Shown here: positions 1 to 40,427 of the stretch, piece after piece
Layout of the letters: each line of letters starts with the position of its first letter
Position numbering within the stretch: the stretch's first letter is position 1
NCBI GenBank assembly: GCA_016932035.1
Contig: JAFGDR010000030.1
Location: 1-40,427, forward strand
Origin: Candidatus Cloacimonadota bacterium
Lineage (GTDB): Bacteria > Cloacimonadota > Cloacimonadia > JGIOTU-2
Length of the DNA: 40,427 nucleotides
Direction of reading: 5' to 3'
Position numbers and translations under genes: made by a program
The notes under the pieces: model-generated
What the model was told of the DNA's origin: nothing
What the model saw: the letters and a program-made list of their open reading frames with translations, nothing else
Database searches by the model: none

Positions 1-562
1 GTTGCAGCTTGACACCAAATTGTAGTTTTGAAAGATAACTAAACAAAAATTAAAGGAACTAAAATGGTTGCAGCTTGACACCAAATTGTAGTTTTGAAAG
101 ATGTGCTTTTCTTGAAATATTCAATTTCCCCGGTTGCAGCTTGACACCAAATTGTAGTTTTGAAAGATAAAGAAAAATGGGATTTGAAGATGAAGTATGT
201 TGCAGCTTGACACCAAATTGTAGTTTTGAAAGATGAAGCATCGCAAGCGTATAGTAATTCTTATGTTGCAGCTTGACACCAAATTGTAGTTTTGAAAGAT
301 TACCGCTTTCTCTGTACGGTGTGGATCAGGTTGCAGCTTGACACCAAATTGTAGTTTTGAAAGATCGAAAAAAAACATATCAAAAACATGATCCGTTGCA
401 GCTTGACACCAAATTGTAGTTTTGAAAGATTTGATTGGCCATCAAACGGAGATAAAACTATGTTGCAGCTTGACACCAAATTGTAGTTTTGAAAGATTGA
501 ACATTGCGAGGTATTATGACGAAGGAGTTGCAGCTTGACACCAAATTGTAGTTTTGAAAGAT
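1..562 (+). CRISPR. Type II-C CRISPR array, nine repeats and eight spacers
   Basis: Nine 36-bp repeats begin at 1, 67, 133, 199, 265, 330, 395, 462 and 527. Every copy reads the same, starting GTTGCAGCTTGACACC and ending TTTTGAAAGAT. Eight spacers of 29-31 bp separate them and none resembles another. The first repeat sits exactly at the window edge, so the array may continue outside. Orientation is set by the tracrRNA anti-repeat at 5029-5050, which is complementary to the first part of the repeat read on the + strand; crRNAs are therefore made left to right, converging with the cas genes. No degenerate terminal repeat is seen at the right end. I found no spacer target by eye in the window. 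Confidence 0.98.
535..562 (+). promoter_or_regulatory. Promoter-like element inside each CRISPR repeat (ninth copy shown)
   Basis: Repeat bases 9-14 are a perfect TTGACA. After 16 bp, bases 31-36 read AAAGAT, ending at the repeat/spacer border. The same pair occurs in all nine repeats. Other likely promoters in this window also use TTGACA with 15-17 bp spacing. The -10 match is weak (3 of 6 to TATAAT). In Neisseria II-C systems, promoters embedded in repeats start crRNAs within each spacer. Here a start about 7 nt into the spacer would leave roughly 23 nt of guide. Function is inferred. Confidence 0.5.
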
Positions 563-603
563 AGCAGCTTTCTAATATGCCTTGCGCTTGTTAGTTAGCT
601 GCT
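563..603. other. Inverted repeat between array and cas2
   Basis: Directly after the last repeat, 563-575 (AGCAGCTTTCTAA) and 591-603 (TTAGTTAGCTGCT) can pair as 7 bp, a TT/TT internal loop and 4 bp, leaving a 15-nt loop. It sits between the convergent array and cas2 and could limit transcription from either side. No T-run follows on either strand, so it is not a standard intrinsic terminator. The remaining bases to 631 show no gene and no clear leader. Confidence 0.4.
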
Positions 604-631
604 ATTGCTACATTTAAAAGAGAGTGATTTC

Positions 632-961
632 TTAATCAAACAATAGGTACTGGCCTGTTTTATCGGGCATTTTTTCTTTTTTGCGGTTGCAGAAGTGTTC
701 AATCTTTCCGTATTGTTTATCAGTAAAACATAAGATACAAACATCACCACTTGGAGGAACGTGCTCTCTTATTTTATTCTTATATGAGTCCACCCGTTCA
801 CGAGTTCCGCAAAATCGCATATACACAGAATATTGACTCATGCTGAATCCCTCGTCCAATAAATAATTCCGGAATTTTGTTGCACGTTTTCTATCCACGT
901 CCTTTTTGACCGGCAGGTCAAACATTACAAGCATCCACATGAGTCTAAGTCCGCTTATCAT
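632..961 (-). CDS. cas2: CRISPR-associated endoribonuclease Cas2 (type II-C)
   Basis: This 109-residue protein is the Cas2 half of the spacer-integration complex. It has the family N-terminus, a beta strand ending in the metal-binding Asp (WMLVMFDLPV, D15), then FRNYLLDEGFSMSQYSVYMR, typical of type II Cas2, and a C-terminal GQYLLFD tail. I chose the ATG at 961 because type II-C relatives start a few residues before the RLMW motif; a TTG further up at 1012 adds residues relatives lack, and an ATG at 940 would cut into the first strand. The start overlaps the cas1 end by 17 bp, so translation is probably coupled. It is the last gene of cas9-cas1-cas2. Confidence 0.95.
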   Translation of the reverse strand: MISGLRLMWMLVMFDLPVKKDVDRKRATKFRNYLLDEGFSMSQYSVYMRFCGTRERVDSYKNKIREHVPPSGDVCILCFTDKQYGKIEHFCNRKKEKMPDKTGQYLLFD

Positions 962-1835
962 AAAACTCTGGAAATTGTATTGTGTTCTTTTTTTCTTTAA
1001 ATGACCGAACAAGAGAAATCACTGTTTGTTTCATGCAATGCTCAAGAGTTAATCTTTTGCCGTCCATGATGAATCGCTCGTTGCACAGATCAGCCAGCTC
1101 TTTTTTATGCAGTGGATTGAGTTCATCCTCATTCCCTACGTGCATGGTAAATATCTTCCTGTCAACAAACGGACGATACGGTTCTATAATATCATCCGCA
1201 AGGCAGTAGGGATTAAGTTTGTTATGATGATGTAATCCTATTGAGGGCAGCAATCCAAAGGCAATACAATACCGTATTGCGCAGCTTCTTATGATTGCAT
1301 ATCCAAAATTAAGAAATGCGTTTATACCCGGCTCATCAAAATCCCTATTAAAAGCTTTACCGAATACTCTTTTCCAATAGCGAACTGCTGCCTGCGCTTC
1401 GATATTATCAGGATCGCCTGATCGAACTTTTTCGATCAGTTTTGCAAAATCTTTTGCATAATCTCCATTATCCAACAACACACATCTCTGGTTTCGGATC
1501 TTTTTTTTAATGATCGTCTGCCATATACGTTTTTTAAGAGCTTCAGATGCATCGAGCTGAATATTCATCCTGCCGGTAAATTCATAGTTGGAACAGTGGG
1601 AAATAAGATACCCTACAGGAATATAATTCTTCCCGCATAGTATCAATGGAATATTCATCTCACATAACCGAACACAGAGATTGTGTGAATAGCGTATGCC
1701 GAATCCGCTGACGATGATCGCGTCTATGTCAGCAAGCGGTTCTTTTCTAACTTCTTCCCTTTTGCATTTAACAACAATAAAACCTCTACTAATACTCAGG
1801 AAGATGTCATTCGTTTTGATCTCTAGTATATTCAT
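945..1835 (-). CDS. cas1: CRISPR-associated endonuclease Cas1 (type II-C)
   Basis: Cas1 is the metal-dependent integrase that inserts new spacers, acting as dimers bridged by Cas2. The 296-residue protein has the N-terminal beta domain and a C-terminal helical domain with the expected metal ligands: E146 in DNIEAQAA, H203 in GLHHHNK and E218 in LADDIIEPYRPFVD. The ATG at 1835 gives the usual type II start (MNILEIKTND); a TTG at 1862 only adds nine residues. It starts inside the last 29 bp of cas9 and overlaps cas2 downstream, so all three are one unit. There is no cas4 or csn2, which fits subtype II-C. Confidence 0.96.
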   Translation of the reverse strand: MNILEIKTNDIFLSISRGFIVVKCKREEVRKEPLADIDAIIVSGFGIRYSHNLCVRLCEMNIPLILCGKNYIPVGYLISHCSNYEFTGRMNIQLDASEALKKRIWQTIIKKKIRNQRCVLLDNGDYAKDFAKLIEKVRSGDPDNIEAQAAVRYWKRVFGKAFNRDFDEPGINAFLNFGYAIIRSCAIRYCIAFGLLPSIGLHHHNKLNPYCLADDIIEPYRPFVDRKIFTMHVGNEDELNPLHKKELADLCNERFIMDGKRLTLEHCMKQTVISLVRSFKEKKNTIQFPEFYDKRT

Positions 1836-4800
1836 GTCTTCGTGGATCGGAAATATTCCCAAGAATATCTATTCCAACTTTCCTGGCATTCATATCTTGT
1901 AATTTTGTAGGTCTGAACTGTTCACCAATATCCTCTTTACCCTTTTCTTTTTTAGCCACATCTAGCTCTCTAAGATATACTATCTTACCTGTCATTTTTC
2001 TTACTCTTCTAATTATCCTAATCCCATCTTCTTCATAAGCAACATTATCATTAATGAACAGGCGCATGATCTTTTTTGCTGTCGGATATTTTTTATGCCA
2101 TTCGGGTTCAAAATCCTGTTGGTGGGCATAGAACATAGGAATAATTTCTATCTGCCATTTGCCTGCATCCTTTCCTTTATCGGGGCAGTAAATGTCTGCA
2201 CAATAATTATTACCGGAAAGGTAATATTTATAACTCTCTCCTTTGTCGTTTCTTATTGGAACGACTGTTTTTTTGTCCTTTTCCACATGTATTTTAACTC
2301 TCTTTGTTCCGGTTCTTTGTCTAAATTCTTCCAAGATGTTTTCAATTTTTTTATCTTTATTATTTTCAATTTCATTCAACAGAGTTTCTCTTATCCGATT
2401 ATCGGCGATCTCATTTATTTTCTTTATCGTGGTTAAATCACGAATAGGTTTGCGGACAGAAAGGGTTATCTTATCTTCGGTTTCGGATACAAGCCCGTAA
2501 GCGGTTTCATCATGAAGCTGCCCCACTGTTTGGTCATGCCTTATAGCTTCCTTCGCATTTCCATGATCCGGTTTATAAGATACAACAATATCATCTACTT
2601 GTTTTTGCATCCCATCGTGCGAAAATTCTTCATAGGGTGGTGGCATTTCTTCGATAAACCTATCCCTTGATTTTTCTGTTGCACGGGCAAATTTCTGTAG
2701 CATTGCTCTGTCCGTACACGCTACAATAAATCCATCGATGGCGTGGTGCCGGTTATCAGCACGGTTTTTTTCCGAATCATCAGAAAGCAGTTCGTTCAAT
2801 CCCCATTTTGCTCTGAACTTTGAAGTAAGTGCTCCCGGAATAGCCCACACATTATTTGGTCCGGATATATAACTCAAATATTCCTTTGCCATTCTGCTCA
2901 TATACTGGGTATCAGTAAGCAGTCGGGAAATTAATTCTCCTTGATCTTCGAAATTCTTCATTGCATCAGGAAAAAATCTCCATCGCTTTTTAGGTGGGAG
3001 CTTTTTACCTCTTTCTAGTATCTCATCCCAATTGTAATCTTCCGGACTGTTTCCAAATGCTTCATAAGGTGACCTTTCTCCTTTGAACTTGTTCGCAAGA
3101 TAGTATGAAACAGTTTTATTGAGAGGTCGGTCATCAAAGGTTTTGGATTTAGGAAGTATGTGTTCAATCTCAAATTTGTTTGTGAATAGTTCATTGATTG
3201 ATATTTGTTTTCCAGTATAAGGACAGCAGCGTTTTATCGGATCCGGGTTCAGTTCTTCCCAGAGTTTATATTTTAATCTGTTTTGATAAGTATTTTCAAT
3301 GCTTATTTTTTCAAGCTCTTCTGCTATTTCTTCATTATGCTTTCTGTTTTCTGCCTGGTCTCTATTTATTTCATCCAGACGTTTCTTGCCGAGCTTAAGC
3401 TCACGTGCCAGTTCAATCACGATCTGAGCTGGAGGTCCGTATTTTTTTACCAGTGCGTTGGTTAACTTTCTCAGTTGGTTGAGTGCAATATGAACAGTTG
3501 GATTTGCAATTTTTCCATAACGTATTTCATCTATATCATCTGGATCGTTTGTCCCAAACGAAACATGATGTGGCATAATTTTTCCATAGTAGGGTAGATT
3601 TCCCTCGTCATAAATTTCTCCAGTGCGAAAATCAGAATGATGATATCCTGCTCTTGCACAAGCATCTGAGTATATATAACCCTCTTTCAAATATGGAAGT
3701 AATTTATTGATGGCTTTCTTGCTGAGACTTCCTATGCCCTGTGGTAATCGGACATTTTTAATATTGTTTGCCTGTTCATTCGTAAGTCCAAAATTCTCTT
3801 GAAGCCATGTTGTCATTGTTTTTTCTATTTCGACATCATTATCTTCATTAATAATACGTCGTATGATTTCATCCTGTTGATCGTTTGAAAGTTTATCCCA
3901 CTGCTTTCCAAAACATTCTTCCTTTCTCATAATATGGGATGTTTCATCGCCTTTCAGGTCTTTTCGTTTCTCACTTTCAAGGTTAAATACATAGTCTTCT
4001 GGATCTTCTTTTAGTATTTTCTTTTTCAGACTTTTAAATGTTGAGGTTTTCTGTTTGAGAAGCGTTTTAATAATAATGTCCCTTTGCTCTTTTGTTAATT
4101 CGTGTTCTTTTCGCTCGAAATTCAATAAAATCAGATTATTCGCTTCCTGGTAAATTCTGAATTGCTGAAAAAGAGGATATGCAACAGGACACCTTGGTTC
4201 ATCCACCTCAAATCTGCATTTGCCTTTTTGTTGCGGCTGAAGCGGACGCTGAAAAAATATTATATCACGAAGGTGTTCTTTAATATCATCTGTCAACTCA
4301 TCGTGAAATCTGACCTGACTTTTCCAGATAAAATCGAATTCTTCCTTATACATCTCTCTTGAAGTATAAAAGTTATATGATTTTCCAAAGTCTCTTATTC
4401 TTACAGGTCGTTTCTTGTGATGTTCATTTTGGGGAATATCCTTATTCATATTGTATAAATATTCTCCAAGTGTTCGAGCGTTTTGGGCATCCAGTTTTTG
4501 TCGCAGTTCTTTGATGGCTTCTTTCAAACGGGAGGTTTCTTTTTCTGCACTATCTAGTTTCCTGTTGCTTTTGAACCCCCTGCGTTGATTGAGATGGAAA
4601 ATTATTCTACCGATCTCATATATCGTAACTTCTTCATCCAGAGCTTTTGCTCTTAGAAAATATGGATCAATGAGCTGAAGTTGTTTTCTTTTTTCTTCAT
4701 CTTCTTGTAGTAATCCATATTCTATCAAAGTATCCATGAGATATGCTCTTCTTTGCAAATATCTATCTCTGTTCCTTCTTGCACCGCGATGTTCTCGTCT

Positions 4801-4962
4801 CGTTACATTGAGTGGTTGACTTGTTTTTGCGTCTCTTCCATCCGGAAAAATCCTTACTCCAAGGTTAATAAGTCCAATCGGAAAATTGTCGTCATTTAGC
4901 TCTAGGATGCTCCATCCAAGTGAGGTAGCTCCAAGATCGATTCCAAGACGATATTTTTTCAT
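1807..4962 (-). CDS. cas9: Type II-C Cas9 RNA-guided DNA endonuclease, 1051 aa
   Basis: Cas9 cuts DNA matching a crRNA paired with tracrRNA. RuvC-I is at the N-terminus (GIDLGATS, D9), then the arginine-rich bridge helix at about 55-75. RuvC-II is IVIELAR with E517. The HNH domain spans about 575-635 with E600-H601 (FEIEHILPKS), N615 and N624. RuvC-III is NRHHAIDGF with H740 and D743. The remaining 300 residues would hold the PAM-interacting region. Length and the absence of csn2 and cas4 fit II-C. The HNH first acid is Glu instead of the common Asp, also seen in other II-C proteins as far as I recall. An AAAGGAG site precedes the ATG. All catalytic residues appear intact. The PAM cannot be read from sequence alone. 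Confidence 0.97.
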   Translation of the reverse strand: MKKYRLGIDLGATSLGWSILELNDDNFPIGLINLGVRIFPDGRDAKTSQPLNVTRREHRGARRNRDRYLQRRAYLMDTLIEYGLLQEDEEKRKQLQLIDPYFLRAKALDEEVTIYEIGRIIFHLNQRRGFKSNRKLDSAEKETSRLKEAIKELRQKLDAQNARTLGEYLYNMNKDIPQNEHHKKRPVRIRDFGKSYNFYTSREMYKEEFDFIWKSQVRFHDELTDDIKEHLRDIIFFQRPLQPQQKGKCRFEVDEPRCPVAYPLFQQFRIYQEANNLILLNFERKEHELTKEQRDIIIKTLLKQKTSTFKSLKKKILKEDPEDYVFNLESEKRKDLKGDETSHIMRKEECFGKQWDKLSNDQQDEIIRRIINEDNDVEIEKTMTTWLQENFGLTNEQANNIKNVRLPQGIGSLSKKAINKLLPYLKEGYIYSDACARAGYHHSDFRTGEIYDEGNLPYYGKIMPHHVSFGTNDPDDIDEIRYGKIANPTVHIALNQLRKLTNALVKKYGPPAQIVIELARELKLGKKRLDEINRDQAENRKHNEEIAEELEKISIENTYQNRLKYKLWEELNPDPIKRCCPYTGKQISINELFTNKFEIEHILPKSKTFDDRPLNKTVSYYLANKFKGERSPYEAFGNSPEDYNWDEILERGKKLPPKKRWRFFPDAMKNFEDQGELISRLLTDTQYMSRMAKEYLSYISGPNNVWAIPGALTSKFRAKWGLNELLSDDSEKNRADNRHHAIDGFIVACTDRAMLQKFARATEKSRDRFIEEMPPPYEEFSHDGMQKQVDDIVVSYKPDHGNAKEAIRHDQTVGQLHDETAYGLVSETEDKITLSVRKPIRDLTTIKKINEIADNRIRETLLNEIENNKDKKIENILEEFRQRTGTKRVKIHVEKDKKTVVPIRNDKGESYKYYLSGNNYCADIYCPDKGKDAGKWQIEIIPMFYAHQQDFEPEWHKKYPTAKKIMRLFINDNVAYEEDGIRIIRRVRKMTGKIVYLRELDVAKKEKGKEDIGEQFRPTKLQDMNARKVGIDILGNISDPRRHEYTRDQNE

Positions 4963-4991
4963 CTTGACTCCTTTTATTAAAATCCCTTTTT

Positions 4992-5019
4992 TTGGTTCCA
5001 GTTCTTTAACCTGTTAATT
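4992..5019 (+). promoter_or_regulatory. Candidate tracrRNA promoter
   Basis: TTGGTT at 4992-4997 and TTAATT at 5014-5019 are 16 bp apart. A start about 7 nt later (near 5026) would open the RNA at the anti-repeat. The elements are imperfect matches to the consensus. Confidence 0.45.
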
Positions 5020-5028
5020 AGTTTTAAA

Positions 5029-5050
5029 AATTTGGTGTCAAGCTGTTAAC
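5029..5050 (+). repeat. CRISPR anti-repeat within the tracrRNA gene
   Basis: An 18-base core (AATTTGGTGTCAAGCTG) matches the complement of repeat bases 5-21 without mismatch, and the last bases TTAAC pair with GTT after a bulge. It is a single copy and inverted relative to the array, so it is not a stray repeat. Confidence 0.93.
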
Positions 5051-5073
5051 AAGGTTTTATGAACCAACAAATG

Positions 5074-5104
5074 AAGGCACAGGCTCCGGCTTGTGCCTTT
5101 TCTT
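5074..5104 (+). terminator. Intrinsic terminator of the tracrRNA
   Basis: AAGGCACAGGC at 5074-5084 pairs with GCTTGTGCCTT at 5089-5099, with one G-T pair and a TCCG loop, then TTTCTTCTTT. In II-C systems the terminator hairpin is part of the mature tracrRNA. Confidence 0.92.
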
Positions 5105-5114
5105 CTTTAATTTA

Positions 5115-5141
5115 TTGACAATTTGTTCGTATGAATATTTC
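5115..5141 (+). promoter_or_regulatory. Candidate promoter of the GNAT/DoxX/glycosyltransferase operon
   Basis: TTGACA at 5115-5120 is followed after 15 bp by TATTTC at 5136-5141, 30 bp before the start codon at 5172. The -35 box is perfect and the -10 box weak. Confidence 0.45.
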
Positions 5142-5171
5142 CACTTTTAAAAATGAATTTCAGAGGTCTTT

Positions 5172-6071
5172 ATGTCAATCACACATCATCAATACTGCCC
5201 GGAAGATTTCTCTCGCGTCAGTGATTTCCTGATCGCTCATTATCTTACGGAAAACAGGGACGGCAACTGGCTGCAACCGGCATGGGAGTATATGCATACA
5301 CATCCATATCTTGATGAAGATTCTTTGGATAAGATCAGGATATGGCAAGAGAATGGAGAGATAGTTGCTGTAGTTCATTACGAGTCCCGGCTGGGAGAAG
5401 TATTTTTCCAGATTCATCCTGACTATACTGCGCTCAAGCCCGAAATGCTCGAGTATGCAGAGCGTTCATTGAAGGGTTCAACAAAAGAAGGCAAATCATA
5501 TCTGCATGTGTTTGAGAATGATTTTGATGACGCTCTCAACTCTCTCGTTACCTCAAAAGGGTATATGAGAATAAATGCGGAAGATCGTCCTCTTTCCATG
5601 CTGAGCATACCCGATCCTTTTCCTGAAATAACTGTTCCTAAAGGATTTGTCATAAAAAGTCTGGCTGACGACAATGACCTGTACAAGATCAATCGTGTGC
5701 TCTGGCGCGGATTCAATCATCCAGGAGAACCGCCTGAAGAAGATGAGGATATAGAAGAGAGAAAGAAAATGCAGTCCGGTCCCAACTTTCGCAAAGAACT
5801 TACGATTGTGGTCGAAGCACCATCTGGAGATTTCGTTTCCTTTGCGGGAACCTGGTTCGTACCTCAGAAAAAATATGTGTATGTCGAACCGGTCGCAACT
5901 GATCCGAATTTCCGAAGAATGGGGCTTGGAAGAGCAGCACTTCTTGAAAGCATCCGAAGGTGCAAGGAACTCGGCGCTGAGGTTGCTTATGTCGGCTCGG
6001 GGCAGAAGTTCTATCAGAAACTTGGATTCAAAAAAATCTTTACATCACAATGCTGGGAAAAAGTTTGGTGA
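5172..6071 (+). CDS. GNAT family N-acetyltransferase, probably two tandem domains
   Basis: A 299-residue protein. The C-terminal half is a clear GNAT fold: VATDPNFRRMGLGRAAL holds the acetyl-CoA pyrophosphate loop (R249-x-G251-x-G253), followed by the FYQKLGFKKI strand common to the family. The N-terminal half (about 1-140) resembles a second, degenerate GNAT domain without that loop. The substrate cannot be told; relatives acetylate small amines or antibiotics. AGAGG lies upstream of the ATG. It is the first gene of an operon with the DoxX-like gene 19 bp later. Confidence 0.85.
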   Translation: MSITHHQYCPEDFSRVSDFLIAHYLTENRDGNWLQPAWEYMHTHPYLDEDSLDKIRIWQENGEIVAVVHYESRLGEVFFQIHPDYTALKPEMLEYAERSLKGSTKEGKSYLHVFENDFDDALNSLVTSKGYMRINAEDRPLSMLSIPDPFPEITVPKGFVIKSLADDNDLYKINRVLWRGFNHPGEPPEEDEDIEERKKMQSGPNFRKELTIVVEAPSGDFVSFAGTWFVPQKKYVYVEPVATDPNFRRMGLGRAALLESIRRCKELGAEVAYVGSGQKFYQKLGFKKIFTSQCWEKVW

Positions 6072-6090
6072 AAAACCAATCGGAGATAAG

Positions 6091-6432
6091 ATGAATATTG
6101 TGTTGTGGATTCTGCAAATGACTCTGGCAACGAAAATAATTGCTACGGCATTTTCCCATGCTTTTAAGTATTCGGGCATGTATAATCGTCCCCTGATGAT
6201 TATCGTTTCTGTACTACTCTTCATTTGTGCTGTCGGATTGGTCGTACGTGCTGCAATCGAAGTCCCACAATGGGTAACGCCGCTTGCTGCAGCCATTCTT
6301 GCCGTGATGATGATCGTTGCTTTCATCTTTCACCTGAACTGTCCTGAGCATCCATTTATAATTGCGGATATTATCCTGTTTGTTATGTCCCTTTTTATAG
6401 CATTTGGTCGCAGATTCATCGTCCCTTTATAA
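6091..6432 (+). CDS. DoxX-like small membrane protein
   Basis: A 113-residue protein with four predicted membrane helices. The first (MNIVLWILQMTLATKIIATAFSH) follows the DoxX-like family pattern, and the last ends FVMSLFIAFGRRFIVPL. DoxX-family proteins are poorly understood inner-membrane proteins, sometimes tied to quinol or redox partners; no function is assigned. The start is the ATG at 6091 with GGAG seven bases upstream. The open frame extends further left, but only within the acetyltransferase gene. Confidence 0.75.
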   Translation: MNIVLWILQMTLATKIIATAFSHAFKYSGMYNRPLMIIVSVLLFICAVGLVVRAAIEVPQWVTPLAAAILAVMMIVAFIFHLNCPEHPFIIADIILFVMSLFIAFGRRFIVPL

Positions 6433-6460
6433 TTATAAACTGTACGAGGAGGTTTCTCAA

Positions 6461-7351
6461 ATGACATCAGATTTTAAAACGATTTTTATTACAATGGTTC
6501 GTTCTCCAGAGGAACTCTCTCGGTTGACATTGTTGGTTAAAAGTATACGTACGTGGGGAGGAAGACTTGCACGGTTTCCGATCATTATCTTTAATGTCAA
6601 TCCGATACAGGTATCTTGCAAAGAGCTGGAGGATGACCTGACAGAAAGCATCATGCTGGATATTCCTGATTACTTGCACCGGTATTATTATGGTGATAAA
6701 GTTTTTGCCTGTGCCCGTGCTGAAGAGTTCTTCCCGGAAGCAGGTACACTCATCTGGATTGATCCTGCATGTTTGGTTGTAAACCCACCTATCGAATATT
6801 TGTTAAAAGAACAAAATGACTGCGCAGTGCGCCCTGTGCACATCAAAAATGTCGGTCTTCAAGCAAACGAACCACTCGATATTTTCTGGAAAAAGATCTA
6901 TGAAATATGCAGTGTTAAAGATACCGACAGTAACGTCGAAACCTTTGTTGATAAATCGCTGATTCGGGCATATTATAATACTCATGCGTTTGCGGTCAAT
7001 CCGGCTGCATGTTTGTTCAGACAATGGCTTTCATTATTTGAAAAACTCGTACAAGATACTGAATACCAGCAAGCTGCGTGTGTTGATGTATTGCATAAGA
7101 TTTTCCTACACCAAGCAGTACTGAGTGCACTTATTTCAGTCAGATGTAATACTGACAACGTAAGAATCCTTCCCCCTGAGTATAATTATCCTTACAATCT
7201 GCAAGAAAAAGTTCCTGAAGATCGAAAAGCCCTTGCCTTTAACGATCTCGTTACCATAGCGTATGAAAAGCGCTCTCTTGATCCTGATAAAATCGAAGAT
7301 ATTGATATTGAAGAACCTTTGCGGCATTGGCTTACCGCATATTTCATATAG
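6461..7351 (+). CDS. Glycosyltransferase-like protein (GT-A type), uncertain
   Basis: A 296-residue soluble protein with no signal peptide. The order of elements suggests a nucleotide-sugar fold: a first strand FKTIFITMVRSPEELSRLTLLVKSIRTWG, a second strand FPIIIFNVNP, and a short acidic strand end TLIWIDPACLVV with D101 where GT-A enzymes carry the metal-binding DxD. Only one of the two acids is present, so it could be an inactive or divergent member. A strong GAGGAGG site precedes the ATG at 6461. It is 28 bp after the DoxX-like gene and likely co-transcribed. Substrate unknown. Confidence 0.5.
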   Translation: MTSDFKTIFITMVRSPEELSRLTLLVKSIRTWGGRLARFPIIIFNVNPIQVSCKELEDDLTESIMLDIPDYLHRYYYGDKVFACARAEEFFPEAGTLIWIDPACLVVNPPIEYLLKEQNDCAVRPVHIKNVGLQANEPLDIFWKKIYEICSVKDTDSNVETFVDKSLIRAYYNTHAFAVNPAACLFRQWLSLFEKLVQDTEYQQAACVDVLHKIFLHQAVLSALISVRCNTDNVRILPPEYNYPYNLQEKVPEDRKALAFNDLVTIAYEKRSLDPDKIEDIDIEEPLRHWLTAYFI

Positions 7352-7419
7352 AGATTTATTGACGTTGAAACGCTAAATTTCTCTTTTTTTGTTACCCTAA
7401 TCACAGATTGGCAGGTATA

Positions 7420-9156
7420 ATGAAGCCACGTATTATTATTTTTTTATTATGTATCGTTGTTTTCTTCTTTGCAGCGTTCCTGACTCAGGCTTCAGAAATA
7501 CCAGCAGTTCACAAGCCGCCAATTGTATCGCGGGATTCAATAATTGAGAAGGTCAAAGATCCTCCACCCGGTTATGAAACAGTGAATCCTGCTGAGTTCG
7601 GCAGATCGGACGGTGTCATTCTGGCGTGGCCCGGATGGGGAAATGAGATCATCGGTGACATCGCATATGCTGTTGCCGATGATTATAAAGTGTATATGGT
7701 CGTGGCGAATTCATATTATGAGGGCATCGCGACCACGTATCTTTCCTCAGTGGGGGTTAATATGCCTAACGTCAACTTCATTCATGATGCAACAATGAAC
7801 AATATGGGGATGTGGATTCGGGACTATGGACCCTTCTGCATTCATGATGAAGGAGCGTTCGCGATCGATGATTTGATCTGGAGCGGCAACTATGGCATCG
7901 ACCTAATCCCTTATACCATCGCAGATTTCTTCTCTTTGCCCATTTATCACAGCAACCTGATCCATCATGGCGGAAACCATTTGACCGACGGCAACGGCAT
8001 GGGATTTTTTTCTACAAACATTTACAACCATAATGGGGGTTATACCCAAAACCAGATAAAGCAAGAGTTCAAAGCCTTCTTCGGCATAGACTCAATGGTC
8101 GTCTTCGCACCGATGAACGGTGACGGAACCGGGCATGTGGATATGTTTTGCAAGCTGTTAAATGACACGCTTTTCATCGTGGGTGAATATGAAAATCCTG
8201 GTGCAAGCTACCCAGGTGATTATGAACTTCTGAATAATCTTGCAGACTATCTTGGAACGCTCTCTAGTCTTGATGGAAGGCAGTTTCGGGTCGAGAGAAT
8301 TCCAATGCCCCCGTATTATTACGGAGGACCTGCCGGAACGATCAATTATACCTATACAAATTCGCTTATCATAAATGACAAGGGGCTTGTTCCGTTGTAT
8401 GGTTTTGATTCCGACGCTGAAGCCCTGCAGGTTTATGCAGACTGCATGCCGTATCATGAAATCATTCCCATAGATTCGGAGTTCATCATCCAATATTGGG
8501 GCGCTGTTCACTGTATTACCAATGAGCTTTTCAGCACAAATCCCTTGATCGTACTGCATGATCCACTGAAGGCATATACTTCGGGAACAAACCCGCAGAT
8601 AAAATTCAGGTTGAATCCGAAATTCTTACAGTCCGGAGCATCAGTTTCCTATAGATGCATATCTTCTCCTAACTATACGGAAATTCCCGCACTGCTTAAG
8701 AATGGAGTGTGGTCCGCAACACTCCCCGCTTTGACCGAAGATTTTTCCTACTACATTTCGGGAACCGCAACAACAGGAGATATTGTATTCAATACCTCTC
8801 TACCTGAGGATGCTCCGTCAGAAGTTTTTTGGGTTGATGCCCTGAATGTTGGCACAGATGATGAAGCAGGAATATACACAATCCAATTAACTAATTATCC
8901 AAATCCTTTTAAAGACGATATATCCATCTCTTTTTCGGCGCCTTTTGCCGCACGATCTGCTTACATTAAACTATTTAACGTCAAGGGTCAGGTTGTGAGA
9001 AGCTATAGTATCACCAACCAGCCAACACATACAGCTGAGATTAAATGGGATGGAAAAGATGATCGAGGACGGTCGGTTGAGAGTGGTACTTACTTCTGCA
9101 GCGTAGTTCTCGATGGCAAACCGGTGCTGACCGGTAGAATTATAAAGATTCAATAG
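7420..9156 (+). CDS. Secreted guanidine deiminase (PAD_porph / agmatine deiminase family) with T9SS sorting domain
   Basis: A 578-residue exported enzyme that should hydrolyse a guanidino group to a ureido group and ammonia. A signal peptide covers 1-25. Catalytic residues of the family are in order: D135 in WIRDYGP, HHGGNH at 182-187, H239 and D241 in GTGHVDMF, N314 in YTNSLI and the nucleophile C365 in GAVHCITNEL. An immunoglobulin-like stretch follows at about 390-480, and the last 80 residues form a type A T9SS sorting domain starting NYPNPF and ending GRIIKIQ. Porphyromonas gingivalis PPAD has the same arrangement. Whether the substrate is a peptide arginine, free agmatine or another guanidine is open. 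The start is the ATG at 7420, not the TTG at 7408. Confidence 0.85.
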   Translation: MKPRIIIFLLCIVVFFFAAFLTQASEIPAVHKPPIVSRDSIIEKVKDPPPGYETVNPAEFGRSDGVILAWPGWGNEIIGDIAYAVADDYKVYMVVANSYYEGIATTYLSSVGVNMPNVNFIHDATMNNMGMWIRDYGPFCIHDEGAFAIDDLIWSGNYGIDLIPYTIADFFSLPIYHSNLIHHGGNHLTDGNGMGFFSTNIYNHNGGYTQNQIKQEFKAFFGIDSMVVFAPMNGDGTGHVDMFCKLLNDTLFIVGEYENPGASYPGDYELLNNLADYLGTLSSLDGRQFRVERIPMPPYYYGGPAGTINYTYTNSLIINDKGLVPLYGFDSDAEALQVYADCMPYHEIIPIDSEFIIQYWGAVHCITNELFSTNPLIVLHDPLKAYTSGTNPQIKFRLNPKFLQSGASVSYRCISSPNYTEIPALLKNGVWSATLPALTEDFSYYISGTATTGDIVFNTSLPEDAPSEVFWVDALNVGTDDEAGIYTIQLTNYPNPFKDDISISFSAPFAARSAYIKLFNVKGQVVRSYSITNQPTHTAEIKWDGKDDRGRSVESGTYFCSVVLDGKPVLTGRIIKIQ

Positions 9157-9175
9157 CAAAAATAGGAGGTTTAGT

Positions 9176-10288
9176 ATGTCACTTACCGCTACAATTATCG
9201 GCTGGGTGCTTTGTGGAATATTCTTGATCTTGTTGATCATAACCCTTTCATTGGGAAGGGTCGTTCCTGCAATTCCATTGCTCCTCATATGTATCCTTGT
9301 TTCACCATTGTTCGGTGCTTTATTCAAAACTCAAAACGTAAAGATCATAATGTATATTGTGCGTACAGTTCTTGTGCTTGTCTTTCTTTTTGGATTTGTG
9401 ATGCTCTCGTTCATCGATGCGATCAAATATCCTTTATACAAAAATGATCAACTCAAAGCAGACCTGCAGCGGATCTATGATGACAAAATGGATAAATGGC
9501 CTGTGCCGTATGAAACACAATATGTTGAGTGTGCCGGTGGAAAGGCATTCGTGGTGATCTGTGGTCCAGAAGACGCTCCACCCGTTCTGCTGTTCCATGC
9601 TGCAAGTATGGGTTCGTGGTCATGGCTTTACAATGTAGAAGAGCTTGCGAAAGATCGCAGGATTTATGCTGTTGATTACATTGGAGAGCCGGGCAAAAGC
9701 ATTGCAACAGACGAAAAAGCGATCCCCTTTGACACAGAAGGGCTAAATCAAATGTATGATGACATCGTTGCAGGACTTGGCATCACTCAGCCCTATGATG
9801 TGATCGGTGCGTCATTTGGTGGATTCATTGCCATGAATAGAGCCATGCACGCACCCGATGAAGTGAAATCTGTAACACTGCTTGGTCCGATGGGAATGAC
9901 GCCTGCCACATCGAGCGTGAACACAAAACTTATGGCATACCAGCTCTTTCCACTTAAGCCGTTCCAAAATAATATGTTCCACTGGGCTCTTGGATATGAC
10001 CCGAGTGTTGTGGAAGAGACCGAGGAGTGGTTCTGGCTGGTGCTGAACGGAGTTACAAGAAAAGGATCCCCTCCCAATACATTTACCCCAGAGCAACTCA
10101 AAGAGATCGACATCCCTGTTCTTCTCATTCTTGGAGACAAGGATGGGCTTGTTGGAGACCCGCAGACAGTTATACCATTAGCGGAAAACGTGCCTGATAT
10201 CGATATCGAAATCCTGTCTTCTGGTCATCTTATTGGCATGGAAAAACCGGCGGAAACCAACGCATTAATTATAGAGTTTCTGAGATAA
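9176..10288 (+). CDS. Membrane-anchored alpha/beta hydrolase
   Basis: A 370-residue protein. Three membrane helices occupy about 5-27, 30-50 and 57-80. The rest is an alpha/beta hydrolase: oxyanion segment LLFHAASMGSWSW, nucleophile elbow GASFGG with S213, acid candidate D321 or D323 in LGDKDGLVGD and H351 in SSGHLIG. The substrate is unknown; esterase or lipase activity is likely. It begins 19 bp after the deiminase gene behind an AGGAGG site and is followed by a terminator, so the two form a transcript pair. Confidence 0.85.
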   Translation: MSLTATIIGWVLCGIFLILLIITLSLGRVVPAIPLLLICILVSPLFGALFKTQNVKIIMYIVRTVLVLVFLFGFVMLSFIDAIKYPLYKNDQLKADLQRIYDDKMDKWPVPYETQYVECAGGKAFVVICGPEDAPPVLLFHAASMGSWSWLYNVEELAKDRRIYAVDYIGEPGKSIATDEKAIPFDTEGLNQMYDDIVAGLGITQPYDVIGASFGGFIAMNRAMHAPDEVKSVTLLGPMGMTPATSSVNTKLMAYQLFPLKPFQNNMFHWALGYDPSVVEETEEWFWLVLNGVTRKGSPPNTFTPEQLKEIDIPVLLILGDKDGLVGDPQTVIPLAENVPDIDIEILSSGHLIGMEKPAETNALIIEFLR

Positions 10289-10308
10289 TAAATATCAAAT
10301 ATCGCAAG

Positions 10309-10347
10309 AGCAGGAGCTTCTTTGTTGTAAAGCAGTCTCCTGCTTTT
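10309..10347 (+). terminator. Intrinsic terminator after the hydrolase gene
   Basis: AGCAGGAG at 10309-10316 pairs with CTCCTGCT at 10337-10344, with an inner CTTT/AAAG stem, then TTT. It closes the deiminase-hydrolase unit. Confidence 0.8.
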
Positions 10348-10460
10348 GAATTTATAACGATTCGAAGTAACTGGGCCATCGGTTATAGTAAAATTATACA
10401 AATACCTTGAAATACACTTGCTAATAGTTTTTCTCAGTCTAACTTGCTTCCCATAAATAA

Positions 10461-10488
10461 TTGACAAAAAATTAAATAAAACTATGCT
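10461..10488 (+). promoter_or_regulatory. Candidate promoter of the C69 peptidase gene
   Basis: TTGACA at 10461-10466 and TATGCT at 10483-10488 are 16 bp apart, 58 bp before the start codon. The rest of 10348-10546 holds nothing I recognise. Confidence 0.55.
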
Positions 10489-10546
10489 TCCTGTAGTTTT
10501 CACATTCGACAATGAACGAGTACGAATTTTTTGAAAGGAGTATACT

Positions 10547-12271
10547 ATGAAAAAAATGATAATTATTACCATTTGTATTTTGATTATTTCCACATTGCCG
10601 CTTATAGCCTGCACGACTATACTTGTAACAAAAGGAGCATCAGTTGATGGTTCTGTTTTCGTAGCCCATTCTGATGACAGCGAGTTGTTTGATCAACGTC
10701 TGGTTTATGTTCCAGCAGCAGATCATGAACCGGGCACATTCCGACCAATCTATTATGATGCCGCTTCACTCGGTGAAAGGCCGGAATATCACGGTTACCT
10801 GCTGCGAAGATATGTAGGATCTGACAGAGGTCCAACGTATGAAGATCCCAACCATCCACAGAGTATTCCTCTGGGACAAATTCCTCAGGTAGAACACACC
10901 TATGCCTATTTCGATGGCAGTTATGCCATTATGAATGAACACCAGTTGATGTTTGGCGAATGTACTGATGGCACCAAAATCCAACCAGATCCGATACCCG
11001 GGAAACTAATTTTCTACAGCGCTGAGCTGAGTCGTGTCGCAGCAGAACGCTGTACAAAAGCCCGAGAGGCAGTTCTTCTTATTGGCCATCTCATAGAAAC
11101 CTATGGATATTATGGAACAGGAGAAACATTGCCTATTGGTGACACCGAAGAGGGATGGGTGATAGAAATGGCCCCAAGTCCGGAAGGTGTAGGCGGACTC
11201 TGGATTGCAAAGAAAGTGCCGGACGGGGAGGTATTTGTTGCTGCAAATGAAATCCGCATTCGTGAAGTAGATCCAGAGGATCCGAATATGCTCTATTGCA
11301 AGGACCTTCATGATATTGCCGAGAAGCATGGCTGGTGGAAACCAGAAGATGGTAAACTCGATTGGCTGAAAACTGTAAGTCTTGGTGAATACAGTCATCC
11401 ATATTACTCCCTTCGAAGGGTGTGGCGACTTCAATCCAGGCTTGCACCCTCCATGAATCTCTCTCCGTGGGTTGAAAATGGCTATACCAAAGCATATCCC
11501 TTCTCAGTAAAACCTGATAAAAAGCTAGATGTACGAGATGTGATGGATCTGTATCGTGACTACTACCAAGGAACAGAATTTGATCAATCAAAAGGGGTAA
11601 CTGCGGGACCCTTCGGGTGTCCATTCCGCTATCCGGGACCAATGGATGCCGGGGGTGATACAGGTGATCCTAACGCAAAGCTAAAAGGCGCATGGGAACG
11701 AACTATCTCGATCTATCGTTGCGGTTTCAGTTACGTCTGTCAAGCCCGAGACTGGCTACCCGATCCCATCGGGGGTATACTCTGGTTTGGTCCGGATGAA
11801 CCAATGAGCACCTGTTATGTTCCATTCTACTGCGGAGTTACTGAGATATCACCCCCTTTCTACACCTGTGATACGGCTGACTTAAGTTTTGAAAGTGCGT
11901 GGTGGGCATTTAACTTTCTTGCAAATTGGGCTGCAGTGAAGTACAATTATATGATCAAAGATATCCAACATAAGCAAAATGAAATTGAGCTTGCAGAACT
12001 CGATGGTATCAATATAATGGATAAACAAGCCCTTGAGGTTTATAAAACGGATCCAGAAAAAGCTCGCCAGCTCATTACTACGTATTGCAAAAACCAGGGA
12101 AATCAAGTAGTTGATGAGTGGTGGAAATTTGCCTGGCTGCTCGTTGCCCGATATGATGACGGCTATGTCAGTTCTCCCGGCGATATGGCAAAAGAAGTTG
12201 GTTATCCTGAAAGTTGGTATAAGATTTCCGAGTGGCCAAACGGTCCGAAAACGTATCAAAAACCCAAGTAA
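10547..12271 (+). CDS. Peptidase family C69 dipeptidase, exported
   Basis: A 574-residue protein of the N-terminal nucleophile dipeptidase family (PepD-like, Peptidase_C69). After the hydrophobic leader 1-21, C22 begins the family signature CTTILVTKGASVDGSVFVAHSDD. In this family the leader or propeptide is removed to expose this Cys as the nucleophile. Further family segments include EGWVIEMAPSPEGVGGLWIAKKVPDGEVFVAANEIRI at about 205-240. The residues before C22 (LPLIAC) also fit a lipobox, so it might be lipidated instead, which would block catalysis. AAAGGAG precedes the ATG. It probably trims short peptides outside the cytoplasm. Confidence 0.88.
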   Translation: MKKMIIITICILIISTLPLIACTTILVTKGASVDGSVFVAHSDDSELFDQRLVYVPAADHEPGTFRPIYYDAASLGERPEYHGYLLRRYVGSDRGPTYEDPNHPQSIPLGQIPQVEHTYAYFDGSYAIMNEHQLMFGECTDGTKIQPDPIPGKLIFYSAELSRVAAERCTKAREAVLLIGHLIETYGYYGTGETLPIGDTEEGWVIEMAPSPEGVGGLWIAKKVPDGEVFVAANEIRIREVDPEDPNMLYCKDLHDIAEKHGWWKPEDGKLDWLKTVSLGEYSHPYYSLRRVWRLQSRLAPSMNLSPWVENGYTKAYPFSVKPDKKLDVRDVMDLYRDYYQGTEFDQSKGVTAGPFGCPFRYPGPMDAGGDTGDPNAKLKGAWERTISIYRCGFSYVCQARDWLPDPIGGILWFGPDEPMSTCYVPFYCGVTEISPPFYTCDTADLSFESAWWAFNFLANWAAVKYNYMIKDIQHKQNEIELAELDGINIMDKQALEVYKTDPEKARQLITTYCKNQGNQVVDEWWKFAWLLVARYDDGYVSSPGDMAKEVGYPESWYKISEWPNGPKTYQKPK

Positions 12272-12310
12272 TTATACTTTTTATCAACCGTGCAATCAAG
12301 GAGTAGTCAT

Positions 12311-12673
12311 ATGATAGAACTAATGAAAGATCTTCCGGATAATGCTTTGGGACTCATTGCAATCGGCGAGTTGACAGCAGAAGATTATCAAAACGTGGTT
12401 ATCCCGGCAGTAAAAGAAAAGCTGGAACATTACAAACGAATACGGTTCATCTATTACTTCGGTCCTGAATACAAGGGATTTTCAATAGGTGCAATGTTCG
12501 ATGATTTGAAAGTTGGTTTTAGCCATCTTGCAATCTGGGAAAAGATTGCTATTGTCACCGACATCAAATGGATCATCGATGGTGTGCGGCTGTGGGGATT
12601 CACCATTCATGGGCAATTTAAGGTCTTTCATACCGATGAACTAGATAAGGCAAAGGAGTGGGTAGCGGAATAA
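12311..12673 (+). CDS. SpoIIAA-like / STAS-fold protein
   Basis: A 120-residue cytosolic protein. The pattern LGLIAIGELTAEDYQNVVIPAVKEKLEHYKRIRFIYYFGPEYKGFSIGAMFDDLKVGFSHL followed by WEKIAIVTDIKWI matches the SpoIIAA-like family (STAS-type fold) found widely as stand-alone proteins of unknown role. The ATG at 12311 has AAGGAG eight bases upstream. It lies 39 bp after the dipeptidase gene and is probably the last gene of that unit. No phosphorylation Ser of classical SpoIIAA can be assigned with confidence. Confidence 0.8.
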   Translation: MIELMKDLPDNALGLIAIGELTAEDYQNVVIPAVKEKLEHYKRIRFIYYFGPEYKGFSIGAMFDDLKVGFSHLAIWEKIAIVTDIKWIIDGVRLWGFTIHGQFKVFHTDELDKAKEWVAE

Positions 12674-12760
12674 GTAAATATATAGATGAATCCATAAGAT
12701 TGAATCGATTAGTAATGTCATTTTTCTTACTATCAAGAAAGAATGAATACCCTGAAAAAT

Positions 12761-12766
12761 TTGACA
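12761..12766 (+). promoter_or_regulatory. Candidate -35 box upstream of the ArsR gene
   Basis: A perfect TTGACA lies 46 bp before the arsR-type start. No good -10 box sits 15-18 bp away, so the assignment is weak. An AT-only inverted repeat (AATAA-5-TTATT) lies at 12790-12804 just before the start codon and could be an autoregulatory operator. Confidence 0.3.
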
Positions 12767-12812
12767 ATGAATAACTGGGTAAGCTCTTTAATAAAAAAAT
12801 TATTATGGTAAT

Positions 12813-13079
12813 ATGAAATACGATATAGATAAAACATGTAAAGTACTTAAAGCGCTCTCTCATCCGGACAGACTAAAAATCGTTATCGGTGTATATCATG
12901 ACGAATGTAATGTTTCTGCCTGTCAGAGGAAAATGGGCTTACCGCAATCGACTATCTCACAGCACCTTAAGACAATCAAAGAAGCCGGCATCTGCGTGAG
13001 CAGGCGTCAGGGAAATCAGGTTTGCTATAAAGTCGTTGATGATTTCGCGATCGATATAATTAAAAAAATTGAAGGATAA
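12813..13079 (+). CDS. ArsR/SmtB family winged-helix regulator
   Basis: An 88-residue DNA-binding protein. ALSHPDRLKIV opens the family fold; the recognition helix is LPQSTISQHLKTIKEAGI (43-60), and the wing is VSRRQGNQVCYKV. Five cysteines (C9, C32, C37, C61, C71) include ECNVSAC at the helix where metal- or thiol-sensing ArsR proteins keep ligands, so it may sense metal, sulfide or redox state. No strong ribosome site is visible. It lies 64 bp upstream of nfnA on the same strand, so it likely controls the Nfn genes and itself. Confidence 0.87.
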   Translation: MKYDIDKTCKVLKALSHPDRLKIVIGVYHDECNVSACQRKMGLPQSTISQHLKTIKEAGICVSRRQGNQVCYKVVDDFAIDIIKKIEG

Positions 13080-13104
13080 ATTTTTTTAGATGTGCATATC
13101 CAAC

Positions 13105-13122
13105 TATTTGAATATATCAATA
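13105..13122 (+). promoter_or_regulatory. Candidate ArsR operator upstream of nfnA
   Basis: TATTTGAATATATCAATA is an imperfect 18-bp palindrome with perfect TTGA and TCAA arms 5 bp apart. AT-rich dyads of this kind are typical ArsR sites. It sits 22 bp before nfnA, within reach of its promoter or leader. Function is inferred. Confidence 0.35.
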
Positions 13123-13143
13123 CACAAATAAAAGGAGATCTTC

Positions 13144-13986
13144 ATGAAACACACAATCACAAGAAAGGAAGACTTGAATGCGGTTGATTATGTTATCGAT
13201 GTTGTTGCTCCGGAAGTAGCAAAGAGGTTCAGGCCAGGTAACTTCGCAGTCCTTATAACTGTGAAAAACGGTGAAAGAATACCAATGTCTATAGAGAGAG
13301 CCGAGGGCGATACGATCACCATGTATATTAAACGACTTGGGAAAACATCCCGGGAGTTAGACACATGGAACGTCGGTGATGCTCTCTACAAAGTAATCGG
13401 TCCAATGGGCACCCCTCCTCCGCTGAAAAAATACGGCACAGTTGTTTTTGCCTCAGATCTTGTTTGCGGTCATGCGGAAAATAATGCAATGTGCAGAGAA
13501 TTGGGTAAGATCATGGGAAATCATATCATTTCCATCCAGAGCTTCCCTGACAAATCTCTTATCTATCCTGAAAAAGAACTCGCAAAATCTGTTTCAGATG
13601 AATTTATCCTCTGTACAGAAGATGGTTCTGTCGGTAGGAAAGGTCATTATCTTGATATTATGCAGGAACTTCTCGAAGAGAGAAGGATCGATCAGGTTTT
13701 TGCCGGTGGTGGAATTCCTCCATTGCAGAAACTTTCCGAACTAACCAAGAAGTACAATGTTCCTGTCTATACAACCGTTCGCCAGATCATGGTCGATGCA
13801 ACGGGTATGTGCGGCTCCTGCCGTGTCTTCATCGATGGAGAACAAAAACTCGCCTGTATAGACGGTCCAATGTTCGACGGTCATAAGGTGGATTGGGAAG
13901 CTGCAATCAGCAGGCTCGCCATGTTTAAAAACAAGGAAGCTGTGGCAATGGAATGCTATAATGAAAAAATGAAGGAGGTGGTATAA
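13144..13986 (+). CDS. nfnA: NfnA, small (FAD/[2Fe-2S]) subunit of electron-bifurcating ferredoxin:NADP+ oxidoreductase
   Basis: A 280-residue protein of the ferredoxin-NADP reductase / PyrK-like family. The flavin domain covers about 1-95 and the NAD-binding domain 96-215. The iron-sulfur segment DATGMCGSCRVF...ACIDGPMFDGHKVDW supplies C223, C226 and C238; only three Cys are present, and D218 is a candidate fourth ligand, which agrees with my recollection of characterised NfnAB. With NfnB it couples NADH and reduced ferredoxin to NADPH in the cytoplasm. It overlaps nfnB by one base (TAATG), so both are made together. AAAGGAG precedes the ATG. Confidence 0.9.
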   Translation: MKHTITRKEDLNAVDYVIDVVAPEVAKRFRPGNFAVLITVKNGERIPMSIERAEGDTITMYIKRLGKTSRELDTWNVGDALYKVIGPMGTPPPLKKYGTVVFASDLVCGHAENNAMCRELGKIMGNHIISIQSFPDKSLIYPEKELAKSVSDEFILCTEDGSVGRKGHYLDIMQELLEERRIDQVFAGGGIPPLQKLSELTKKYNVPVYTTVRQIMVDATGMCGSCRVFIDGEQKLACIDGPMFDGHKVDWEAAISRLAMFKNKEAVAMECYNEKMKEVV

Positions 13987-15365
13987 TGGCTGTTCAACCT
14001 AGAGTACCTATGAGAGAACAAAATCCCGCTGTTCGAATTACAAATTTCATGTCCGTACCCCTCGGCTATTCCTCAGAAGAAGCTGTAACAGAAGCAAAAC
14101 GTTGCCTTCAATGCAAGGTTCCTATGTGTGAAACCGGCTGTCCTGTGCGCATGAGCATCAAAGATATTATCAAGCTTATTGCAGATGAAGAATTCGAAAA
14201 AGCATTCTATCTCTCAAAAGCAGATAACGCAGTTCCAGCAATGACTGGCAGGGTGTGCCCACAAGAAGACCAATGTGAAGGAAAATGTGTGCTGGATAAA
14301 ACAGGACAACCCATCAATATTGGCAAACTATTCGCTTTTGTAGCAGACTGGGCTCGCAAAAAAGACATCCTCGAACAGATCCCGGAAGAAAGCAATGGCA
14401 AAAAAGTAGCAATCGTTGGTGCTGGACCCGCAGGTATAACCTGTTCAGTTGATCTGCGAAAACTCGGCTATGAGGTAACGGTCTTTGAAGCTCTACATAT
14501 GGCTGGCGGTGTGCTTCAATATGGCATTCCAGCATTTCGACTGCCGCGCGATGTTGTGGACTACGAACTCTCCTATCTTGAAAAGATTGGTGTAGATATT
14601 CAACTCAACAAGGTTGTGGGTCAAAATGTTGATTTTGAAGTTCTCAAAAAAGAGTATGATGCGATCTACCTGGCAACAGGTGCCGGAGCTCCCCGATTCC
14701 TCAATTGCGAAGGCGAAAAACTGAAAGGTGTGTACTCCGCGAACGAATTCTTAATCAGAGTAAATCTGATGAAAGCCTATAAATTTCCTGATTGGGATAC
14801 TCCCATTATTTGCGGAGATAAAGTAGGTGTTATCGGATGCGGTAATGTGGCAATGGACGCTGCGCGTTGCGCAAAACGTCTCGGCGCAAAAGAAGTATCC
14901 ATTCTCTATAGACGCACAAAGCAATGTGCGCCTGCACGGGCAGAAGAGATCCATCACGCAGAAGAAGAAGGTATCATCTTTAAAGAAATGATCTCTCCAT
15001 GCCGCATTTTCGGAAATGAAGACGGTTGGGTAACCGGCATTGAAATGGTCAAGACTGAATTCAAGGGAACCGATAAGAGCGGACGCCCAAGACCTGTAAA
15101 TGTCGAGGGATCTGAATTCATTTTGGAAATGGATACAATTATTAATGCTCTTGGCACAACACCGAACAGGCTGTTCCTCAGCAATGTTCCGGAGCTGGAC
15201 ACCTATTCATGGGGTGGCATCAAGGTCGATGACAACTATATGTCGAACATCCCCGGTGTGTTCGCTGGTGGAGATGCACTTTCGGGCGGATCAACGGTCA
15301 TCGATGCAATGGGAAACGGCAGAGATGCTGCTGAAGCCATTGATAAATATCTAAATAATCCTTAA
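13986..15365 (+). CDS. nfnB: NfnB, large (FAD/[4Fe-4S]) subunit, GltD-like
   Basis: A 459-residue protein related to the glutamate synthase small chain. The N-terminal cluster domain has C40, C43, C48 and C52 plus C91, C97 and C101. The FAD loop is VAIVGAGPAG (142-150) and the NADPH loop GVIGCGNVAMDAAR (281-294); the ending GGDALSGGSTVIDAMGNGRDAA is the conserved FAD site. Alone it might be called GltD, but no glutamate synthase large subunit is nearby and the partner upstream is NfnA. GGAGGTG within the end of nfnA serves as its ribosome site. Confidence 0.92.
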   Translation: MAVQPRVPMREQNPAVRITNFMSVPLGYSSEEAVTEAKRCLQCKVPMCETGCPVRMSIKDIIKLIADEEFEKAFYLSKADNAVPAMTGRVCPQEDQCEGKCVLDKTGQPINIGKLFAFVADWARKKDILEQIPEESNGKKVAIVGAGPAGITCSVDLRKLGYEVTVFEALHMAGGVLQYGIPAFRLPRDVVDYELSYLEKIGVDIQLNKVVGQNVDFEVLKKEYDAIYLATGAGAPRFLNCEGEKLKGVYSANEFLIRVNLMKAYKFPDWDTPIICGDKVGVIGCGNVAMDAARCAKRLGAKEVSILYRRTKQCAPARAEEIHHAEEEGIIFKEMISPCRIFGNEDGWVTGIEMVKTEFKGTDKSGRPRPVNVEGSEFILEMDTIINALGTTPNRLFLSNVPELDTYSWGGIKVDDNYMSNIPGVFAGGDALSGGSTVIDAMGNGRDAAEAIDKYLNNP

Positions 15366-15386
15366 ACATATACCAAGGGGGCTCTC

Positions 15387-15764
15387 ATGCAAAAAACACT
15401 AAAAGCCAAAGATATTATGGAAAAAAACGTAATAACTATTGGGCCTGATGTTATGCTAGATAAGGCAATTCAGAGATTATTGGAAAACAGAATAAGCGGA
15501 ATGCCCGTTGTCGATGACAATGGAAAAATTATTGGCATTATTTCTGAAAAGGACATTCTGAATTTCTTGTTTTGTGGTTATCTTCATAATACAACAGTTA
15601 GTGAAGCCATGACAGAGAATTTAGTTCATTTCGATCCAGAGACAAGAATAGAAAAAATTGCTATTGCGATATCAAAATATCAATTTCGCAGAGTACCAAT
15701 ACTTCAGGACAGCAAAGTTGTAGGGATTGTTTCGCGAAGAGATATTATTCGTCACGTGCTTTAG
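15387..15764 (+). CDS. CBS-domain pair protein
   Basis: A 125-residue protein made only of two CBS repeats: about 5-65 (KAKDIMEKNVITIGPDVMLDKAIQRLLENRISGMPVVDDNGKIIGIISEKDIL) and 70-125 (VSEAMTENLVHFDPETRIEKIAIAISKYQFRRVPILQDSKVVGIVSRRDIIRHVL). Such pairs bind adenine nucleotides and act as energy or redox-state sensors. It starts 21 bp after nfnB behind an AAGGGGG site and is the last gene before a terminator, so it may tune Nfn or another enzyme, which is inference. Confidence 0.9.
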   Translation: MQKTLKAKDIMEKNVITIGPDVMLDKAIQRLLENRISGMPVVDDNGKIIGIISEKDILNFLFCGYLHNTTVSEAMTENLVHFDPETRIEKIAIAISKYQFRRVPILQDSKVVGIVSRRDIIRHVL

Positions 15765-15872
15765 ATCACACAAAAGAGACCTGATTATTGATAATCATCC
15801 TGTAATCTCTTTAAGCACATTCTATAGCTGTTGATAATAACGTATAGTACCCTCTCTCACTCAAGCATAAAG

Positions 15873-15896
15873 AACCGCCTTCGGGCGGTTTTTTTT
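15873..15896 (+). terminator. Intrinsic terminator after the nfn operon
   Basis: AACCGCC at 15873-15879, a TTCG loop, GGCGGTT at 15884-15890 and eight T residues: a textbook terminator. It ends the arsR-nfnA-nfnB-CBS unit. Bases 15765-15872 show nothing else. Confidence 0.95.
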
Positions 15897-15931
15897 ATTA
15901 CTCTTTCTTATGGTTCTGTATATTTAATTTA

Positions 15932-15958
15932 TTGACAAAAATTGGGCTTGAATAATTC
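15932..15958 (+). promoter_or_regulatory. Candidate promoter of the seven-gene operon
   Basis: TTGACA at 15932-15937, 15 bp, then TAATTC at 15953-15958, 36 bp before the first start codon. It follows a strong terminator, so a promoter is expected here. Confidence 0.5.
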
Positions 15959-15994
15959 ACTCTCGTGAATGCAAAAAATTTATAAGGACTCAAC

Positions 15995-17515
15995 ATGAGA
16001 AAAACTACTCTCTTTTCAATTATCGTTTTTATCTTCATCTTTGCTGTTTGTTCTTCTGCTTACGGTATAGAATTATTAAAAGGAAAAACCCTTTATATGC
16101 AGGCACAATCTCTCGAAAAGAATGCAGATTACTTTAAAGCACAAGATCGCTACAAGGAAGCACGCCAAGAACTTCTTAAAGAGGGTGATATCGAGCTTGC
16201 AAATCAATGCCGGGTCGCGTGTACCCGGTTAGAAAAAATCCTTCTCACCTATACTCACACAGAAGCTGATGTGCGGAAAATGATTAAAGAAAAATATCCA
16301 GAAACAACTGGGGAACGGATCGATGAAGTGGTTGCAGACGGTCGTCTTGCACATATTGAGATTGGCGGAAAAACCTACTATTTTGATGAATTCCTGAACA
16401 CGCTTTATCATATATATCCTGACTTCATGTCCGTAGAAGCAAAAGGTGCATTGGGAAAGATGGGAACGATCTTTGAGATAATGTCTCCCTACATTTATGA
16501 AGATGAAAATCTTCCTTCATGGCAGACACTTTCAAGTCCGCTTATCTTTGAATTCGATGCTTGTCTTTCCATCCCGCGAGAAAAATTTCCTGATGAAGGT
16601 CTGCTTAACGTCTGGATGCCGCTCCCGCTTTCAAATTCCTCGCAGACAAATATAAAGATCGAATCGATCTGCTCAAAAGAATATACTCCATATCCCGCTC
16701 AGCTTGATGGAGATATTGGGTATGTGTATTATGAATTCCCTCTTGAAGAGATCACGGACAGCATACGAATTGGGACAAAATTCACGTACACTGCATATGA
16801 AGTTCGGTTCAATGTCGATCCAGTAATAGTTGGTGAATATGATAAGAACTCAGAACTTTATAAGCGCTATACTGCATCGGACAAGAATATTGCCATTACA
16901 CCGGAAATTCGCGATGCAGCTCGAAGGATTGCCGGGGATGAAACCAATCCATATCTCATTGCCAAAAAGTTCTATGATCATATTGTGTACGATCTTGATT
17001 ACAGCTACATGCCCCATCTTGCATTGGAAGCGTTGAAAATCCCCGAATCGGTGTTTGTTCATGAACATGGATATGGCGACTGCGGAGCTCAGAGTATGTA
17101 CTTTTCAGCACTTTGTCGATCTGTCGGTATTCCTGCTCGTGCTTCTGGTGGCATGCAGCTCTTCCCGCTAAGTGCAGCACATTGTGGCGACCACTTCTGG
17201 GCACATATATACATCCCAAATTCCGGTTGGATTCCCGTCGATACATCAGTTGGTCAGGCAGCAAAATATATTATTACCCTTTCTAAAGAACAGCAAACCG
17301 ACTTTATCGAGTACTTCTTCAGCAAGATCGATCCTTTCAGGTATCTCATTCAGGAGGATGTTGATATGACACTATATCCTACACCAAAGGAACCGCTCCT
17401 CTTTGATATGGTGCTCCAAGCACCTACTGCAGAGTGCATGGAAATGGATGAAAATCCCGGATTGCTCTTCATGGAAAGCTGGAAGATACGCTGTAAAGAA
17501 GTATCAAAACCATAA
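15995..17515 (+). CDS. Exported transglutaminase-like cysteine protein
   Basis: A 506-residue protein. A signal peptide spans 1-24 (ending SSAYG). A helical, TPR-like stretch at about 30-90 precedes a linker, and the transglutaminase-like core is at about 300-425 with the triad C363 (HGYGDCGAQSMYF), H404 (DHFWAH) and D416 (GWIPVDTS). Bacterial members are usually peptidases or amidases rather than cross-linkers. It is the first gene after the promoter and is followed 34 bp later by a small barrel-like protein; together they suggest envelope or surface protein processing, without proof. Confidence 0.87.
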   Translation: MRKTTLFSIIVFIFIFAVCSSAYGIELLKGKTLYMQAQSLEKNADYFKAQDRYKEARQELLKEGDIELANQCRVACTRLEKILLTYTHTEADVRKMIKEKYPETTGERIDEVVADGRLAHIEIGGKTYYFDEFLNTLYHIYPDFMSVEAKGALGKMGTIFEIMSPYIYEDENLPSWQTLSSPLIFEFDACLSIPREKFPDEGLLNVWMPLPLSNSSQTNIKIESICSKEYTPYPAQLDGDIGYVYYEFPLEEITDSIRIGTKFTYTAYEVRFNVDPVIVGEYDKNSELYKRYTASDKNIAITPEIRDAARRIAGDETNPYLIAKKFYDHIVYDLDYSYMPHLALEALKIPESVFVHEHGYGDCGAQSMYFSALCRSVGIPARASGGMQLFPLSAAHCGDHFWAHIYIPNSGWIPVDTSVGQAAKYIITLSKEQQTDFIEYFFSKIDPFRYLIQEDVDMTLYPTPKEPLLFDMVLQAPTAECMEMDENPGLLFMESWKIRCKEVSKP

Positions 17516-17549
17516 TAAAATAGTACTCTTAATCAGGGAAAGGAGAATG

Positions 17550-18212
17550 ATGAAAAGAGTAACAGTACTCATCGTGATTGTTATGTTGTCCTATTCCGTT
17601 ATATACGGACAGGAAGTGAAGGAAGAGACACCACCGCATTATCTGATGGTCATGTATGCAAATAATCAACTATATTATGATTGTGTCAGACCACATAAAA
17701 CTATTTCGGTTGGATATAATCCCTTGCCTTTCTCTCAAGGACTCGGTCTCAATGCATGGTATCTTCGAGAAGATAATATTTCTATGTATGGACAAAAACC
17801 AAGTATAATTATAATTCAGCCATCTGGAAATTTTCTCTATAAATCTTTTGCCTTAAAACTTGGAATAAATATTTTATATAGAAGTGAAGGAGAGGAAACC
17901 GGTTTGAGGGGATTGCTCCCTGCGTTTGAGATGAGCTATGGATTTATGGAAAATTTATATCTCTCTTTTAACTTCAAATCAGATATGTTTTTGGGCAGTG
18001 TAAATGCGAATGTTCATTACCTGCTCAATGATAACATTTCAGGAATAATGCTTGGATATGCATATAAGGAGAATTGGAATGAGGATTACAATGGGCTTAC
18101 ATATAGAATAACTTATAGAATCTTTAAAAAATTCCTTCTTCGTGTTTGTGGTAATGTCGATTTTAAATTTATGTCTCAAGGTATACAGGCAGGTATTGGA
18201 ATAATTTTATAG
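17550..18212 (+). CDS. Hypothetical exported protein, beta-barrel-like
   Basis: A 220-residue protein not recognised as a named family. A signal peptide (1-20, ending SVIYGQ) is followed by alternating strands rich in aromatic residues, such as LYLSFNFKSDMFLGSVNANVHYLL and RITYRIFKKFLLRVCGNVDFKFM, ending GIQAGIGIIL, which looks like an 8-strand outer-membrane barrel. AAAGGAG lies four bases before the second of two ATGs, at 17550, and that start was chosen. The open frame continues upstream only inside the transglutaminase gene. It ends 4 bp before the next gene. Confidence 0.65.
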   Translation: MKRVTVLIVIVMLSYSVIYGQEVKEETPPHYLMVMYANNQLYYDCVRPHKTISVGYNPLPFSQGLGLNAWYLREDNISMYGQKPSIIIIQPSGNFLYKSFALKLGINILYRSEGEETGLRGLLPAFEMSYGFMENLYLSFNFKSDMFLGSVNANVHYLLNDNISGIMLGYAYKENWNEDYNGLTYRITYRIFKKFLLRVCGNVDFKFMSQGIQAGIGIIL

Positions 18213-18216
18213 AATT

Positions 18217-19080
18217 ATGTTACAACATATAGACAATCCTTCCACAAAAGTTATCATTCTTGGTACAGGCAATCCCAATCCCAATCCCGAACATTCGGGG
18301 TGCGCAGTACTCATTCTTGTTGATGAAAAACCTTATGTTGTCGACTTTGGAGCAAATGTTGTGCGGCAAATCGCAGCGCTTACTCCCGAGTATGGCGGTT
18401 CTTTGCATGAATTACAGATCGAAACCCTCAGCACAGCATTTTGTACACACCTTCATTCCGACCATACGCTTGGACTTCCCGATCTTATACTCACGCCATG
18501 GATAATGGGAAGAACCGAACCGCTTGCGTTGTTTGGTCCAAAAGGAATCAAAAAGATGGCTGAAAATATCCTGGGTGCATATGAAACAGATATCCGATAT
18601 AGAATCCATGGACACGAGCCTATTAGTGGAACCGGCTGGAAAGTTGATGTACATGAAATCAATGAGGGAATCATATTTCAGGATGAACATATAATAGTCG
18701 AAGCGTTTCCCGTTGCACACGGTGATATAGAAACGTATGGCTTCAGGTTCACAACTCCCGATAAAACCGTCGTGATCTCCGGCGATACATCACCATGCGA
18801 CAACATTATCTCTTTTTCAAAAGATGCGGATATTCTTATTCATGAAGTGTATTCGCAGAAAGGGTTTGAAACATTGCCGCCTGAGTGGAAAAAATATCAT
18901 GCGGCCCATCATGCTTCAACGAAGCAACTTGCCGATATTGCCAATAGATGCAAACCAAAGCTGCTCGTTACCTATCACATGCTTTTCTGGAAAACAACAT
19001 CGAAAGATATTCTTAATGAAATACAACAGTCTTATTCGGGAAAGGTTGTTGTTGCTCATGATCTACAGATTTTTTCATAA
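18217..19080 (+). CDS. Metallo-beta-lactamase fold hydrolase, RNase Z-like
   Basis: A 287-residue protein. The opening KVIILGTGNPNPNPEHSGCAVLI resembles RNase Z and related hydrolases. Metal ligands are H78, H80, D82 and H83 in THLHSDHTLGL, then FPVAHGDIETYGF, the aspartate in ISGDTSP and the final His in VTYHMLF. It lacks an obvious tRNA-binding exosite arm, so it may act on small molecules rather than tRNA. The ATG at 18217 lies four bases after the previous stop with no strong ribosome site, so translation is probably coupled. Confidence 0.85.
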   Translation: MLQHIDNPSTKVIILGTGNPNPNPEHSGCAVLILVDEKPYVVDFGANVVRQIAALTPEYGGSLHELQIETLSTAFCTHLHSDHTLGLPDLILTPWIMGRTEPLALFGPKGIKKMAENILGAYETDIRYRIHGHEPISGTGWKVDVHEINEGIIFQDEHIIVEAFPVAHGDIETYGFRFTTPDKTVVISGDTSPCDNIISFSKDADILIHEVYSQKGFETLPPEWKKYHAAHHASTKQLADIANRCKPKLLVTYHMLFWKTTSKDILNEIQQSYSGKVVVAHDLQIFS

Positions 19081-19091
19081 AGTTAAATATT

Positions 19092-19763
19092 ATGAGCGAC
19101 TATTACGCAAATACTCTTTCGGGAAAACGTCTGCAGAAATGCTACGATATCGCTACTCCGTGTGTCCAGCAGTATCTTAAAGCTGAAATAGAATTCGTGT
19201 GTAATAAGATAAATCCGGGAGATCGCGTGCTTGAACTCGGCTGCGGGTATGGAAGGGCAATGAAATATTTTTTAGAGAAAACCGATCAAGTCGTTGGTAT
19301 CGATAATTCAGAGGAGAATATCCGATATGCACATGAATATCTTAAGGATGTGTCTGGATGGCAGATTCATTGTATGAATGCGATCGGTCTGCAATTTGAT
19401 GATGCTTCCTTTGATGTGGTCGTGTGTATTCAAAACGGACTTTCCGCTTTCCATGAAGATCCTGTCCGCATTATGTCCGAGGCACTGCGTGTTATAAAGA
19501 AAAATGGCATTGCACTGTTTTCGACCTATTCAGAGAAATTCTGGAATGAACGCCTGCAATGGTTTCGTGATCAGGCAGCACATGGGCTTTTAGGAAAGAT
19601 CGACGAAGAAAAAACAGGTAATGGAATTATTGTTTGTAAAGATGGATTTACTGCAAGAACGTTTAATAAGCATGATTTATCTACTCTAACAAAATCGCTC
19701 AATGTTTCTGCATCCTTCTATGGGGTCGATGGTTCCAGCTTATTTTGCGAGGTGAAAAAATGA
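19092..19763 (+). CDS. Class I SAM-dependent methyltransferase
   Basis: A 223-residue protein. SAM-binding motif I is VLELGCGYGRAMKYF (about 46-60), the acidic second-strand end is VVGIDNSEEN, and motif post-I/II is FDVVVCIQNGLSAF. The substrate is unknown; relatives methylate small molecules or quinone precursors. It starts 11 bp after the RNase Z-like gene and its stop overlaps the start of another methyltransferase (ATGA), so the two are coupled. The pair share only the general fold. Confidence 0.86.
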   Translation: MSDYYANTLSGKRLQKCYDIATPCVQQYLKAEIEFVCNKINPGDRVLELGCGYGRAMKYFLEKTDQVVGIDNSEENIRYAHEYLKDVSGWQIHCMNAIGLQFDDASFDVVVCIQNGLSAFHEDPVRIMSEALRVIKKNGIALFSTYSEKFWNERLQWFRDQAAHGLLGKIDEEKTGNGIIVCKDGFTARTFNKHDLSTLTKSLNVSASFYGVDGSSLFCEVKK

Positions 19764-20506
19764 GCATGAATACAAAAGATCCCTACCTTGATTTTGCTTC
19801 CCGTTACGACCTTATGCAGAAAGAGAATCCTTTCGAAGACAAAAGCAGGTTAGAATTTTATAGAAAGTTATTCGATCGATATAATGTAAAAAAAATCCTG
19901 GACTGTTCCTGCGGTACCGGATCGGATCTCATTCGTATCAAATCGCTTGGATTCGATATTTTCGGTTCGGATATCTCAGAAGCAATGCTGAACATCGCAA
20001 AGGAAAAGATCGCTTCTTATGTGATGGAGATTCCTCTTGAAAAGAAAGATTTCAGACATCTTTCCGGTCATTTTGATGCTGTCCTTTGCATGACAACCTC
20101 TCTGCCGCATCTTATCGAAAAGAAAGAAATTCTCGCTGCACTAACGAGCATGAGGAATGTCCTGAATCCAGACGGCATACTTGTCCTCTCGCAGGGTATG
20201 ACAGATAAACAGTATGCTCAAAAACTGCGATTTTTTCCGATAAGAAACACTCCTTCCCATTCCCGTGTTATGATTATTGACTATCTCGAGGATGAATGGG
20301 AAGTTCATGTTCTCGACCTGGTGCATACAGCAGACGAGCAATCTTTTCATCGCTCAAGTTTCAGGTATAGACTCTTACTTCGTGATGACTATCATGAACT
20401 TCTTCGGGAAGCAGGATTCACGAAGTTAGAATTTTATGGTGATTTCAACTTTTCTTCCTATGATATTATGAGCAGCAATCAGCTTATAATAGTTGCGCAG
20501 AAATAA
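19760..20506 (+). CDS. Class I SAM-dependent methyltransferase, second of a coupled pair
   Basis: A 248-residue protein. Motif I is ILDCSCGTGSDLIRIKS, the next strand IFGSDISEAMLNIAKEK, and FDAVLCMTTSLPHLIEKKEIL fits the active-site region. The start is the ATG at 19760, overlapping the previous stop by four bases, with GAGGTG just upstream; a TTG at 19745 would also be open but lies within the neighbour. Substrate unknown. The C-terminal part (RYRLLLRDDYHELLREAGFTKLEFYGDF) is typical of glycine/sarcosine-type and ubiquinone-type methyltransferases. Confidence 0.86.
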   Translation: MSMNTKDPYLDFASRYDLMQKENPFEDKSRLEFYRKLFDRYNVKKILDCSCGTGSDLIRIKSLGFDIFGSDISEAMLNIAKEKIASYVMEIPLEKKDFRHLSGHFDAVLCMTTSLPHLIEKKEILAALTSMRNVLNPDGILVLSQGMTDKQYAQKLRFFPIRNTPSHSRVMIIDYLEDEWEVHVLDLVHTADEQSFHRSSFRYRLLLRDDYHELLREAGFTKLEFYGDFNFSSYDIMSSNQLIIVAQK

Positions 20507-20520
20507 AAAAAGGAAATGTC

Positions 20521-21159
20521 TTGAAATATAAACTTGTCATCTTCGATTTCGACGGCACGCTTGCCGATACCTTTTATTGGTTCGTGAAGAACATTCGTGC
20601 TGTTGCAGATAAATACGGCTTCAAAAACATTACGGACGAGGAGGTTGAGGATTTACGAAACTTTGATGCAAAACATATGATCAAACACGTGGGCTTTCCA
20701 ATGCTCAAACTCCCGCTGATCGCAACCCACATGCGCGGACTTATGAAAAAAGAGATCCATACGATCAAACTCTTTGATGGTGTGCCGAAAATGCTGCACG
20801 AACTGCACGGTGTCGGACTGACGCTTGCCGTTGTTAGCACAAACTCAGAGGAAAATGTAAAAACCGTACTTGGACCTGAACTGAGTGCCCTGATCTCAGA
20901 TTATGAATGTGGGGTCTTACTATTTGGTAAAGAAGCAAAATTCAAGAAAATATCACACAAATGCAAAATCTCCCTTTCAGAAGCTATTTATATTGCAGAC
21001 GAGATGCGCGACTTACATTCTGCACAAAAAGTTGGGCTCGATATTGGATTTGTTTCCTGGGGATACACCAATCCAGAACCGCTCAAGAAAATGAATCCAA
21101 CGATGTTTTTTGAGAAGGTTGAGGAGATTCCTAAAAAAATAAGTATTCATTATTTGTGA
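20521..21159 (+). CDS. HAD-superfamily phosphatase
   Basis: A 212-residue protein. Motif I is VIFDFDGTLADTF with nucleophile D9 and D11; motif II is LAVVSTNS; the motif III Lys is in LLFGKEAKFKKI; motif IV is YIADEMRDLHSAQKVG. It resembles phosphoglycolate phosphatase and PpaX-type members. The only plausible start is a TTG at 20521, set 6 bases after AAAGGAAA; the nearby ATG at 20516 is out of frame. It sits 14 bp after the second methyltransferase. Confidence 0.88.
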   Translation: MKYKLVIFDFDGTLADTFYWFVKNIRAVADKYGFKNITDEEVEDLRNFDAKHMIKHVGFPMLKLPLIATHMRGLMKKEIHTIKLFDGVPKMLHELHGVGLTLAVVSTNSEENVKTVLGPELSALISDYECGVLLFGKEAKFKKISHKCKISLSEAIYIADEMRDLHSAQKVGLDIGFVSWGYTNPEPLKKMNPTMFFEKVEEIPKKISIHYL

Positions 21160-21167
21160 GGAAAAAG

Positions 21168-21596
21168 ATGTTCAAAAAACTAAAAACTCGTTTCAAGAAG
21201 AGGTTAAACAAATTAATTGATTTTGGAATGCTTGGAACATATAGTATGATTATTGATGATTTAAAAAATAGATATTCTGATATGCCTGATTCTGATATAG
21301 ATGTCTTAGCAGCTGCTATTGTAAATGAAATATTTCAAAAGGAACAAATCGGAAAATCTAAAGATGTCAAGCTAAAAAACCCTGAATTAATTGATGCAGA
21401 AGTTCTATATTTTCTGAAAAATGAAGAAATTTTAGAATCTGCCGCACTTTGTTTACGAATTATGGCAATGGTTGAATTGTCTGATGGTAATCATTCAGGA
21501 TTAAATCTTCTTGATAAAGCAAATGAAATTGATCCTGGGGGGAATATTCCTTCAGGTAAAGAAATTTCCAATTTACTTAAAGAACTCAGGATATAA
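21168..21596 (+). CDS. Hypothetical protein, helical
   Basis: A 142-residue protein of no recognised family. The N-terminus is strongly basic (FKKLKTRFKKRLNKLIDFG), and the rest is predicted helical with repeated patterns such as EILESAALCLRIMAMVELSDGNHSGLNLLDKANEIDPG that resemble a single TPR-like hairpin. The base composition is more AT-rich than the neighbours, hinting at faster evolution or transfer. The ATG at 21168 follows GAGGAAAAAG; a GTG at 21156 is possible but less likely. It is the last gene of the operon, before a terminator. Confidence 0.65.
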   Translation: MFKKLKTRFKKRLNKLIDFGMLGTYSMIIDDLKNRYSDMPDSDIDVLAAAIVNEIFQKEQIGKSKDVKLKNPELIDAEVLYFLKNEEILESAALCLRIMAMVELSDGNHSGLNLLDKANEIDPGGNIPSGKEISNLLKELRI

Positions 21597-21614
21597 GTAA
21601 ATAGTATTAACGAT

Positions 21615-21649
21615 AAAAAGCCCCAACATTGCGCTGGGGCTTTTCTTTT
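21615..21649. terminator. Bidirectional intrinsic terminator
   Basis: AAAAGCCCCA at 21616-21625 pairs with TGGGGCTTTT at 21635-21644 around a 9-base loop. T-runs follow on both strands, so it serves the + strand operon and the minus-strand kbl operon that meet here. Confidence 0.92.
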
Positions 21650-21663
21650 CTGATTAAGTGGTA

Positions 21664-22893
21664 TTAGTGTGTGTCTTTATATTTTTTTAATACGTCAAGA
21701 ACCGCATCGATGTCAGCAGCCGTGTGGTCTGCGTTTACCTGGAATCGGATCTCTTCGTCGCCTTTTGGCACAACCGGGAAGTTCAGTCCGGTGCCAAGTA
21801 CGCCGTTCTCGGTCAGGTATTTGACTAGTTCAGCGGTTTTGGGTGTATCGCGAACCATAAGCGGTACAACCGGGTGAGGTCCTTTGATGGTTTCATAGCC
21901 AAGATCGATCAGACCTTTTTCGAATTTCGCCGTCATTTTAGCAAGATGTTCCAACCTCTTGAGTCCTTCGGGTGAATCGATGATCTCGAGTACTTTCAGT
22001 ACGGCGGCAGCTTCTGAATTGGTGATCGGATTTGAATAGATGTACATCGGAGCTTTTTCTCTGAGGTATGTGGTGATCGTTTCGGATGATGTTACATAGC
22101 CGCCGTTCACGCCAAATGCCTTGCCAAGCGTTCCAATGAGGATATCAACTTTTGTATTGAGGTATTCTTCGGTTCCGCGTCCTGTCTTGCCGAGTGCCCC
22201 CACACCATGGGAGTCGTCAACAATTGAGAAAACACCTTCTTCAAACTTGTCGTTATACTTGTTGCACAATTCGACGAGTTTGTCCAGAGGTGCATAGTCA
22301 CCGCGCATACTGAAGATGCCGTCTGTGATGACCATACAGCGCTTGCCTTTGCCCACAGCTTCCTGCAGACGGGCTTCGAGTTCGTCCATATTGTTGTGTT
22401 TATAGATCATCTTGTCTGCGGGGCGTGAAAGGCGGATCGCCTGGATGATACAGTTGTGGTTCAATTCATCGCTGATAACCACGGTTTCTTTTGTCATGAG
22501 GGGATAGATCACACCCATGCTGGTCACATACGCAGAGCTGAAGATCATTGCAGATTCACGTCCGTGAAAATCCGCAAGTTTCTTCTCTAGATCGATATGC
22601 GGCGTATAGGTTCCGCTAATGAAGCGCACGGCACCTGGCCCGACACCAAATTTTTCTGCAGCAGCTTCTTCGGCTTTGATAACCTCAGGATTCAATGACA
22701 TACCGAGATATGAGTTTGAATTCATTTTGATGAATTTCTTATCTCCATAACCCTGAATGCAGACGCGAGGACCAAATTCGCCTTCCGGCTTGATCACGTC
22801 TGTTATCACCATTTCAGCGCCTTTGTCTCTGCCGCTCTCTCTAAGGTCTTTCAGTTCTTTTTCAAGCGCAGTTTTTATCTTATTTACTGGCAT
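21664..22893 (-). CDS. kbl: Glycine C-acetyltransferase (2-amino-3-ketobutyrate CoA ligase)
   Basis: A 409-residue PLP enzyme of the alpha-oxoamine synthase family. It splits 2-amino-3-oxobutyrate with CoA to glycine and acetyl-CoA. The PLP Lys is in ILIGTLGKAFGVNGG; VDDSHGVGALGKTGRGTEE holds the Asp and His of the cofactor site; MNSNSYLGMSLNPEV is typical of the family. The gene sits 19 bp after tdh, whose product is its substrate, which makes Kbl more likely than related BioF or HemA. The ATG at 22893 has GGAGGA upstream; a start at 22905 is less likely. Confidence 0.92.
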   Translation of the reverse strand: MPVNKIKTALEKELKDLRESGRDKGAEMVITDVIKPEGEFGPRVCIQGYGDKKFIKMNSNSYLGMSLNPEVIKAEEAAAEKFGVGPGAVRFISGTYTPHIDLEKKLADFHGRESAMIFSSAYVTSMGVIYPLMTKETVVISDELNHNCIIQAIRLSRPADKMIYKHNNMDELEARLQEAVGKGKRCMVITDGIFSMRGDYAPLDKLVELCNKYNDKFEEGVFSIVDDSHGVGALGKTGRGTEEYLNTKVDILIGTLGKAFGVNGGYVTSSETITTYLREKAPMYIYSNPITNSEAAAVLKVLEIIDSPEGLKRLEHLAKMTAKFEKGLIDLGYETIKGPHPVVPLMVRDTPKTAELVKYLTENGVLGTGLNFPVVPKGDEEIRFQVNADHTAADIDAVLDVLKKYKDTH

Positions 22894-22912
22894 GTATTCC
22901 TCCAAATATAAA

Positions 22913-23863
22913 TTATTTTAATTTTTTAGATAAGACTTCGATCATATCTTTGGTCATAGCTTCGAGATCGTACTTTGGACTCCATCCCCATTCTTCGCGA
23001 GCTGCGGAATCGTCCATTGAATTAGGCCATGAATTCGCAATTGCCTGCCGGACAGGATCGACATCATATTCTAATACAAATTCCGGTATTACCTTTTTGA
23101 TCGAAGCTGCGATCATTTCCGGATCAAAGCTCATTGCGGTAACATTGAATGCGTTTCTGTGTTTGAGTTTTGCAGGATCTGCTTCCATGAGGTCGATCGC
23201 TCCCTTGATCGCATCGGGCATATACATCATATCGAGGAACGTTCCCTTGCCGAGATTACATGTATATTTTTTTTTCTTGATCGCTTCATAATAGATCTCG
23301 ACCGCATAATCAGTTGTTCCTCCTCCCGGAAGGGTTTCGTTCGAGATAATTCCGGGATATCTCACACCGCGTGTATCGACGCCGAATCTTTTAAAATAAT
23401 AATCGCAGAGCAGTTCTCCGGCAACCTTTGTTACACCGTACATCGTACCTGGTCTCTGGATCGTATCCTGTGGAGTATTATCGAGAGGGGTTGATTCTCC
23501 AAATGCACCGATTGAGCTGGGTGTAAAAACTGCGCATCCATATTCTCTGGCAACTTCAAGTACATTGTACAGACCATTGATATTCACGTTCCATGCGAGG
23601 TTTGGCTTTGCTTCCGCTACGGCAGACAGGATCGCAGCGAGATGATAGATCGTATCGACATCATACTTTTTAACGACATCGTTCACCTGCTCTACGTCCG
23701 TGCAGTCGACCAGCTCGCAAGGTCCGGATTCTTTCAGTTTCTCTCCGGGCTGCGTTTTGCGAAAACCTGCAACGACATTGTTATTACCATAAATTTTCCG
23801 TAATTCCATTGTAAGTTCAGAGCCAATTTGACCGACAGCTCCGGTAACAAGGACCTTTTGCAT
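22913..23863 (-). CDS. L-threonine 3-dehydrogenase, SDR (epimerase-like) type
   Basis: A 316-residue short-chain dehydrogenase. The NAD loop is VTGAVGQIGSEL (7-18), the catalytic Tyr-Lys pair is in MYGVTKVAGE, and the acceptor Ser/Thr in TPSSIGAFG. Segments GKGTFLDMMYMPDAI and WPNSMDDSAAREEWGW match the SDR-type threonine dehydrogenase rather than sugar epimerases. It oxidises threonine to 2-amino-3-oxobutyrate, the Kbl substrate. This type differs from the zinc-dependent E. coli Tdh. GGAGGA precedes the ATG, and it lies 14 bp after acpS. Confidence 0.9.
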   Translation of the reverse strand: MQKVLVTGAVGQIGSELTMELRKIYGNNNVVAGFRKTQPGEKLKESGPCELVDCTDVEQVNDVVKKYDVDTIYHLAAILSAVAEAKPNLAWNVNINGLYNVLEVAREYGCAVFTPSSIGAFGESTPLDNTPQDTIQRPGTMYGVTKVAGELLCDYYFKRFGVDTRGVRYPGIISNETLPGGGTTDYAVEIYYEAIKKKKYTCNLGKGTFLDMMYMPDAIKGAIDLMEADPAKLKHRNAFNVTAMSFDPEMIAASIKKVIPEFVLEYDVDPVRQAIANSWPNSMDDSAAREEWGWSPKYDLEAMTKDMIEVLSKKLK

Positions 23864-23877
23864 TTATTCCTCCGGTT

Positions 23878-24270
23878 TCAATTTATTTTTTCTAAAATGA
23901 TAATTGCTATTGCTGATTCTTTGGTGTGGGAAAGTGACACATGTATTTTGTTTATACCGGCCTTTTCGCAAACCTGTTTTGCCGTTTTCTGTATTCTGAT
24001 TTCCGGTTTGCCGAGTTCATTATTAACAACCTCGACATCCTTCCATTGCAGTCCACCGCGAAGCCCTGAGCCAAGTGCTTTGAGAAATGCTTCTTTTGCT
24101 GCAAAACGTGCAGCAAAACACTGAGCTTGAATTCCAATATTCTCAGCTCTTGTACAATAGATTATTTCACTCTGAGTAAAGAGCATCTCGATAAATTTTT
24201 CGCCGTGGGAAGCCAACTCATTTTTTATTCGTTCAACTTCAACAAGGTCTGTGCCAATACCAAATATCAT
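23878..24270 (-). CDS. acpS: Holo-[acyl-carrier-protein] synthase
   Basis: A 130-residue phosphopantetheinyl transferase that loads acyl carrier protein with its prosthetic group from CoA. Family signatures are clear: GIGTDLVEVERI (4-15, metal-binding Asp8), FAARFAAKEAFLKALG (52-67, with Glu60 and Lys) and HVSLSHTKESAIA near the end. It starts three bases after the murE stop, so translation is coupled. Its length is normal for AcpS. Confidence 0.95.
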   Translation of the reverse strand: MIFGIGTDLVEVERIKNELASHGEKFIEMLFTQSEIIYCTRAENIGIQAQCFAARFAAKEAFLKALGSGLRGGLQWKDVEVVNNELGKPEIRIQKTAKQVCEKAGINKIHVSLSHTKESAIAIIILEKIN

Positions 24271-24273
24271 AGT

Positions 24274-25815
24274 CTACTCTTTTTTTTGTCCCTTCTTCTC
24301 TGTCAATATTAATGCTCGCTTTTTGAGGGCTTTTTGGGCAGCATCGTATTCACTCCATGGTGTCTCTTCAATACCATAGCACATGGTTGTTTCATGTGCT
24401 TTTCCACAGGTAATAACCGTATCTCCATTATGTGCTGAAATAATTGCTTTTTCTATAGCTTTTTCTCGGTCAGGGATCTTAAAAAAGTCAATCCCTTCTT
24501 TTCGTCCTTCCTGTATGCAACCTGCTGCTATTTCTTGTATGATGTCATCGATCGACTCGGTACGGGGATCTTCGGTTGTGATGTAAATCCTATCTGCAAA
24601 TCTGCCTGCAACCTTCCCCATTTCCCTTCTTTTTTGAACATCTCGTAGCCCCGCACTGCCAAACACAACGTGAATCTTCCCTTTTGTAAACGATCGGGTT
24701 GCAAGAAGTGCCTGCTCAAGGGCATTTGCTGTATGGGCAAAATCGATGATAACCATAAAATTGCCCTGTTTGTGTAGAACATTTTCCATTCTCCCTTTGA
24801 TGGTGCGTAACGAGGAAACTGCTCTGACAATAACATCCCAGGATATGTTCTGTGAACGGGCAACCGCAATTGCTGCGAGAATATTATACACATTATATGT
24901 TCCCAAAAGTGGGCTTTCAATCCTTAATGTCTTTCCTGTCGCATGAACACTAAAACGGAGTTTTTCGTTCTGCATAACATCTTCTGCCTTATAATCGGCA
25001 TTCTTCTTTATGCCGAATGAAATATGCATATCTGCTTGATGTTTGTGAAAATTTTCGTAGGATGGATCATCTTTGTTGAGTATGCTTATTTTAGGAATGT
25101 CGTTCTTTTTAGATGATAAAGAAAGAAGCTCAAATAGATGAGCTTTTACTTGTATATATTCCTCTCTCGATCGGTGATAATCGAGATGTTCAGATGTTAT
25201 GTTCGTCAAAGCTGCGATATCATATTCACATGCTTCCACTCGATACTGAGCAAGTCCATGTGATGAGGTTTCGATGACTGCATATTCCGATCCGGCATCG
25301 ACCATTTCTGCTAAATACTTCTGAAGAGATAGAGCATCGGGTGTTGTGGTATGAAATCCCGTTTCCAGAATGCGGTCCCCGATAACAGCATTGATCGAGG
25401 TGATCAGTCCTGTTTTGTGTCCGGCTTCGTTGAGTATGTGATGAATGAGCGTAGAAGTAGTTGTTTTGCCGTCTGTACCGGTAACGCCGATTACGATGAG
25501 TTTACGTGCCGGGAAGCCGTAAAATGCTGCTGCAAGATGAGCAAGTGCTTTGCGTGAATTCTTTACTTTTAAAACAGGGACAGAAACTTCTGCTGGCATA
25601 AAAGTCTCATCTTCAAGCATGATTGCACCCACTCCATTTTCTACTGCTTTCTCGATGAATTCGTGTCCGTCAACATCAACACCTTTTATTGCAACAAAAA
25701 GATATCCCTTCTCAGCGCTTCTTGAATCAACACAAATTTTCGCAATATCTAAACCTGTTGAACCCCGTAGAAGCTCGTAATCACCACTATTCTGTAAAAG
25801 TTCTTTGAGCGTCAT
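24274..25815 (-). CDS. murE: UDP-N-acetylmuramyl-tripeptide synthetase
   Basis: A 513-residue Mur ligase that adds the third residue of the peptidoglycan stem peptide. The ATP loop is GVTGTDGKTTT (110-120), the carbamylated Lys is K224 in VKAHLFELL, and the C-terminal ligase domain begins near 345. The specificity motif reads E415-D416-P417-R418, where the meso-DAP enzyme of E. coli has DNPR; the Asn is replaced by Asp. The second site reads GKAHE (471-475) instead of GKGHE. The incorporated amino acid is therefore uncertain. Its start overlaps the femX stop by one base (TAATG). Confidence 0.93.
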   Translation of the reverse strand: MTLKELLQNSGDYELLRGSTGLDIAKICVDSRSAEKGYLFVAIKGVDVDGHEFIEKAVENGVGAIMLEDETFMPAEVSVPVLKVKNSRKALAHLAAAFYGFPARKLIVIGVTGTDGKTTTSTLIHHILNEAGHKTGLITSINAVIGDRILETGFHTTTPDALSLQKYLAEMVDAGSEYAVIETSSHGLAQYRVEACEYDIAALTNITSEHLDYHRSREEYIQVKAHLFELLSLSSKKNDIPKISILNKDDPSYENFHKHQADMHISFGIKKNADYKAEDVMQNEKLRFSVHATGKTLRIESPLLGTYNVYNILAAIAVARSQNISWDVIVRAVSSLRTIKGRMENVLHKQGNFMVIIDFAHTANALEQALLATRSFTKGKIHVVFGSAGLRDVQKRREMGKVAGRFADRIYITTEDPRTESIDDIIQEIAAGCIQEGRKEGIDFFKIPDREKAIEKAIISAHNGDTVITCGKAHETTMCYGIEETPWSEYDAAQKALKKRALILTEKKGQKKE

Positions 25816-26894
25816 TATTCCTCTAATGAGTCTGAAATCTTACCTTTTTTGATCAGGCTGCGAATCGAAACATAGGTATTTATACCGCGGTTCATCACGT
25901 TATACCAGAATGGTTTGTACACATGATCGTGCATGCCGATGAATTTCTTGAATTCACCACCAAATCCTTTCTTAAAACGATACACCCCAAAGAGCGGATG
26001 TCCCTCTTTTGGATGAGCTGGTACTCCCCAGAGGTCATAGGTTTTGTATCCCTGTTCCTTTGCCCATTGTATCACATGCCAGTGCAGCGCCTGGTTTGGC
26101 ATCACGTTGCGATATTCGTTCGAAGATGCCCCATACATATACCAGATCTTTTCACCAAAGGCAAAAATATACACACCCGCAACGGGGATATCGTCATAAT
26201 ATGCCAGGAATAATTTCACCATCCCCTTATGGGCCATTAACTCTATTACCTGTTTATAGTATTCCTCGTTATGAATAATAAAAGCATCGCGTTTTGCCGT
26301 TGTTTCGTAAATATCATAAAAAATTCGTGCACCTTCCAACGATGTATTTTCTCTGACCTTAACACCTTTCTTCATTGAAAGACGGATATTATACCTGGTT
26401 TTCGACTCGCAACCGGCCATGATGTCATCGAGAGATTGTGTCAGGTCGAGAAAAAAGGTTGCCCGTGGCTGGATTTGCTTCATGGCAAAAGTGAAATTGT
26501 GCTCGTTTAACACCCTCAATGACTTTTCATCATTCTCATCGATCTCAGGATCGATCTTCAAGAGAATAGCATTATGATTTTTTGCGATCTCGGAGATTGT
26601 ATTCATCAAAACTGTAAAATAATAACTCGTTACATCAATAACCGGACCTCGCGGTGCATAGAAAAGACATTTTCCAATATAGGGAATATTCCGCTTCTGA
26701 ATAGAGATTCCGCCAACGATCTTGTCATCATCAAAAACAGCAATCCGAATCGGTATCCATCCGGATATTCGCTTGAATTTTCCCCATTCATAGGACTGTA
26801 TTATCGGGCATTCCTGGGTCGATGCCACGAACTCATTCCATGTGGAAAATTCTTCTTCTGTTTCCAAAATTCTACATTCGATCTTGCTATTCAT
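25815..26894 (-). CDS. FemAB-family peptidyltransferase (FemX-like)
   Basis: A 359-residue protein with two GNAT-like halves, the fold of Fem transferases that use aminoacyl-tRNA to add a branch amino acid to lipid II. Typical segments are IIQSYEWGKFKRISGW (32-47), FYAPRGPVID, QPRATFFLDL, CESKTRYNIRLSMKKGV and WYMYGASSNEYRNVMPNQALHWHVIQWAKEQGYKTYDLWGVP. There is no obvious long coiled-coil arm. The donor amino acid cannot be told. It is the first gene of the operon femX-murE-acpS-tdh-kbl. Only a weak ribosome site is visible. Confidence 0.88.
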   Translation of the reverse strand: MNSKIECRILETEEEFSTWNEFVASTQECPIIQSYEWGKFKRISGWIPIRIAVFDDDKIVGGISIQKRNIPYIGKCLFYAPRGPVIDVTSYYFTVLMNTISEIAKNHNAILLKIDPEIDENDEKSLRVLNEHNFTFAMKQIQPRATFFLDLTQSLDDIMAGCESKTRYNIRLSMKKGVKVRENTSLEGARIFYDIYETTAKRDAFIIHNEEYYKQVIELMAHKGMVKLFLAYYDDIPVAGVYIFAFGEKIWYMYGASSNEYRNVMPNQALHWHVIQWAKEQGYKTYDLWGVPAHPKEGHPLFGVYRFKKGFGGEFKKFIGMHDHVYKPFWYNVMNRGINTYVSIRSLIKKGKISDSLEE

Positions 26895-26985
26895 ATGTTC
26901 TTAAGGGACTGCGCTTTCAGGTGTGAGAATCTTCACCTGTCCAAACTGTCAACTTTTTCCTGCTTGTATCTATATAGAGTAAAAT

Positions 26986-27013
26986 TTGACACTCAGCACT
27001 GTACTTTTATAAA
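26986..27013 (+). promoter_or_regulatory. Promoter of the cyclophilin gene
   Basis: TTGACA at 26986-26991 and TATAAA at 27008-27013 with a 16-bp spacer. It is among the best sigma-70-like promoters in the window, 34 bp before the start codon. Confidence 0.75.
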
Positions 27014-27047
27014 CCTCACAATCACAAAGAAAAGGAGCTCATGATTA

Positions 27048-27749
27048 ATGAAAATCTTCAAATTGATCCTTGTAAGCATTGTTGTAACACTACTTTTATC
27101 CATTAGTAGTTATATTTTTGCTGAAAATAATGAACAGACAGAAGAGGAACCCATGAAAGATCCTATAGTGAAAATGCATACGAATTATGGTGATATCACA
27201 TTAAAGCTGTATAATGATACCCCCCAGCACAGAGATAATTTTCTTAAGCTTGTTGAAGAATGTTTCTATGACAGCACGCTCTTTCACCGGGTAATTGCAG
27301 GTTTTATGATACAAGGCGGTGATCCTGATTCAAAAAAAGCAGGAAAGGGTGCTCGTCTTGGTGCTGGCGGTCCTGGTTATACCGTTCCTGCCGAGTTTCG
27401 AAAAGACCTTATCCACAAGAAAGGTGCCTTGGCGGCAGCCCGTCAGGGAGATCAGGTAAATCCCCAGAAGCGTTCTTCCGGATCGCAGTTCTATATTGTT
27501 GTGGGCAGAAAATGGACTGCCGATGAGATGACCATAATCGAGCAACAAAAGGGATTCAAGTATACAGAGGAACAACGTAAAATCTATATGAATACTGGCG
27601 GCTATCCTTTCCTTGATAGAGAATATACGGTTTATGGCGAGGTGATCGATGGGCTCGACATTATCGATGCTATCTCTGTGGCGGATACAAATCCTGCTGA
27701 CCGACCGCTTCAGGATATTGTTATTGAAAGTGTGGAGATCGTGGAATAG
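27048..27749 (+). CDS. Exported cyclophilin-type peptidyl-prolyl cis-trans isomerase
   Basis: A 233-residue protein with a signal peptide at 1-25 (ending YIFAEN) and a cyclophilin domain from about 40: ITLKLYNDTPQHRDNFLKLV, LFHRVIAGFMIQGGDP with the catalytic Arg, and SSGSQFYIVVG. An insert between the last two segments (TADEMTIIEQQKGFKYTEEQRKIY, about 160-185) is common in FCB-type members. It assists folding in the periplasm. The start is 10 bases after AAAGGAG; another ATG at 27041 opens a 21-codon frame only. A small hairpin at 27748-27762 lies at the stop codon without a T-run. Confidence 0.92.
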   Translation: MKIFKLILVSIVVTLLLSISSYIFAENNEQTEEEPMKDPIVKMHTNYGDITLKLYNDTPQHRDNFLKLVEECFYDSTLFHRVIAGFMIQGGDPDSKKAGKGARLGAGGPGYTVPAEFRKDLIHKKGALAAARQGDQVNPQKRSSGSQFYIVVGRKWTADEMTIIEQQKGFKYTEEQRKIYMNTGGYPFLDREYTVYGEVIDGLDIIDAISVADTNPADRPLQDIVIESVEIVE

Positions 27750-27866
27750 GTTCACTGAACCTCCATACATACTATAAGTTAGAAGTAAAATATATATTCA
27801 CAAAGATTGACATAGAATTTTGCGAGTTTGAGTTTGTAAAAAAATTCCGAATGGGGGTGATCATTC

Positions 27867-28067
27867 GTGACGAAAGTGGTCGTTGGCAAAGACGAAAGCT
27901 TTGAAAGTGCCTTCCGCCGCTTCAACCGCAAGGTCCAGCGCTCGGGCGTTCTGTCTGACATTAAGAAGAACCGCTATTACGAGAAGCCGAGCGACAAGAA
28001 GCGCAGAGAGCTCAAAGCTACTTTACGTAAACTGAAACGTAACAGTTACAGATATCGTTCTCGGTAA
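27867..28067 (+). CDS. rpsU: Small ribosomal subunit protein bS21
   Basis: A 66-residue basic protein matching bS21: VVVGKDESFESAFRRFNRKVQRSGVLSDIKKNRYYEKPSDKKRRE, ending KRNSYRYRSR. It helps start translation on the 30S subunit. The start is a GTG at 27867 with GGGGGTGA upstream. It opens a run of cvpA, mutS2, dnaG and rpoD, recalling the classical rpsU-dnaG-rpoD operon. A TTGACA at 27807-27812 may be its -35 box; the -10 is unclear. Confidence 0.96.
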   Translation: MTKVVVGKDESFESAFRRFNRKVQRSGVLSDIKKNRYYEKPSDKKRRELKATLRKLKRNSYRYRSR

Positions 28068-28096
28068 TGTGTATCGATACTCGTACGTAAACCTCA

Positions 28097-28666
28097 ATGG
28101 ATATTATTAATATCTTTGCCCTCGGAATTTTACTTGTTTTCGGGGGCTTTGGTTTTGTATCAGGATTTATCAAGGGGAGTGCCCGTCTCATCGGCTGGAT
28201 CGTTGCACTTATTCTTGCGATCAAGCTCGGTCCCGCATCGTCGGTATTTTTTCAAACTGTGTTTCATTTTTCTCCAAAAACATCAAACATTCTCGGCGGC
28301 ATTGTCGTTTTCCTTCTTGTAATGGTCATCATCGCGATCATTGTAAAAGTTCTCAGAAGAATGATACAAGCGCTTCATCTAAGTTTTCTCGACCGTCTTC
28401 TTGGCTTTATCCTCGGATGCTTTCAGGCAATGATCCTGATTTTCCTACTTTGCCTTGTTATTCAGCTTGTCCCTCTTTCAAAAGCTGCACGAACGACAGC
28501 TCTCAATGCCCCTTTCGTTGAATGGAGTAACGAAAAGATCGCCCGGATCCTCGAAGCGACAAAACTCGATTCCCAGATACGGGAAAACGCTTACTACCAG
28601 GAACTTCTTAAGCTACAATATAAACTTCAAAAAGACGTTACAGACTCAATTTCACCCCTTTCATGA
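28097..28666 (+). CDS. cvpA: CvpA family membrane protein
   Basis: A 189-residue protein with four membrane helices. The start MDIINIFALGILLVFGGFGFVSGFIKGSARLIGWIVALILAIKLG is the CvpA signature; the last helix is near 110-135, followed by a soluble tail. In E. coli CvpA supports colicin V production and envelope fitness; its molecular role is not settled. No strong ribosome site is visible, and it lies 29 bp after rpsU. Its stop overlaps the mutS2 start by four bases (ATGA), and cvpA beside mutS2 is a recurring arrangement. Confidence 0.88.
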   Translation: MDIINIFALGILLVFGGFGFVSGFIKGSARLIGWIVALILAIKLGPASSVFFQTVFHFSPKTSNILGGIVVFLLVMVIIAIIVKVLRRMIQALHLSFLDRLLGFILGCFQAMILIFLLCLVIQLVPLSKAARTTALNAPFVEWSNEKIARILEATKLDSQIRENAYYQELLKLQYKLQKDVTDSISPLS

Positions 28667-31029
28667 AAAACGCTTTTGACGAACTGGAATTTGATAAAGT
28701 TAAAGCGTTGATCGCTGCCAATTGTGTGTCTCCTCTAGGACAGCGTCTTGTCGAAGTCCTCTCCCCCCTCAAAGAAAAAAACTCTGTTGAGAAAAAACTC
28801 GGGGAATTGCAGGATGCTTTTAATTATCTCGAGCAAAGTCATCATTTTGCATTATCCGGGCTTGAAGATACAGAACTCCTTTTTGATAATTTTGGGAGAT
28901 TCGAACAATTTACGATAGAAGAACTCCTCATGTTTGGAAGTAATATCCATATTGCAAACACGCTCAAAAACGACAAGGACATTTCGGATGAGTCTTTCCC
29001 GAAGCTTTTTTCAATCATTTCTTCTATAGTTGAAATGAGGGAGTTGGAAAAACAGTATGATAAGATTTTTGATTCGGCCGGTGAGATCAAAGACACGGCA
29101 AGCCCGATGTTATCATCCATCCGAAGGAATAAGCAGAAAGCAAAGAAGCGAATTTATTCCGAGCTGGAAAGTATTCTTGAGAAAAAGGATTATGAAAATG
29201 TGATCCAGGATAAAGTGGTAACCTTTCGTGATGAACGTTATGTAATTCCTGTTCGGGAAGGAGGTGTTACCCAACTCAAGGGCATTGTGCATGGTCGATC
29301 AAAAACAGGAGCGTCATTCTATGTGGAACCGCTCTCGGTTATGGAACTTAATAACTCGTTGAACACCCTTACCGAGGAAGAAAAGCAGGAAATCCATAGA
29401 ATTCTTACCGAACTCTATTCGATGCTTCGAGAAAAGAAGGATGGCCTCCGTCACAATCTTTCAATCCTGCAAAAAATTGATTTTCTTAACGCCTGTGCGC
29501 TGTATTGCAGGAGGATCAATGCCCACATGCCGGAAATAATCGATGACACTCGTTTAAATCTTAAAAATGCACAGCATCCGCTTCTTTTTGAAACAATTAA
29601 TCCAAAAAAGATAATTCCTTTTTCGCTTCATATTGGCGATGAATTCAGGGGAATCGTTATTTCTGGAGTGAATACCGGTGGAAAAACGGTTACGCTGAAA
29701 GCAACCGGACTTCTTGCGATCATGGCCCTTTCGGGTTTGATGATACCTGTTGAGGAGTCACAGATAGGAATGTTTACCTCCTTCTTTACGGATATCAACG
29801 ATGAGCAGTCCATCGAGGATTCTATTAGTACCTTTTCCTCTCATATACAAAAATTGAATAATATTTTTGATAAAGCAGATGCATCCTCGCTCATTCTTAT
29901 TGATGAACTCGGTACGGGAACCGATCCTGAAGAGGGTGCTGCGTTCGCACAATCTGTTATGGAAGCGCTTATTGCAAAAAAATCAAAAGTAATCATCACT
30001 ACTCACCTGAATAAACTCAAGATATTTGCCTCCGAACATCCCTTATGTGAAAATGCTTCGATGAGATTTGACCAGGAACGGTTACAGCCAACGTATAAAC
30101 TCGATCTCGGTTTTCCGGGCAACAGCTATGCCCTCGACATTGCTAAAGAATATAATTCTCCGGAAGACATTATTGCTCGGGCTCGAGAACTTATCGACCA
30201 GAAGAGTCTTCAGTTAAGCGAACTTTTGAAAAAGACCGAACAGCAGCGAATTCACCTTGCCCAAAAAATATATGAATTCGACCTCAAGAACAAGCTGCTT
30301 GAACAACGACTGAATTCTCTTGAGCTCAAAGAGAAAAACTGGCAAAAGATCGAAAAAGAGAGGAAGAAAGAAATCCTCAATAAATCAGAGGCATACCTTG
30401 TAGAACTCCAGCAAGAATTCGGTCATGAAATCGATGAATTAAAAAAGCAACTCCGATCTGAAAAGAATATCCCCCATGACAAAGTTCGTGAAATCAAAGA
30501 TAAAATTACAAACAAAAAATACGACATCGAAAAAAAGAAAGACCTGCTGTCTGGTGTCGAATATATACCCTTGAAAGAAATCGATGTTGGCAAAGAAGTG
30601 TATATCAAGCCCCTCAAGCTTGTTGGGAAAATCCAGTCTGTCGGGAAAAATTCTGCACGCGTCCTCGCTGAAGGACTCACATATAATGTAAAAAACTCCG
30701 ATCTTTATGAAATTCCCGAAGGGAAAAAATCCCACGAGCATAAAGAAGATTCGGATATATCTGTTCATGCCAACATCGATCATGACATTGCATTCGAGCT
30801 CAACCTGATGGGTTTGACCTTTGATGAAGCACGTTTCGAGCTGGATAAATATATCGACAAAGCGATCCTGCTGAATTACCCGAAAGTGCGTATTCTCCAC
30901 GGAAAAGGAACGGGACAACTACGTAAAAAAATCTGGGAATATCTCAGAAACGAAAAAAGGGTGAAAGAATATAATTCTGCTCCTCTTCAGGAAGGCGGAG
31001 ATGGGGTGACCGTGGTGTTTTTGAAATAA
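28663..31029 (+). CDS. mutS2: MutS2 family ATPase/endonuclease
   Basis: A 788-residue protein. A core clamp region covers about 1-300. The ATPase has Walker A GVNTGGKT (335-342) and Walker B LILIDELGTG with D414 and E415. A long charged coiled coil follows at about 510-640, then a KOW-like stretch, and a C-terminal Smr domain (about 710-788) ending ILHGKGTGQLRKKIWEYL. The usual LDLRG motif of Smr reads LNLMG here, so nuclease activity may be altered. MutS2 limits recombination or rescues collided ribosomes in other bacteria. It is translationally coupled to cvpA. Confidence 0.95.
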   Translation: MKNAFDELEFDKVKALIAANCVSPLGQRLVEVLSPLKEKNSVEKKLGELQDAFNYLEQSHHFALSGLEDTELLFDNFGRFEQFTIEELLMFGSNIHIANTLKNDKDISDESFPKLFSIISSIVEMRELEKQYDKIFDSAGEIKDTASPMLSSIRRNKQKAKKRIYSELESILEKKDYENVIQDKVVTFRDERYVIPVREGGVTQLKGIVHGRSKTGASFYVEPLSVMELNNSLNTLTEEEKQEIHRILTELYSMLREKKDGLRHNLSILQKIDFLNACALYCRRINAHMPEIIDDTRLNLKNAQHPLLFETINPKKIIPFSLHIGDEFRGIVISGVNTGGKTVTLKATGLLAIMALSGLMIPVEESQIGMFTSFFTDINDEQSIEDSISTFSSHIQKLNNIFDKADASSLILIDELGTGTDPEEGAAFAQSVMEALIAKKSKVIITTHLNKLKIFASEHPLCENASMRFDQERLQPTYKLDLGFPGNSYALDIAKEYNSPEDIIARARELIDQKSLQLSELLKKTEQQRIHLAQKIYEFDLKNKLLEQRLNSLELKEKNWQKIEKERKKEILNKSEAYLVELQQEFGHEIDELKKQLRSEKNIPHDKVREIKDKITNKKYDIEKKKDLLSGVEYIPLKEIDVGKEVYIKPLKLVGKIQSVGKNSARVLAEGLTYNVKNSDLYEIPEGKKSHEHKEDSDISVHANIDHDIAFELNLMGLTFDEARFELDKYIDKAILLNYPKVRILHGKGTGQLRKKIWEYLRNEKRVKEYNSAPLQEGGDGVTVVFLK

Positions 31030-31137
31030 ATTTTCTGTTGCTCCTTTAATCCTCAATTATTCTCTCTTCAATTTTCATTAAAAAAAGTAATTCTTTATGA
31101 AACTTGCATAAAAATTTGTTCTTATTAGAGTGAAGTC

Positions 31138-32898
31138 ATGCGATACGATCAAAACCTTCTCGATGATATACGCTCAGCTAACAGCATTGTAGATGTGATC
31201 GGAGAATATGTGCCCCTGAAGCGCAGCGGTGCAAACTACATGGCTCCCTGCCCTTTTCATAACGAGACCAAACCCTCTTTTATGGTTTCTCCCCGCCTGC
31301 AGATCTTCAAATGCTTCGGATGTGGCAAAGGCGGAAATGTCTTCACCTTCTTGATGGAATACGAAAAGATAAACTTCAATGAAGCAGTACGGAAGCTTGC
31401 TGAAAGGGTCGGTATTGCGCTGCCCGTTTACCAGGAACAATCGAAAGAAGAAAAAAGTCTCTATAATTCTCTTTACGGTATATACGAATCTGCACTTCGC
31501 TTTTATCATACAAATCTTACCGGAAAAGACAATGCGGGGCTCGCATATCTGAAATCAAGAAATATTTCAGAAAAAGATATTAAGGTTTTCAAACTCGGTC
31601 TTGCGCCAGGCTCACCAAATTCGCTCCAAAACCACCTGAAAAAGAAAGGTTATTCCGATAACATCCTCAATAAAAGCGGCTTGTTCACAACGTCAAATGG
31701 AGCGTTGCGGGATAAATTCTTTAACCGCATCATGTTTCCCGTTTACAGTTCTGACGGAAAAGTCATTGCTTTTGGCAGCCGCATCTATAAAGAAGGTGAT
31801 GATCGCGGAGCAAAATATCTGAATTCTCCGGAAACACCCATCTACCAGAAACGCAAGCATCTTTATGGACTATATCAATCAAAGGATACGATCATAAAAC
31901 ATGACGCTGCCATCCTTGTTGAAGGAAACCTCGACCTGATCAAACTCTGGCATCATGGTTTTACAAATGTTATTGCCAGTCTCGGAACCTCGCTTACAGA
32001 AGAACAGGTAAAGCTTCTATCACGATATACGAAAAACATCTATATCATGTATGACGGAGACGGTGCTGGTAAGGAATCAGCCGCACGAGCGATCTCAATC
32101 TGTCTATCGCAATCTATCTTTCCAAAGATGATCATCCTTCCTGATGATACAGATCCGGATGATTTCCTGGAAACACATGGCGCTGGCGCGCTTCGTGATT
32201 ATATCGATGATGCTCGGTCATTTTATAATTTTTTATATCAAATGCGCAATGCCGGTAAAAGTCTCGACAACAAGAAAAAGGCGCTGAATAATGTTATTGA
32301 GTGTCTTGATCTCATTGAAAGTCCCGTGCAAAAAGAACTCTATATACAGGAGACAGCAAATCTTTTCGGGGTTAGTGAAACTAATATTTTCAAGGCATTG
32401 CAGGCGTTGCAGAAAAAATCCTGGAAACCAAGAACACCTCTTACTCTCCATGTCGATCCTGATCAGGAAGAAAAGGATTTTATACGTATTATCCTGGCTC
32501 ATCCGGAACGATGTGAAGAATATTTCGATGATATCGAGATCGATTATTTCTCAAACCCCCTCCTGAAAAAACTATTTGCATATATAAAACAAGAGAAAAG
32601 TCGTGATAATCTCTCCGAAAAAGGCGCGAAGCTTCTGGACCTTTTTAATCCCAAAGATTCTGATTTTATTTCCGATCTCCTGTTCAACGAACTGCCCTTC
32701 TCCCGGAACACCTTCGAAAAAATGCTGATCGGGCTGCAAATTAGAAAGTTAAATGTTGACTTAATTACGCTTAATGAATATATTATAAAACATCCTGATA
32801 ATGAAGAAAAAATCAATGAGAAAAAGGCAGTTAAGCATAAAATTAATCAATTAAAGAAGGATTTCAAAGGCGGTACGGTAAAGAAACTTTTGAGTTAA
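31138..32898 (+). CDS. dnaG: DNA primase
   Basis: A 586-residue primase that makes RNA primers for replication. The N-terminal zinc site is C38, H41, C59 and C62 (CPFH and CFGC). The RNA polymerase core contains the TOPRIM fold with AILVEGNLDLI and the metal site MYDGDGAGKESA. The C-terminal helicase-binding region is present at about 430-586. The ATG at 31138 follows a weak GAGTGAAG. It lies 108 bp after mutS2 and 27 bp before rpoD. The gap 31030-31137 shows no gene or clear hairpin. Confidence 0.97.
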   Translation: MRYDQNLLDDIRSANSIVDVIGEYVPLKRSGANYMAPCPFHNETKPSFMVSPRLQIFKCFGCGKGGNVFTFLMEYEKINFNEAVRKLAERVGIALPVYQEQSKEEKSLYNSLYGIYESALRFYHTNLTGKDNAGLAYLKSRNISEKDIKVFKLGLAPGSPNSLQNHLKKKGYSDNILNKSGLFTTSNGALRDKFFNRIMFPVYSSDGKVIAFGSRIYKEGDDRGAKYLNSPETPIYQKRKHLYGLYQSKDTIIKHDAAILVEGNLDLIKLWHHGFTNVIASLGTSLTEEQVKLLSRYTKNIYIMYDGDGAGKESAARAISICLSQSIFPKMIILPDDTDPDDFLETHGAGALRDYIDDARSFYNFLYQMRNAGKSLDNKKKALNNVIECLDLIESPVQKELYIQETANLFGVSETNIFKALQALQKKSWKPRTPLTLHVDPDQEEKDFIRIILAHPERCEEYFDDIEIDYFSNPLLKKLFAYIKQEKSRDNLSEKGAKLLDLFNPKDSDFISDLLFNELPFSRNTFEKMLIGLQIRKLNVDLITLNEYIIKHPDNEEKINEKKAVKHKINQLKKDFKGGTVKKLLS

Positions 32899-32925
32899 GT
32901 TCTTGTGTGAGTGCCCGGAGACTTT

Positions 32926-34668
32926 ATGAAAACGATAAGTGAATTTATTGAAGAACTAAAACAGCGTGGGGATGAGCGGGGTTTTATCACCTATGATGAA
33001 ATAAATCAGCTTCTTCCTGATAATCCTATTTTTTTGGATAAGATCGATGACATCTTTAATGAATTAAAAGATGCCGGGCTTGAGATCCTCGACGAGACAA
33101 TGAAGGGCGGGATCCGCAAGAAGAAACGTACCCCAAAGCCCAAAAAAGCATCGGTTAAGATAAGCTTTTATGACGATCCTGTCCGCATGTATCTAAAGGA
33201 TATGGGAAAAGTGCCGCTGCTCACTCCTGAGGATGAAGCAAAGATATCCAAAAGGATTGAAGATGCACAGACAACGATCAATAAACTGACACTCAATTGT
33301 GGAAGCAGTCTCCGTGAATTCCAGAATGTTATCAAACGTTATAGGGAAGGGAAGATCAAAATAGACCAGATCCTGAAAATAGAATTTGGCAGCTGGTTCG
33401 ATAAAGAAAATAACGAACGCCTTATCTCCCTGCTGGATGAGCGAACAAAAAAAGCTCTTGATCACTCTGATGAGATTGAAAAAATAATCAATAAAAAACC
33501 CTCAAAAAGATACAGCAAGACCCAAACTGTCGGTGAAAAAATAAAAGAGAACCGCGCACACATCATGGAGCTTTTTGAGGAGATGTGCTTCACCGACATG
33601 ATGATCCAGCGTCTCATTTACAGAATAAACAGTTTGCTTGGTCGTATAAATGTCAGTCTCAATCGTATCTACGCTGTGAGTAATATTAAGGGCTATAGCA
33701 CAGCAAAAATATGCACACTCGGCAGGAAAGCCGAAAAAGGCAAAGAAGATTTCAATGAAGTTGCCGAACTCACTGGTCTTGATCCGCATATTTTTATGGA
33801 TGCCCTGAGAAAGATCAAAAACAACCGGAGAAAGATTCGAAGGGTCGAGCTCGAAACACGTATGACTGCCGATGAGCTCAAACGTCTGATGGAGGATATC
33901 CGCAAAGCACAGGATCAGAAAGAGCAAGCAAAGAATGATATCATAAAGGCAAATGTCCGTCTTGTTATCAGTATTGCCAAGAAATATAACAATCGCGGGC
34001 TCAGCTTCCTCGACCTGATCCAGGAAGGCAATATCGGGCTTATCCGTGCTGTTGAAAAATATGATTATCACAAGGGATATAAATTCTCAACCTATGCCAC
34101 CTGGTGGATTCGCCAGACTATCACAAAAGGTATTGCTGATCAGTCACGGACAATTCGCGTTCCTGTTCATATGGCAGAAGCCATTAATAAAGTGAATCGG
34201 GCTCATAACAAACTTGTGCAGGCACTCGGCAGAGAGCCCTATCCAGAGGAAATCGCACAGGAACTCGATCTTCCGGTCGAAAAAGTGAAGGGCATCATGA
34301 ATGTCTCGAAACGACCTGTTTCTCTCGATAAACCTGTCGGTGATGAGGATGGCGATACCACATTAAGTGATTTCATCGAAGACGATAATATGATCTCGCC
34401 TGAGAAAATCGCAGAAAGAACACTCCTGCGCAAACAGGTTGAGGCTGTCCTTTCAACACTTACAAAACGAGAGCGTCGTGTGATCAAATTGCGCTTTGGC
34501 ATCGGTGACCAGACTCCCCGAACCCTTGAAGAGGTTGGTCATATCTTTGATATCACTCGTGAGCGTGTTCGACAAATCGAAGAAAAAGCCAAAGAAAAAC
34601 TTCGCCATCACAGCAGGGCCAATATCCTCAAAAAATATATGGATACATTTGAGGAATTTAATCGATAA
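32926..34668 (+). CDS. rpoD: Primary RNA polymerase sigma factor, RpoD
   Basis: A 580-residue sigma-70. Region 1.1 is at 1-60, region 1.2 at about 85-115 ([25 protein letters not shown]), then a large nonconserved region. Region 2 has [39 protein letters not shown] and [27 protein letters not shown], and region 4 has [30 protein letters not shown] for -35 recognition. Having region 1.1 sets it apart from the short Bacteroidetes RpoD and agrees with the TTGACA boxes here. The start is the ATG at 32926 with GGAG five bases upstream; a GTG at 32911 is possible. Confidence 0.97.
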
Positions 34669-34695
34669 TATTTAATCCCAAAATAGATAAACATA

Positions 34696-34718
34696 CGTTT
34701 CAAAAAACGGATTTTTTT
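34696..34718 (+). terminator. Weak intrinsic terminator after rpoD
   Basis: CGTTT at 34696-34700 and AAACG at 34705-34709 form a short hairpin followed by GATTTTTTT. The stem is only 5 bp, so termination may be partial. Confidence 0.45.
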
Positions 34719-34766
34719 ACATCTACTAATTATACATTTTCTTGACACATTAAAAGAAAGAAATTT

Positions 34767-34805
34767 ATTTTACACAGCGTAAAATCATTTTACTTAACGT
34801 ATAAT
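34767..34805 (+). promoter_or_regulatory. Two tandem palindromes, likely TetR operators, overlapping a TATAAT box
   Basis: Operator 1 at 34767-34785 is ATTTTACacagcGTAAAAT, a perfect 7-bp dyad with a 5-bp centre. Operator 2 at 34787-34805 is ATTTTACttaacGTATAAT, with the same arms except one base. The copies are 20 bp apart, two helical turns, on the same face. The last six bases of operator 2 are a perfect TATAAT -10 box, ten bases before the TetR start. Binding would block the promoter, which fits autorepression. A TTGACA at 34743-34748 may belong to a second promoter. Function is inferred. Confidence 0.75.
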
Positions 34806-34815
34806 AGTGCAATAA

Positions 34816-35418
34816 ATGAACAGAAAAGAAAAAGAAATGCTGACTCGCAGGGAAGCAATAATTGCTGCTGCCGAAAAACTTTTTTTCAGCAAGGGCTTTC
34901 AGAATGTTACGATGGAAGAGATCGCCGAGAAAGCAGAATTCACAAGACCAACCTTGTATGCGTACTTTAAAACCAAAGCTGAACTTTATGTTGTGATCTT
35001 TACGAAAATATCTCTGATCAGGTGGAAGATGCTGAATGATGCTATGGCACAAAAAGACACAGGGTATGATAAACTCTATGCCTTTGGTGATGCATATTAC
35101 GAATTCGCAATTCAATATCCAGAATATTTGAAATTCATGCTCTACTGGGATCATTACGGGCTTCCATGTGACAAGATCGATCAGGATATTATGAAAGCAT
35201 TTACAGAACCAAGAGATAATGCTCGTGTCGATCTGGTTAATGCTTTCCGCCTTGGTATGAGTGATGGTACAATTCGGGATGATATTGAAATCGATTATGT
35301 CATGCCCTATTTATGTATTACGACACGCGCTGTCCTTAATGAGGTTGTACTCGGTTACGCAAATAAGGAATATTATTACAGTTTCTTTCGATTATTTCTC
35401 AGGGGTTTGAAAAAATAA
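34816..35418 (+). CDS. TetR family transcriptional regulator
   Basis: A 200-residue regulator. The DNA-binding domain is at about 10-58: RREAIIAAAEKLFFSKGFQNVTMEEIAEKAEFTRPTLYAYFKTKAELYVVIF. The rest is the ligand-binding helical domain. If transcription starts from the TATAAT at 34800-34805, the mRNA would begin only a few bases before the ATG at 34816, so translation might be leaderless; no ribosome site is seen. A second ATG at 34837 is possible. The next gene begins 22 bp downstream and is likely under the same control. Confidence 0.9.
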   Translation: MNRKEKEMLTRREAIIAAAEKLFFSKGFQNVTMEEIAEKAEFTRPTLYAYFKTKAELYVVIFTKISLIRWKMLNDAMAQKDTGYDKLYAFGDAYYEFAIQYPEYLKFMLYWDHYGLPCDKIDQDIMKAFTEPRDNARVDLVNAFRLGMSDGTIRDDIEIDYVMPYLCITTRAVLNEVVLGYANKEYYYSFFRLFLRGLKK

Positions 35419-35440
35419 ATTAACAAAACGGAGGTCTTGT

Positions 35441-36544
35441 ATGTTTAAAACTGGGAAAAAATTAGTGCTTTTGGGGATTATCCTGCTGCTGATTCCCCTG
35501 TCTGTCAAGGCACAAAACTACCTGGATATGCCAGAAGGAATCTCTTATGACAGCGGTTCAAAGAGCTATTATGTATCCTGTTGGAATCCTGCATGTGTCG
35601 TAAAGATCGATAGTCTCGGCAATCAGAGTGTTTTTAAGTCCGGGCTAACTGCCTGTGCAAATAATGTCCTTGTGGATTCGATCCTGTATGTGTCCTATCG
35701 ATATGGAGTAAAGGCGTTCAACATCAAAACCGGAGTACAGGTTCTATATAAGCCCATAAGTGCTACGAATTACTTTGATGGCATCGCATATCATGCAGGT
35801 TATCTTTATCTAATCAATCACGGGCAGAAACTCTATAAGATAAATCTTACAGATAACACCCATGAATTGTTAACAAGCACCGGACTCGGCTCCTATCCAC
35901 AGGGACTTATTTATGACGAGGTTAACGACAGGCTCTTAACGTGCTCGTTCCAGAACAGCGCTCCCATCGTGCAGATCAATCCTCAGAACGGGCAGACATC
36001 CTATGCCTTGTGGACTGGTCTAAATAATCTCGATGCTTTAGCGCAGGATCAATACGGCAATATCTATGTAACGTGCAATGGAACTAATTCTGTGTATCGA
36101 TATGATTCAAATCTGGAGAATCGCATCGTTGTTTCATCGGGCCATAGCGGTCCTTCAGGTCTTGAATACAATCGTGACGATAATATCCTTGCAATCTCTA
36201 ACTTCTTTACTGATGTGGTAGATTTTGTGTCAATGGCACCCTATTCAATTGATGATCCTATAGAAGAGGGATTACGGCTACATCAGAATTTTCCAAATCC
36301 TTTCAGCCACTCCACAACCCTCAGGTTTGCTCTTATGAAACCGTCAAATATCGTTCTCTCCTTATATGATGCTCGAGGTAGATTTATCACAACACTTCTT
36401 GATGACCACTATCAATCAGGATTCCATGATTTTTCTCTTGATATTCACTGTTGTTCACAACCAGAACTCCCGTCTGGAATATATTTTATTCATCTTAAAA
36501 ACAATGACCTGGAGCTGATGAGAGAAATTACGCTTATTCGTTAG
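35441..36544 (+). CDS. Secreted beta-propeller protein with T9SS sorting domain
   Basis: A 367-residue exported protein. A signal peptide at 1-25 ends VKAQ. Repeats around 30-265 such as EGISYDSGSKSYYVSCW, PQGLIYDEVNDRLLTCSF and LDALAQDQYGNIYVTCNG fit an NHL or SMP-30-like propeller. The C-terminal 80 residues start LHQNFPNPFSHSTTLRFAL and end EITLIR, a type A T9SS sorting domain that would carry it to the surface. The ligand is unknown. GGAGG precedes the ATG. It follows the TetR gene by 22 bp. Confidence 0.85.
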   Translation: MFKTGKKLVLLGIILLLIPLSVKAQNYLDMPEGISYDSGSKSYYVSCWNPACVVKIDSLGNQSVFKSGLTACANNVLVDSILYVSYRYGVKAFNIKTGVQVLYKPISATNYFDGIAYHAGYLYLINHGQKLYKINLTDNTHELLTSTGLGSYPQGLIYDEVNDRLLTCSFQNSAPIVQINPQNGQTSYALWTGLNNLDALAQDQYGNIYVTCNGTNSVYRYDSNLENRIVVSSGHSGPSGLEYNRDDNILAISNFFTDVVDFVSMAPYSIDDPIEEGLRLHQNFPNPFSHSTTLRFALMKPSNIVLSLYDARGRFITTLLDDHYQSGFHDFSLDIHCCSQPELPSGIYFIHLKNNDLELMREITLIR

Positions 36545-36583
36545 ATTTTGGGGCTGAGGTGGTTTTTTTCCTTTAGGGTTTAT

Positions 36584-37018
36584 TTAATCATAAAACCGAA
36601 CGGATACTTCGTCGATGTGTTCGTTTTCCGCGAGGATTTTTTCCTGAAATTCTATTGTTGTAAGAAACCCCTTTGTTCGCTGCGGTTCAAAAATCCCGTA
36701 AATCATCTTAGAACCGAGTTCAAGATTTTGATAATATACCCGAACAATTATCCTGCGTTTGATCTTGAAGCTCGCAATGTTGTCGATCTCAAAATATACC
36801 TGGCAATAGGTTGGTGCTTCTGTTTCTATCTGTATTTCCTGCACGTTCAGGTATTTATCAAGCTGCTTATGACAATATTTCGTTTGGAGTAATCCGAAAA
36901 TTGCTGCTGCAAGAAGGATCACCCAGATGAACATTGGCACCCGCTGTCTCCTTCCAGTTGAAGTTTGAGGTCGTCGAACTCTAAACATATATGATACAAG
37001 AATTATTGAAAGAATCAA
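36584..37018 (-). CDS. Hypothetical small membrane protein
   Basis: A 144-residue protein with two hydrophobic segments, LILSIILVSYMF and VPMFIWVILLAAAIFGLLQ, separated by a basic linker (RVRRPQTSTGRRQR), then a soluble domain of beta strands (about 60-144). No family recognised. The start is uncertain: a TTG at 37018 gives the first hydrophobic stretch, while an ATG at 36988 would drop it; neither has a clear ribosome site, and a further in-frame stretch upstream has no start codon. It is the last gene of a three-gene minus-strand set, 49 bp after its neighbour. Confidence 0.55.
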   Translation of the reverse strand: MILSIILVSYMFRVRRPQTSTGRRQRVPMFIWVILLAAAIFGLLQTKYCHKQLDKYLNVQEIQIETEAPTYCQVYFEIDNIASFKIKRRIIVRVYYQNLELGSKMIYGIFEPQRTKGFLTTIEFQEKILAENEHIDEVSVRFYD

Positions 37019-37067
37019 TGCAAGTTTTTCATAAAAAAACTCTTGATGTTTATTCTTTACCTATTGT

Positions 37068-38909
37068 TCAGAAACCTGTTTCCAGTTGAAATTTTACTTG
37101 TCTCGAATGTTTAATTTCTTTCTCCTTCCAGGCTTTTTCCGCATATTTTGCCTGGATCGAGATATGCCGACCAATATCATATTTAAAAAGAACATACCAG
37201 AAAATCCCATCACCTTTAAATTGAGAGTTTAGCATCACGCCATCGAGATCATTTTCGTACATATAGAGGATTATATCCCCCGTATGATACTGACAGAAGC
37301 GGATATAATTCTTTAATCGTGGTGTGATGAAGTACTTGATCTCCTGGTAGAGAAGGGTTCCTGCATCATACTTGTCTGTGTTCTCATAATGATGGTAGGT
37401 AAATTCTCCCCTGAATTTGAGCTCTATCTTCTCGTTGATCTTTTGAATAAAATCGCAACGGCAAGTATTTCTTTTTACCTGGTACAGTTTACTCACATCA
37501 TCAAAACTGCGCCACCGCTCTGTCTGTTTAAAATGATACGTTGCGCGTATTCGGGATGCTTTCCACTTTTGATCGAACTGCACAAATGAATCAAAGCCAT
37601 ACGCTGGTACATTTCCATACGTGCCCTTTTCCGGAAACCGGTAAACGTCAAAATAAACATCAAGCCGTGAGCGATCAAAAGGATGGCATGTTATACCATA
37701 ATACACTCCTCGTTCGTTATCGAACTCTCCACCTCCGTGGAACGGATTTCCATGGAATGTTGGAAAATTCTTTTCATAATCCCTGTAGAGAATTACATTC
37801 TCGAACGAACCTTGTTGCCAGAATAATCCTGCCACGAATGCCTTTTTCTCATCTGCTAAACCACCTTCTCCAAAGAACGTTACGTTCTCGAAATTGAGAT
37901 TAAAGTCTATGCTATAGAGATTTTGGTCCTGCTTTTTTGTAGAATCACAAAAGGGATGATCATACATATCTCGATACCCGGTTAGACCAATTGTGCTTTT
38001 ATCTCCATAGCTGAGGTGAGCTCCATATAATTTTTCGCGGATTGCATCCTTCTTGTCGTGCCCCGATTCGCCTATATGGAAACCGGTTATATCAATACTT
38101 TTTATACATCCGTTCTCGACGATTCCGTCCAGAGTATAGTCTGAATAAAAGGAAATAACATGGAAATTATGGAATGAAAAATCTATGGCAGCACCGAAAA
38201 GAGAATATGCTTCATTGGTCGATGTGTATGGGCGAATTTCCTGGTAGTGTTTTATCGGTTGATGGGTGGCATTACCTCCTTTTGAGAGAGCAAGTTTTGG
38301 TGCAAAAAGAATGCCCTGCCCAAAAGCTAACCTATAATTCCCGAGAGCAAATGCTTTTACAAATCCCATGTCTTTTGCGAAGAGTGTCGCGCTCCAATAA
38401 TCAAGCCAGTCTTTTTCTCCTTCGTCTTTTTGGGAGAGAAAATAGAGAGAAAACTTTTTCCAATTTGCCTGATATTTTTGATAAAATTTCAAGGGAGAAT
38501 CTTTATCTGCTCCTTCTTTGTACTGCAACCTCTGGCGGGTGATCACATGAACCGGTGCTGAAATATGGTAAGAAATATATGGTTCGAGCTCTTCAATAAC
38601 CTCGTCTGGTATTCCCGCTTTCTGAAGATCGTTGCTGTTTGTTATCGAATGCTTTTTCCGAAACCTCAGGATCTCTTCACCGTCCTGAGGTGAAAGCCAC
38701 GGGAGTTCAACTAGTTCCTCGAAACTTGCCTTATTGATATCAAGTTTGTGTTTCTTAAGATATTCAAGATGTCTTTGAAGTTCAGTCGAAATATAGGTTT
38801 CATCTTCTGATGAAAAGAGCTTCTCCATCTGTTCTTCTGTATCTTCAGCCCTCAAAGAGAAGGAGATTATTACAACAAGAATAATCAATATGACAATCTT
38901 ATTTCCCAT
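37068..38909 (-). CDS. Helix-hairpin-helix plus outer-membrane beta-barrel protein (ComEA-like N-terminus)
   Basis: A 613-residue protein. A signal peptide at about 1-22 (ending LRAED) is followed by a ComEA-type helix-hairpin-helix at 55-100: LDINKASFEELVELPWLSPQDGEEILRFRKKH, then a second turn EDLQKAGIPDEVIEELEPYI-like. From about 130 to the end are amphipathic strands ending in Phe (KFQLETGF), typical of an outer-membrane barrel. Similar HhH plus barrel proteins occur across the FCB group without a known role. The ATG at 38909 overlaps the upstream gene by 11 bp; earlier in-frame starts lie inside it. Confidence 0.8.
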   Translation of the reverse strand: MGNKIVILIILVVIISFSLRAEDTEEQMEKLFSSEDETYISTELQRHLEYLKKHKLDINKASFEELVELPWLSPQDGEEILRFRKKHSITNSNDLQKAGIPDEVIEELEPYISYHISAPVHVITRQRLQYKEGADKDSPLKFYQKYQANWKKFSLYFLSQKDEGEKDWLDYWSATLFAKDMGFVKAFALGNYRLAFGQGILFAPKLALSKGGNATHQPIKHYQEIRPYTSTNEAYSLFGAAIDFSFHNFHVISFYSDYTLDGIVENGCIKSIDITGFHIGESGHDKKDAIREKLYGAHLSYGDKSTIGLTGYRDMYDHPFCDSTKKQDQNLYSIDFNLNFENVTFFGEGGLADEKKAFVAGLFWQQGSFENVILYRDYEKNFPTFHGNPFHGGGEFDNERGVYYGITCHPFDRSRLDVYFDVYRFPEKGTYGNVPAYGFDSFVQFDQKWKASRIRATYHFKQTERWRSFDDVSKLYQVKRNTCRCDFIQKINEKIELKFRGEFTYHHYENTDKYDAGTLLYQEIKYFITPRLKNYIRFCQYHTGDIILYMYENDLDGVMLNSQFKGDGIFWYVLFKYDIGRHISIQAKYAEKAWKEKEIKHSRQVKFQLETGF

Positions 38910-39693
38910 ACTGCACCGAGATGTAATGAGATACCTTAAAATACTCATGTGTTTCGATCGCATATTGTATCGCGCAATTCATGAAATGGAATTCGCACCC
39001 TGCGGTGAATTGATTTGGTTCTGTATGGAATCCGCTGAAAAATCCAGCGAAATCAACCGGATAGTATGCAACACCCACTCGAAAAGAAAAGGGATAATAG
39101 ATCTCTTTTATGAATCCAAATCCAACGCTCAGATTCTCTGCAAAATCATAGGATATAAACGTTCTGTTTTCCTGAGGGAGCGGGTCGTTCTCCAGTTCGC
39201 TGAAGGTGATGTTGAGATAGGATGTAGAGAATGTAAGTTCCTTGTATTCTGCCCTGAACCCAACATCTACCTGAAATGCATTCTGCGCTTCGAATTCTTG
39301 GGTTTTATCAATAAGGTAACGGGCACTTGCTCCAAACCAGTAATGAGAGAAAATCCTATAATTTGCTCCTATAACAAAGCTTTGCTCTTTATAGATATCA
39401 TTTCCGAAATCCTGGTAGCCAAGGGCAAACACTGCGCTGCCAAATCTATATGAAAAAGCAATATTCTTGTAAGATATGTCATTAAATGAAAAGGGTATCA
39501 TGTATGACGTTGATAATGAGTAATGGTCTTGAATATTTGCCGGATTAAGAAACAGGCAGGATGCTGAACCGTCAAAAAGAGTAATGCCGGAAAGTGCCGC
39601 TATACGGGCTGATGGAGCATACTGCAAGAACGCACCCTCAATCAAAAAGGGGATGATGCACAAACAAACTATTGTGAATAGAATTATTTTCAT
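38899..39693 (-). CDS. Outer-membrane beta-barrel protein, PorV/PorQ-like
   Basis: A 264-residue exported protein. A signal peptide at 1-20 ends LIEGAF, and the mature start FLQYAPSARIAALSGITLFDGSASCLFLNPANI has the NPA(N/A) box of PorV/FadL-type FCB barrels. The rest is alternating strands ending VSHYISVQYGK with the Gly-Lys after an aromatic. In T9SS bacteria such barrels are shuttle or attachment proteins, but the match here is only by pattern. The ATG at 39693 has GGAGCGAG upstream. It leads the minus-strand operon. Confidence 0.75.
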   Translation of the reverse strand: MKIILFTIVCLCIIPFLIEGAFLQYAPSARIAALSGITLFDGSASCLFLNPANIQDHYSLSTSYMIPFSFNDISYKNIAFSYRFGSAVFALGYQDFGNDIYKEQSFVIGANYRIFSHYWFGASARYLIDKTQEFEAQNAFQVDVGFRAEYKELTFSTSYLNITFSELENDPLPQENRTFISYDFAENLSVGFGFIKEIYYPFSFRVGVAYYPVDFAGFFSGFHTEPNQFTAGCEFHFMNCAIQYAIETHEYFKVSHYISVQYGK

Positions 39694-39770
39694 AACTCGC
39701 TCCACATCTATTTTTATTCTTCTAAATTGAGGATGAAAAATTGGGTTTTTTTTGTCAAATTTTTGTTATA

Positions 39771-39794
39771 AAAAAAACCCGCACAATGCGGGTT
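39771..39794 (-). terminator. Intrinsic terminator of the tRNA operon
   Basis: On the minus strand AACCCGCA and TGCGGGTT form an 8-bp stem with a 3-base loop, followed by seven T. It lies just after tRNA-Leu. Confidence 0.9.
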
Positions 39795-39800
39795 GAAAGA

Positions 39801-39888
39801 TGGTACCAGAGGCCGGACTTGAACCGGCACGAGCGCGAAGCTCGAGGGATTTTAAGTCCCTTGTGTCTACCAATTCCACCACTCCGGC
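39801..39888 (-). tRNA. tRNA-Leu (anticodon TAA)
   Basis: The minus strand reads GCCGGAG...CTCTGGT for the acceptor stem, with encoded ACCA at the 3' end. The anticodon loop is CTTAAAA, giving TAA, for the UUA codon. The long variable arm (CTCGAGCTTCGCGCTCG) is typical of class II leucine tRNAs, and GGTTCAAGTCC is the T loop. Confidence 0.95.
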
Positions 39889-39897
39889 ACTAAAAAT

Positions 39898-39972
<75 letters not shown>

Positions 39973-39980
39973 AAAAAAAA

Positions 39981-40055
39981 TGGAGCGGGAAACGGGATTC
40001 GAACCCGCGACATCTACCTTGGCAAGGTAGAGCTCTACCACTGAGCTATTCCCGC
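39981..40055 (-). tRNA. tRNA-Gly (anticodon GCC)
   Basis: Acceptor stem GCGGGAA pairs with TTCCCGC, with TCCA encoded at the 3' end. The anticodon loop TTGCCAA gives GCC, and the T arm is GCGGGTTCGAATCCCGT. It is the first of the three-tRNA transcript Gly-Cys-Leu. Confidence 0.96.
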
Positions 40056-40066
40056 TGTAGGAAGTA

Positions 40067-40095
40067 AAAAATTTTTGCTTGGCTTCCTATGTCAA
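40067..40095 (-). promoter_or_regulatory. Candidate promoter of the tRNA operon
   Basis: On the minus strand TTGACA occupies 40095-40090, 35 bases before tRNA-Gly. The -10 region about 17 bp later is T-rich (ATTTTT at 40072-40067) and a weak match. The AT-rich gap 40096-40152 holds nothing else. Confidence 0.5.
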
Positions 40096-40152
40096 GAATT
40101 TTGCACGTCTATTTTATATTGATAAAAACAACCGCTGAATCAATTATTAATT

Positions 40153-40427
40153 TTATCGTTTTTCCTGGATTGTCCTTCTCCAGACATCAAACGTTAACCA
40201 CCAAAGTACGTCTTTTGCAAAACCCGTTTGACCTTTATAATATTCATTAACTATTTCTTTTATGTAGCTATAATCATAATATAAAAATTCTTTTGCTCCT
40301 TCACTATGAAGAGTGTCATAAACATACTCCATATTATTCTTAAGAAATAACTTGGCAAAATCGAAGGTGTGGCTTTTTTGGAAACGTTCATAGAGTTTAC
40401 CTAATAAAAAAGCAAGATAGTTATTTA
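40153..40427 (-). CDS. C-terminal part of an asparagine-synthetase-like protein (partial)
   Basis: An open frame enters from the right edge and stops at a TAA at 40155-40153, leaving 91 codons. The segment includes FAKLFLKNNMEYVYDTLHSEGAKEFLYYDYSYIKEIVNEYYKG and VLWWLTFDVWRRTIQEKR. The pattern of a mixed helix, a Tyr/Phe-rich turn with IKEIVNEYYKG and a closing LWWLTFDVWRR resembles the C-terminus of the asparagine synthase domain (AsnB-like). The identification rests only on this end, so it is tentative. Confidence 0.5.
   Translation of the reverse strand, partial: NNYLAFLLGKLYERFQKSHTFDFAKLFLKNNMEYVYDTLHSEGAKEFLYYDYSYIKEIVNEYYKGQTGFAKDVLWWLTFDVWRRTIQEKR

Follow-up and report, generated by a model that had tools for sequence, protein, structure and literature searches.

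The window analysed here is an entire contig of 40,427 nt from a Cloacimonadota assembly (2.44 Mb, 95% complete), whose host genome belongs to the same genus as Ca. Celaenobacter, in agreement with the uncultured FCB-group lineage that the original prediction had named. At its beginning lies a type II-C CRISPR-Cas locus in the order array (1-562), cas2, cas1, cas9 and divergent tracrRNA gene (5027-5105), with no gene besides cas1 and cas2 between cas9 and the array. The cas operon is minimal, comprising cas9-cas1-cas2 without csn2 or cas4, and the far side of the array falls beyond the contig. The features are as follows:

1..562, plus strand (crRNA strand): CRISPR array; 36-nt repeat GTTGCAGCTTGACACCAAATTGTAGTTTTGAAAGAT in nine identical copies, eight spacers of 29-31 nt
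9..36 in repeat 1, recurring in every repeat, plus strand: embedded promoter-like elements, by consensus match
527..603, plus strand: cas2-side terminal repeat and adjoining imperfect inverted repeat AGCAGCT ... AGCTGCT (563-603)
632..961, minus strand: cas2, 109 aa, ATG at 961; TIGR01573, E 5e-19; PF09827
945..1835, minus strand: cas1, type II, 296 aa, ATG at 1835; TIGR03639, E 6e-74
1807..4962, minus strand: cas9 (II-C), 1051 aa; RuvC D9, E517, H740, D743; HNH E600, H601, N615
~5027..5105, plus strand: tracrRNA gene, divergent from cas9; antirepeat 5029-5045, nexus-like stem ~5053-5065, terminator hairpin 5073-5100
5172-6071: GNAT acetyltransferase gene, next beyond the tracrRNA and unrelated to the CRISPR locus

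Family matches, open and overlapping genes and retained catalytic residues uphold the earlier assignment to type II-C with a compact Cas9 and intact genes. The stop codon of cas9 (1807-1809) lies inside cas1 and that of cas1 (945-947) inside cas2, and both adaptation frames are open, so that Cas1 and Cas2 are indeed overlapping and intact; in alignment, the conserved E, H and E of motifs IEA, LHHHN and IEPYRP are all present in Cas1, and Cas2 carries its FDLP motif. Cas9 matches NCBIfam TIGR01865 with an E value of 3e-205, its predicted length of 1051 residues is confirmed, and the six RuvC and HNH residues previously singled out (D9, E517, H601, N615, H740 and D743) are both in place and invariant in 40/40 aligned Cas9 proteins. 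Residue 600 (window ~3163-3165, minus strand), immediately preceding the HNH histidine, is Glu in 25/40 and Asp in 15/40 of these proteins, and is thus variable within the family. An AlphaFold2 model of Cas9 (mean pLDDT 83, pTM 0.69) has as its best fold match by TM-score Nme1Cas9 (TM 0.73, 23% identity), with ThermoCas9 as the other top match (TM 0.69). Both are II-C proteins, and the best solved Cas9 structures are 22-24% identical to the window protein, which is therefore not a near copy of a characterised ortholog. The Neisseria meningitidis II-C system (Nme1Cas9, PDB 6jdv) shares the three-gene operon, the array opposite to cas and the compact Cas9, but structure-based identity is ~23% and its repeat and tracrRNA are different.

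Closer relatives of the protein are found within the phylum. The closest Cas9 found is that of Ca. Celaenobacter antarcticus (JAVCDK010000108.1), at 70-71% identity, followed by Ca. Tenebribacter burtonii and two other Cloacimonadota (59-61%), Ca. Zophobacter (52-53%), other Cloacimonadota (42-44%), and Alphaproteobacteria and others (30-49%). A tree was built with FastTree from 47 Cas9 proteins, a sample of II-C-like relatives with few reference proteins. All eight Cloacimonadota rows group there in a single supported clade (98) adjoining Alpha- and Gammaproteobacteria II-C proteins, and the window Cas9 pairs with that of Celaenobacter (100). EHCas9, a metagenomic II-C Cas9 of clade IX with 1070 aa, nearest relatives in Alphaproteobacteria and an NGG PAM (PMC10281378), can be likened to the window protein by description, as Alphaproteobacteria figure strongly among the window protein's own relatives too. 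In related loci the genes stand in the same order and the array again follows cas2. The II-C locus of Ca. Celaenobacter antarcticus (L028/L034) shares the cas9-cas1-cas2-array order, the array strand and the tracrRNA structure, its Cas1 and Cas2 being 66% and 70% identical to those of the window, but differs in its spacers and in its repeat, GTTACAGCTTGACACCAAAACATGATTTTCTAAATT, which has a better -10 element; its cas-distal last repeat carries 4 mismatches. Such loci are patchily distributed, given that matches to the window Cas9 occur in 13/125 genomes of the phylum and that Cas9 is present in just 2/17 genomes of the family, the latter figure indicating that loss or transfer is frequent.

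The tracrRNA gene establishes the strand of the array. Its antirepeat is the complement of the repeat at 17/17 positions, with a tracrRNA-repeat duplex predicted at -32.4 kcal/mol, and because the pairing is with the 5' portion of the repeat as written on the plus strand, the crRNA strand is the plus strand, opposite to the cas genes. Transcription of II-C arrays opposite to the cas operon has been published (PMC3936727). The short stem and terminator hairpin of the tracrRNA are kept in ten related loci, and 9/13 consensus tracrRNA pairs show compensatory changes among 10 loci. Where the original prediction saw a tracrRNA gene with both promoter and terminator, the gene and the terminator hairpin (12 pairs, followed by a T-rich tail) stand; the promoter is not borne out, with sigma-70-like matches in the region near the shuffle level (24 versus 17.0 +/- 3.9 by shuffling) and none of them well placed.

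The locus had also been called complete with identical repeats, a description that holds for the repeats, of which there are nine perfect copies, and fails for the array as a whole. The first base of the contig coincides with base 1 of a repeat, and the assembly contains no further repeat copies (<=3 mismatches) outside this array; the cas-distal end of the array is thus missing, the assembly having evidently broken inside the array.

Each repeat carries a -35-like element, TTGACA, at positions 9-14, a 16-nt gap and a weak -10-like element, AAAGAT, at positions 31-36. Scored at the same positions across 39 repeats (that of the window and 38 others), the -35/-10 fit averages 8.36/12, compared with 3.24 for shuffled repeats (1000 shuffles, maximum 4.13). 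TTGACA occupies the -35 position in nearly all Cloacimonadota repeats compared, whereas the -10 of the window is weaker than in most relatives, the near relatives having TAAATT or TAAAGT at positions 31-36. From this pattern we infer that the elements act as promoters. Beside the weak -10, positions 23-36 of the window repeat read TAGTTTTG (TAnnTTTG), and the embedded promoter may have shifted in this lineage. A Bacteroidetes-type promoter inside the repeat (TTG-N18-TAGTTTTG) was considered and rejected. The motif is missing in relatives, and the primary sigma factor encoded in the window (32911-34668) has region 1.1 alongside regions 1.2-4, a point in favour of ordinary sigma-70-type promoters in this lineage; on both grounds we prefer the TTGACA/-10 reading.

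The repeats also bear on the direction in which the array grows. Among relatives, the repeats on the cas2 side are perfect without exception, and a terminator-like hairpin often adjoins them; degenerate repeats, found in about half of 21 relatives, are confined to the cas-distal end, the very end that is missing in the window. The combination of solely cas-distal degeneracy and promoters within repeats points to entry of spacers at the cas2 side. Published II-C systems behave likewise, acquiring spacers via the last repeat and having every repeat equipped with a promoter (PMC12080349), or acquiring them at the 3' end, again with promoters in the repeats (PMC12638026), and the mutated first repeat published for II-C fits the degenerate cas-distal repeats seen in relatives. 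The terminal repeat and inverted repeat at 527..603 would then mark both the acquisition end and the end of array transcription, and with intact Cas1 and Cas2 and uniform repeats the predicted capacity to acquire spacers is plausible.

In the mechanism proposed here, Cas1 and Cas2 most likely insert new spacers at the repeat nearest cas2, where the array has its 3' end when read in the direction of the crRNA. Each repeat most likely provides its own promoter, yielding short crRNAs whose 5' ends would fall a few nucleotides inside each spacer, leaving ~23-24 nt of guide. Such a crRNA would use the 5' half of the repeat that follows to pair with the tracrRNA, and Cas9 with this dual RNA would be expected to cut DNA beside a PAM lying 3' of the protospacer.

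Searches for the targets of the array returned little. IMG/VR was scanned for patterns of 17-19 nt taken from spacers 2, 3, 4, 5, 7 and 8, and no convincing protospacer was found: identity beyond the exact pattern was at chance in the 61 matches (means 0.23-0.34), and the lone match of spacer 2 agreed at 6/11 positions outside it. Comparison of the array with phage and plasmid collections gave noise only, and across 125 genomes of the phylum spacers 5 and 7 matched (<=3 mismatches) nothing but the array itself. One candidate for spacer 2, in L176 (25/30 matches, 3' flank CCGAGTTT), was set aside; the match is within chance and the PAM-proximal base differs, so that no PAM was taken from it. 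According to PMC9433092, closely related II-C orthologs recognise diverse PAMs, and on that account guessing the PAM from relatives would be unsafe. With no credible protospacer, the searches speak neither for nor against the undescribed PAM suggested at the outset for this Cas9; that the compact II-C Cas9 branch of Cloacimonadota recognises a PAM described for no characterised ortholog we consider rather doubtful.

We hold with high confidence that this Cloacimonadota genome carries an adaptive immune locus of CRISPR-Cas9 subtype II-C, and that the locus is probably active. Against such activity one must set the weak AAAGAT -10, the truncated array, the want of a credible spacer target and the patchy presence in the family, and three of these (the degraded -10, the failure to find a protospacer for any spacer searched and the patchiness) would also suit a II-C system in decay that has lost both spacer acquisition and interference. 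Decay seems very improbable, however, when all three genes are open and overlapping with their catalytic residues intact, the nine repeats do not differ from one another and relatives share the tracrRNA; Cloacimonadota viruses, moreover, are probably poorly sampled, in which case missing targets are to be expected. Less probable again, to the point of being hardly credible, is a virus- or plasmid-borne locus caught on the contig. II-C cas9 relatives do occur on some plasmids and on two IMG/VR contigs, but the virus contig whose cas9 is closest to that of the window turned out to be a Mu-like phage integrated into a cas9 of host origin, and the window itself encodes chromosomal genes, among them DNA primase, a primary sigma factor, a Mur ligase, a MutS family protein and tRNAs.

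Read as a probably active chromosomal system, the locus is an ordinary II-C of known mechanism. Nothing suggests unusual biology, because the distinctive traits found, namely repeat promoters, cas2-side (3') acquisition and degenerate cas-distal repeats, are published traits of II-C. Its interest lies rather in where it occurs: no Cas9 studies of the phylum Cloacimonadota were found in the open-access literature, and the window adds an intact II-C Cas9 from this little-studied group, in which the published II-C rules of one promoter per repeat and growth at the 3' end are seen to fit in another phylum. The Cloacimonadota clade offers a source of proteins for measuring PAMs and for guide RNA design, and the practical value hinges wholly on PAM and activity.

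A phage was also noticed at a related locus, L114. At L114 5800-6010 (IMGVR_UViG_3300022664_000409, ~26150-26360), a Mu-like transposable phage, with genes for a MuA-type transposase, a MuB/TniB-like ATPase and an S24-type repressor, ends inside a Cloacimonadota-like II-C cas9. The cas9 frame resumes at about codon 20, its first 19 codons gone, and is followed by cas1, cas2 and a five-spacer array; the missing start was not found elsewhere on the contig, and this cas9 appears to have been disrupted when the phage inserted. The 82 Cloacimonadota spacers from ten related arrays included none that matched the Mu-like phage.

Elsewhere in the window, at 7408-9156 and 35441-36544, are two proteins with C-terminal T9SS-type sorting domains, the second of which (35441-36544) matches Por_Secre_tail slightly under the Pfam cut-off; one of the two is an agmatine/peptidyl-arginine deiminase-like enzyme.
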